From positions 24,056,001-24,120,000 of the forward strand of contig NC_135240.1 in NCBI RefSeq assembly GCF_947623445.1: a DNA stretch of 64,000 nt, written 5' to 3'. This DNA is from Clavelina lepadiformis. Its lineage: Eukaryota; Chordata; Ascidiacea; Aplousobranchia; Clavelinidae. Of the stretch, positions 1 through 64,000 are shown in pieces. Made by a program: the position numbers and the translations under genes. How positions within the stretch are numbered: position 1 is the first letter of the stretch; each line of letters opens with the position of its first letter. The notes beneath the pieces are model-generated. The model had not been told where the DNA came from, made no database searches, and worked only from the letters and a program-made list of their open reading frames with translations.

Positions 1-3000
1 ACCACAACTAATGGTTGTTACAAAGGTCTGTGAATTATAACAAACAGCGTGTTTATAACTTGTGCATGGCGAATATGGAATTCATCATAACAAGTTACAG
101 ATTAACTATCTCTTGGTAGTGGTACCATCAGCTTCAACAAACCTTGAGCAATTCGTCAATGGTTAAATAATCACTCAGAGGTGCGTTTCTTCGATATCCC
201 CAGGAACGTTTATCAATGGTCATTGCATTTTCCCATTTGCGGGTCTGCAAAGTTCCAGGATTATATCGGTCTTGACATGTATAGTAGCCACCGTGTTTGC
301 AAGGTGTTCCTTTTCCCCAACGATCATTGACAACAATAGTGTTCTGAACAACATTAAACAAAATATGTCCGTTAACTGAAACTAAGCTGTACAAGTACTT
401 ACACTACTGCTATTAAAATACCTACCTTAACAGGGCTTGAGTTGTAGAGCCACGCCAAAAATTCTGTGCTGTTCCAATATTCACTGCTTGCTTCCCACTG
501 ACCATCAGACCATATCAGTTCAGGTTTGTAATTGTTTATGAGGTCATACAATTCTGGCATTGTTTTCGTTCTAAAGTTATAAATTTTGTAAAAATATAAG
601 TATTTTGATAAACACTAAATTTAATAAAACTCCACATATTGGGTTTATTTTTGACAGCAAAGCAACAAACCTAACAAAGTCTTGAGTCTTGAAGCCACCT
701 TCCTTGTCTTTCAGATAAAGTGGATTAAACCATTCGAACAGGGAATGGTAAAGTCCAAAGTGAATTGAGGTTCGATTTCGAATGGAAGCAGCCAGATCAC
801 CTACAAGATCACGTCGTGGTCCAACATCAACGGAATTCCAGTTCCATGAGTTAACAGATGGCCAGTTAGTAAAACCTTCGTGATGCTTGCTGGTAAGAGC
901 AATGTACTTTGCACCTGACGCCTGGTTTAGAGAAGAAAGTTACATTCTGTTGCTAAACTAAATAGCTTGTGTATAAGGGTATACGTACAAATAAATTCTT
1001 TAATGGAATAACAAAACAAATCTTTTTATGTAGAAACATCTTGCAAATAGGTGGAGAAATTTTACCATTTAAGTGTAGTAAAGTAATTTGGTTACTAACT
1101 TTAAACAAATCTGCCCAAGAATCTGGATCAAAGAATTCAGCTGTGAACTGTGGAGCAAAATCAGCATATTCAAAATTTGGTGGATAATTTTCTTTCATGA
1201 ACTCAATGTAAGATGGGATTTTTGCTCCTTTCCAATTCCACCAGAACCACTCATTTTCAAAGCTGGGCACGGAAAACACTCCCCAGTGCATAAAAATGCC
1301 AAACTTTGCTTCATCATACCTAAATAAGTCATGTCAGTCAAGAAGTTAAAGTTGACTGCTCAGTCTTCATTTGAACGAGTTAACTGAGGACTCTGTTGGG
1401 AGGGCACATGTCTTCCAAGTATGCACTTTGCACCTGCTTAAATTTGATCATCTAGATCATCCTTAATAGGTTAATGAGTCATTTAATAGGTATATCCATA
1501 ATATACTCGGGAAGCTCATATAACTTTAAGTAGAAGGGATCAACTAGGTTACTGAATCTCAACTATATTCAAAGTTATTTAAATTGATGGCAAATAACCA
1601 TGAAATCTTGACTGAAGAGTAAAAAATGCACTTTTAGCAATTGACACACATTCATTTAGTTCCTTTTTGATAAAAATTTTTAAATTTGTTTAATCTAGAC
1701 AAATTGCAATATTACACAACTGTGCTAATGGCATTAAACATAGCAACGGTAATGTTTAACTATCATAGTGGTTTAAGCTTAGTAAACCCCGCCTTGCCTC
1801 GTAGATTATCATCAAGTGCTAAAACCTTTCTGTACTCACCTTACTGTTCTAATTGCCTTTGTTGCATTTAGTGCAGTAAAAGTATAATTTACGCTCTTGA
1901 ATCTTTTTGTTGTTACACAAATCTCTATAGCCTTTTAACTATAAGAGAGTGACAACCTCAACTTAGGTTCTTAAATGATACCATGTTCTAGAATTTTAAG
2001 GAGTAAATAAAAGCATTAATGAGCAATTAATTGTTGATATTTCTAGCCTATAAAAACCTTTCACCAAAACATTTTTTGGCTACTTTCAAGATTGCAGATG
2101 CCATTTATGCCTTATGGACTGCAAAGCAATTTTGAGGTAACCAAAAATTTGAGTTAAAAGCTTCAAGTTATCCCTAACTGTTTACATGTATTTTACTAGG
2201 TAATTTACCAAGGCTGGATTGGACCACAATTCAGAATTAAGCAAAGTCAAATCTTTGCTGTATATACAGTGCAATATACAAATTATCACACAAAAAGACA
2301 AGATATGAAATATAAATTTTACGGATAGGACGAAAAATAAATTTTTTAAGTTTTTATTCATGAAATAAAGCAACTACATATTTTATGTTTGATAAATTTT
2401 CATAATATTAGATAATATTTTCACATATCCCACAAATTCAATCTAGAAACACAAAACTGATCTTGCAGTATTTGCATTTTCCCAATAAACTAGAGAAAAT
2501 TTACAGCGACAAAAGGACACAGTTTCTGTTTAAGCTTATTTTGAAAAAGCACTTTTCCACAAAATGTAATCCAATTGTCACACAATACAAAATGTATTAG
2601 CTTTTTATATAAAAAAATAAGAGGGAAGAAATATGAAATCATGTGCACTACAAAGCTATCAAAAAAGGCAACAATTCTACTATGAGATGCTGGTTGTTAC
2701 AAAGCTGAAAATGGCGGCTGGTTTGCTTAGCAATTAAAAGGCTGGGCTCACAGTCATCTAAAGTAGTGTTCCATATAACCCAGTGGTGTTAACAAGACAA
2801 TGCCTGTCTACAAGGCGTTAATTTGCACCTGTTCAGTGGTAATGGTAAACACTTTCAAATTTGGGTAAAAATACAAAAAATTACAATTATCATGAAATGT
2901 ACACAGGCAAGCTCTGTAACCAGAGTTCGGGCAGTGAGAAATCATCAGCAAGTTTAAGTAATGCCAAAACTTTTCTAGTCCATAGTTAAAGATTCTAATA

Positions 3001-3783
3001 CCAGAATTTTGGTACATGTGCAATACTTTTATGTAAACATATACCACAGCTATTTCTATGTATCATTATACAACAAACGAAAATATTTTGTTGTTTAAAG
3101 ATGATCTTTGTATCAAACATAAGAAGAAAATTATTAAAGCATGCAAAAATTCTTATCAAATTTAGGTAAAATATTTTAAAGCAAAACATCTGATGAGTTA
3201 TTAATGCTATGGACAAAACTTTATTTCACATCAAACAGGTTATAGACAATGATATGAACTAGGCTTATACTGATTTGGGCAAATCTATTTTTGTTCATTT
3301 GTATTTATAATAATACTAATGCAAAACTTACGATGCTGAGGACTGCAGCAAAATTGTTCAATAATTCTTGAACAACTAGAAAAAATTGGACAGCAAAAGA
3401 AAAAAATGGTCAAAATGAAATAGTATAACATTTCAAAGAACTGTAGAAAAATGTAGCCTAGTTGGACTAGTATACAGTTAATTGGCATAACTGGTTAAAT
3501 TATTCACTAAATTACAATGAAATGTAATACAGTCATGTCCAGCGTGTCTTAATAAAACTTATACATAACCAGCTAATCATGAAAACAACCAGAATATATA
3601 TCTCTACATATGCCTAGCCTATACAATGCTTTTTGTCAGGTTTGTAGCTAAATTTCGTAAAACTCACCAGGAGGGAATTGGACGTTTGTCTAGCGAATCC
3701 CAGGTTGGTTCGTATGTTGTGCTTGAAGCAAAATTCAAACAGCACGTTGCAGCAAAAAGCAGAACACAAACAAAAATCTTCAT
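1..3783 (-). CDS. FUCA1: Alpha-L-fucosidase (GH29), partial at C-terminus
   Basis: Lysosomal or secreted glycosidase that removes alpha-L-fucose from glycans. Coding exons in order: 3783-3668, 1319-1100, 921-671, 570-426, 343-143 and 27-1, where the window ends; all phases agree. The start at 3783 gives a hydrophobic signal peptide ([15 protein letters not shown]), then the family's N-terminal [22 protein letters not shown]29 hallmarks follow: [32 protein letters not shown], and [11 protein letters not shown], whose WSD aspartate is the family's catalytic nucleophile. The [20 protein letters not shown] block and the start of the FVTTISCGG block are also present. About 320 codons are visible; the C-terminal beta-sandwich lies outside the window. 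Intron 1 (1320-3667, 2.3 kb) is long for this region and I see no gene in it. FUCA1 and FUCA2 cannot be separated here. Confidence 0.93.
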
Positions 3784-6608
3784 TCTTCCCTATTATGCTA
3801 CTATACTAAGTTAAAACACTAATCGGAAACAAAAAATCCGATGATCCAAATCCAAAAGCTGAATGATAAGCAGTCTCATAAGGCGCCCATAACATCAACC
3901 AAAGATTTTGCGGATAACCGTTTCCAGGTGTCCCTGACTGCCTGAGCTAAGCGTGAATGAGCATCAAGCTATTGAAAGTAAAATAATCTAAGCCTATAAC
4001 TAAATAAGCAAGCTGGATAAACGTGACCAAGGCTTCCTTTACTGAGAGATCTGCTAGGCCTAATGTGCACTTTAACAGACATGTAAAAACATACGGATTT
4101 TGTGGCTTTAAAAGTAACCTGGGCAGCGTTAATGTTGCTTCGCCGTTTGCAAGGTAAGTAAATCTTACAAACAACTCCTTTGTTTACCATCTGGGGTTGA
4201 TCACATACTTGTTTTGCAAAAAATTTATTTCCTCTGCAGTGATTGGTCATGCGGAATAACAACAACTCATGCGTAAAGTGTTATATAATAAAAACAGTGA
4301 TATATAATTTTTGCAGGGGCCAAAGTTTACCTTCTGACCCGGGCCCATATTGCGCTCTACACGACCCTGGGTAAAATAATAGTTGTTTTCGGACTAAAAA
4401 TGTTTGAGCACTTGTTTGCTTCCTCATTGCTCGAGCCTCGTTTACCGAGCTAGAGTTTGTGCAAGTTTCGATTTTACCTTGTTTATTGTTCGATTTTTTA
4501 TATTGTATTCTCTGAATTTAGAACTGTTCAACGGGTTCACTGAACCTTGGGCAAGCATTATTGATGTCTTGCCCAAGAGTCGCCACTAGGTATCGAACAT
4601 GGGACTTGGGCCACATAATCGCAAACTCAGCGACCTAGATAGAGCGATTTTAGATGTTTCAAATTATGGCTTATGTCACTATGGCGATTATTATTCTTTA
4701 TCAAAAGTACCTTAAAGATATTATTTTGAAATGTATTTGTGTTAAACTGTAAAAAAACATATTATATGTGTTGCAAAAATTATATTAATTTCTAATTATT
4801 TCAAACTAACTCTATTTATTTCAAATAATTTTATAATAAGTAGAAAAAAGCAGAAGGCAGTAAGATTTTATTGATGTAAAAGTTATTACATTTCGTCCTG
4901 TAGAACTGAAGTTGAAAGCTTAACAAAAGGGGCGTTAATTTCATTCGAGTCATATTTCATTGAATGGCTCTATTCAAGTCATATAACGTGGTCTAATGGT
5001 ACGCAATGACGATAAATTTGCCAATGTTTTAGCGTCGGTGTATACTAATAGGCAAATATTTCAACACCTTTTGCCTCACTAGATATCCGTTAAGTAGTAG
5101 GCTATTTCCACGTATAGTCAATTATTTTGATCGTTTACAATAATCCCAAAACACAAAAGACTTCCTGCAATAGATATGCCCGTGTTGCAGCCGCTTTAGG
5201 CTTAGGCTACTCTAATTTTACATCAGATCTGGGTGTGAGGTGCAAAAGGTATAGATATAGACTGAATAAATTAGAAATGGTAGACTATTTTTGCTAGAAA
5301 ACACTTTTAGACTGCTGCGGCATTGTGCATAGATAAAAGTTTTGTAACCGTCATTATAGGCTTCAAGGGTGTTTCCAGTAGTTGCCAATTAACTAATAAC
5401 TTACGTATTACAGCCTCCTTCATGGTTTTAAACCGTATAAGTTATTTGATTATAATTATACGTAAACTAAAACTGTTGGCTGTTTGTGTTTGTTTTATGC
5501 TTTTATTTATTTATTTATTTTAATTTTTCGTTAGTTTTACTAAAACATTTATAGTCGCGAGATATGAATACAAAGTCGATGGTATCAAGGATGGTTGGTT
5601 TTGTTGGTTGGTTGGTTGGTTTTGTTGGTTGGTTGGTGTATGATTCGATCGCCTCACTTGCAGTTGTGCGGTGCAGGTTTGTAAACTCGGATAGGTTGCA
5701 TTATCAGTTTGTCACTTTTGTGCGACCTGTTGTTTTATCACCCTTGAGCAGGGCATTATCTGTACTTCTGTTCAGTAGTTGTAGAGAACTGTACCACAAG
5801 ACAACAAGACCACATAAAAGCAAAAAGGAGGCGTTGTTCCTCAGACAATGCTGAGACAACCTCACGGTAACCACGAGGTTTGGGCGGTAAAAAGTCATGT
5901 TTGAGTTTTAGTCGTACAAAAATTTTCTTTAGTCTGAGGAAAAGACTTAGATAACTTATCGTTTTTTCAGTAGCTATGAATAATTATTTAGTAAACAAAG
6001 TAGCGGAAAACTATTGAGAGATAAAGGTTCCATCAATTTAAAAAAATACTTGTTGTTGAAAAGTTTTAGAGACTCGTACTTGAAAGTATCAAACGTATGA
6101 GAACAAAATCATATACTTCTTAATGTTCTGAAGCACATATAAATTCAACCTAGGCCTACATACAGCTGCTAGTAAATGGCTGCGATTTCGGTGGAACAAA
6201 AACGATAAAAATTGATGGATTTTCTCACAACAATACTTCGAACAAATTGTAACTGGTGCGCGCCGTGGATCGGATGATTCACTGGTGCATTTGTGCCTCA
6301 AACAAAAGACCTATAGTCTGTTCACAAGCCTTGCAATTCCGGTAAAGGAAACATCGGTATGAATACCTATAACTACGTAACACGTTTGTGGATTAAATAC
6401 AGACCCAGAAAGGGCGTTGTGAAATGTTGGCTTCGTTTCATGTGAACTAGTTCGCGTAGCGGTAGCGATTCATCAGCGTAATATTTTTTTACCTTGCTTT
6501 TAGTAAACTGTGTCGTACCGTCATCATTGAAATGACAGATCGAAATAACGTTACAATGTTGCGTGAGATGTTCAAAATAAAATGTGAGCATAGTTCAACG
6601 ATTTCGAT
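3784..6608. other. Intergenic, between divergent fucosidase and ZP gene starts
   Basis: The fucosidase is read leftward and the ZP gene rightward, so both promoters should lie here. No open frame has family character or consistent splice sites. The stretch holds AT-rich sequence and one short GGTT microsatellite. I cannot place a TATA box or transcription start with confidence. Confidence 0.5.
5592..5637. repeat. GGTT microsatellite
   Basis: About 46 bp of GGTT units interrupted by two TTTTG steps. It is a simple repeat with no sign of function. Confidence 0.85.
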
Positions 6609-9335
6609 ATGCTTTTGTTGTCGGAGTGCTGGTTTGTGTTCCTCGTTAGCTTGCATCTTCCCGAAGCGAATGCAGGTAATCATCTCAGCATTTTACTATA
6701 TACATGCGAAGATGTGTAGTGATTGCTTAACTTTAACTCCGGTAAAAGTTTCAAATATATTTTAAGTTGACTAGAAAAGAGTCACAATAACCGTGTAAGT
6801 TAGCTTCTAGTTACATTAAATTAGTCTCAAACAAGATTTAATTTTACACGAAATCATTTTTTGTAAATGTTCAAATCATGCAAACAAGGGCGCTCTACTG
6901 ATTGACTTGCTTTAACTATAGCCGATAGGGCAGGCTAGCTATCATTGGAGCTTACCTGATAGTTCAACTCATAAGTGAATGCCTTTAATATTTTGCACTT
7001 ACTTTCTGTTGAACTGACTGGTATTCGCCATATTCTGCGAAGATGACAGTAAGGGCATTTGAGGGTAAACTACAATTTTACATACAATATCAGTTTTATT
7101 CACTTTCAGGAATCAAGGTACAAACATGCGAAGCAACTAGCGAACCGTATCAAATCACTTATACAAAAAGATGCACAAAAGCCTGTGTGCAGGAATGCGG
7201 CGCCACTCCGGGTATGAAAGAAGCAAATTTATTTGTGTCAAAGTTTCCTTAAATTCTTAAAATTTTTGTAATGACCACCGATTGTGTATTTCGCTTCAGC
7301 CATCACAGAAAACTGCCAAAGAATATCTAAGAAATGCAGTGGACTTCCAGCTACATGCGGCGACAGTGGCTGTGAGTGCACGCCAAGCGTTGAACTTTCG
7401 GGAAATCTGAATTCCAAAAATACCATCAGCGTAAATATGATCGAAAAAATCGTTTGCAAGAGCAAAGCAGTTGAAGTTTAGTAAGTGCCATGTCTGTTTT
7501 TGAGGCTTGTAATTTTTCGGAAAAATAGCAATCAAGTAAGATTCAAGAATATTGTTTACTTACTATTGCAATGAATATAAGCAGCATAGCAACGCATACT
7601 GATTAAATTTCAAATTACTGATAATATTACTGATTACCAACGAATACAAAGCAGTAACAAGTAACGTTGTACAAAATAGGCCCAGTAAGTAAGTATTCCG
7701 AGTAGGTCTTGCTTATCAATCAATATACCCATTGACAGCGTCAGCAAATGTGCTCTGAATGAAATCGGCTTTAAGTTGGGAGACTTGTATGTCGATGGAC
7801 CGTCGTTACCAGCTCAAGCTATCATGCCCATAGATGAAGTTATTCTGGATTCTGATGAACACAACACCTGTTTGGGGTCAATGTCCATAACTGAATCGGG
7901 AATTCACTACTTGTTTAAGATAAATGAAACCCTTGCACCCTGCAAAGGAAATGTTACGGTAAATTGTTATAATATTTAGAAAAATCTTTCAAACTACAAC
8001 TTTTAGATTTTTCTCCAAAAATGTATAAGTAAAAAATATATTTGTAGGTTGGAGAAGGGCATAGAAATATTACATACGCCAACGCCATCAAAGGTGTCAT
8101 CGGTAAAGCTGACTCGGTGATATCAAGACGCCACGCCATTGATCTATCTTTTTCTTGTACTTTTCCGGTCGTCCTCAATTTTACAGCGAACCTTGGATTG
8201 CAAACTTCAAATCATCGGGTCGACATATACAGCGGAAAAACCTCCGGAGAATTTAATGTCGAGCTCGACCTTTGGAAAGACACTTGGTATGGCACTCATT
8301 ACGTCACAGGCGATGAGTTTCTCACAGAAAATTACATTTACGTCTCCGTTGATGCGGTAGTGGCAGATTCTGATCGTTTAAAACTACAGGTATAGTATTT
8401 TGCTTAAATATCTATGTAAATGAAAAATTTACTATTTACAACTCCTGAAAGTAAAGAATTTGTTTTAGATTTTGCAAGCTATTGCCACCCCATCAAATAA
8501 TATTAATGACGTCATATCATATGCGCTTATAATGGATGGGTAAGTTGAGCTGTTGCAATATCACTCCGGTAACCTTAGTGTTAACTTTGCGAAACTTGCG
8601 ATCATACAACAGTATATATTTTTAATAAGATGTCCAAATAATGATGACCCAGACCCTGACGGCATTAAAGTAAAGCAAAATGGACGGAATTTGGTCGCCA
8701 AATTCAAGTTTAAGGCGTTCCAGTTTTTGACGTCATCATCTGAATCCCAGCAGATATATCTCCACGTGATGGCTCACCTGTGCGACAAGATATTCGAAGG
8801 AGACTGTGACTTAGTAAGAAGTTTTGCATAAAAGTATAGTCCATTACTTTCCTGATTGATATTTACGCCGCTCATTCTTGTTTCAGAGCTGCAGAAATCG
8901 TTCTAAAAGGGAAGTGAACTCGCTTGAGCGAAAACACAACACAAAAGTGACTTCCTCACCGCCCATAATTGTTTCCTCTCGACGGAGAAAACGTAGTTAC
9001 AATTCGATCGAAATTCAACACAGCCTACATTGTTCTGCTACATAGGCTATACGCAACGTTTTGATATGATATACACTGTATATAGGGAACCACTAAGCAA
9101 AAGTTTATTACGATTTCTTAAGATATTTTCTTCTGCAGATGATAATGCTACTTCTCTCAGTATTACGGTGATGGAAGCCCTCGACTATATCACGGAAAGC
9201 TGGGAAATGACATTGCTGATTGTATGCATACTGCTACTTATAATTGCTCTTATGATCTCTATGTGTGTCTTACTTGTCAAGTTACGTAGAGCTATTGCAA
9301 CTACAGCACCGCTTAAAGCAGACGAAATACAATGA
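6609..9335 (+). CDS. ZP-domain membrane protein
   Basis: Secreted protein with a zona pellucida polymerisation module, the type of protein used in egg coats and epithelial matrices. Exons: 6609-6675, 7110-7211, 7300-7480, 7739-7958, 8048-8389, 8469-8539, 8630-8813, 8887 to about 9031, 9139-9335. Exon 1 encodes a signal peptide (MLLLSECWFVFLVSLHL) and joins exon 2 in phase. A cysteine-rich N-terminal segment (about residues 23-110) precedes the ZP module, with the family-like block RRHAIDLSFSCTFPV and later paired cysteines. The tail has a dibasic SKRE site, a furin-type RRRKR, then one membrane segment (LLIVCILLLIIALMISMCVLLV) and a short cytoplasmic tail. Length is about 490-500 residues. 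The exon 8 donor is uncertain: 8992 would cut into the furin site, 9031 would keep it. The egg-coat role is inference. Confidence 0.82.
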
Positions 9336-9347
9336 AATCGTGGATAT

Positions 9348-9353
9348 AATAAA
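9348..9353 (+). terminator. Polyadenylation signal AATAAA of ZP gene
   Basis: A canonical AATAAA lies 12 bp after the ZP stop codon (9333-9335). It sits only about 50 bp from the stop codon of the convergent archaemetzincin gene. Confidence 0.6.
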
Positions 9354-9376
9354 AGTTATTCGGCCACTTTGCAACA

Positions 9377-9382
9377 TTTTAA
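9377..9382 (-). terminator. Possible ATTAAA signal of archaemetzincin gene
   Basis: The minus strand reads ATTAAA about 24 bp beyond the archaemetzincin stop codon. It is the common variant signal. The two convergent 3' ends would be very close or overlapping. Confidence 0.4.
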
Positions 9383-9405
9383 TCCTAAAAAATCATTCCA
9401 GTAGT

Positions 9406-11245
9406 TCATGATTCTTCTGCTAAATAAGTAATAGCGTCATCGAGCCATTGTTGGAACCGACTGAAGCTATCTAGAGGTGGGGGAGCAACTTTGATTGCAT
9501 TCTTCTGCTTGTCTGACTCGGATTGATTCGGTGGAGATGCAAAGATAGTTTCAAGGTTGGGCTTACTAGCAACTATTTTCTTGACTTGTTTTTTCCTTGA
9601 CGACACAGTGGAATGTGTGACGTCTGGTAGTGAAGAACGTCTTGCCCAGGATGGGCCAGTTTTTGAAGATTTTTGCACTGAAACGAAATAAAACATAACA
9701 ATTGAAGTAAAACTCACTAAAATCGCAGCCAAGATCGCATTATCTTACACATTTAAATGTATACCTTGCGGTTTTTCTTCGATATAAACAAATTCTTCCC
9801 AAAATTTCTCTGTAGCCCAAGCTCGCAAAGACTTGTAGCGTTTTACCAGATCAAACCCCAAGATCGTCTATAAGAGGTGGGAAACAGCGCACGTTATTTC
9901 GTACAGTTATATTTGATGCAGATTCAGAAGTATAAGGTACATACTTGATTGGATAAACGCACCACTAACATGAAATACGGTGACTAACTTGAAGTTTTCT
10001 CAAGCAAACAGGACAGAGAAATGCAGGACGTCTGTCTGATTCCTGTAAGTGATTTGACCCGTTCATGACGCAAGCTGACCAAATACAATGCTTCAACCCA
10101 AACATGTGGCATATTTCATGAGACATAACCTATCATCAAAGCAAATAAGATAAATTCTTTCGGTCTTCGTAGCAAAAATTGATCTTAAGCAAAACATACC
10201 TTACAAGCACGAAAGAGTAGCTTGCTGCACACTTGAAAAGAAGACCCGTCCAATCGCAAAATGGGATTTCCGAAAACAGAATAATCCAGGCTACCGTCCG
10301 AATTGTTCCTAACAACATCTTTACCTTGAGTCCATGTTTCATAAAAGATATCATCATAACGAGCAAGGCTGAACAAACCAACACCGTCGTTGGATGAAGC
10401 AAGACCATAAACGAAATCCCATGACGGTTTGGGGTACAGGTCTATCATAGTAAGTGCGATAACGCAGTATGCGTAAGACGGTTTAACCTAAACATAAAAG
10501 AACATTTAGACAAAGATATGCACCTAATATTAAACACATGATTTATCTTCTATCGTACCAGACCCAAATCAAAGTTTACCTTTTTAAGGTGAGTTATAAT
10601 GTCCGAGGCACGTAATTGAAACTTTCCCGTTAGCTGATTTACCCGATACTGACATTTGGTTTCCTCCACTGACATCGAAGGCAAAATGACAACCTGATAT
10701 GAAAAAGAAGAGCGGCTTTGTTGTGTGTGGAAGCGTAAGTATGGATCAACATTACTGTATAGAGATTCATGGATACCTCATGCAGCGTTACTTACTTTGG
10801 CTTTTTTAAAGAACATGTTGCAGAACGATTTCAACCACACCATAAAAGATTTGCCGCCTAAGCATTCATCAGTTTTTGGCAAGGAGCCCAAGGGCACAAT
10901 ACAGATTGTTTTTGATTTATGGGGCGTTGTTATTGCGGACTTTGAAGATCTTGTACCAATTACAGTCTGCGGTCTAGTTGGTCTTCTATGACCAACTTCC
11001 ACGGACTGTCCTCCCAGCATAAAACTCCTCCAAAAGGACTCATAGGTCTGTCCATCTTCGTCATGATTAAGAAGCCAGTCGGCCTCAGCCTGTATGGTGA
11101 TTGGCTGAAAAAACTCTGATTCAAAAAATTGTCTTTGTATCGGCGTAAAATTGGCCTTAAAAGATTTTTTCACCACGTTGTTGCAGCCTATTAAGGCATC
11201 TTTCCTCTCCCCTGGGGAAGGAGCAACCCATAGAGCATCTTTCAT
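9406..11245 (-). CDS. AMZ: Archaemetzincin zinc metallopeptidase
   Basis: Metzincin-fold aminopeptidase-like enzyme, soluble (no signal peptide). Exons: 11245-10796, 10693-10580, 10487-10200, 10129-9989, 9867-9765, 9677-9406; all phases agree and give 455 residues, close to vertebrate AMZ1/AMZ2. The catalytic exon carries HEICHMFGLKHC, matching the family HExxHxxGxxH/C zinc motif, followed by the CxxC pair of FLCPVCLRKL. Upstream TMIDLYPKPSWDFVYG and DGVGLFSLARYDD match the family core. The N-terminal exon has ITIQAEADWLLNHDEDGQ and IVPLGSLPKTDECL, as in AMZ proteins. The last exon is serine- and proline-rich and ends in WLDDAITYLAEES. AMZ1 versus AMZ2 is not resolved. Confidence 0.93.
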
Positions 11246-11753
11246 GGTTGCTGGTTCTTTTATATACTGTAAATAGTTTAGGCTATAGTCGTTATTGATG
11301 GACTGTTACTAAAACAACTTTTAGTTTATGATCTATTTTCCTTCATCCAACAGAAGTCTTATGTCTCACGGACCCGCTCAAGCTTCCATTTTGTAGGCTA
11401 GACAACTGCTGACTAGATTAGATTGGCAACATGTTTTATTTCAAGACAGAAGCAGATCTAAACTTCTTTCCACACCACCCTCTGTTGAATGAATCACCTG
11501 ATACAATACCCGGTGTTTTAACAAGCAACATGATATGATCTCAAATTTTGTCGATGTTACTTGATCTGTAAGGATACTGCGCATTTAGAAAAAGGGAAGC
11601 ATCTTTGAAGTTACATGAAGTTTGATGTATCATAAAATTAGTAGGCCCGAAACGGTGGGCATGCGCCTACTTAAATCGTACCAAGCTACAGGAAATAGCT
11701 CAAACGCATGTTGGGCTATTAAATTTTGAGGAAGAATTGTCACGGGATTATTT

Positions 11754-11825
11754 TTATACACCGTTTTTATATCCATCACGTTATACACCGTTTTTATATC
11801 CATCACGTTATACACCGTTTTTATT
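11754..11825. repeat. 27-bp tandem repeat, about 2.7 copies
   Basis: Two identical 27-bp units (11754-11780, 11781-11807) and a partial third begin TTATACACCG and end ATCCATCACG. Identity is nearly perfect, which suggests a recent expansion. Confidence 0.9.
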
Positions 11826-12797
11826 CGCATTGTATTGTCTTTATATGCATGTTCACGATATGCCGTGTTTTACTTGTTTATACTCGTGACGTCTCAGATC
11901 GTTAGCCCGAGGGCCCAATTAGTAATGTATTTAGCGTCCCACGGGGAATCCTTAGTCGCGTGGAATTTGTTTTGTGGGAATGTTGCGCTCGGCTGTGTGG
12001 TGCTGAGCTAGTGTAAAATCAGTCTACGTTTGGTTTTAATAAAGAGAAGACCTTTGTTTTTATCTAAGGAAGACTCGTAAAAATAAGAGAGTCTGGCTAA
12101 TTGACTAGCCGTTAAGCGGGGAGCTTTCCTGGTCAGAAAAAGTTTGGTTACAGAATTAGGCTTAAACAGTAATTGTTCCAACAGAAGCTTCATGATTTTC
12201 AATTTTAAAAGCCCTTTTTGACCTACACGTCGTGCTAGCTTATGCCGTTCCTAAATTAAGTGACGATACTGTTTATACATGTCTTCACACAAAGGCGCTT
12301 TCTATTTTCTGTGCGAGGTTGTAAAGAAGTAGGCGGGATCTTTCGATGCCCACCAAGGGTGCTACCATACTTTTGCGCATTCCGAGAACATTGCCACCTG
12401 TTCATTATAGAACAAGCTAAAATCTGCTTCTTGTACAGTATTTGCCAAGACGAAAGCCACAATTGTTTTCTTGTAAGTGTAAAGTAAAGTGTTGGTTATA
12501 TCAATCTTTTCCGTCACTAAAAATTGCCTTAAAAAAAAGAAAGCTTTCTTTGAAAACTTACTCTTACGACAACTTACGTTTTGTACACTAGAGCGCCTGG
12601 TTTGCAATGAAGCGTCAAGGACAAAAAAGAAACAATAAATGAATACGATACCTATGCTCGACACCTAGCGCGGCTTTGAAATGTTCTCGGGCAAAGCGTT
12701 CACGACACTAACTTATGTCAAGTAGTGTTGGGGAACTATTCCAAGTTCCAGTAATAGTGTGGGAAAAAAACAAATTAAAATGCAGCTATCGGAAATC

Positions 12798-12995
12798 TCA
12801 GGCCGACAAGCGAAAGACTTGGGTTCCGGTGATGAGGACCAAGACTTTCCCCGAGTCCATAGCTCTTGATGCCACCTCATAGTCCTGCGCGATGTTAATA
12901 TGCAACGCGACAGCGGGCGCGATGTTACGGAACTGTTTTAGGACCTTGTTCAACAGTTTCTCAAGAGACAGCCGCTTCAGCTCGGTTGGACATGG
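12798..12995 (-). other. GC-rich open segment of unknown origin
   Basis: This 65-codon minus-strand frame has clearly higher GC content than its surroundings and a protein-like composition: PTELKRLSLEKLLNKVLKQF, then INIAQDYEVASRAMDSGKVL, ending QVFRLSA and a stop. A stop codon bounds it upstream and there is no start ATG near its 5' end. It could be a lone exon, a retrocopy fragment or chance. The ending faintly recalls the AMDSGKxxGK-type tail of zinc-type quinone reductases, but I would not assign a family. Confidence 0.25.
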
Positions 12996-13480
12996 TCATT
13001 GTCACATCCGCTGACCACGAAAACACAACTTATCTCTGTATTCATCGGTTAGTGGAATGCGAAGGTGGAATATCCACTCTCAGATCAACAGTAAATTCAG
13101 TGATGTGCGTTTATTGTTTATTTTTCGTTCAGTTTGAATTGTGAAGACTCGTAAAAATGGAACGTAATCAATAACGTAAGTGCAATATTAACGTTCACAA
13201 TAGCTACACATGAAAATAAATAGCAATTGTTAGAAATTTTATACATACTGCGTAGTGCAAACAAGTTTAACTTTTCACCACGATAATGATTATGCCGACA
13301 CTATTAACTGCTACCACGATTTCAACAATTGCATTAAATTATACTTCTCAAAGAAAAACACTGGTAGCTCGTATTGCATGAAGAAACATAGAGACCACTA
13401 AGTTGTAGTTAAGCAAAAATAACAAAAAGGAAAACCAAAAACATCGGTCAGCTTGCACCTTGTTTTCAATAACTGAGACA

Positions 13481-16400
13481 TCACGAACCACCAAATGAAA
13501 CCCATTCCTGAACTTTGCTTTGCCTCTTTTCACGAAATTCTTCAATGAGCGAGCGTAACGTCTGATTAGGGGTTAGTTTCTTGTTGGTCAGTTGTTTGTT
13601 AGACAACGGGCTTGTTACATTTCCTTTAAGGAACCATGCCTCGATCATTCGACGTTCATATGTGAACCCATCTGTGAATAATAACTTACTTATTTTTTCA
13701 AAACTTCTTACGTAATTAACTGGTAGATAATTAATAGGAGTTGTGGTGATGTCGTTTAGAAAGTGTTTTAATAAAGTGACGGACACGAATCATAACAATC
13801 AACAGCTACGTTTATGAATGTTATGTTGGTTGAAGCAAAGTGAAGCTAACTAAATGTTAAGAACAACTCCAGTCTCCAACGGACACATACAACTGTCTTA
13901 CCCGCTGCGATAACTGGGTTAGACATGATGTCCCTTGAGATTGGACAAAGATACTGGTCTGGGACTTCCCCTGCAAAAAAAGGCATTGGAAAATCAGTTT
14001 GGAAATTGAACCCAATTAAGAGAGTTATATAATACCTTGTTATTTGTGCTACAAAAAAACTTATATTTGTCAGTTAATCATTTTCTGTCATCTGTTTTCT
14101 ATGCATGTTATATGCAAATTATTATCACTACCTTCATTAGCCGGTCTGACGTCGGTAACTTTCACCGGTGTGTTAGACGGGTTCAGAGAATCTTGCGTTG
14201 TGGTAGTAGCTACTGCAATAATAAAACATGATTAAAGTACCAGTTAACAATCCAAAAAGGTTGTTTATTTAAAAGGCTTACACAGATAAGCCATTTTATT
14301 GGAATTTCTTGACAACTAACTCTACTGACAGACGACATGCCCTTTTAAAAATAATAGTTAGTCAACTGTTAAACCAGGGGCTTTTAATCGGTGTTTATGG
14401 CAGTAAGACTGCCAAGCAAAGAATTGGTTAAACTGGTAAACATGTCCTGTATTCAGACGTAGACAGTCGTCGGTAACGGTACCGGTATTTGAAAAAATTG
14501 TACCGATGATCCCAGTATTCGGCACTGCTTTTAAAAGTAGCTCGGTACTCGGTGGTTTTATATAACCAACCCTGCTTCAAGTGCGATTTTTGCCTTACTA
14601 TATGGCCCAGTTACAAGGTGCTTCACGTCAAAACAAAAGTGATGTCACTTCTAACTTTGTTAGACATTTGTGGATTAAAAAAGGATAGCAAACGCTAAAA
14701 ATTGGCATAAAGGTTTAATTAAAATAAACTGCTGAAAAACACTTTCGCTTAAGTACTGAGTACCGGGATTAACTAAGATTTTTCGAATAAAGTAAATCGG
14801 TACTTTTATGCAAATGTTATGACTAGGGCCCGCAAAAGTCAATAAAGTCAAAATTTTTTAAGGACCTCGTCTGACCATGAATCAAAGAATAAAGTTGTTT
14901 TCAGCACCTAGGGGATTGTTACTAAGAAGTTTATAGGTCAAAATAAAGTCAAAATTTTCAATAAAGTCAAAATTTGTCAAATTATGGCTTTTGACAAAGT
15001 TTTTGTGTTTTTTGAGAGTAATTTTTGTAAAAATCCTCGTGGAAGCATTGTAAATCAGGAACTGCGACACAATTAAACCATATTAACCCATAAAAACAGG
15101 AAATAAGTCACAATGCCCACTTGGATCAGCAGTAACTTTTATCGCAAATTGTCCATTGTTTATTCATTGTTGCGTATTTAAATAATTCTTATAAAACACT
15201 TCCTCTTCATAAACGTGGTCTTTTCGAAGATCAACAGTTTGGATTTTAGGAATAGCCTACTGACATTCCGTATTAGGCTACAAAAATGCCTAAGCAAGCT
15301 AAATCGTCTTCAGCAAAAGTTAGACAGATTTGTCGAAATTTTTCTGATTAATTGTTTAATCTGCTGTTTATTAAAATTTACCATGCGGAGAAAATCGAGG
15401 CAAAGTGCCTTTTTCACAAGGACAAAATAACACAAGCTACCTAAATTTATCGCCAAAAAACACGACGCACTTTTTATAATCCATAAAACACCTTGACTTT
15501 TCGACAAAATATTACGTTTGGGTCTGAAATCGACAAAATGTTATGTTTGGGTAACTGGAGGAAGAACTGTGGCCTCTACAAATAAGCAATTTCGTTAGGT
15601 CAAAATAAAGTCAAAATTTGATAAAAATAAAGTCAAAAAAATTTTTTTTTAGGTCAAAATAAAAATGGCCCTAGTTATGACGGTACTGGTATCGGTACTG
15701 AAAAAGTAACGCGGTACAGTAATTTGGTACTATGGTAAAGCAGTACTGCCTACATCTGCCTGTATTAGTAAACTCTAAACTACTAAAGTTGCCACCGCAT
15801 CACCTGCGAGAGGTGCCAAAACTATGTAAAGGTTGAAACTCACTGAATTAAACAAAAAGTGTACACTCATGATACCTGAGCTGTTCTTAGCAGCCAAACT
15901 TTGTACCACGCCTGCCACAGCATGAGGGTCCAAGTTCAATGCCTTCAGGTTTATATCCTTTAAGTTTAAGTTCCTTAAATCTAATCCCTTTAATGGAGCT
16001 TGGCTTTGCAGTGATTTTATCGCTCTCATGATCTTGTTTCTATGACCTAATGATGCTAAAGAAGGATAAAAGCGATAACAGTTAGGATAGAATTAAATAA
16101 TCTATTTCAAGTTTCATTTACAGCTTGTACAGGTTCTATTTTAAATGTGACGGGGTCTATAAGTTTAATAAGGCTTTTGCAGTTAAATTCTAGCAGTGCA
16201 TCATTGGCTGATTCAGTTAATCAACATCAACACCCAGCAACTACCACCATGCCCGACCATAACCGTTTTACTTCAAAATAGTGCCAAATAAATATTTTAA
16301 TGGTTTTACCGATAAACTTTACAGTTTTTACCGATTCCAAGATCTTTTTGCAAAATTTCAGCAGCAAGACCATCAAGTTCTCGGCCATCGATATCGTTCT

Positions 16401-19400
16401 CTTTGAATATGTCAGCATATTGGCTGAGTTTTACCTCGTCATTTAACCATGACGCTACCTGCTCGCAAGACCAGTCTTGGTATGAGGGCTGGGCTGCAAA
16501 AATCAGTTTTTCTAAACTGTGGTTGTTATATTAAGCTGTCACATCATAACCATATTGAGACTGGGTAATTATTAATAGTTAACAATCGTAATTAACAACC
16601 AGTTTAAATAATAGATTATATCAATAGTAACTTTACAATTTTAAGCAAATTGCTTTAAGCAAATTTACTCTTTTCACTTAAACTTGAATATAATTATTTG
16701 ATCAAATTTATTTGCTTTTACTTGCTAGTGGTAAAAAGAACATAGAGCTCTTTTCTTTAAATATTCCACTTGTATTTTTTTATTTCTACTTGCAAGCACT
16801 TATTCCATCTTTTCCAGTTTCATTTACTTGACACTGGTACTTGTTAAACAGTTAAAAGTTACCAAGCACTTGTACTGCTAATGCAAGATTGATATTTCAC
16901 AAATTTGTGAGAACACCGTCGCTTCTATCTATAATATACAGAGAAAAAATGCCAATGCTTTCAATACCTTGTGTGAGTTCTTCAGTGCCATCAGGCATGG
17001 TGATAGGTGGAGGTGCCTAAAAGAATATCACATTTACTATGAGAAAATGCTGTCTAATACTTACATCTACAAGGTATATAACTGACAGTGGTAAGGTAGT
17101 TCTGGATTTAAGTGTACACTTAAAAGCCTTAAAAAACGTTGAAAGCATAGTTTTGTTCAAAAAAGAATGCGTAAACCAAACTTACCTCACTTGCAGCTTT
17201 AGATGAGTACAGAACAGCGTCATCCACCACTTGCTCTAAAATATATAACAACTACAAAAACCAAAATACATGTGGGGCAGTGGGGCCTGTCTATGACAAC
17301 CAGGCAACCTCTGTACAAAGTAATGTAGTACAAGGTGAATTTACAAACCTTCTGTCCCATTGTTTAATTTCCATATGATAACTTTTTTGTCATACGAGGT
17401 AGAGGCAAGGTAATTTGTCTTGGAATATGCGACGGATGTGACAATAGTTCCGTGTCCGTCCAGTTTCATTTCTTGTTCACACAAAATCTGCACCGTCACC
17501 GCATGAAAATCATTAATACGTTTAACTATATCATATGTGTAAGTTAACTCGAAGAAAAACATGTCTCCGCTGTCAACCCCACAAACTTTATCAGAAATGT
17601 CTGCGGTAGAAAACAGATATGCGGCCACATAGAAAATGCTGTACGGAGAATATCGCACAGTAACATTAACTTAGTTCGTGTCACTGCCTCGGGTCTCCAG
17701 TGCTTTGTTTTGGTTGTTAAGTGAAGCGAATCCGGTACAGAATAGCAAGACAACAAATGCAATCAAATTGTAGATATACTGTATATCTATTTATACTGTA
17801 GAAAGGCTTAAACTATTTAAGAATTAGGGAATTGAGACTGTTTGCAGCTAAACCAATTCTACACACTGGGTTCCATATGATGATGGAGCTGTCAAATGAG
17901 CTTGATGCCAGGTGGTTTCCGTTCGACGAAAAGCAACAAAAACTCACAGGTCCATCATGACCCTTTAACTCTTGAAGAAAACGCAACGACTTAGCTGTAA
18001 AAAAAGCAAAGAATATGACATACATGATACATAACACAGTAAAAAGGAATTATGTGGATGAAACATGGGTAGTTTAGCAAAAAGTTTTGTTTACTTTCAT
18101 TGCTGAAAATCCATAATTTAACCTTGTTGTCATGACCTGATGATGCCATCAAAAAGCAACGAGTTTCACTAGTAACTAAAAAAAATGTTATAGTTTGAAG
18201 AACAGAACGGGTAAAACTTCAAAATAATGTACTGTGGTTGCTCCTAGATATTAACCATACTCTTCAATTGACAAAATGAAACTGCAAATTAAACTTATTT
18301 ACTCACGAGATGAGTGAAATGTTGGTGAAAACGTGATACAACTCACACCACATGATGAGACCCCAGCAGCGTGGGCTTGGATTGGCGAACATGTGGCCTG
18401 AAAAAAAGTAAGATATTTCAGGATGACAATTGAAAAGTTATGGCCGTATATGATCCTCATTCGGCTTCAAATTCAGTGGTAACGTACCTGCATTGTTTTC
18501 ACATTCCACACTCTTATGTCTCCCAGACCAGAACCAGACACAATATAACAATCACAAGGTGTAAATGTAGCTGCATAAACATTGCCTTCAGAATGTCCAG
18601 AAATTTCCCTATGACAGAAAAAATGCATGATAGGATCAGTGGATTAGATGATTAGTGTCATGTCAGTCAATTCCAGCTTGTTCCTTTAAAAAATTCTAAG
18701 ACCTGGCAATAGCCACCTTTAGCAAAAAGTTTACAATTTACAAGCAAATACCTAGAAGGAAAAAACAACCATTAGCAACTGAAACAAGGGTACAAAAAAT
18801 CATTGGAAGCAATTGGCTAAGATAACACACGATGAAAAGAAAACAGGTTACCTGGTAAGTCTTTTTGACACAATTGAGATTTCTTGTGTTAAATCATGAC
18901 ATGAAAAAAACAATGACAATAAATCACCTCAACTGTTTCTTCTTCTCTATATTCCACAATGCAATAGAACCGTCAGCAGAGCCAGTGACAAGGTAGTTAG
19001 ACTTATTAGAAAATGAGCAGACTTGAGCTGTGCTAACATCAGTGTGTCGAAAAACAGCCACAATCTGTTTGCATGATATTTTCATTTTGGTAGGAATATA
19101 CAGTATGTGTAATAAACACAGCAATGCAAAATTCTATACACTGTATATTCTGGCTTACAAGACCTCATTCAAGCATGCATGTTTTCAGGAAGTTGTGCTC
19201 CCAGTGGTAATGATTACGTTACATGATTTATTTTGTTTAAAAGCACAATGCATTGTTACGAAGTTGTACCGTCTCGCCCACGAGTGAGTGTCATCGACTA
19301 AAACTGCATGACTAATGCAAGGTACAACTAAGCTATTGTAGTCAAAGGCAAAAACTCGGCATAAGCTTACATGGAACTATGGGGTAAAAGCAATATTTTG

Positions 19401-20160
19401 GACCTTAAAACTAGTATACGAGGTACTAGAATTCTACCTATTACCAGTTAATTAAAGTTTGTCACTATTTACAATATATACAAGAACAAATTCGGAAAGG
19501 TTATAATAAGCATCTTTACCTGGGCATCTGAATCAGACAAGCAAAATAGATGAGCTTTTCCATCACTACATGCTGTTGCAAGCAACGAGCCAGTAGTGTT
19601 AAAAACTACAAAATTCACTCCATATTTGAAAACATTGATCGGCGAATATGGAAGTTCTTGGAAGTTTGACGTTGAATAAACCCTAACTGTTTTGTCACCT
19701 GAAAGCAAATTAATAACAACAGTTTTTCAAAAAGGAAAAGTTAAATAAATGCAGTCATAACAATGGGCTGATTGTGAGCATCATCCCACGTTTTAAGAAA
19801 GCCGACAAATGTACCGTCTTAATAGTTGCCTAAATGTGACATCACGTTGTGTACAAACGGTTAACTGAATAAATTGGTGGAAACCTTTGTAGGCCAATAT
19901 TATTGTTAAGATACCAGTCTAGTTGTACCCAATAGCAAATAGGGAGAAAAATGTCTTTAATTCAATTTCCAGCAACTACATTTTAAGTATCTACAGCATG
20001 CATAAACAGAGGTATAGCAGTTTTGATACCAATAATTCCCGCTACATAGAAATTATGCATACATTATAAAATCACCTGAGCAAGTTGCAAAGTAGTCTTC
20101 TGAGAACGTACAGCAGTTAACTTCTTTAGTGTGGTTTTGAATTACTTGATACGACAACAT
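13481..20160 (-). CDS. WDSUB1: WD-repeat, SAM and U-box protein (WDSUB1)
   Basis: Predicted E3 ubiquitin ligase: WD repeats bind a partner, SAM may oligomerise, and the U-box recruits E2. Exons: 20160-20076, 19698-19520, 19064-18928, 18608-18488, 18397-18307, 18175-18095, 17994-17867, 17487-17349, 17235-17186, 17016-16968, 16493-16332, 16055-15876, 14212-14132, 13970-13902, 13671-13481. They sum to 580 residues in frame; human WDSUB1 is about 476. The N-terminus (HTKEVNCCTFSEDYFATCSG) matches human closely. WD repeats follow with GDKTVRVYS, GSIALWN, GDIRVWN, NKVKLWI, SIIIWN and KKVIIWK strands. The SAM domain runs DWSCEQVASWLNDEV to DLGIASLGHRNKIMRAI. The U-box has QYLCPISRDIMSNPVIAADG, YERRMIEAWF and TPNQTLRSLIEEF. 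The 17867/17487 junction is the least certain. A 1.66-kb intron (14213-15875) carries nested transposons. Confidence 0.92.
14454..15758. mobile_element. hAT-type MITE (TACCGG-rich), split by a second insertion
   Basis: Terminal inverted repeats start CAGACGTAGACAGT at the left and read CAGATGTAGGCAGT from the right. A perfect 8-bp target duplication CCTGTATT flanks it (14446-14453 and 15759-15766), the size typical of hAT elements. Subterminal sequence is rich in GGTACCGGTA-like words. Without the internal insertion it would be about 447 bp. There is no coding capacity. It lies in a WDSUB1 intron. Confidence 0.88.
14824..15673. mobile_element. Second hAT-type element nested in the first
   Basis: An 850-bp element with ends TAGGGCC and GGCCCTA has a perfect 8-bp target duplication GTTATGAC (14816-14823, 15674-15681). 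Both subterminal regions carry repeated AAAGTCAAAA words, possible transposase-binding sites. No transposase frame is visible. Because it interrupts the TACCGG element, it inserted later. Confidence 0.88.
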
Positions 20161-21201
20161 TTTTGGGATCAAATTTTGCCAAAGAGTTATTCTACAACTA
20201 CCATACTAGGTCTATATGATATAACATGGAATAAATGTCTACACACAGTAACTTACAAACTCATCTATGGAAGAGTTAAAACGGATGGTGAAAAATAAAA
20301 AAGGATACATTTAGAGAGTAAAAACCTCTTATTCCATCATAGGATGCAGAATTGCCGACAACGCTAGGTATGAACGCTACAGGCCTAGTTATGTCTGAGA
20401 CTGAGCGTCTGTGTGTAGGCTATAGGCCTACACAGTGAGTCTGTGCCTGAGTAATTACCAGCCTGTATAAATCTAGAGTCTAGACTATGCTTGTAGCGCC
20501 CACAATCATAAATAGTGTAAACAACACGGATAGACCTAGTAAGAAAGTTGCAGCTTAATCTAATTAAGATGCAAACTCAAAACTTGGTGAATTCCTGGTT
20601 ATATAGGTTGAATAAACTAACAAAGCCTAATTTGTTATTATATTGAGTCACGTGCTCAAATTGTTTGCAGTGCTTTTCTTAAACATGAATAGCCCAATGT
20701 GATTTGTTTTCACAACTTTTTTTTGCCGAAACAGTCGTTAAGTTAAGTTAAAAACTTTCATATAGTGTAAAAATTAAAGCTTTCTAAAATTTTTAAAAAC
20801 ATAAATTTAATAAACAAAGTACTAGCTGTTCAAAGTAAAGGTAATGTTTTGATGTTTTGTTTCGTATTTTAAGTTTGACGTCATAATTAGAGCATAATGG
20901 TTTTCTGATTAATGTTTTTCTTACAAATAAAACTATTCAAAGGCTTTTAAAGAATTCCAGGTTAGTAACACCTGGGTTTTTGCTGAACTGAAACGAATAA
21001 AAATTATTAAAATCTGAGGTTATGCTGTTATTATCTTTCATCAAATTATATGTACTGCACTAAAGCAGGAAATTTGACTAACTAACTAACTTTAACTGAA
21101 ATGGTAACAGGCTTACTACTGTAAACACGTCTTTTTCTCGGATGATTAGAAAAGAAAAGTTGAGATGTAAATTTACACAGTTTGAATTTCTTGATTTCCA
21201 G
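20161..21201. other. Divergent promoter region of WDSUB1 and the mosaic protease gene
   Basis: About 1 kb separates the WDSUB1 start codon (minus) from the first recognisable exon of the protease gene (plus). I see no coding sequence. The protease exon follows a good acceptor (TTGATTTCCAG, ending at 21201), so an untranslated upstream exon or spliced-leader trans-splicing, known in ascidians, is possible. Confidence 0.45.
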
Positions 21202-21215
21202 AAGAAATAACATGC

Positions 21216-24200
21216 ATGTCGGGAAATAGCTATGACGAAATGTCGGATACCGATCAAGTCTCAAAAATGCAAGAAAGCAGCGAAGGTAAAACAATCGTAC
21301 ATCATACCGTAGTGGCTTATAGTTAACAATGTTATTGTTACAAATGAAATGATGGCAACACGGTTAGAAATTACATCACTGAGTGGTCTGTTTTCCGGTA
21401 GAGATTATTTGCATAAAGAATGTGTGAATCCTTGTCAGCAGCTTGTGGTAAAGAATTATGGTTAGACATACGTGTCAAAATTCACTTTATTCAGTGTGTA
21501 CGTAAATTGCGAACGCGTAAATATGATATTTTGCCTGGTGGAAAGGTTCATAAAAACGTGTTCTTAAATTGCATGCGCGCTAAACTATCGTGTAAAAAAC
21601 CTAGCTCTGTTGGCCGAACGGCATACGCAATTGTAAATTGTGAAGGCGTTCGTAATTTGTGAACATGTTCGTAATTCCTGTACGCGTTGACAAAAACACA
21701 CGTTCCCAAAATGTCAACACGATTGCACTTCACCAGCGTGTATAGGTGAGTTAATAGTGACCTGTATCGCCAACACAGCTAATTATATTTGCACGATAAT
21801 TCAGCGTGCATGCAATTTGTGAACTCGTATGTAATTTACCAACGCATTATTATGACGCTTTCGATCAGGTAAAAAATCAAACCTACGCGTTCGTAAATTG
21901 TGAACCCGTACGCAACTTGTGAATATGTTCGCAATTTACGAACGCGTTGAAAGAAGCGAGTTCTGACACATATGGCTAACCATAAAGAACAAGTTATACC
22001 CACTATGAAACACTCCTTTGCTTAAGTTAAGAAAACAAAATCATTCTCCAGTGACCAGTAACCTGTACGTTGTTCGTCACAGACGAAGATGCCGACTTTT
22101 ACTCAATACATACAACCTCTAAATTATCTACTTCGATCAGGGCAAGCATGCAGCTTGAAATCACGGATAGCGAATATAGCGATTTTGAAGGTTCTGTGAG
22201 ACCTGAAGTAACTATTTTCGTAGCATTTCATGGAAAAGTTTAACGTCAGTTAATTTGGCCTTTTTACCTCTCCACAGGTTTCGACAAATTTCTTGAAGAC
22301 GACAGGAGTATTGAAGACAATCCCAAAGATAACAGTGAAAATCTCGTCACAACCCAACCTTCTGATACTGATGAAAGAGTGATGGAGAAAAAACAAAGTA
22401 AACCTGTAGGGAAACTTTTTCCGGTAGTAATGTTTGGAACATGTACCGGCCAGTACGGCGATGTGTGTCAGTGTTACATCTGGTATCTAGAATGTTGGCT
22501 TACAACAGAGATTATTCGGGTAAACGCGGAAAATCAAGTCGTAATAAAGCCAGCGTAAAATCATACATCTACTGACCAAAGGTTGGCAGTCGGTACTTTG
22601 AAAGTATACCTCCAGTAACGGTACCGGTACTTGGCAAAAAATGTGCTGACGGTTCTGATATTCGGTACTGTTTCAAAAAAGTGGTTTGGTACTTTGCCGG
22701 TACTCGGTACTTTTTTTACAGCAGATCCTGTTGCAAATGAAACTTTTTCCGATGTTGTGATCTCGCTAAAGATTATTTCAGGTCAAAAATATGTAAACAC
22801 CCTCTTTAATAATAACAATTATGATAATAATATTCATATAGCGCCCTTATCCGATAAGAAAAATCGCTCTTAAGCGCTTAAACGATCACATATGAAATGC
22901 AGTAATAATCGCATATAAAACAAGACAGGTGATGAATGATGCATAAACAACAAGGCAGGAGCAATTATAAGTCATAAGCGCAAAAGCTGACGAAACAGCA
23001 TAATTTTCACAAAACAATACAGAAAACAGCAACTCACTCTTTGCGACTTTATTAAACATTTTTAGATTAAAAAAAGAAGAAAAAGCGCTAAAGTTGGCAC
23101 TATGAGTTATTAAAATAAAGTTTTAACAAACATATTTCTCAAAACCTTGAAGTAAATTAATTATTTTAAAAGTACCGAGTATTGGGACGAACTTCTTGTT
23201 AAAAGTAATTCGGTACAGAGATTCGGTACTTTTACAAAAAAGTATAAACCTACGGTATCGGCACTACAAAGTACCGCGGTAAAGTAATTGATACTATGGT
23301 AACGCGGTACTGCCGATTTCTGACTTAGTTATCATTGCACTGAGTCTGCCAGAATGAAATTGACCAAAAATTGAAAAATCGCAAAAAGAGCAGGAAAGAC
23401 TCTTCCTAGAAAAAAGTGCGGAACAGTTGTAGTTTTTGTTCGTAAACGAAAGTTAAGTTTTAAATGAATTAATTTTAAAAGTAAAATTTTCAGTGTCGAT
23501 TTCGATACCGTAGGTAAAGGCAGGAAATAGCCTTCGAAAAATAGCAGGCCTAAATCAAGTGCAGTAGCTTATCGACTATCGTAGTATAGGCCAGAGATTT
23601 ATAATACTGTATGACGTAGCCAGCGTCAAATCCGTTAAAGTATTTCATCGGAATTGGTATAAATTAAGTTTATATTCAAGAAAATAGCAGTATCATTTTA
23701 ATCTTGCCTTGGTTATGTTTCTTCTTTGTTTTTCAGAATGGCTTCCAATAATTCGAAAGAAAATACTTCGCAAAAATGTTCTTAAATCAGGTCAATCTGG
23801 TTCAAGGTCATCCAACGACCAATCAATATTACCGCAAGAAACCCCATCAGTAACACGACCTGAAATCATGGATCGAGATTTGAGAGGTACTTCGAGACCC
23901 GAAGTAACTATTTTTGCGTTTTTTTACGATAAAGTTAAATATGTCTTTTCAGATTCTAGCCAATTTCTTGAAAACGATACGAGTATCGAAGACCATGACA
24001 CAAATTCCACTACCAGTGAAGACCACGTCACGCCACAACCTACTGATACCGAAGAGGGAACAGTAGAGAACAAACAAAGTAAACTTGTAGGGAAACTTTA
24101 TCTAGTAAAGAAATGTTTAATTACAGTAAGACAGTATACCAGTGTGACATTTATTTCTAGTGGACTATCTACATAGGTGGGCAGTACCCCCGGTACCGAA

Positions 24201-27200
24201 TTACTGTTCCGCTGTACTTTTTCAGTACAGGTACTTCTGGAAAACATTACCGAATTTCTGTACCGAACTATACATGTTAAATAATTTTTAATACTAATTT
24301 TAGCATGTGTTGATCTTTTTTAATCTAATACATTTGCAAGCAATTAACATCACACATATGTTTTGACCTGGAGTAACCTTTACATGGAGCATAACTACAG
24401 TGAACAATGCATTTTCAGCAGCATATTTTACCCAAAAAGTACTGGTCCTGCAAGTACCGACCAAGTACCGAACTAGTTTTTTTAAATAGTACTCAATACC
24501 GGAAAATCGGTAGGCCTACATATTTTGCCAAGTAATGGTATTGTTACCGGCGGTACCGGTAATCAGTACTTTCAAAGTACCGATTGCCCACCTCTGGCTA
24601 TCTAGAATGTTGATTTATGCAAGGAAGGTTATAAGCCAGAAAATCAAAGTCGTAAAAAAGTCTATGTAGAAATAATTTCCTCTATACTAGACTCATCTCA
24701 GTAACTCATTGACACTGCCTGAAAAACTACCGGTAGCTTATAACTTTGCGAAGATTATGGCCGCAGACAGTTTTCCTAGATAAAGTAGGAAACAATTGTA
24801 TTTGGTTTGTGATAATATTGTGATAATAACCAAAATTAATATACAGATTATGTAGGATTTACAATTCTAATACTAATGTGTTGTTTTAGCAAAGAGTAAC
24901 ACGAGCCACAATCATTTCCTGTATTATTGTTGTGACGTAATATTTGTGCCTTTCTTGCACGCGTTCAGTTTGTCGAAAATAAGTTTGTTAGCGTAAAGCA
25001 GTACGAATTAACAAGTCTGGGAATAATCAGCAATCAGTAATTTAATGCAGTTGAATATAGCTAAGCCAAAATGCTATTACATTAACTGTTGAAGGAAGTG
25101 CTGTTGATGTGCCAATGTTCTGTCAATTTGTAATCGTATAACGAAGAAACAATATAACCAGTTTATACAATCAACAAATTTGTGCAAACTACTGAACAGT
25201 ACAACTTAAGATAAGCTCAGTGTTAAGTCAGACAACTCTGCTTGTCGGCTTCACAAGACAATCAGCTTTTAGCTGAACAATCGAGTCTAGGATTGATTAA
25301 GCAAACAACGACCTTGAGGCTCATTATATCGAAGACAATAAACATTCAGACAATCAAAGATTGTATTGGAGTGATTGGTACAGTCAAGTTCAACAACAAT
25401 AACCAATCATTCCATTACAGGTTCTAGAAGCGTTTAAAATTTTATTGTCGATTCGACATTAAGTAAAATGGAATACATGTAACTATAAGTAACTCACAAC
25501 CTAAACAAAAATTATATAGGTTTAAACCAAATATCAAGGACTGTATATAAGACGGCATTTAAGTTATTAAGTAATAGGAATCCATATTATATCGTAGCCA
25601 GCACTAAATCTGTTAGTAACTCAATCGCAATTGTGTAAATTGGAAGTTGTTGTTCCAGCAATATTTTTTAACCTTGCTTTGTTATGTTACTTTTTATGTT
25701 ACTTACTATGTTACTTCTTTGGTTTTCAGAATGGCGTCCGGTAATTCAGAAGACGATACTTCGCAAAAATGTTCTTACATCAGGCCAATCTCGTTCAAGC
25801 TCATCGAACGACCAATCGATATTACCCAAAGAAATCCCATCGGTTACACAACCTGAAATCGTGGATAGCGATTCGGGAGGTACTGTCGGACCTGAAGTCT
25901 TTTTTAAGTTTTTTGCGATAAAATTGGATGTCAGGTAATTTTGCCTCTGTTACTTTTATACAAATTTAGAAAACTTTCTTGAAAACGACACGAGTGTAGA
26001 AGACCATCACACAAATTCCACTACCAGTGAAGACCACGTCACGCCGCAACCTACTGATACGGATGAGGGAGCAGTAGAAAACAAACGAAGTAATTTTGTA
26101 GTGAGAATTTCTCCGGTAAAAATGTTTCAAACATGTACCGCTACTGCAATGTGTATTAGTTTTGCATCTACCTCTGGCTGGCTCATAATGAAGATTATTC
26201 GACAAACGCCGGAACGTCTTAATTGTGATAAGGTCAATGTGGTTTTCAGGACAGTTTTGATATTCAGAATCGCGTCCGATAATTCAGAAGAAGATACTTG
26301 TCATAAACGCTTTTAAATCAGGTCAATCTAATTCAAGTTCATCGAACAACGAGTCGATATTATCCAATCAGACCCTAACAATTAAAATTGAGTATCCAGT
26401 AAAGACGATGCTGACAATCTTTGCATTCTGCGGTTTTCTGACGGGCATTCTGATACTACTTGTCGGAGCAATGTGTGAGTGATATCGTTATAGGCTACTC
26501 TGAACTTTAACAAAGACTACACGTTTTTCACCATTCATTTATGGCATTTCACAGTCGTGCTTGAAGATCCTAAGCAGGCTAGCCTGCGTGCACAGATGGA
26601 ATATATTGAAAACGAAGTCGATTTAACTCTATTTAGGGGCGCTGTTCGAATTCAGTCCATAAAAGGACAAGCGGTTTCCTGGAATAGCACAGTCAAAATA
26701 TCTGACCTAAAAGAAGTCATTTCAGCGGTATAATTGTATTTCTTTAAAAAGAAACAAATAAACTTGGTAATTTAACGATAAGTTACTATATATGCTCCCG
26801 AAGACGGAAAGAGGGAAAATATGCTTTATGAAAATTCGTTAACTATTATTTATATGAAGTTAAACGCGGCCGTTTTAGATTCGAGGAGGATTTGAAGCGG
26901 AAGGTTTTTCAATTGCGTCCGTGGAATTTTTCCAACTTTCACCCGTTAACGTAACTGTCTATTCTTACTTAAACCACACTGTCACTTCATTAAACGCCCC
27001 AAAGTCGACAACAAACAACACTTTAAAAGTTAGTTTGTATCTTACTCGTTCATCATGTTGATAAATATACCCACGTTTCTTGATTGACAGATTGATTTTA
27101 CAGGCCAATGGGTGGCGCATGATCGTGCGGGCTACGCTTGAATGCACTGGGAAACCTTCAAAAAATGCAATCGGCCTAAGAGTGGGAGCGGTCGAAATTG

Positions 27201-30200
27201 GAATGATTCAGTTTATGTTAGACAACTATTTGGCTAACCAACGAATAGTAGCTCGAATGGAGGCAATCGAAGGTTAGCTTGTCAATATTTTAAACTAGTT
27301 TAAAGCGGAAACTGCTGGACGCGAGCAGCCAAACATCTCGCTCATAACTTTTTCCTGTTTGGAAAGTCTCTGCTTACTATATTCTTGTGTTAATACAAAA
27401 GCACAGCATGACGTATTATTACTATTCTATTAACTTTGCAGTTTCAGATGAGTTTAAAGAAGGTCTGAAAGTTGCACTAAGAGCCGTGCCGCGTCTCGCC
27501 AACATTAAAGTAGAAGAAAACCAGGATAGTAAGTTCAAGTCTCTTAGACCTATAGCTTGCTTGCGCTTTGAGACTATGATTTGCCAAAAAAACTTTTCTT
27601 TTTTCCACAGCCATCTTCATTGCATGTCACAAGAAAGGTGCAGACATGCCCCTGTCAAACATTTTAGTTCGATGTCCGCCAGACTGTCACGAGGCTAAAG
27701 TTTCCGAGATTATTGGCACCCATTCCTATCACATCCAATCCTCAGTCTGCCTAGCAGCCACCCATAATCACGTGATACAAGTAATTGCATTGGTTGTCAA
27801 ATAAGAACGCTCTGGATAGTGGAAATTGACCAATGTATTTCACCTGTCCTATAGCCCAGTGCATTTCAGTACAGCGCAGTTTAAAATCGTAGTGAATTGG
27901 AAGAATGGTCCTTTTATTTAGGCCATGCTTGGTGTTAAACTTAATCAAGCGTAATAAATTATTCAATATATGCCGTCCTCATAAAAGCTTTTGGCCCAGT
28001 AAAACGTTTCGGTTGGACATAACTGGGCTAAATCTTTGGCGTTATTTTCAAAGCTTCAAAACGGCGGAGTGGTGGAATACCTTGAAAGTGGAACCGGCTT
28101 TGTCTTTGAAGGGATTCCTTCAAACGGTGTCAACTCAACAAGCAGAGAAGAATTCAGCCGCCAATTTATAGTTAAAAGTAAAGTTCCTGTTTTTGCTATT
28201 CAGCTTTACAAGAGATACCATATAGTTGCATGTGAGACATGACGTTTTTAAAGCCAGCAAAACCAGGATCCACACAAAAACATTTTGTCGGCTTATACTA
28301 CATTTGTTTTAGTTAACTTAGTTCTTTCACTCGCTCTCACACTGGGCTAAGTTATCCTGGCGAGAATCTTTCTGTGCTGGATCTAGCTCGTAAGGTAGAA
28401 AATCATTAATTTTTTTATTTTTGGCGGCCGTAATTTCAGCTAAACATTTTCTTCATAGAACCAGGGTCCTCCTGGGCTATCCCGGACCCAACTGTAACTC
28501 CTACCACGACATTGAAACCGCTTCAGGAACCAACGCTAATTTTAATGGAAAGTGAGCATAGAGACACATGAATATCATATAATTTTAACAAAAAATATTT
28601 TGACGTTATCTTGTCCTGACTTCTGTATAGTTGCTTTCATGTTACTGGAATTGGATGGACAAAAAGTAAGCTTTTCCATGCTCACAGTAAGACATGTGAA
28701 CAACCTTGTTGTGGAAGCAATAACAATAAAAGTAAGTTTGCTTTTCTCTAACAATAGGCTGCACTGCCATGTTTTGTCGTGGGCTCCACCACTCAGGTTA
28801 AATCCTTTCTTATTTATTTACTCGTTGTATTCAAAGTTCAAAGCAGCTTTGCAAGCAATTGGTTTTGATATTGTCTTGATAAAAGTGGCTAACTTGTCGC
28901 CCTCTCTGCTCAATGTTGCCTCCGTAAAAGTCAAGTTGCATGTCTACGGGGGATTTATGGCCAACGCCTGGGTAGGTTTGGTATAAGTGGTAACGTTCAA
29001 TCGAAAGACTCGGAACTACTCACAATCTGCTTGTTAGTATAGGCAATGTTCCCTTACAAACCGTGGAAAAACGCTGACGTTGATCGCTTGGAGGAAAAAG
29101 TAACGGAATTTCTTGGTCGAATTCACACTGTGGACTTCGAAATTAAACGTAGATAAAGTATCCTGTTTGTAAAGAGTTAATAAAGGACGAGTGACAGGCT
29201 GACAGCGATTTTACAGCTTTGTTTGTGCTTTGCAGTGAACCTAAACTTTGTGAGTCAACTTGAAATTACTCCAAGTACGACACAAGCTCCAATAACAAAG
29301 TATACTTCAAAATGCGGGTACGCTACGTGAAGTCTTGTTTTATTACTGGATAGGTCTAAAAGTTAATAGCATACTACCGTTTCTTTTCGTAATTAAAAAT
29401 AGTTAAATAGTAAATAATTTTTGCAACGTAGATGCGGAGATGTTTTCTTCATACAAATTAATGATTCTCCTGAAAAGACAAAAATCCTTTCCATCTACAA
29501 ATCATTGTTAAACGCCTTTACATTTGACCAGGTTGGAAAAAGTTTAAGTTAAGCAGCACGTTGCACGTTTAAGCTATATCGTCATCTAGATCTTTTAACT
29601 CATAACATTTCAGACAAGCATCATAGCTTAAATAAACCTAGACACATTGCTCAAATTTCTGAAACACAGGCGAGACTGCAGTGCGTTCCACTGCAGGTTA
29701 CGCAGACAACAACGAGCTCTACGTTATTAACTTGATATTTTATCTAAATATTTGACAAGTTTTAAATGCCTTGTAAAACGCGTTAATTTTATAGCCATAA
29801 GCATAAACTGTTGGAAGCAGAAACCTATGCAAGTCATCAAAGTAGTTTACCATAAAATAGACATCTTTGTTATTTTGCAAAATTTTTCTGCTTGAAGAAG
29901 TTCGGTTAAAGTTTGTTGAGTTATAAAAAGCTGTCTGACGTAAAACGTGTTTTTCAGTTAGAACTTGGCTTGGGCTTAGCTCTAGATGGAACCATCATCA
30001 CAAGAGTTGGACAAGATTTAGCAAAGGAAACGTTGAGGAGACTCGAAGAGGAACTGAACTTGCCAGAGCGTAACGAAATAAGCCTTTGGCGCCTCCTCGT
30101 GGTAGGACTTTTAAACATTTTTATAGAGCAGTAACTTCAAACACTTGTCGTTCTATGTATTCGCTTGCAGGATCTTGAGTCCGAGTCATCGTTTTTAATG

Positions 30201-32695
30201 CAAGGAATCGGAAAGAGGAAAAAACTTTTAATAATTTCGTCATCTTATGTATTTGGTGCGGATGCCAAAAATATCGAAATTTATCTCAATCGGATAAAAG
30301 ATAGAGGCGTATCAATTGCCTACGTGGGATATGAATGGGATCAGAAGTTACTTCAAGCGTCAGTTACTGCCCATGTTTTGCTAAAATATACCTAGTTCTG
30401 CAACTGACGTCTTGCATTTAGTCGCTTTTATTTGACAATACGTTAATCAAATTAATTCATGCTCTCTATGACAGGGTATATTACCCATTAAAGTTCGCGT
30501 CCAAACCATCTTCTGATTTCGTCTTCCACGTTGACAACTTAAATTACTTTAATCGGTTAGCAAAGTTTATGGGCAACGTTATCAGGTACCATCACATACA
30601 CTTTTCGTTTATAAGGTTTAAATATTTTGTCTTTTTAACTTTTAAATGTGACTTATACAGAACTATATTTTGTTTACCATTCAACTCAAGTGCTAAGTGC
30701 TTGGGTGATTTTTTTTATATGAACTTTACGAGTTTCGGTTATTTTTACGCATTCTATATGATCATGTTTATTTGATGTTTATTATGTATAAGGCGGTATG
30801 TGTGCGAGTCACCGCCAACAACATGCGAAGATCTACATTTTGCCATTCCACCGCCAAGTATGTAATTTTCTTAACTGTCTGTAAAACTCCGGATTTTTTG
30901 CTGGTGAAACACCTTTACTAGGCTTTAGCTCTTACCTTAAACATAGCCTGAGCGATTTACGTTTATTGGCATTGATGAAGCTACATATCTTGTTATCCCC
31001 AGTAAACATGCAATACAATTTTTCCGTGGATGGCTCCCGAAACAGTTATACCAAAGGAATCCCAGTCGGCACTGGGCTCAAAGAATACACCTCTGAAGCA
31101 GGTGATAACTTGTCTCGATACGATTTATGCTCCCTAATAAGTTTAAATGAATTGGATATCACCAGAATTTTTGTATTTCCAGGCTCCTCTTATAACGGAG
31201 TTGATCTGCCGGCGACCCAAACTTTCCGCAAAACAGAACCCGACAAAGATCAGGCTTTTTATCGGCGAGATCGATGTGGACAGCAAGCTAATCAACCCTC
31301 CTTTCCATCCGGTCGAATCGTTGGTAAAACTATGACGCAATAGTCAACGCAAGTATTATACGTCATTCAAAGCATGTTTTTGTTGCAGGTGGCTCGGAAG
31401 CTTTGCCTCATTCTTGGCCATGGGCAATCAGCATTAATTACGTAAAGATGCAAAACGGGCGGTACAATTATAACTTCTGGAAATGCGGAGGGTCAGTTAT
31501 TGACAAAAGGTGGATATTAACCGCAGCCCACTGCTTCGCTAATGGAAATACGCTGGAGTGAGTACAAAATAAGATTTACTAATATTGGAAACATCAATTT
31601 GGAAAGGACATACTTAGGACAACAATGTTAACATTGTTAATTAAAAACCTGAGAAGTGGTTTTATACTTTTGCTGGTTGTAGGAAAGAAAGCAAATATCA
31701 GGTAGCCATAGGAATTCACGACCAGAGAGATATGAACGGATTATACGGTAACATTTACAAGATTGATCGCATCGTCCACCATCCCCAATACGACGATTAT
31801 AGAAATAAGTTTGACATAGCTCTGCTTTACCTTGACGTACGTATAGGCTAATTACTGAATAATTACTTTATGTAAGTTTTTTAAATTACTTTATTAAATC
31901 ATGTTAACAGCAAAGCCCCGGTAAGGCTTGTTTTACAAATACATGTTCAATGCAGCGCGATATTCAATACCGTCGGGAGGTGGCGCCAGTGTGCCTTCCA
32001 AACGCAGACGTCATACCAGCAACCGCGAGAGAATGCTGGGTCGTCGGTTGGGGATATACCAGCAACTCGGGCAAGTTTTTTTTTGAGTTGCAAATAGCTA
32101 GAGCCTGACATAAGAATATTTTCGTTGATTTGCCGACTAAACCTACGAAATTTTATGCTATCGTTCATGCCGTTATATGCGGTTGTTTTTTTCATATATT
32201 TTATGCGGTGTTTCCTTTGAACGTGCAGCTGATACAGACCGCTATAAACTCAAGCAAGCCGTACAGCGCATTGAGAGCCCAACGAAATGTCAATCGGTCT
32301 ACAAGCGATATTATTACGATCCAAATTACAACTTGTGCTCGAAAAGGTCAACAACCAGCAACGTTAACATGCAGTGCAGGGTAAGAAATAAGTTTATTTA
32401 CACAACATCACCTGCAGACATCTGTTGTGTGCCTGCTAGTTTTTCAAATAGACTTAAGTCTATAAATATAACTAAATATTTGCCTATTACACAATAGGGG
32501 GACTCCGGTGGGCCACTGGTGTGCCGGGAAAATGGCAGGTGGGTGCAATACGGGATATCTAATTTTGGACCGAAAATGTGTGAGTCGGGTGGTGAGAGTG
32601 GATATTTTCTGGTTTCGTCTGCCATGCAGTGGATATGTTGTTACGTAAAATTATCGCCATGTACTTTCGTCAAATGCAATTACAGCGATATATGA
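21216..32695 (+). CDS. Type II membrane mosaic serine protease (LCCL, VWA-like, chymotrypsin fold)
   Basis: 29 exons, all phases consistent, predict 1,349 residues: 21216-21285, 22278-22397, 23737-23886, 23953-24078, 25730-25879, 25970-26089, 26268-26474, 26555-26727, 26879-27028, 27104-27272, 27442-27528, 27611-27780, 28054-28177, 28459-28551, 28631-28731, 28837-28971, 29043-29148, 29236-29317, 29432-29531, 29958-30101, 30171-30358, 30475-30585, 30793-30857, 31003-31323, 31389-31557, 31683-31836, 31956-32070, 32229-32380, 32498-32695. Order: acidic serine-rich cytoplasmic tail of repeated modules (1-290), membrane anchor FAFCGFLTGILILLVGAMFV, an unnamed domain, LCCL (VRCPPDCHEAKVSEIIGTHS, about 515-605), a second unnamed domain, VWA-like domain (about 777-960), linker, protease. 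Activation site SGR/IVGG with a linking CG cysteine; triad TAAHC, FDIALL, GDSGGP all present. Residue 189 is Met, so trypsin specificity is unlikely. Role unknown. The cytoplasmic module exons are the least certain part. Confidence 0.85.
21457..21984. mobile_element. Foldback element, copy 1
   Basis: The ends form inverted repeats: TATGGTTAGACATACGTGTC at the left and its near complement at the right. The interior consists of degenerate units of the type TTGTGAACCCGTACGCAA and TTCGCAATTTACGAACGCG in both orientations. Short AAGAA words flank both ends, a possible imperfect target duplication. A shorter, inverted relative lies at 40793-41070. It is in the first intron of the protease gene. Confidence 0.75.
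22154..22190 (+). pseudogene. Relic of module A exon
   Basis: This stretch, encoding LEITDSEYSDFE before a donor-like GAAG/GTTCTG, aligns with the 3' end of the two module A exons at 23737 and 25730 (PEIMDRDLRG, PEIVDSDSGG). The following intron also matches (CCTGAAGTAACTATTTT). The upstream part is not recognisable and no acceptor gives the right phase, so I read it as a decayed exon copy. Confidence 0.5.
22577..23322. mobile_element. Degenerate TACCGG-rich hAT-type element with internal insertion
   Basis: The left end CAAAGGTTGGCAGT and the complement of the right end, CAGAAATCGGCAGT, resemble the ends of the elements at 14454 and 24172; subterminal TACCGGTACTT words are shared. I see no target duplication. 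The middle (about 22800-23100) is unrelated sequence containing ATTCATATAGCGCCCTTATC, probably another repeat inserted later. Confidence 0.65.
24172..24596. mobile_element. TACCGG-rich hAT-type MITE
   Basis: A 425-bp element with ends CATAGGTGGGCA and TGCCCACCTCTG (complement CAGAGGTGGGCA). The 8-bp flanks ACTATCTA and GCTATCTA differ at one base. The body is dense in GGTACCGGTA and AAAGTACCG words. It lies between modules B2 and A2 of the protease gene and is missing from the parallel B1-A1 intron at the matching site. Confidence 0.88.
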
Positions 32696-32848
32696 ACCAT
32701 TGTCTGCTCTGTTCAATTAGTAAAACCCTTGAATTGTAATTTACAGAGGCAACTTGGGCTAACGTTATTGCAAAAATCACCTTCTTTGTACTTCACAGTT
32801 TAAAATGTACAACGTATTTTCTCTGGAACTGTATAGTTCATGCTCCAG

Positions 32849-35800
32849 TCATGATTCAGGCCGGGCAAACGCAAGTACGCTTCTGCTTGCGCGGCCCGCA
32901 AAGCCGGCCGTTAAACCTTGCGCGACTCCTTCGTTTTCGTGTGCGAATTTGGAGACCATGATGTCGTCTTTTGGTGCAGTTACATTTTGACCATTTACTC
33001 CATGTGGAGAGCAAGCAATTTCGAGCTAAAAATAGGAAGTAAAAAGTTTATGACTTCAAATGTTACCCTACACTTGCTTAGGTGAAACATAGTCGTCGGC
33101 AAGAAATTTAGCAAACTTTAAGAAACATTTAAAACACACTGACACTTTTGAAGGTGAAACACCCGTCCTTCACAGTTCATATTGTCTGCTTTGCCTAAGC
33201 ACTTACGACACTTAAGCGTCGCGGGTTTGCAGCGTTTCCTTTGAGCTAGCTGGGGAACCTCACACGCAGAAAGGGGCGCAAAAGGTGAACGTAGAAGCTG
33301 GCGTGTTCTCGTTGCCACGCCTCGTCTTCCGCATGTCACTGAGCAAGATCCCCATGGTTGCCATGACGACACTTCACAGATTTCGGACCTCGAAGTATCT
33401 TTTAAAGATTAGCTAATTCTTATAATTGTCAATTTAATGTTATTTCGTTAGTGAGATTATAATAGTCATAAAAGAGTAGTTCGCAAACGGTTTAAATTTG
33501 TGTTCTTAAGTCCTACTTGTGCCTCTACTGCACTCGGTCGAGCTACAGTTCCTCCGTTCCATCATAAACGGTTTACAATATCTGTCTGGTGGCGCGATCT
33601 TTAGAGCTCTGTCAGTCAAACCAAAAAGTAGGTAGGTTACCAAAAGCGAGGCAGCTATAGCGATTTATTACAGCCAGTATAACGTTCTCACCTTTTTCGG
33701 AAAGTCTCACAAGTTGAGCTGCATGGCATCCACTGCGTCCACTCAGTGTATGTGCACTGCGTGGCCACCGGCGAAACGTCACACGACACCATGCATCGAT
33801 TTTTCTCCATCTCAAATTCTAAGCAGTTTTCGGCGCTGACTGTTCGATTGAGGAACCTTTTTCGCAGTGTCTCACCTGCAGTGTTAATATAATAGAATTG
33901 AAATAAATTTCCTTGTCAATACGTATATAATTTAGAGTTTCATTTGCTGTACCACAGCACTATAGACAAAGCACAACACTGCAGAGAAGGCGTTGATAAA
34001 TTCTTCTGGTTTCCAGCAATTAAAATTGCCTATATGCGTCCTATGTGTAACTAGGAACATTATATCAATTGCTTGGAACCTTTTCCACAGGTCACTGAGC
34101 ATGGCATCCAAGCGCTCCACGGGAGAAACGTGCAATCACTAATTTGTTGAACGTCACAAGGACCATTGTGACAAGCAGATCGTTGCATGACAAATCCTTG
34201 ACAGGCGTTTCCGTCACTTGAACCTGTAACAAAGATGCCATGACTTATCCTTCGTTTCTAACGAAACTTGGCGTATAATTACACTGTGTGGCTATAAACG
34301 CTCTATGAGTTTAATATGGGAGTGCAGTATGTCCTAAAAATAATATTTGGGTAAATTTACTTAAAAAAAACTCAGGCTAATTCTGGTGTACCTATCAAAA
34401 ATTTTTTTCGCAAGGTAGAGCCCACACCACAAGATTCAGAACACGGCATCCATTCAGACCAGTCACCGTACTGGCAGCTTTCCACGCAAGACGACGACGT
34501 CATGCATTTACTATTTTCCATTTGGAAGCCCTTACAAGTCGACGAAGCGGCGCTTCTAAGTAGGACTCTTTTCCGGAAAGTCTGACCCGGTCCGCAAGTT
34601 ACCGGACAGTGTGTCCAGTCCGACCAAGGCGAATACTGGCAACCACGCATCTCCACTGTCTCTATGGGTAAGCAAGAGAGAAGAATCAGTTGCTGTTGAT
34701 GGAAGAAAAATGTTAGGTTTATGCCTCCATGATGACGTCATACCTTCATCACAAAGCATTGACCTCAGGCATTGAGTTGTTTGCGTCATCGGTTCCGAGC
34801 AGTTTCCGTTGTCGCTTTCAATCGACCTTTTAATAAATCACTTGCAACTTTGTATATTTTGATTTTATTTAAATTGAAGTTTTTTTAAATAGCAACAAGT
34901 GGTCTTCCCAATTTTACCTTTTCCGTATTGTTTGGCCAAAACCACACGTGACTGGACATGGCATCCATTCCGACCATTTTGAATAACTGCAGCCGCATGG
35001 GGGCAGGTTGCACTTCAACATTTCTAAAAATGAATGGAAGAACGTGTTCTGCTTTTTGTGTATGAAAACTCTACAAGTTGTACTGAAAAGTAAGCCAGGA
35101 AATTAACAAAAATCGCAAAAGCTTTACCTTTTAAAGGGTCGTGGCAGTTTCGCTCCTCTGATGGCCATTTAAGCAAACGGGTCCTGATTCTAAGAGAGGC
35201 GCCACAAGTGAGGCCACAAGCTGACCACGTTGTCCAATCTACAAAAGCCTCCGATAGATTGATGAATCTACGCTGTTCAAAAATTTAAAAGATCTATAGA
35301 AAGTGACGTCACCAACCTGAATAGAGACATATCGTTGCGTCATTGCCGCCTTCACACTCGTCACTGCCCTGGCATATCTCTTTCTCCATTGACGCCTCGC
35401 AGGGACTCGAATCCGGTTGAAATTTTACCATCCTCGTTCGGATCTAATACGTGTTTAACGGTAAACTAAGCGCTCGTGTCAACAACAATGCCATACCAGC
35501 CCCTCTTTCTTACTTTGATTCCCCAGCCACAGGTCACTCCACACTCAGACCAATTACTCCATTCCGCGTACATACATGGCTGAGGTACGGCGTTGCCCGA
35601 ACTTATAGGCGTTACAATGACGTCAGCATTATCTTCAGGCACCATTTCGCTGTCTCCACACTGATCGTCCTGCAAAATATGGAGTATTTCTTGTGATGTC
35701 GATGTTTTCAAAATTCCGTTGGTATACGGAGTAATGGAGATACTGATACTGCGGCCATACGGAGATACTGAGTCTCCGAATGACGATCCTTGCCACTGGA

Positions 35801-38006
35801 GGAATGTGACTGCTATTCTGATTGAAAAAGGGCGAGTGAGGATGATCGGAGGTAGTGAGAGGTCTGATTGGTTCGTGGGGATCGGTCGGAGAGTTGGGGG
35901 ACATGTAACTGACCCCGTTGTCAGTTCCTGCGTCCCATGGGACCAGGTCGTAGCTTCAAGAAAAATTTGTTTGTTGTTAGCATAATAGCAAAAAGTATAG
36001 AAAAATTTCAAGATAATTATTTGAAAACGATTTTTCAGTTACCGCCATTTAACCCAGGCGGTACGATTATGTGATAAGATATCTATCGTATATGATATTT
36101 CATCATTGTGCAACTTATTCTAACCGTCTTTCCCCTGCCCAACCGCAAGACTCTGTACACATGGTTTCTTTGGTTATTCCAACATTCCAGTCAGGGCTCG
36201 GTCCAAGCATCGTAAGCGCGGTCACCAGATGTCTTTCTTGGTCAACACCAAACTCATCCGATGGCGGTTCACGTCTACAAATGGATCACGCATATCATAC
36301 TTTTGTTAAAACCAGGCTGTATACAAACATTGATTTTACAGCTACATCAATGACCCATACAAACCAGTTTGTATTCCTTACATATTTCTTGGTTCATATG
36401 CGGGCCATTGCGCCTTGGTTTTAATGACCGACAAAACGTCGTCAGTGTGGGCCCGAATTTCACTTTCAACGTTACCGACCCATCCCCATTCGGCCACTTT
36501 CTGGACACCGTCACTTGCATAGCCGCCGTATTCCCAGATTATGTAGTTGCCAGAATGAGAAGCACCAACGATGTTGGACCAATGAGTGGAATAAGCTGAG
36601 AAGAGCATTCTTAACTGTTGAGTTTAAGCTTACCTAAGCAGAACTTACCAAATTATTCAAACTAAATTTTGAAGATATTTTAACGACTTGTAAGTTCCAG
36701 ATATTTTCTAACTTTCTTACGAGGATAATCTATTGGGTGTGACTGCGGTGACCAAAGTCCATAAAACGTCATTCTGTATCTAGCGGTACCACATGCGCAA
36801 CACCCTGTAGTGTTTGGTGCTAAAGATGCTGTGGTCTGATTTCTTACACAAATGTTGAAAGTAAGTCCGCCCTTGCCCTTAAACCATATTGGACCTGGAC
36901 AATAACATGACACAAAAATTTGATCTCAGTATATCTTTAAGTTTCCAAACCTTACAAGTTAAGATTGAAGTCGGGACAGAAAGTAAAAGTGAAATGCTAC
37001 GGATGTTGTGCATAATTCCTTACTGACAAAAATTAACAACAAAGATATTTATAATGCAGAAATAAATTAAATACATTTGTGTGCACAAATTTTGCACAGC
37101 ATATCGTTATGTGTTGGTCAACTTCACAGACGTAAGGGAAGAGACATTATTCATTTAAAATTTTAAACTATACGTTTCATCATCAAAATCATCCTTTTAA
37201 AAATTACACATGTAGAACCAAAACATAGAAATTACCTTTCTGAATTACACTTCCAATAATTTGTACGCAACCACCAACTGACGCCCTCCAACGAACTTGC
37301 ACCCGGCTTTTTTTACCGTTGGTCACGTGAGTAGCGACATTGGGGCATCCCCGTTTCACTTGCGCCATATATTTGTTGACAACCTTCAACGTGCAGCAGT
37401 TTATGCGGAGATTACGAATTGAAACACAAACCTAAAGACAACGATATTTTCTCACTCACTGCAAATGAGCCAGCAGCCTGGTTGTCTGTTGCAACCGCTT
37501 TCAACGCGAATCCTCGAAAAGATATTTGACCTGTGCTCTGAAGCGTAACTGGAGAAGATAGAAATCATGCTAACACAAAATTAACGGAGCTAAACGTAAT
37601 GCCATTTTAATTTATAAATGCTGTATAAAGCTTCAGCAACGTAACATTCAAACATTTCCTTAAATTTTTAACACTTACCTGCACTCTACAAAAGTATGAC
37701 AGTAAGCTAAGCGAACTAATCAGTAGCAAACATAAACCGACGGATCGCTTGTATTTCAACAAAATTATAAATTGCAAGTAAAACATACTGACCGATGTAT
37801 TCTTGTTCTGGTTCAAAGCCTCTTTCGACGCCATCAATTTTTATTTGAAAACCATTATCTCCATTCCTTGGAGCTGAATAGTACTTGTTCGATGGATCTC
37901 CTTGGCAATTAAACTGGTCGCCAACTGTCCCAAGTTGGCCCTTGCTTATGGAGATGGTTGCAAAAAGACAGCAAACAAGGATATATGGAAAACATAGACT
38001 ACCCAT
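32849..38006 (-). CDS. SPON1: F-spondin-like matrix protein (Reeler, Spondin-N, eight TSP1)
   Basis: Secreted matrix protein of the F-spondin family. 18 exons: 38006-37793, 37548-37460, 37431-37236, 36894-36721, 36595-36382, 36274-36125, 35953-35761, 35669-35514, 35443-35317, 35238-35128, 35023-34918, 34826-34744, 34655-34392, 34223-34080, 33875-33692, 33608-33517, 33371-33136, 33025-32849; phases agree, 969 residues. Signal peptide (FPYILVCCLFATISISKG), Reeler (EPEQEYIVTLQSTGQISFRG, GCPNVATHVTNGKK), Spondin-N (CGTARYRMTFYGLWSPQSHP, HWSNIVGASHSGNYIIWEYG, DLVPWDAGTDNGVSY), then eight TSP1 units (SNWSECGVTC, TTWSACGLTC, SEWMPCPVTC, SDWTHCPVTC, SEWMPCSESC, SAWMPCSVTC, TQWMPCSSTC, QPWGSCSVTC). 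Vertebrate SPON1 has six. The end is a 59-residue exon without TSP1 character. The last donor (TGT/GTTTTA) is weak, so the C-terminus is less certain. Confidence 0.9.
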
Positions 38007-39246
38007 CGCTACCTTTAAACTCCATTCAAAATTTGAAATTGTTAAACAGCAAGCACACAGCTTTTAAAATGTCAGGTTATATCAGGAACTGTAGTCTTGA
38101 AAAACCAATGACCGTATTGAAAATTGCGCTAAACGAATTTTGTAAGCGCCCAATAACTTATCCAGCATATCGATCGCAGGGCTCTCTCATTCGATTTCCG
38201 AACATCATCCACTCAAGCGCAATGACAAAACTATACCTGCTGTATAACATTACTTTATTTCCTGGGATTCAACACTTTCGACGTCTGTTGGTTAACTTTT
38301 AGCGAATCATCCATTCCAAATTTCTAAATTAACTGTAGCTGGCTTTCCCGTGACTTACCTGAGCTGAAGCGAAGTGATTATCGTGATTAAACCGTGAAAA
38401 ACGACAATAGCTAGTATGCGTTGTCAAGCATAAGCATTTTGAAAAACGTATACCAAAGGTATTTCGGCTGACAACGCTTTTTGAAGGTAACTGAATTTGT
38501 ATCGATATACTGTTCACAGTCATGTATAAGACCTGAACTATAGCGTAACGAAACCAAAAATACATCTGCAATATTTTGAGCCAGCATAGCACGTTTACTC
38601 TTGAAGGGATTTGTCTTAATCAGAAACAGCAGCGCACCTTCGCATTTCAAACCGCTTTGTGTTTTGATGCGTGAAAAATGCGCTTGAACATTTTACGCTT
38701 GAATAAAAAAACAATTTATCTAAATGAGATTTTAACGAGGCAATTTCTTTTCCGTTTTACCGCAAGAGAAGTTGAGAAGTTTTCGAAAGCGTCCTCCACG
38801 GAAAGTCAAGTGGTGTCTGCCTTTGTTACTTCCTTGCTGTTTTGACTCTTACAATTACAGTTACGTTAGTGTAACCGCCTTTAAAATACGGAAGCTATTT
38901 CAAACAAGCAACCTAATTAACGATAATGTTTACCATTTCAAGAATTCCTTATCATTATAAAATGTAATTAGTTAAAACACACAAACAGTCCATTGGCAAA
39001 AATCGGCTATATAAAATACAACTTTTAATATCGTACACCAGATTGACGTTTTATTTGGCCAAATGTATAGAACAACGCGTATTACGCATCTCGTTGATTG
39101 ATTTTTACATGCAGCGTTTTGTTATATAAACAAAGAAACCGCAAAAAGAAAAAGTGCAAAATGTTAAACTCAAAGCTTTCATCTTTCAAAAACTCACACA
39201 CATAATTATAGTAAAGCGTTTTTGGTGCAGACGCTACGGAGCTTTC
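38007..39246. other. Intergenic, upstream of F-spondin-like gene
   Basis: Probable promoter region of the spondin gene and 3' flank of the orphan gene at 39247. It is AT-rich; the open frames show no family features or splice structure. No regulatory motif stands out. Confidence 0.45.
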
Positions 39247-42200
39247 TCAACATTTCAGTCTCCCGTAGCCTGACCAGGCGAACGAACAAACGACACCAAA
39301 CCTTTGATTTTCAGCAACTTGAAGACGCCTATTGTTAGCTGCCTGCTTACTGTGACTGGTGGTTAGCCTTTCGATAAGCCGCAACTGATTTTCCATGGTT
39401 GGTCGCTGTGACAGAGATTTCATGTTTGCCGAATGCACTGGCCTTGGCTGCGATGGCCGTGACAAGCGTCTTGTCATATCATCGATTTGTCCCGTAGAAA
39501 GTTTTTTCTCGCATCCTTTTGACTTTCTTTACACGTAAGTATAACAACATATGATTAATTACACCTTTGCGTAGACTCGTTTTCGTTTTTTCGGAAACCA
39601 AAATTTGTAGTAAACCGTCACCAAAACAGAGTAGCGATTTCAACATTGCTACATATAAGACCGTAAATTTATACGACACAACAAATGATTACGTCACAGT
39701 AAGATTAAAAACCGATTATATAGACTTGTAGTTATCGACCTTTTTGAAGGAATGTTGTAATCGCCAATGGTTTGATCGATGCAAATCTTTTTGATCGGGT
39801 CAAAAATCGCATTGGTGACGTAGGACGAAACTACTTGCTCTTGAATGGACAAGTTTGGTTCATATGAGTTCATATTCGCAACTGCCTGCAAAGATTTGCA
39901 CAGTTTAATACGTTAAGGTTTTCGCACGGAGCGGTACAGGATTACGTAAGCTAGAAAAAAATATGCAAACCTGATTAATTTGCTTCAAGCGAAGCTCGAG
40001 GTTACAGAACTGCCGCTGCGTCCGCGCCCTATAAGTTAACGTTACGCTGCCATTAATTACCTTTTCTGATAACTAATTAATAATTAAGGGAAGCATTGAC
40101 CTATAACAATTCCTACCTTTATACTCATTGGGTAAGATTGGTATAAATCGTAAACTCGTTGCAGTTAAAGTTAATAAAAAGTCAATGTTACTGTATTTAA
40201 GTTACGTACAAACTGTGGTGGTCTTTGGTTTGACTCAATTGCGCAACCGTCCGGTCGAGATTTCTCAGCACACTTCGCGTGTTGGCGCACAAAAAATTAA
40301 ATTGTTTATCGTTACTGGTACGTCTGTGATTCCTGTATTACAACAAAGAAGGGTTTATCTCATGTCTGTATATAAGCTCTTCTTCATAAAACACTTAAAA
40401 GCACTAAAGTTTGAAGCATGGTCAACATTGGAAAAGCAATAACACTGTGGTAGGAAACTTACAACGTCATAGAGTTTCGTTCGGATTTGTAAAGACGATC
40501 GACAATCCGGTTAACTTCTTGTGACGTGACAATTGCATAACCACAGTGTCTTTCACGAAATGATCTTTCACGTGACGACAAATAGGGATTTCTCCTGCTG
40601 GCCGGTGTGCTTGCTACTCATTAACATACATGAGAACTCGTCATACGAAAAACTGACAGTGCAAGCACTAGATAGCTTTAACGTAACTGGCACAGCAAAG
40701 CAGAATATCGAAATTGTAATGAACACAATTTGCATGTCTTCATGCGGATAATAATTCCTATAACGCGTTAGCTGCGATGTAACAAGCTTTTGTATGATTA
40801 GCCATATTTGTCACAATTCGCTTCTTTCAATGCGTTCGTAAATTGCGAACATATTCACAAGTTGCGTACGGGTTCACAATTTACGAACGCGTAGGTTTGA
40901 TTTTTTGTCTGGTCGAAAGGGTCATAATAACGCGTTGGTAAATTACATACGAGTTGAGAAATTGCATGCACGCTAAATTCGTAAATTGTGAACCCGTACG
41001 CAATTTGTGAACGTTCGCAATTTACGTACACGCTGAGTAAAGCGAATTCTGACACGTATGACTAACCATAGCTTTGCTTACAACGTCTTCAAGGAAATCA
41101 AAACAGGAGTGTCTTAATGGCATTATAGCCTCCTGCGCAAACACCCTGTAAAGTATACTTTGTTTGTCACCAGGCATAATTTCAATGACAAAAGATGCTC
41201 AGTTGGTGAATTAATTCTTTTATGAACCAACGTTTCGCAAACCCATGCAGGTGAGCTTCGTCAGGGCAGATTACAACAAGAGAGACGTTGGCTCATAAAA
41301 GAATTAATTCACCAACTGAGCATCTTTTGTTGTTGGTACGGTATAAAGTATGCTGGGGCTCTCGAGAGCCCCGTTACTTTTTGCTTTATCTGTAATATAA
41401 ACTATTACTATAACCAACTTTTACGGTGACCATTTTTGCCAAATGCAAACAACCTAACAATTTGAACAGGCGAATAGGCTCCACCATAACAACCAATTCA
41501 TTATAAAAGAATTTGTAACTGTAGAAAGCTATAATGTTTCTATCCCCTTCAACTGCTAATTTTAAACCAAACCCGTTGGTAGCATATATCTGAAAATGAC
41601 CATGAGGCACACACGTTGAGACAGCCCTGGGTAAAAGTAAACGGACATCACATCGTCGCAAATGAATAACATATGAAACCCAGGCTGTAATCCTCCTAAT
41701 AGTGCTTATGAACTATAGTCGTGCTACTCTGTAACTTTCTGAGACTTTTTCCTATAAATTGCGTAGTAGCAAGTTAAGATGGACAACAGACATTTTGTTC
41801 AGTGTGCAATGCCTTCATTGTACACTGAATATTGTACATGCTTACCAATCGTGCCTTCATTTAAGTGCTCAACTCTTGTTTTTTGCTTTTCAGATTTTAA
41901 AACTTTATTACTGGAAACTTCGGCTTCGGTAGACGGAATCTTCATATTGAGGCGTTTCTTGTGTGCGTTTTTCTGTCGTAAGGTGTGTACAGCATATTTT
42001 GTTAAAAAACCACGTACCAATTTTAGCCTATATAAGCTAATTATATAGCCTATATAGCCAATATAAGCCAATCATGCCGGCCGACGTGAACATATTTCTG
42101 GAATAAAATTATTTTGTTGTTGATATAAAACGCATTTCCTTTACTGTATAGCCTACAGGCTTATACGATCTTGTGAAATTCACATTATGAGAATGTTTGG

Positions 42201-43016
42201 TTCACGCTATTTGTTCATGAAATACAAGTAACTCAATTCGCTTTTTAACCAGCAATTCACATACCCGCTTGTCTTCGAAGTGAAGACTACACGAGAAACT
42301 TTTTGCATTTTTTGTAGAATGCAAATACTTCTTGTTTTTAGTAGATGTATCACTTGCATAAGCTACATCACGCTTTTTCTGTCGCCTCGTCTCGAATCGT
42401 TTTTTCGAAATCTTCACTTTCTTAGAAAAATTGTAAAGGTTTTTAAGTAATAGAATGTATAAATGTACTATCCTAGGGTCACTTATAATTCTTGAAACTG
42501 ACCTTTTGATTTAACGATGCTTCTTCAGCTTTCTTTGGATGTTTTTCTTCTACGCTTTTTCTACTTTGACATTTCTTTGTACTAGCAGCAAATGATAACA
42601 CGTTGTATCGTTGTCTTGAATTTGTTGTTAGAAATGAGGTCATCAAACAAAGATACTCGATTTTGCTTTTTCGGGTATCGTCGTTATTATTATGATCGTA
42701 AATGCCATTTTTGTCGGTCGATAAACACTCTCTGTGCGTCAAGTCAGGAAGAGATTTAGTTCTTCTGTTTAACAACTTTGAAAAAGCCAGCCTTTCAGCT
42801 TGGTCTATCAGAAAAGCATGTGTTTGTAAAGACTATAGCCTATTTAGGTATTTGCAACCATACTAAGTTTCTTACTGGAGATTCAAGTTCTATAGCGTGC
42901 AACCTACCTAAATTTTTCTTTTTGTTCTCGTCCTTTGTCAGTCGTTTGAGTTTGCTTGACCTGTTCCAAGTTAAACAACTGGAAGTTCGATTTCTGTTTG
43001 ACCAGCCGCATCCCAT
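39247..43016 (-). CDS. Uncharacterised protein with MGCGW N-terminus
   Basis: I do not recognise the family. Eight exons join in phase to 463 residues: 43016-42876, 42832-42503, 42420-42265, 41972-41846, 40616-40463, 40028-39971, 39885-39740, 39526-39247. The N-terminal MGCGWS fits an N-myristoylation site with an adjacent cysteine, suggesting membrane attachment (inference). The first half is lysine- and arginine-rich (RRTKSLPDLTH, KKVKISKKRFETRRQKKRD). The second half has two similar helical stretches, TSQEVNRIVDRLYKSERNSM and GQIDDMTRRLSRPSQPRP, then ENQLRLIERL. No signal peptide or membrane segment is seen. The link from exon 4 to exon 5 crosses a 1.2-kb intron with a weak acceptor, so two genes are possible. 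The exon 7 donor was chosen to keep the frame open. Confidence 0.6.
40793..41070. mobile_element. Foldback element, copy 2 (short, inverted)
   Basis: The reverse complement closely matches the ends and right half of the element at 21457-21984, including TATGGTTAGTCATACGTGTC and the AAACCTACGCGTTCGTAAAT block. It is about 278 bp, roughly half of copy 1. GCTTT words occur on both sides. It lies in an intron of the orphan gene. Confidence 0.75.
41191..41329. repeat. Palindromic element with 45-bp arms
   Basis: Arms 41191-41235 and 41285-41329 are reverse complements with one mismatch, beginning CAAAAGATGCTCAGTTGGTG. The 49-bp centre reads, on the minus strand, CTGACGAAGCTCACCTGC and then GCGAAACG, which resembles a hammerhead ribozyme core. 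Confidence 0.9.
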
Positions 43017-46000
43017 ATTTGCGATATGTTGTTAATGACTAAAAATATGTCGATAAATACCACGGCTCGAAGCATGTGTACTCATAGCCACGTCGTTTGT
43101 GAGAGCTGAGTGTCTCTTGTTATATTATTGATAAGCTTTTGAAGAGTATTAGAAATCATATTTATGTCAAGTACTTTATTAGAACCAATGTTAATATGCT
43201 ACAGTATTTATCGATACAACTGCCTCATCTATAACCAAAATACTGTAGACGTAGTGAGCTTGATACTCAGAAATATAGTGGAAAAGTTTCACAATTTTTC
43301 ATTTCATCATATAGTATCATTTCTATTTGGTCGTTGACTGTGGAGATCGAAAGGAATGGTGTTAGTTAACTTGTTATAGCATTATCTAACAAGCAATATA
43401 CTTTCAAAGACTTAGCGAACAGGAAAAAAGCGGCAAAGTCCCGAGAGCTCAAAACGTGCAAGAATTTTAACTAAACAGCAATGCTATAACGATAAAAGTT
43501 CAACGCGATCAACAAAACTAAGTGTTTACATCGACGTTGACAGAAATGAATAATTAAAAACAAGAAAAATGAATGACAAAAAAAACCAAAATCATAAAAA
43601 ATACACAGGGACATCAATCGATAAGGTGGAATTGCCTCTATGCTTATACTTAAATCGAAACAGATACATTGGGAGGAAAACGAAGTGGACGTCCTAGCGA
43701 AGAGTTGCTAATGCACAAAAGAATGGTTAAAATGAACCCAACACCAAAAGAAACACCATCCCATGGATCAAAACCCCGTTTTTGTGGCCAGAATGAGGGC
43801 GCTATACCAGGGTCCTCAAGTGGACAAACAATTACCAATGAATGCGATAGTTTAAAATGGCATACCTCAAAGTTCCCAAGAACTTGATGTTTAAAAGTTA
43901 AGTTAAGACGCATATAATTAGGCTACGTTGTATAATAATAAAGTATATTGGTCATTAAAAAACGATTCAAAATGCTATGTTACAGTAATATAGTAAAATG
44001 AAGTTTTTATCGTAATGCTGTGTTTGCTTTCCACAAAATCTTCATGTGTAAGTGAAGATAAAGCTGATAAGTCATCGATTGAAGAGATTTGAATCGTAAC
44101 ACTGAGGAGAGGATTGAAATGGTGAAAGTGATAAATCTACTCCATGATGATGTTCCAGGATGTCGGTCGTGTTGATTGTCGTCACAGTTCCCTGCTAGGT
44201 TTCACTGCGAAAAAACTAACTTATATGCTCTCGAAACTAGAAAAAATAAAATCAGAAACCGAGACGGCATAATTTCAAAAGAAATATTCTGTTTTTTTGG
44301 ATGATGCATGTGGATCGTTAGAAGACGTGTAAGCGTTTGGTGACATTTAAAGTTTTTCAATGAAGCAGGCAGCATGTTCCACGATTTGACACCAACAATT
44401 TTTATAGACTGCTGAGTAGTTTTTTGTTTACAGAATGGTAAGAACAGATTATATTACTGGATCTAGCGCCTGAAAAGAGTAAACGTTTTTACTAGCATAA
44501 AACATGTTATAAAATATGAGCGGCAGTAGATTATTCAGGTATCTGTACATAAAGATTTTAGTCTCTAAAGATAGTAACATAAGTAAGACATTCATCGTCC
44601 ACAAGTCAAAATCATTACGAGAGACATATTTTTTTGAAAAAGTAGGTTAACCCGTAATCATCCTATTTAAATAATCACATATTTTTGCATGTCATCTAGC
44701 TAAATCTAGTAAATATTCATATCTAATTGTATGGAATTGCCTTTAACACTTAATACTTTTCAAAAGGAGACTTGTTTTGCTGTTTCTTGTGAAGGCATCG
44801 ATACTGTGATTTCTATCCGCTTTGTTATGGAAGTTTGATTTCCATGGTCTGGTGATTGCCATAGTTGTGTTGTTTTGGCTTTGTTCTTATTGCTTGAATT
44901 TTCCTTGTTGATTTGCTTAAATTGCTTTTGTTCTTGCGTTTTAAGCTTGATTGTTTTGTCACTTTTATCAAATACTCAACTAAACTAATTTACGCATGGC
45001 TGCCATAAGCACTGGTGAAAAAATATTGCAATTAGCTGGTAGCAATTGCAAGTGAATGCTGTTAGTCTTAATTCTCTGATGTGTTTGTGTGCCAGACACA
45101 AACTGCAGAGTTTGGCATAAGCGCACTCAATAGCCTACTGCATTTCATGAGCTTCAGTGCCTCACTTAAGGTGCATTATTTTGCACTTAATAACTTGGAC
45201 TGAACTTCTGTGCACTCAATTTTCGGATCTAGTGCAGAAGTGCATAACCAGAAGACGTCACAATTTGAGTGGCTGCTAGGGTCTATTATGCAAAGGCATC
45301 CTGTGGTTGTGCACTTCTGCACTAGACCCCAATTTTCAATTGGTCGAATTACAGATTAATAATCAAAGATTGATTAAGTCAAACTTTGTACATTACTGTC
45401 TAATTGTGCACTTCCATTGCGCCTGAGCATTTTTGCACACCGCAACCGTCATTTTTGATCACTTGGCGCATCCAAGATCTTGCTGAAAACTGCCATACTT
45501 TGCAGTTTGTCTGTTTGATGTCCGTTTCGTTTGATAAATGAGTATGACAATCTGACTGTGGTCCGTGAGCTCCCAGGGTGCATTCCATATGAGTTATGCT
45601 GAAGATCTTCAGTGTGAGCTACGGTCAAGTGGCGTAAACTCAGTTTGACCATGGCAACTGCAAATTCACTTTGCTCATCCGTTTCTCTGGGTTTATAGAC
45701 GAAAAAGAACACAGTGTCTACTTTTTGTGTAATGTGCCGCAGATACAATGCAAACTTTTAGGCATTTCACGTCACATGACCTCATGTCGAACAAAACTAT
45801 TATGAGAGATACAAAGTACTGTAAAATAGAAACTAGGAAACCTTTTTCCAATACTGTTTTTTCACTGTGTAAAAAATTGTAAAAAAAATTCACGTGCTAC
45901 CAATCGGAACGAACTGTTTCCAAGTCGATGTCCAAAATGTTTGCAATTTAAAAAAGAATTAAAGTGGGTCGACAATTTCTATTGTTAAATATAGGAGATT

Positions 46001-46373
46001 GAAGAAATCTTGCACAAAGTTGTTGAAAAATTGTATAGGCAATGGATGTCTTGGCAATACCAACAACCCAAAGATAACATTACTTATAAATGATACTTAT
46101 AACATAACGAATAAATGTTCAATAAATAAAGTGAAGTATGTATACAACAGTTGTAACAGCACAATTTGCTTCGTATGTTCTATGTTTTGTCTTGTTCATG
46201 GTAAATAATTAATTGGTATACTTAAGAAGCAGTAGTGGTTTTAAATGTGCTTATTTCTTTCAAGTATAGTTGTGGGTGTATAACCAGTAGGTTGCTTTTT
46301 TGCTCATGAAGAACAATACCTACATTTTTCAGGTGTGAAATTTTTGTTCTGTCCTGTCAACAAAATAACTACA
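43017..46373. other. Intergenic between orphan gene and PPT1
   Basis: The orphan gene runs left and PPT1 runs right, so both promoters lie here. An open stretch on both strands at 43650-43913 has no recognisable domain. A dispersed repeat with an inner palindrome lies at 45172-45509. The rest is AT-rich and featureless to me. Confidence 0.45.
45172..45509. repeat. Dispersed repeat, copy A, with inserted palindrome
   Basis: It shares blocks with 52150-52357: AACTTCTGTGCACT, TGTACATTACT, AAGATCTTGCTGAAAAC and GCCATACT. Copy A has an extra inner segment bounded by the inverted arms TCTAGTGCAGAAGTGCA (45228-45244) and its exact complement (45310-45326). Confidence 0.75.
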
Positions 46374-48796
46374 ATGCTTAGGTACTTAGTTGCATTAGCT
46401 ACTGTTGTTACTTTAACATTTGCTGAAACTCCAACTCCATTGGTTATATGGCATGGAATGGGTAAGTAGTTATCATGTATATATATGTATATAATGTGTT
46501 CAAGTATGTGTAATAGTTGCCATTGCATTGTTTTGGAGAAAATGTTTTGGTGTACATAACTCCGTTGATTTTTGTAGTTTTAATCTGTTATTCCTGCCTC
46601 TAATTTATGATATTATATTTCCGGTTTATTGTAATTGACGTGGAGTGGTGACATTTGTCTTGTTCAATTCTCTATGCTTGCCAGTATTTGTTCTTGTCAT
46701 AACTATTTTTAGTTTTCCAAATGTCAGCTGTAACTTTTCCCATTGCTGCCTTTCAAATTGTAGGTGACAGCTGCTGTAACCCATTTAGTATGGGTTCTAT
46801 AATAAGGATGGTAGAAGCGCAAATACCTGGTATTTACACTCTCTCGCTTAAAATTGGTGACACCACAACTGCAGATATTATGAACGGCTTCCTCAAACCA
46901 ATTAATGAACAGGTCTTTTGCTGCAATAGTAATAAAACTTTGCATCAAGTTCGTTGTATATATTTTGTTTTACTTTGATATTTTTATATGTCCACAATTA
47001 TTTATAGTTATAATGTTGTTTTACTTACGCACAAACAAGCTTAGGTATCTGTCAATGACTTGCATTGGATAACACAGTGTTTATAGTACATATACAAGTA
47101 TGTAACTTTTATAGTATACATTAATACAGTTTTCGATATTCTAATACAACGTAAGTAGTAAGCATCATAATTTTACTAGATTGAGATGGCTTGCTCCATT
47201 GTTAAAAGTGATGAAAATCTTGCGAATGGATTCAATGCCATGGGATTTTCACAAGGAGGGCAATTTTTGTGGGTTGATTTGCTTATGTTAAAGTTGCAGT
47301 AATAGGCCATACACAGTACTGTTAATGTTTTTCCTATGTCAGACGAGCACTTGTGCAACAGTGTGACGGAATAAAAATGCACAACCTGATTTCGATCGGC
47401 GGGCAACATCAAGGTGTGAATGGTTTTCCAAAATGTCCGGTTGATGACTTTACAATTTGCAATACGCTACGCCATGTGCTGAATACTGCAGCTTACAACC
47501 CAGCCATACAAGACCAGTAAGTGGTGATATTTTTCTTGCTGATATCATCATATATAGCCAATGTTGGTAAGGTTTACTGTCAGCTTTTTTGATAGTATAA
47601 TTGAAGTTATTTGGCATTATTTTAAAAATAATGATGATCACAGATTTAATATTTTGTATCATCTGACTTGCTTTCTTGAAATTTTAATTTTCACACAAAA
47701 ATATATTTGCAGTTTAGTGCAAGCAGAATATTGGCATGACCCTATCAATGAAGAAGAATACAAGACCAAGAATATCTTCCTTCCCGATCTTAACAATGAG
47801 AAGACTGTTAACGAAGTGTACAAGCAAAGACTGATGTCACTGAACAAGTTTGTCATGCTTCGCTTTAACAACGACACAATGGTGCAGCCTGTTGCTAGTG
47901 AGGTAATGTATTGATGGTGTTTTGTTGTCTTTAAAGTCGGTTTAATTTATTTGCTTTGCTGTAATGAAAATCTTTATTTTTCCTCGGTAAATTAAGTGTA
48001 TACAACTATACATTCGCTTGTATTGTAATAAGCATTCAAGAAAACTAAGACACAAATTACGAACAAATATAGTAAAGTCAAGAGTCCTGCATTTAACTTC
48101 ATGGAAATCATGACTCAAGAACAATACCATCAGTCTCCTACAAAGAGTTCAATTACCATATTAAAATTTCAGATTTGAACAAATTGTTAATTGTTTACAA
48201 ATGATAAAGTGTGTTCTATTAACATATTTTACAGCCACGTTGTTGTGCAATGTATTGCACTTTAATAGTCTGCAAAGTATGCAACCTCGCTAACAATCCT
48301 ACCAGAAGTACCCTAGTTACATTTATACAAAATCAAACTGTTTATAACCGGCATCTTTTCTTTTCCAAGCGTCTAACATATTTACTTCACGTATGAGTTC
48401 ATGATGTCTTTTTTTCTGCAAACATTTAGTGGTTTGGATTTTATGCTCCTGGTCAGGACGTGGTGGTCCAGTCCTTGCAAGAATCAAATTTATACAAGAC
48501 TGTGAGTAGATCGGTTTCTTGCTATTGCAGTATGCTTGAGTTGCTTTGCTTTGAAAAATTGTATTTTATTATACAATTTACTTACAGTGAACCCTTTTTA
48601 GGAAATTCCTGAAATATTTCAAGTTTTTTGTGCATTTTTCAACCCATATTTCACAGAACAAGGTATATTTTAGGATCAACTTGGCCTGCAAGCAATGGAC
48701 AAAAATAACCAGTTAGTTTTCCTTGCAACTGATGGAGATCATCTGCAAATAAGCACGGAGTTCTTCAATGAGCAGATCATACCTTATCTTAAGTAG
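46374..48796 (+). CDS. PPT1: Palmitoyl-protein thioesterase 1
   Basis: Lysosomal hydrolase that removes thioester-linked fatty acids from cysteines of proteins under degradation. Exons: 46374-46461, 46764-46912, 47180-47268, 47343-47516, 47713-47902, 48430-48501, 48674-48796; phases agree, 294 residues (human 306). Signal peptide [17 protein letters not shown], then the family blocks [66 protein letters not shown] and [12 protein letters not shown]. The catalytic serine (GFSQGG), aspartate (NNDTMV, aligning with human Asp233) and histidine (GDHLQ) are all kept. An acceptor-like TTTTTCAG ending at 46332 lies just upstream of the start codon, suggesting an upstream untranslated exon or trans-splicing. 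Confidence 0.95.
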
Positions 48797-50320
48797 AGAA
48801 TTTTGCTCTTCTTAAGATCAAGTTTTGTGCTTTAAACTTGAAATTTTTTTTTTAGAACTTATATTCTGTAACCTTTACCAGCGCAAATTTTAGATGGAAG
48901 GGACATGGTGTAGATGAATGTATCAAGTGGTTGTGCCTATTAATTCTTTTCAATTTGGAATTAATTTTTTTACCGAATCGTGTTTTTTAGATTCGGTCGA
49001 AAATCGAATGTTTGGAAAAAGGAATCGAATTATTTCGGTCGAATCATGTAATCTAGTATTGCAAGTATTCGTATCATAAAAGTTAACGTAACAGTGCATA
49101 TAGAAAGCGGCGTATATAATTAACAAAATGTGATAATTGAACTAACGTATACTAAGTTGTAACTTGTAACAAAAAGGTATGTATAAATGAATTACTTAGA
49201 TTTCCTGTTACGAGCAAAAATAATCATATCCCCTATTGTTTCAGTTTTCCTGCAATGAAAGAATTTTCAGGCTGGTATATAGAAGTACAGTATTTTGCTT
49301 AAATTTGGTTTTTGGCGAAATTTGGAATGTATTTAAATTGGGAAAATTTGGGCATTTTTACCCGATTCGGCCGAATTAATTCGCCCTGCCGAAATTTCGG
49401 TGTACGTCCAATTTTATTGCAATTGCTATTTGTCTATATCTACTTATGCAGTAGTAATCAATTTGGTGTTCACTGTGATTGATCTTGTACAATAGGAAAT
49501 AAAGGAGCGTAAAAAGTACGTTAATTGTAAAATATGACAGGTCGTTATATCTGCAAACACAGTCAGATGGAAAAGAAGAGCTAAATCTCTATAACGTGAC
49601 CGATGGCACAAATAGATGTGCCCTGTCAAAACAAATTACTATTTCCGGTGCCAACAGAATGTATAAGTTTCGTTTAAATCATTAGCCTACACACTATGAT
49701 AACAAACTTCGTTTGGGCCGATTAAATTGCTTATACTTGGTGGACTGTTTACTTTATCGCAGTCGAAAAGAACCTGATGTTTAATATGTACCCTCGTACA
49801 AAAAGGAAAACTATCTGATAAGTGATTTTAGAACACGATCTGGCTTATGTTAGCAGTAAACATGTTCTCTTTCCTTACCCGACCACACGTAGGGGAACCC
49901 TTACATGAAGAATACAAGTAGCTTAACATCAACGACAATACCAATGGTTCCTGGCTGAAACTTCTGTGAGGTTCCGACGCACTAAATGTATGAATAAAAA
50001 TACTTACAGAGTTCAATTTAATTAGCTTGCTTCTTTTGGCATAACAATTTAATTAAAACACACTGTAATGTTTAAAACGCAAGCGCAATGTTTACATGTT
50101 AAGAGGATTTCGAAGCCAGCTACGCACTTGTCAGCCTACGTCACTCCGCTCAACGCATTCAATCTCTTGCAGACTCATTTGCAAGTGGGCTACATCTTTC
50201 GCTGGGTTTGCACGAGCAGGTTTTCTAAAAACTTACAAAAAGTCTCGGGGGCGAGGTAGATGTAAGCTCGCGATGTTTCTCAACCTTACAACGACGCCTT
50301 ATTTCATATATATTTTAAAC

Positions 50321-50863
50321 CTGTGGTTCTCAACCTTTCATGGTTCGTGGCCCCCTTACAGTTACCCTCAAAATCCGTGGCCCCCTGCTCATCAATAAAA
50401 AAATGTAGAACGTTGCATGTGAAACACTTTTTACTTCACTACTGTATGTGTAGTAGCCTTCGCGCCGCTAATTTTGTACAGCAAGTAGCCAACAAGCACA
50501 AAAACTTAACTTGTGTCCAATGTTCCCTCTAATTTTTCACGAGTCTGAGCAAACACACTAACTCCCTGAGCGGTCCCTTGGACCACTGTGAGCAACATCA
50601 GACGTGCGCACTGTGGCCATTATTATGCGTTTATTTTATTTTCAATTCAGGTTGAATTTTTTTCTTGTGCGAAGCACAGATTTTCTGTGCGCGGAGACCG
50701 TGTCAGCAGTGCGCATTTGCGCACGCGCGCAGCTTAGAGGGAACATTGCTTGTGTCCCCTTTGTCTCGTTGTCCCCTACTACTACTACACTATAGCTCAC
50801 TAGTGAGACATTTGCTTGTGGTCCCCGTAGAATGCTCCAATGGTCTCCGGTTGAGAAATTCTG
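50321..50863. mobile_element. hAT-type element, split by a second insertion
   Basis: The ends are CTGTGGTTCTCAACC and the complement of GGTTGAGAAATTCTG. The 8-bp flanks TTTTAAAC (50313-50320) and TTTTAACC (50864-50871) differ at one base. The CAGTGGTTCTCAACC-like end is typical of a widespread hAT group. There is no coding capacity. Confidence 0.8.
50518..50748. mobile_element. hAT-type MITE nested in the previous element
   Basis: A 231-bp element with ends CAATGTTCCCTCTAA and TTAGAGGGAACATTG and a perfect 8-bp target duplication CTTGTGTC (50510-50517, 50749-50756). It is GC-richer than its surroundings, with alternating GTGCGC/GCGCAC words near the right end. Confidence 0.92.
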
Positions 50864-52149
50864 TTTTAACCTATAGCAAAATGAAAGAACATGTTGCTGA
50901 CGAATATGGTATGGTATAATATATCCTCTGACTGAAGAAAGTTTCGATAGAAGCACAAACTTTTTATTGTTTTTTTATTTAATTTTTTTTAGCGAATTTG
51001 GAACTATTCACTAGGACCACCGATTAGGAGCAAACATCTTTAATACCTAACCTAGTCTAAGGATATTGCAAAGGTAGCACCTATTGATGACACGCTAAAA
51101 ATTTATAAGGATAAATAATGCATAGAAATTGAATAAATATTCGATTTATTCTTACCAATAGCTCGCAAAAGGTGAAAGAAATGCTTTAGATTTGTGTTTA
51201 CTCGATTACTTATTCGGTTACTGAAACCCTCTATTTTATAAGTGGGCAGCTTTGTGCAACTCTGCGCAGCTACATACAGATATGTTTTGACGTTCAATGG
51301 CAAAAATATAGCCTACGACCAAAGAAAAAACATTATGAGTGAATGCCAATTGGTGAAATTTTCGCATCGTCTTGTTTTTACCATAAGGTATTGCAGTATG
51401 TAATTCTAATATTTCTATATCCTTGTGGGGCTACCAAACCATTCTGTTCTTGGGTCGCTGGGACTTGGAATCGGTTTCTTTGTAAGTATAGGCCTACGTT
51501 ATCGTTATGCACCATTGTAGGTGTAGTGGAGTAGGCTTAGGCCCAGCCCCCAGGTCGTCATTTTAGAGAAAGTCAAGCTCTGCCAGCACGACTAATTATA
51601 GCATAATAGACCTAGTAATATAAAATGGTAAAAAATAAACATTACTTTTGTTGCATAAAGTAGATCTGTTATAGCTTAGGCCTATATGAGGTTATGACCA
51701 TGACCGTGGAACATTCCGCCGTTATAACTTTGCTATAGGCTAGACCAAGGCTATGTCTTTACCCGGTCTACCGGTTATATACTGTAGATAGCCCTCGGTT
51801 TAAAACAACAACGTAAAGTTACCTTATTCTGTTATTACTGTACTACGACTGCATTTGATACCTGTTAGGCTACGTAGGCTACTATACATACGCATCCCCA
51901 GTGTGACGTTCTGCCAACTGTGATCTCTAATTAACATAAAGATCTAAAAACGTAAACACTGTGCTATTTTTTGACTAAACAAGGGCAAAGTGAATTTGTA
52001 ATTGTCATGGTTGTGCCAAGACATGATTTTGGTCTGAGTCATGTTGAGGTCCCAGACTGGATAGCATGGTACCAGATTCCAGTCTGGAATCCCTAATTGT
52101 TTACCTTTTAATTATCCAGACTGCTGAGTTTGGCCTATCCAAGCATACT

Positions 52150-52357
52150 TAATACTTATTTTGCATCTAATGACTTGAACAGAACTTCTGTGCACTTAAT
52201 TGATTTAAAGATTAAATGAGTCAAATGTGTACATTACTATGTAATTTTGCACCTAACTTTAATTGCGTTGGAGAATATTTGCGCACCCACATTTGCCAGT
52301 TTTGGTTGTTTAGTGCACTAAAGATCTTGCTGAAAACGGCCATACTCTGCAGTTCGG
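52150..52357. repeat. Dispersed repeat, copy B
   Basis: The same order of conserved blocks as 45172-45509 but without the inserted palindrome; both copies have the same orientation. Family unknown. Confidence 0.7.
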
Positions 52358-53788
52358 CTGACCATGTTTACAGTTTTGTATGTCAATTTGAAATCAGACA
52401 AATTTGGAAAGTTTATCTGTTCATATATATTTCAAATAAACTTGTCCTTTTTAATATAAACATTTTGAAATTTTCTGCTTTATAACTGTAAAGGTTGCCA
52501 TGGCATACGAGGTTTAATGCAGAAGTGCAATGGATTTGTATTTCCTGACTCCTTTTAACCAAATTGTTACATCATTTGGTTGTGAACTTTTGCTCCAGTC
52601 TTGCCATACATTCTTTTGTAAGATTTGCCTTCTTTTGAAGAAAAACTGGCCGAAGTATTCTCTGAGAACACTCAAAAAACCCAAATGTCATTTTTAGCTT
52701 GCCAATACCATTAACAAAGCATTTGAAATAAAATGGTCAAAATATGACTTAAGAATGAATTTAGATGTTATATTTTTAAGTGCCTATATTTCAAACTGAA
52801 AAAGCATTTAACCACCACCATTGAAACAACTTTTTTGCTCCTTGCATTTTCAGGAATTCAGCATTGTTTTCAGGTTTTTTTCACAAACTGTTTATTACAG
52901 TTTGAATTTGATGATAGCGCAAGCTTACAAGTTTGGGCTGACACACCTGATGAGCATTGTTTGTATTTCAATTATGCTGCAGTTAATGCAAAAGCAATTT
53001 GTTGTAAATGTAGAAAGATGAATGCTCTGCTTTGTTAAAGATTTCTTTTAAAATCATTGCAGTTGACACAACCTGTCTTGAACAATCATTACAGCATCTT
53101 CTGCATATATAACAAGTTTTCACTTTCACTCATCTACATCTACATGTATATACTTTTTACTTTTATTTTGCATTAAGGGATAGAAATAGCCTGAGCCTTG
53201 TTTTTGCCCTTCACATAACCCCAAATTGTTTCAGTTTCAAGTCAGAGTTTCAGTTCGCAGTTTCAAAATTTAATCAATTGTTCCTTGTATTGTTGCAAAG
53301 CTCATTGAATATTTTATCAAAATCCGTTGTAAGTTCAAGAAATGTTGCAAATCAAGCAATTCCGGTAAAAACATAACTTTCTTTGGCCAAGATAATAAAA
53401 ATTAAAACGCAAATCAATACTCTTGCTTTAATTCCAAGGATAAAAACTGCAATTTATAGAAAATTAATAGTTTGAAGGAACAAAAACGAGTGGGTTTGCT
53501 TTCAATCTGATAAAACATGTGGTAGCTCCAATTTAAAAAGATTGCAAACTCTCTAATTTACATTATGTGTGTTCAGGCACATTGCTTTTTTCTACAAGTA
53601 TATAGTTTGTCTGACTATGAGTGTCACATTTATTGCCATGGTTATGCTAGCTACTACATTTATTTACTTTACAGTTGTATGAAAGTAAATTAATTATCTG
53701 CAAATGACAAGATTCTTCCAGTTTGTTTTTTTTTTTGAAATTTATGCACATATATATAAGAACCCTAACATCATTTATTATAACATGA

Positions 53789-56121
<2,333 letters not shown>

Positions 56122-58618
56122 GCCTTCTCAAAACATTTTATGCTCATATACTTCTTGATTAGCAGGCTCAGTGCATCAAAGAATCACGATTTAAGCACCA
56201 GATAAATGCTTTCTTGTACTTTAATCTTGTTGCCTTGTGTGAGATTTACATTAGAGCATATGGAAGTTATGGTTGGTCTGACTTTTCAAACCTTTTCTGA
56301 GCGGTAGCAAATGTATTTTTACAAAAACATCTTTGGCACCAACATAACTTTCTCGGTGCAAATGATGTGTGCTAGAAGGCAATGTGTTTGTTGAATTATG
56401 CACCAGTAGTTGCTAGTAATGCTATAGCAAGATTTGGTGGACAAATTTACATTTCTCTTTTGAAATCTTTTCCTGTTATATTTGTCTTTAATGTTCTATT
56501 ACAGTATTTTATTAGTAGGGAGAATAAGAAAAATAAAACCTTCTAGAAGTATTTCAATCAGACATGTAATCATACACAGAATGAGCGAGCTCTGTAGAAA
56601 CAAAATATATAATCTTTATTGAAGCAAGACATAATGCGTCTTACGTTATGTTAAAAATTCCCATATTTCCAAGTACATATGTAGTTTGAAACACGTCTAT
56701 GCCATATTGCCTTACTTACTTTTGGAAATACTTGCATCTTGGTGAAATTGATAATATTTACTGTTACTGCTTTCTTACTAGCTCTAGAATAAAGTGCTTG
56801 CAGTTACTATTTCCTACCATCTGTCGGAGGGGGCCTTAATCTTATTAACCGTATATAATGCAGTCGTTTTTCCTACATTTTCTTATAATCAGTGTTTGGA
56901 ACGTTGTATTTGAGATATGTATTTTGTTGCAATAAAATTTATCATGAAGGGACAACAAGATTAATATTTAAACCAAAATTGGTGATGAACGGATCACATA
57001 AATTTGGTGATGCTATAATTACTATGAAGTTCATTTACATGACTTTCTCTGAACGATACATTTTTGTATTGCTGTCTACATCTTTGTCCTAAATTTGTCA
57101 ACAGGAGAAGCAAGTTATTTTCAGTAACTTGCTGAAATATAAAGCCTTCAAACATGTCTCCTCGCTAGTAACGGTATTGGTATAAAATTATGCTGTCATT
57201 CATTTGTATTAAACTCCCAACAAGGAAGCTATATGCATTATACATAGACAATCAAGTTCATGCAAATATGTACGAAGGAATAACTACTGGCAATGTAAAA
57301 TTGGCATTTCTAAGTGGCAATCACTGCAAAGCAAAAATGAGTTAATGGTTGTATTTGATCATGCCCCAAAGTAATTATACAAAAATTTTATTGCATTTCA
57401 AATTTAAGCAAAATTTTTTATAGCCTTGGTATACAATTTGTTATCTCCAACCAATATACTTTGTTACCTTCAAAACTAAACATCTCAAAATAGTTTCAGA
57501 ACAATATGGCCAAATAAAACTTCGGCCCACCATAAACAATGGGCAAAAAATTGTTTAATGCAGGTAAGTATATACAATTCACTTCACACAGAGAAATAAC
57601 GTCAAATAATGTCAGTTTAAATCTGCAAACACATAAGCTACTACTAATACAAACACATGAATACTAACTGTTCCGCAAGTTATTGCAAAAAATAGAGCAC
57701 TGTGCAAAGCAAACATGAATTGTTGGCAGCAGTTCTGTGAAGCAACAGAATATACAATATGCTTATTATTACCTAATTGTTAGATTACAAAATGATTATT
57801 GTCATGCAACTTTCATGAAATTTGGCGAAGCAAATTCTAATACAAATTTTGAACCTGTAAAAATGACCACAGTGTCACGTTTAAAAGTGCCTGTTGTGAG
57901 GAATCTTAAAAATAGCAAGCATTAAAACTGTTTCCAAAACCGACAAGTGCATACACGACACATGATTAGATACTAGCACAGGGTATAGCAAATGTATCGC
58001 ATACAATCAATCTCATTTGATAAGATGAAAATAATGACATGAAGTTATGAGCACAGAACAGGGATATCCTGAAGCGAACACAAATTCTACTACTGACCAG
58101 TTTCCGTTCTTTAAGCATTATTTTCTTACCCTTTAAAATTGGCGAGGTCGGATAGGCTCAATTCTTAAAATCTACTACTGTATTCGTACTCCTATGTATT
58201 CAAATCTTTTTCGATTTGGCACATCCTTAGTAATGAAGCTGACAAAGCTGCTCATTCGATTGACACAAACGTATCTTCAGACTCGTACGTGTTTTCATCG
58301 CCAGCAGTGCAAGGCGTGGTCGTTCTGGATGGTGGAGCGGACGCATAATCCCGTTTTTTTATCTGATAATGAAATAAAAACTCAATTGTTTTCTTGGATC
58401 TAATTAAACAATTTCCAGAATTTGGGAGGCTGTTTTTAAAAAATTCATGCTTCATATAGTTTCATACCAGCTTGCAAACCTAATTACCAAGAATTCAATA
58501 TTTTCACTTTCGTAACAAATAGCGACTACCATATCGCTGCAAATCAATCAGTCAATTATTACCTAAGCATATTTCGGTGACGAATCAGTTTTCGTGACAA
58601 TACATATCACAATTGAAT
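56122..58618. other. 3' flanks of convergent Rho and lipase genes
   Basis: Probably Rho 3' UTR in its left part. AATAAA occurs at 56532-56537 and 56931-56936. Open frames are short and lack family features. The right end is the 3' flank of the diacylglycerol lipase gene. Confidence 0.45.
56532..56537 (+). terminator. Polyadenylation signal AATAAA downstream of Rho
   Basis: The first canonical signal, about 410 bp after the Rho stop codon. A second lies at 56931-56936, so alternative 3' ends are possible. Confidence 0.5.
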
Positions 58619-61600
58619 TTAATAAAAAGTGCACTTTAGCATAGTTAAAAACGACAACATCGATTCAAATACATCAGAAAGTCGATTTGAGAAAATTACT
58701 CTGTTTGGCAGTGATAGTTGACTCACCACAAGAGCAGTTGGCCGTTTGCTTAAGGAATGCGTTCGTGGTGGTTTCGGAATCAAGTTTGGCTCAAACTGGG
58801 CTCGCTTAACCATTTCATTGTCTTGGGCCAGCCTGGCCTGACTCGCTGGCAATGACTTTGATCTCAAAATTTTTGTATCGTTTGGAGTTTCCTGTGAGTC
58901 CTGAAGCACTACATCAATATAATTTTCAAATCTATTGACGAGCGACGAGCCCTGGTTGCTATCGGCGGATGGACGTTTCTCTAATTTCTCTTTCGCTTCT
59001 ACAGAATCTGGTGCAACAAACAGTAAATGGTAACTGTTAAATAAATGGAGGTACAGTACATTAGATTTAATTTTCACTAAGCTACACCCACTCATGTTAA
59101 AACTCGGTTTAAATTCTCCACCACTAGAAGTCTCTGGAGAAAAATGTCCGAGGCCTTCGTCTACATCTTTGTTATTGTTGGTGTTGTTGTTATACTAGAA
59201 AGCCATAAAATTCATAAAAGTGCAAGCATTAAGTGAATGATATTACAGAAAGTCAACCGGAAACCTTCAAGAACTGATTTAAACAAACCTCATTAACTTC
59301 GGCAATTGTTTCCACAGTTTTTACCAAACTTAAGGTTTTCACAGATGATGGTGAGATTGGTGACCCCACAGCTACATATAAAAAATAGCATCTAATCGCA
59401 CTTTTTATTTGTTGTGCAAGAAAAATTAAAATGTGTGAAATGAAAAACAAATTTTTCTCCACAAAATGAAATCTTACATGAAGAAGACTCGGGAAAGGAG
59501 TCCATTTTGGCGAGCGGTGCCCGAGCTTTCATTTCTTGATCCGTTCCATACCTAGCAAAAACCAGATGTTAATGTCATGTGTAATGTCAGTTTTAGTAAT
59601 CTCATTCACACTTCGTAACAGAGCAACTGTTACGAGCACAAACGTGAAGTAATATGAAGAAAGCAAACTTGAAAATGAGGTGAAACTCAATCAAAAAGAG
59701 TTTATTGAGAAAAAAAAGAAAAAGAGCAAAGCAAATGGCAGAAAAAGAATGTTCAGATACTGTAGCTTGCATTAGTGTCATAGCTAATCCAAACTCAATG
59801 ACTACTAACCTCCAGTTTTCATCCACAATATCTCGACTATGTTCCTCACATATTCCGGTCCCCATTAAGATATCAGGTTGTGCTTGTGAGTTCTGAAGTT
59901 GAAGAGTATCATAAAACCAAAACTGAATATTAGTTGTGTACTTATTGCATGCGAAGGCGATATAATGCACAAGCAATTAAGTTGACTGATTGTTGTATTT
60001 TTTATCTTTCTTTGGAGTATTTTGTGACTGAAAGTTAAACTTTAAAAAACAAGTAACACATTTGCAGTTGAAATGCTACTTGATACAACAGTTTAATTCG
60101 GGACTTGTTTGTCATGTTTTTTCAGTTTTACCAGCTGACAACAGACCAAATGCGTTCTGGTTTAGATTTACAAAATAAACTGGTGTAGACTGGAAGTCAA
60201 ACCTTTATTGTTAAACTCAATAAAAAACACAACGAAAACAGTAATTGGTAGTCTGGCATTGAATGGAGGTGTGGGGTATTGTGAATGGAAACATGAGTGC
60301 TAATTCAAGTACTAAGTCAGTTACTGACGCTTGGGAAATTGTTTAGATAGACACATGGTAAGTGGAGAATCAATGTAAATGGCCAAGTGATTGTATCAGG
60401 TTTACTACCAGAGAAAAATCCTTACTTTGAGCAGATTGGTCTTTTCATTATCGTTGGAGCGTAACGGTGTGTGACTTGGTAACGTTGCACTCTGTGAATA
60501 TCGCTTCACGGTATCACTCAGTTGAGCAGCTTGTAAAACCTGTGACAAGTCAATAACATAATAATTAGAAATTATTATTTGAAATACTCTTTCTAATTTT
60601 AACAAAACAAAACTTTGAGTGAAGATTAACGTTTCATCTGATTTCACTTGATATAAAGTTTGATTATTAATTTCGTTTTCATAAAAAAAGAATTGTTTAA
60701 TTTAAAAAAAAGATCATCAAAATCTTTGGTAACTACTGAAGACTTAAAAGATTACTGAACCCACTTTTTCCATTGCTTTAAGTAATTCCTGAGGCCAATG
60801 ATGAGTAATCATGTTGTGCGAAACAAGAATTTCTTGAAAGTCTTTGGTGTTGTTGGCCTCCAGGGCCACATGCTTTCCAGGAGCTGCTGATCTAAAGTAT
60901 TCATTGGAAACCATTGTATAACACTAATTATTACCAACTATCACCAATTATTAACTAATTATTGCTAATTAATTATTAACTAATTCTTTCTTTAACATCA
61001 AGCAAAAGCAAGCACATGTATTAGTTCAACCAACCTTCCCCACAATCGTTTCTTGTATTCTTTCCTGTAAACAAAGTGAATAATTCGACCAGGAGGAAAG
61101 AGGTCTTCCTGTTCCAACACTCCATCTTGTGCTGTATCACTAAGACATTTAAACGATATTTGCTCCACAAGCTCTCCATTATCCTGAAGAATTGGTAAAG
61201 GTATTTAAAAGCTAGTTTGCATTATTACCTGAAAGAAGTTAATGCAAACGATGCTAGAATGGGAACCTGGTCATTGCTTAGCAATGAATGGCGATCTTCA
61301 GCTGAACGCAAACAGTTTCCTAAAATTATTCGATATTTTGGTGTTTTAGTATGGCAGAGTAGATGCAAAATGTCTTTTTTCATCTTTTCCAGTTGTGCTA
61401 TTCCAGTTCGCATTATCAAGTCTTTACCAAAGACGGCAGTGTAAATGTAATCCTTGGAAGCTTGCACGGCAGAAAGACTTAAATCACAGAAAAAGGTTTG
61501 TTTAATGTTTCAACATATAGTAATATTGTAGTTAAATATTGTGGCAGATAAAGACGAAAAACTCCAAATAATATGAAACAGACAGAAAATTAAAAATGAT

Positions 61601-63510
61601 GTAGTAGCATGAGAACTCACTGTTAAAATATCACAAGTCCAGTCATTCTAATACACAGATCTCTATGGCTATTCTCACCTTAATAATCCGCCCGGAGGAG
61701 CAAATGCATAGCACACAAGATCATGATATACTGGACGCAGAAGAATGGCTAAAATTGACGCTACGCCAGCACCCAGGGAGTGACCTTAACAAAATCTGGA
61801 TGATTAGAATCACTGAACTACATAGTGTGGTAAAAGGGGCATAGTTCTTAGCATGAAAAGCTTATCTTACCAACTATAACTAATCTGTAGTTTTTTGTTT
61901 GTTTGTTCAAATCACGACCAAATGCCTGTGACAGAATCATTCTTTCCATAAGTTGCTTCTTCATATGTACAGCTGCTTGCACTATACCCTGCAATGCCAT
62001 GCAGGGTATTAAAAGTATTGAAAGCCCATGGTACGAGTTTAAGTTCATTTTTATGACTTTTATGATTTCTTTGTCTTTCTGATACATGATACTAAAAAGG
62101 TTGTGCTTAAATTAAACACGTTCTAAACTTGATTGAAATCTTTTTTTCAGTGACCTTGTGACCCTTCCAAGTCCCATCTTGATTTCCAGTTACTTGGATT
62201 GGCGTGGATTGCGCCACCATATCAGTCAAGGCATCAATTTCACTTAATGAGCCTCTTATTGTTACAACAACTGCTTTTTTGTTATGGTCAACAGATACAT
62301 AGAAAGGTTGGATGTAAATCTAAAGCATAAGAAACTAGTTTAAGGGTGACTTGGAAAATAACTTGACTGTGAAGGCATCCAGAAGACTTAGGTATGTATA
62401 CTATTGTATACTAAATATTACTATAAATTTGACTGTACACTATGCAGTATTATTGGCGAAAGTTTGTCAATAACATCAAAACTTTTACTAATGACCAAAC
62501 TGAGTCCTATGACAACCCTTGCAGTACACCAAAACAGTTAAAACAGTAGGTTGCAACTCACAAAAATTTGTTAATGATTTGACACATGTGCTATGGTGCA
62601 CATAAAAGTGATCTATTATTTTTAAAAAACACTTGCATCATTTTTCCACGACGCATATACAATGTCAGTGTTGCTGATCTTTCTGTGAAGAGATTGCTGC
62701 ACCGCAGATGTCTGGCAGTTGCAAGGATCTTTATTGACGTTTGTTTTTTGAAATTGGGAAGACTGCTCTCCACAACAACTACCTCCGCACCTTTCAAAAA
62801 AATTTCTATACAATGTCTATCAGTCTTTAGGTTTTGTATATTACTCCTATTCTCTCATCACAATGATCACAAATATGACCAAAAGTTTGCAATAAACAGT
62901 ACGTGTCATTACATTTAGAATTAGACTCACATGCACTGGTTCATTAACTTGCATAATCCTAATCCAGGATTATCAACAAGGAAGAAAAGTGATCCGTATG
63001 ATGCAACAGCATAATGACAGTAGTAAATGAGATCACTTAAATGTTCTCTCTCACGCTGCGTGAAATGAAAAGATCACAAAAGCATGCAAAATCGATTTTC
63101 ATACGAAATGTAAAAATCACTTATGTACTGGTATATATCTTTGACCCTTTATTTGCATAGTCCCTTACTTTGACTCAGTGAACTTATCCAAATATTTACG
63201 TGCAAATATATATATCTAAGCTAGAGTTCTAATGCGGTGTGTATCAAAAAAAGAAAATTTAACTCAACAATCTGAAATTTGCTGACCAAACCATGTTAAG
63301 ATAATTTTAACGATTTGGCAGCAAAACGCCCTAAAAAGTAGAAAACAAAAGGATACTATTTCTTCAGTTTCAACTTTGTTAGAAACTTCGTGCCATACAA
63401 ATAAAATTTTGAAAACAAACAAAACTACTCACAGGATTGGTGAAGTCAACATAAACAGTATCCCTTTTTATCGGTTTGCCACACATGAATTCTTCAACCT
63501 CAGAATCATT
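58619..63510 (-). CDS. DAGLA: sn1-specific diacylglycerol lipase, DAGLA-type, partial at N-terminus
   Basis: Serine lipase releasing 2-arachidonoylglycerol from diacylglycerol. Exons in window: 63510-63433, 63055-62931, 62790-62631, 62319-62155, 61988-61871, 61784-61679, 61477-61267, 61183-61035, 60891-60765, 60539-60426, 59892-59810, 59551-59478, 59371-59289, 59194-59092, 59007-58619; phases agree, 694 residues. The four-helix membrane domain lies upstream, outside the window. Family blocks: [65 protein letters not shown], nucleophile [60 protein letters not shown] resembles DAGLA rather than DAGLB. The C-terminal tail is long and serine-rich ([14 protein letters not shown]); the last exon's stop codon overlaps an ATTAAA signal. 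The tail exons are less conserved and less certain. Confidence 0.9.
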
Positions 63511-64000
63511 CTGTCAATATACAAGCCATAGTTTAATACTTTGGATTTGTGCTATATATGTCCTTAAAATCTACCAAATCGAAGATGTTTTGGAATACAA
63601 ACAACCCTTGACACAGATATTATCACATCAAGCAAGCTGTTAAAATAATGGTATGTTGGCACAGTGTTCAGAAAATCTCCAAGGATTTCGTGTCATCATT
63701 AACTTATTCTATTATTAATTAATTAAATTATCCAGCAGTTGAAATGCTTTCAAGTTGGTGAGACTTAAAACATGATGTTGAAGCAACTAATATGATATCA
63801 ATTCCCAGTCTATCACAAACATAAAAAAGGTTAACTGTAACGTCCATAAAAGTAAATATGTCAGTGAATGTGAACATCAGCTGTAAATAGAAGTAGGCAT
63901 AAATTCATAAGATACCTTACTACCTCTGCAAATTATGTAATTACAGTTACAGGGTAGGAGGCACTATTCTGTAATCATGTAAGTAAGTATAATAATTTCA
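63511..64000. other. Intron or upstream part of the lipase gene
   Basis: The first visible lipase exon starts at 63510, so this stretch should be intron. An acceptor-like TTTACAG precedes a short minus-strand open stretch near 63880, but its translation does not match the lipase family, so I did not call an exon. Confidence 0.4.

Follow-up and report, generated by a model that had tools for sequence, protein, structure and literature searches.

A predicted type II transmembrane serine protease of the ascidian Clavelina lepadiformis whose stem combines LCCL and VWA-like parts

We analyzed a window of 64,000 nucleotides from the Clavelina lepadiformis genome (C1:24056001-24120000; the searched assembly comprises 209.06 Mb in 95 contigs). 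We found a chain of exons on the plus strand, from window position 21216 to 32695, whose product is most likely a type II transmembrane serine protease that has a stem of novel composition and is known here from the genome sequence of a single species. The chain was built by hand from three-frame translations and checked by script. It has 31 exons and 1,354 codons, and its frame is open to a single terminal stop (TGA, 32693-32695, plus strand). The initial annotation had described a phase-consistent chain of 29 exons and 1,349 codons; the consistent phasing was borne out, and the counts are corrected here.

Other genes were seen in the same window. An alpha-L-fucosidase exon lies on the minus strand at 577-939 (Pfam, 9.4e-31), and the adjoining frame at 953-1333 appears by eye to be more fucosidase. 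Sperm alpha-L-fucosidase has been implicated in ascidian fertilization (PMC9265791), and the nearness of this exon to the protease gene is probably a coincidence. Thrombospondin type 1 repeats occur on the minus strand at 34372-34737 (Pfam TSP_1, 1e-16), by eye within an apparent longer minus-strand gene at about 33200-36000 that is convergent with the protease gene. A Ras/Rho-type GTPase exon lies on the plus strand at 54898-55299 (Pfam Ras, 6.6e-24).

Of the 30 introns in the protease gene, 29 are GT-AG and one is GC-AG. The exception follows exon 29 (31956-32070, plus strand) and has a GCAAGT donor at 32071, inside the protease part. In our first model (1,369 codons), exon 29 began at 31911, which adds 15 residues within the protease. 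We rejected this start in favor of an in-frame acceptor at 31956, which removes the insertion. Leave-one-out scoring showed weak sites at the donors of exon 8 (-0.7) and exon 9 (-0.38) and at acceptor 7 (-0.45). By eye, the start ATG at 21216 lies 14 bases past an acceptor-like TTTCCAG ending at 21201, a position that would suit a trans-spliced tunicate mRNA, and an out-of-frame ATG lies four bases upstream of it. To score codon usage, we trained a model on 16 longest open reading frames from other loci of the same genome (4,417 codons from unverified genes). The chosen frame scored best in 28 of the 31 exons, all except exons 15, 24, and 30, and the score per codon was +0.17 over the exons and -0.36 to -0.42 over the introns. 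We treat this result as supportive and not independent because open frames guided the choice of exons and the training set consisted of longest frames.

Exons 1 to 7 (21216-21285, 22083-22190, 22278-22397, 23737-23886, 23953-24078, 25730-25879, and 25970-26089, plus strand) encode a predicted cytoplasmic N-terminal region, residues 1 to 281. This region contains an exon pair in repeated copies, namely, exons 3/5/7 and 4/6/8 (22278-26400). The closest copies are 92% (exon 5 versus 7) and 84% (exon 4 versus 6) identical at the DNA level. Exon 8 (26268-26474, plus strand) ends the cytoplasmic repeat with a partial copy and then encodes a transmembrane segment at residues ~329 to 351. In 19-residue hydropathy windows, this was the sole strongly hydrophobic segment (2.58; next-best window elsewhere, 1.56), in agreement with the single N-terminal membrane segment claimed previously. 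The predicted orientation would place the tail in the cytoplasm and the remainder of the protein outside the cell. When residues 1 to 350 were searched against the genome, all eight matches fell within the protease gene itself. The predicted cytoplasmic tail seems to have been lengthened by local duplication, and the repeated exon pair is a possible source of length isoforms. Repeats are also present in the introns of this gene.

Exon duplications with 84 to 92% identity in the closest copies, the intron repeats, and the few weak splice sites are features that a decaying or misassembled gene might show. We consider this very improbable, given 1,354 codons without a stop and an intact catalytic triad and set of cysteines. 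The published assembly, kaClaLepa1.1 (210.1 Mb, 102 scaffolds), also has a reported consensus QV of 67.4 (PMC10884593).

The stem begins with region A, residues 351 to 543, encoded by exons 9 to 12 (26555-27528, plus strand). An LCCL domain follows in exons 13 and 14 (27611-28177, plus strand), and exons 15 to 19 (28459-29317, plus strand) encode region B and then a spacer containing Thr and Pro. We found that the LCCL domain is well supported, as the initial annotation had proposed. When the complete first-model protein was scanned, Pfam PF03815 matched residues 555 to 634 with 50.6 bits (cut-off, 22.6; E 2.3e-13), and the domain also matched the solved cochlin LCCL structure 1jbi (E 1.2e-5). 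Its four conserved cysteines are C549, C565, C569, and C590. A genome-wide LCCL search recovered the domain at 6.4e-8. Exons 13 and 14 start and end in phase 1, as would be expected of a shuffled module.

Regions A and B are without a known family, and Pfam searches up to E 10 matched none. Against solved proteins, region A gave nothing up to E 10, and region B gave GCN4 constructs and a phosphoprotein only, at E 0.36 to 1.1. The two regions resemble each other. Their local alignment scored 54, which none of 2,000 shuffles equaled (top shuffle, 52), and exons 9 to 11 in region A and 16 to 18 in region B have in common the phase pattern 1-0, 0-0, 0-1. An apparent strand-helix pattern prompted us to consider both as SEA domains; we rejected this identity, as Pfam gave no SEA match. 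A genome-wide SEA search (14 of 14 candidates scored) returned 11 matches, none of them inside the protease gene.

Exons 20 to 24 (29432-30857, plus strand) encode residues ~813 to 1002, which the initial annotation called a VWA-like domain. What survived of this claim is a sub-threshold resemblance to the C-terminal half of the domain. Scanned in isolation, the region matched Pfam PF00092 with 15.5 bits (cut-off, 23.8; E 0.021) over its residues 102 to 168 of 192 and profile positions 104 to 167 of 174. In the whole-protein scan, VWA was unlisted, and it appeared only with the region scanned alone. A match above the cut-off, a metal site, and agreement from NCBIfam, PDB, and hhalign did not emerge. 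NCBIfam gave RuvX only (E 0.18), a PDB sequence search with the region gave four unrelated matches (E 0.72 to 1.1), and a genome-wide VWA search (150 of 321 candidates scored; at least 159 matches) listed none inside the protease gene. By eye, the MIDAS motif DxSxS is absent, and QINDS stands in its place; this motif is also missing from some true VWA domains.

We also built profiles from VWA open reading frames of the same genome. With 13 frames, one of them apparently in the wrong frame, the region scored 2.3 bits and the best shuffle 2.2. After cleaning (7 of the 13 kept, 6 dropped), the region scored 5.8 bits against 4.3 for the best shuffle and ranked first among the 621 sequences reported out of 1,003 given. 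hhalign with the cleaned seven-sequence profile returned a probability of 1.4% and an alignment out of register. Given the failed and marginal profile tests, the lack of a VWA match in NCBIfam and PDB, and the replaced metal motif, we call the region VWA-like and degenerate.

These same results would also fit a wrong VWA label; the protein would then be an LCCL-bearing type II protease with several stem domains specific to its lineage, including one that simply looks like the C-terminal half of VWA. A control with one reversed and five shuffled copies gives a further point for mislabeling: an unrelated Pfam family was matched by one shuffle at E 0.23, only tenfold weaker than the VWA match. 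We regard mislabeling as doubtful, at perhaps one chance in four. The E value of 0.021 is already corrected for 24,736 Pfam models, and the match sits at the right place in the profile. Neither the reversed copy nor any of the shuffles yielded VWA. By eye, the N-terminal half (GDVFFIQINDS...) aligns with the start of VWA, and the region is flanked by cysteines at both ends. The VWA-like region lacks the metal site and is more likely a structural element or a metal-independent binding surface.

Exons 25 and 26 (31003-31323, plus strand) encode a linker, the propeptide cysteine C1077, and the activation site SGR(1090)/IVGG, which begins at residue 1088 and whose second IVGG glycine is completed in exon 27. 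The C-terminal S1 serine protease occupies exons 27 to 31 (31389-32695, plus strand). We found that the catalytic triad is intact (H1140, D1193, and S1292), and Pfam PF00089 matched with 146.2 bits (cut-off, 20.6; E 1.7e-42; first model, 1,369 codons). This upholds the earlier description of a complete H/D/S protease with an SGR/IVGG site. Among the best 60 of 546 solved-structure matches in PDB, again with the first model, TMPRSS2 chains came top, and enteropeptidase, plasma kallikrein, and plasminogen were also present. The cysteines for the five usual protease disulfides are present, including C1077 and C1213. We assigned the pairing by chymotrypsin numbering and presume that C1077 and C1213 are partners.

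Trypsin-like specificity conferred by Asp189 is usual in vertebrate type II transmembrane serine proteases; it is a feature of specificity and not a requirement for the class. In the Clavelina protein, position 189 (NVNMQCRGDSGG) is Met1286, two residues before C191, and not Asp. The PDB alignment, given a one-residue insertion in the loop, instead places Asn1285 opposite Asp189 of TMPRSS2. Since neither alignment provides an Asp, the enzyme is predicted not to cleave after Arg or Lys and to be unable to cut its own Arg/Ile activation site. From its sequence, the predicted P1 preference should be non-basic and probably hydrophobic.

The protease exons might also belong to a gene of their own. 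There would then be a membrane LCCL/VWA-like protein ending after exon 24 and a secreted protease starting between 30858 and 31003, possibly in a tunicate operon. Consistently with this, an open frame at 30885-31343 crosses intron 24. It has an ATG in frame at 30975 (MKLHILLSPVNMQYNFS...), and another ATG follows at 31008, shortly past the exon-25 acceptor. If translation continued beyond exon 24, it would run two codons before a stop. Trans-splicing and operons do occur in tunicates (PMC7986045, PMC11155486). However, the N terminus from the ATG at 30975 would, by eye, be a short, weak signal peptide, and the splice sites of intron 24 are ordinary, with donor 24 ranking 19th and acceptor 25 ranking 14th of 30 in leave-one-out scores. 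Phase 1 is common to junctions 24/25, 25/26, and 26/27. A gap of ~110 bp would also remain here, unlike in the operons of Ciona, nearly all of which are gapless (median, 1 bp; an intercistronic gap in 44 of 1,172; PMC7986045). AATAAA and ATTAAA are absent from the gap, which says little because neither is found in the 700 bp after the gene's actual stop. Taken together, these data make a split at 30857/31003 unlikely, and we continue with a single gene.

Within the reach of our searches, the gene has a single copy. When residues 350 to 1089 were searched against the genome (13 of 13 candidates scored), 18 of the 19 matches lay inside the protease gene. The remaining match was an isolated 66-residue stretch on the minus strand at C3:8410502-8410708 (L074:4503-4688; genome E 0.008), with 38% identity to residues 788 to 852, spanning two exon junctions without introns. 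The stretch is a retrocopy fragment or a chance match. We considered it as a paralogue and rejected it, as the surrounding 30 kb shows no further convincing exon. Genome-wide searches gave 89 LCCL matches (98 of 98 candidates scored), mostly on contig C4, and at least 165 trypsin matches (150 of 388 candidates scored). By eye, none of the LCCL matches besides the one in the protease gene lay within 90 kb of the trypsin matches listed. Large clusters of LCCL exons were seen at C4:18.77-18.78 Mb and 21.20-21.35 Mb. One trypsin match (C1:28642406-28642936) lies within an open frame of 3,801 codons, which is unusual for a protease exon.

We give a probability of about 0.6 to the reading in which a single gene encodes a predicted type II transmembrane serine protease with an LCCL and VWA-like stem, a zymogen protease domain, and non-basic specificity. 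A bolder proposal, to which we give somewhat less than even odds, is that this aplousobranch ascidian has an anchored zymogen in which LCCL and VWA-type recognition modules are combined with a non-basic S1 protease, forming a receptor that converts recognition to cleavage and needs a second protease. Under the single-gene reading, the LCCL domain and the stem would bind a ligand (a matrix glycan, a microbial surface, or a gamete coat) and keep the enzyme on it. SGR/IVGG would be cleaved by another, trypsin-like protease, and the active chain would stay tethered via the C1077-C1213 disulfide. Because its P1 preference is predicted to be non-basic, the enzyme would work as a downstream effector, in contrast to a starter that activates itself.

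The role in recognition or defence suggested by the initial annotation is one that we only infer, and published ascidian work gives at least as much reason to propose a role in gamete interaction (PMC9265791). The protein could instead be a sperm- or egg-surface protease for fertilization, like HrTTSP-1 of Halocynthia. This type II sperm protease has EGF-like and ricin-B-lectin domains and binds HrVC70 of the egg coat, which provides a precedent (PMC9265791). A chymotrypsin-like sperm protease is also counted among the egg-coat lysins, and the predicted non-basic specificity would fit such an enzyme; its egg-side partner was not determined in that account (PMC9265791). Against this, comparison of our Pfam results with the published description of HrTTSP-1 gives no stem domain in common. 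We consider fertilization on the unlikely side, and we weigh it equally with defence because, of the ascidian precedents that we found, HrTTSP-1 comes closest in architecture.

If real, the predicted protease would be a new domain combination among membrane serine proteases, uniting modules that are otherwise known apart, in cochlin, factor B, and factor C. The class is known, and only the combination would be new; such domain shuffling is common in animal proteases, and the general picture would be unchanged. If the bolder proposal is true, this would be a protease that recognizes a ligand through its stem yet is unable to activate itself. As a single-copy gene in the searches made, it offers a test case for surface proteolysis in ascidian immunity or fertilization.

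The predicted protein shares with the type II transmembrane serine proteases TMPRSS2, enteropeptidase, matriptase, and HrTTSP-1 an N-terminal anchor, an extracellular stem, a C-terminal S1 zymogen, the R/IVGG site, and the propeptide cysteine. TMPRSS2 is the closest to it among the best 60 of 546 solved matches. Stems in this class are typically built from SEA, LDLRA, SRCR, and CUB domains, whereas the Clavelina stem combines LCCL with a VWA-like region; its N-terminal region is also ~328 residues long, and Asp189 is missing. The stem of HrTTSP-1 is described as EGF/ricin-B (PMC9265791), and the Clavelina protein has no such Pfam matches. No transmembrane serine protease with an LCCL domain was named in the titles and abstract openings of the open-licence papers listed in our literature searches.

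In complement factor B and C2, a VWA domain is followed by a serine protease domain. The Clavelina protein has its VWA-like region in the corresponding place before the protease and adds a normal IVGG site, an anchor, and LCCL. It has no Pfam match to the CCP/Sushi domain of factor B and C2, and no chain of either was among the best 60 of 546 solved matches. Limulus factor C is a secreted protein with LCCL and an S1 protease in one chain. Both are shared by the Clavelina protein, which differs in having a membrane anchor. The name LCCL traces partly to factor C (PMC514892, PMC11285972), which is described as carrying complement-like, EGF-like, and lectin-like domains (PMC514892). We found no Pfam match in the Clavelina protein to the CCP, EGF-like, or C-type lectin domains of factor C. 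Cochlin and vitrin are secreted non-enzymes in which LCCL is followed by intact VWA domains. In the Clavelina protein, LCCL is followed by one degenerate VWA-like region, and there are in addition an anchor and a protease.
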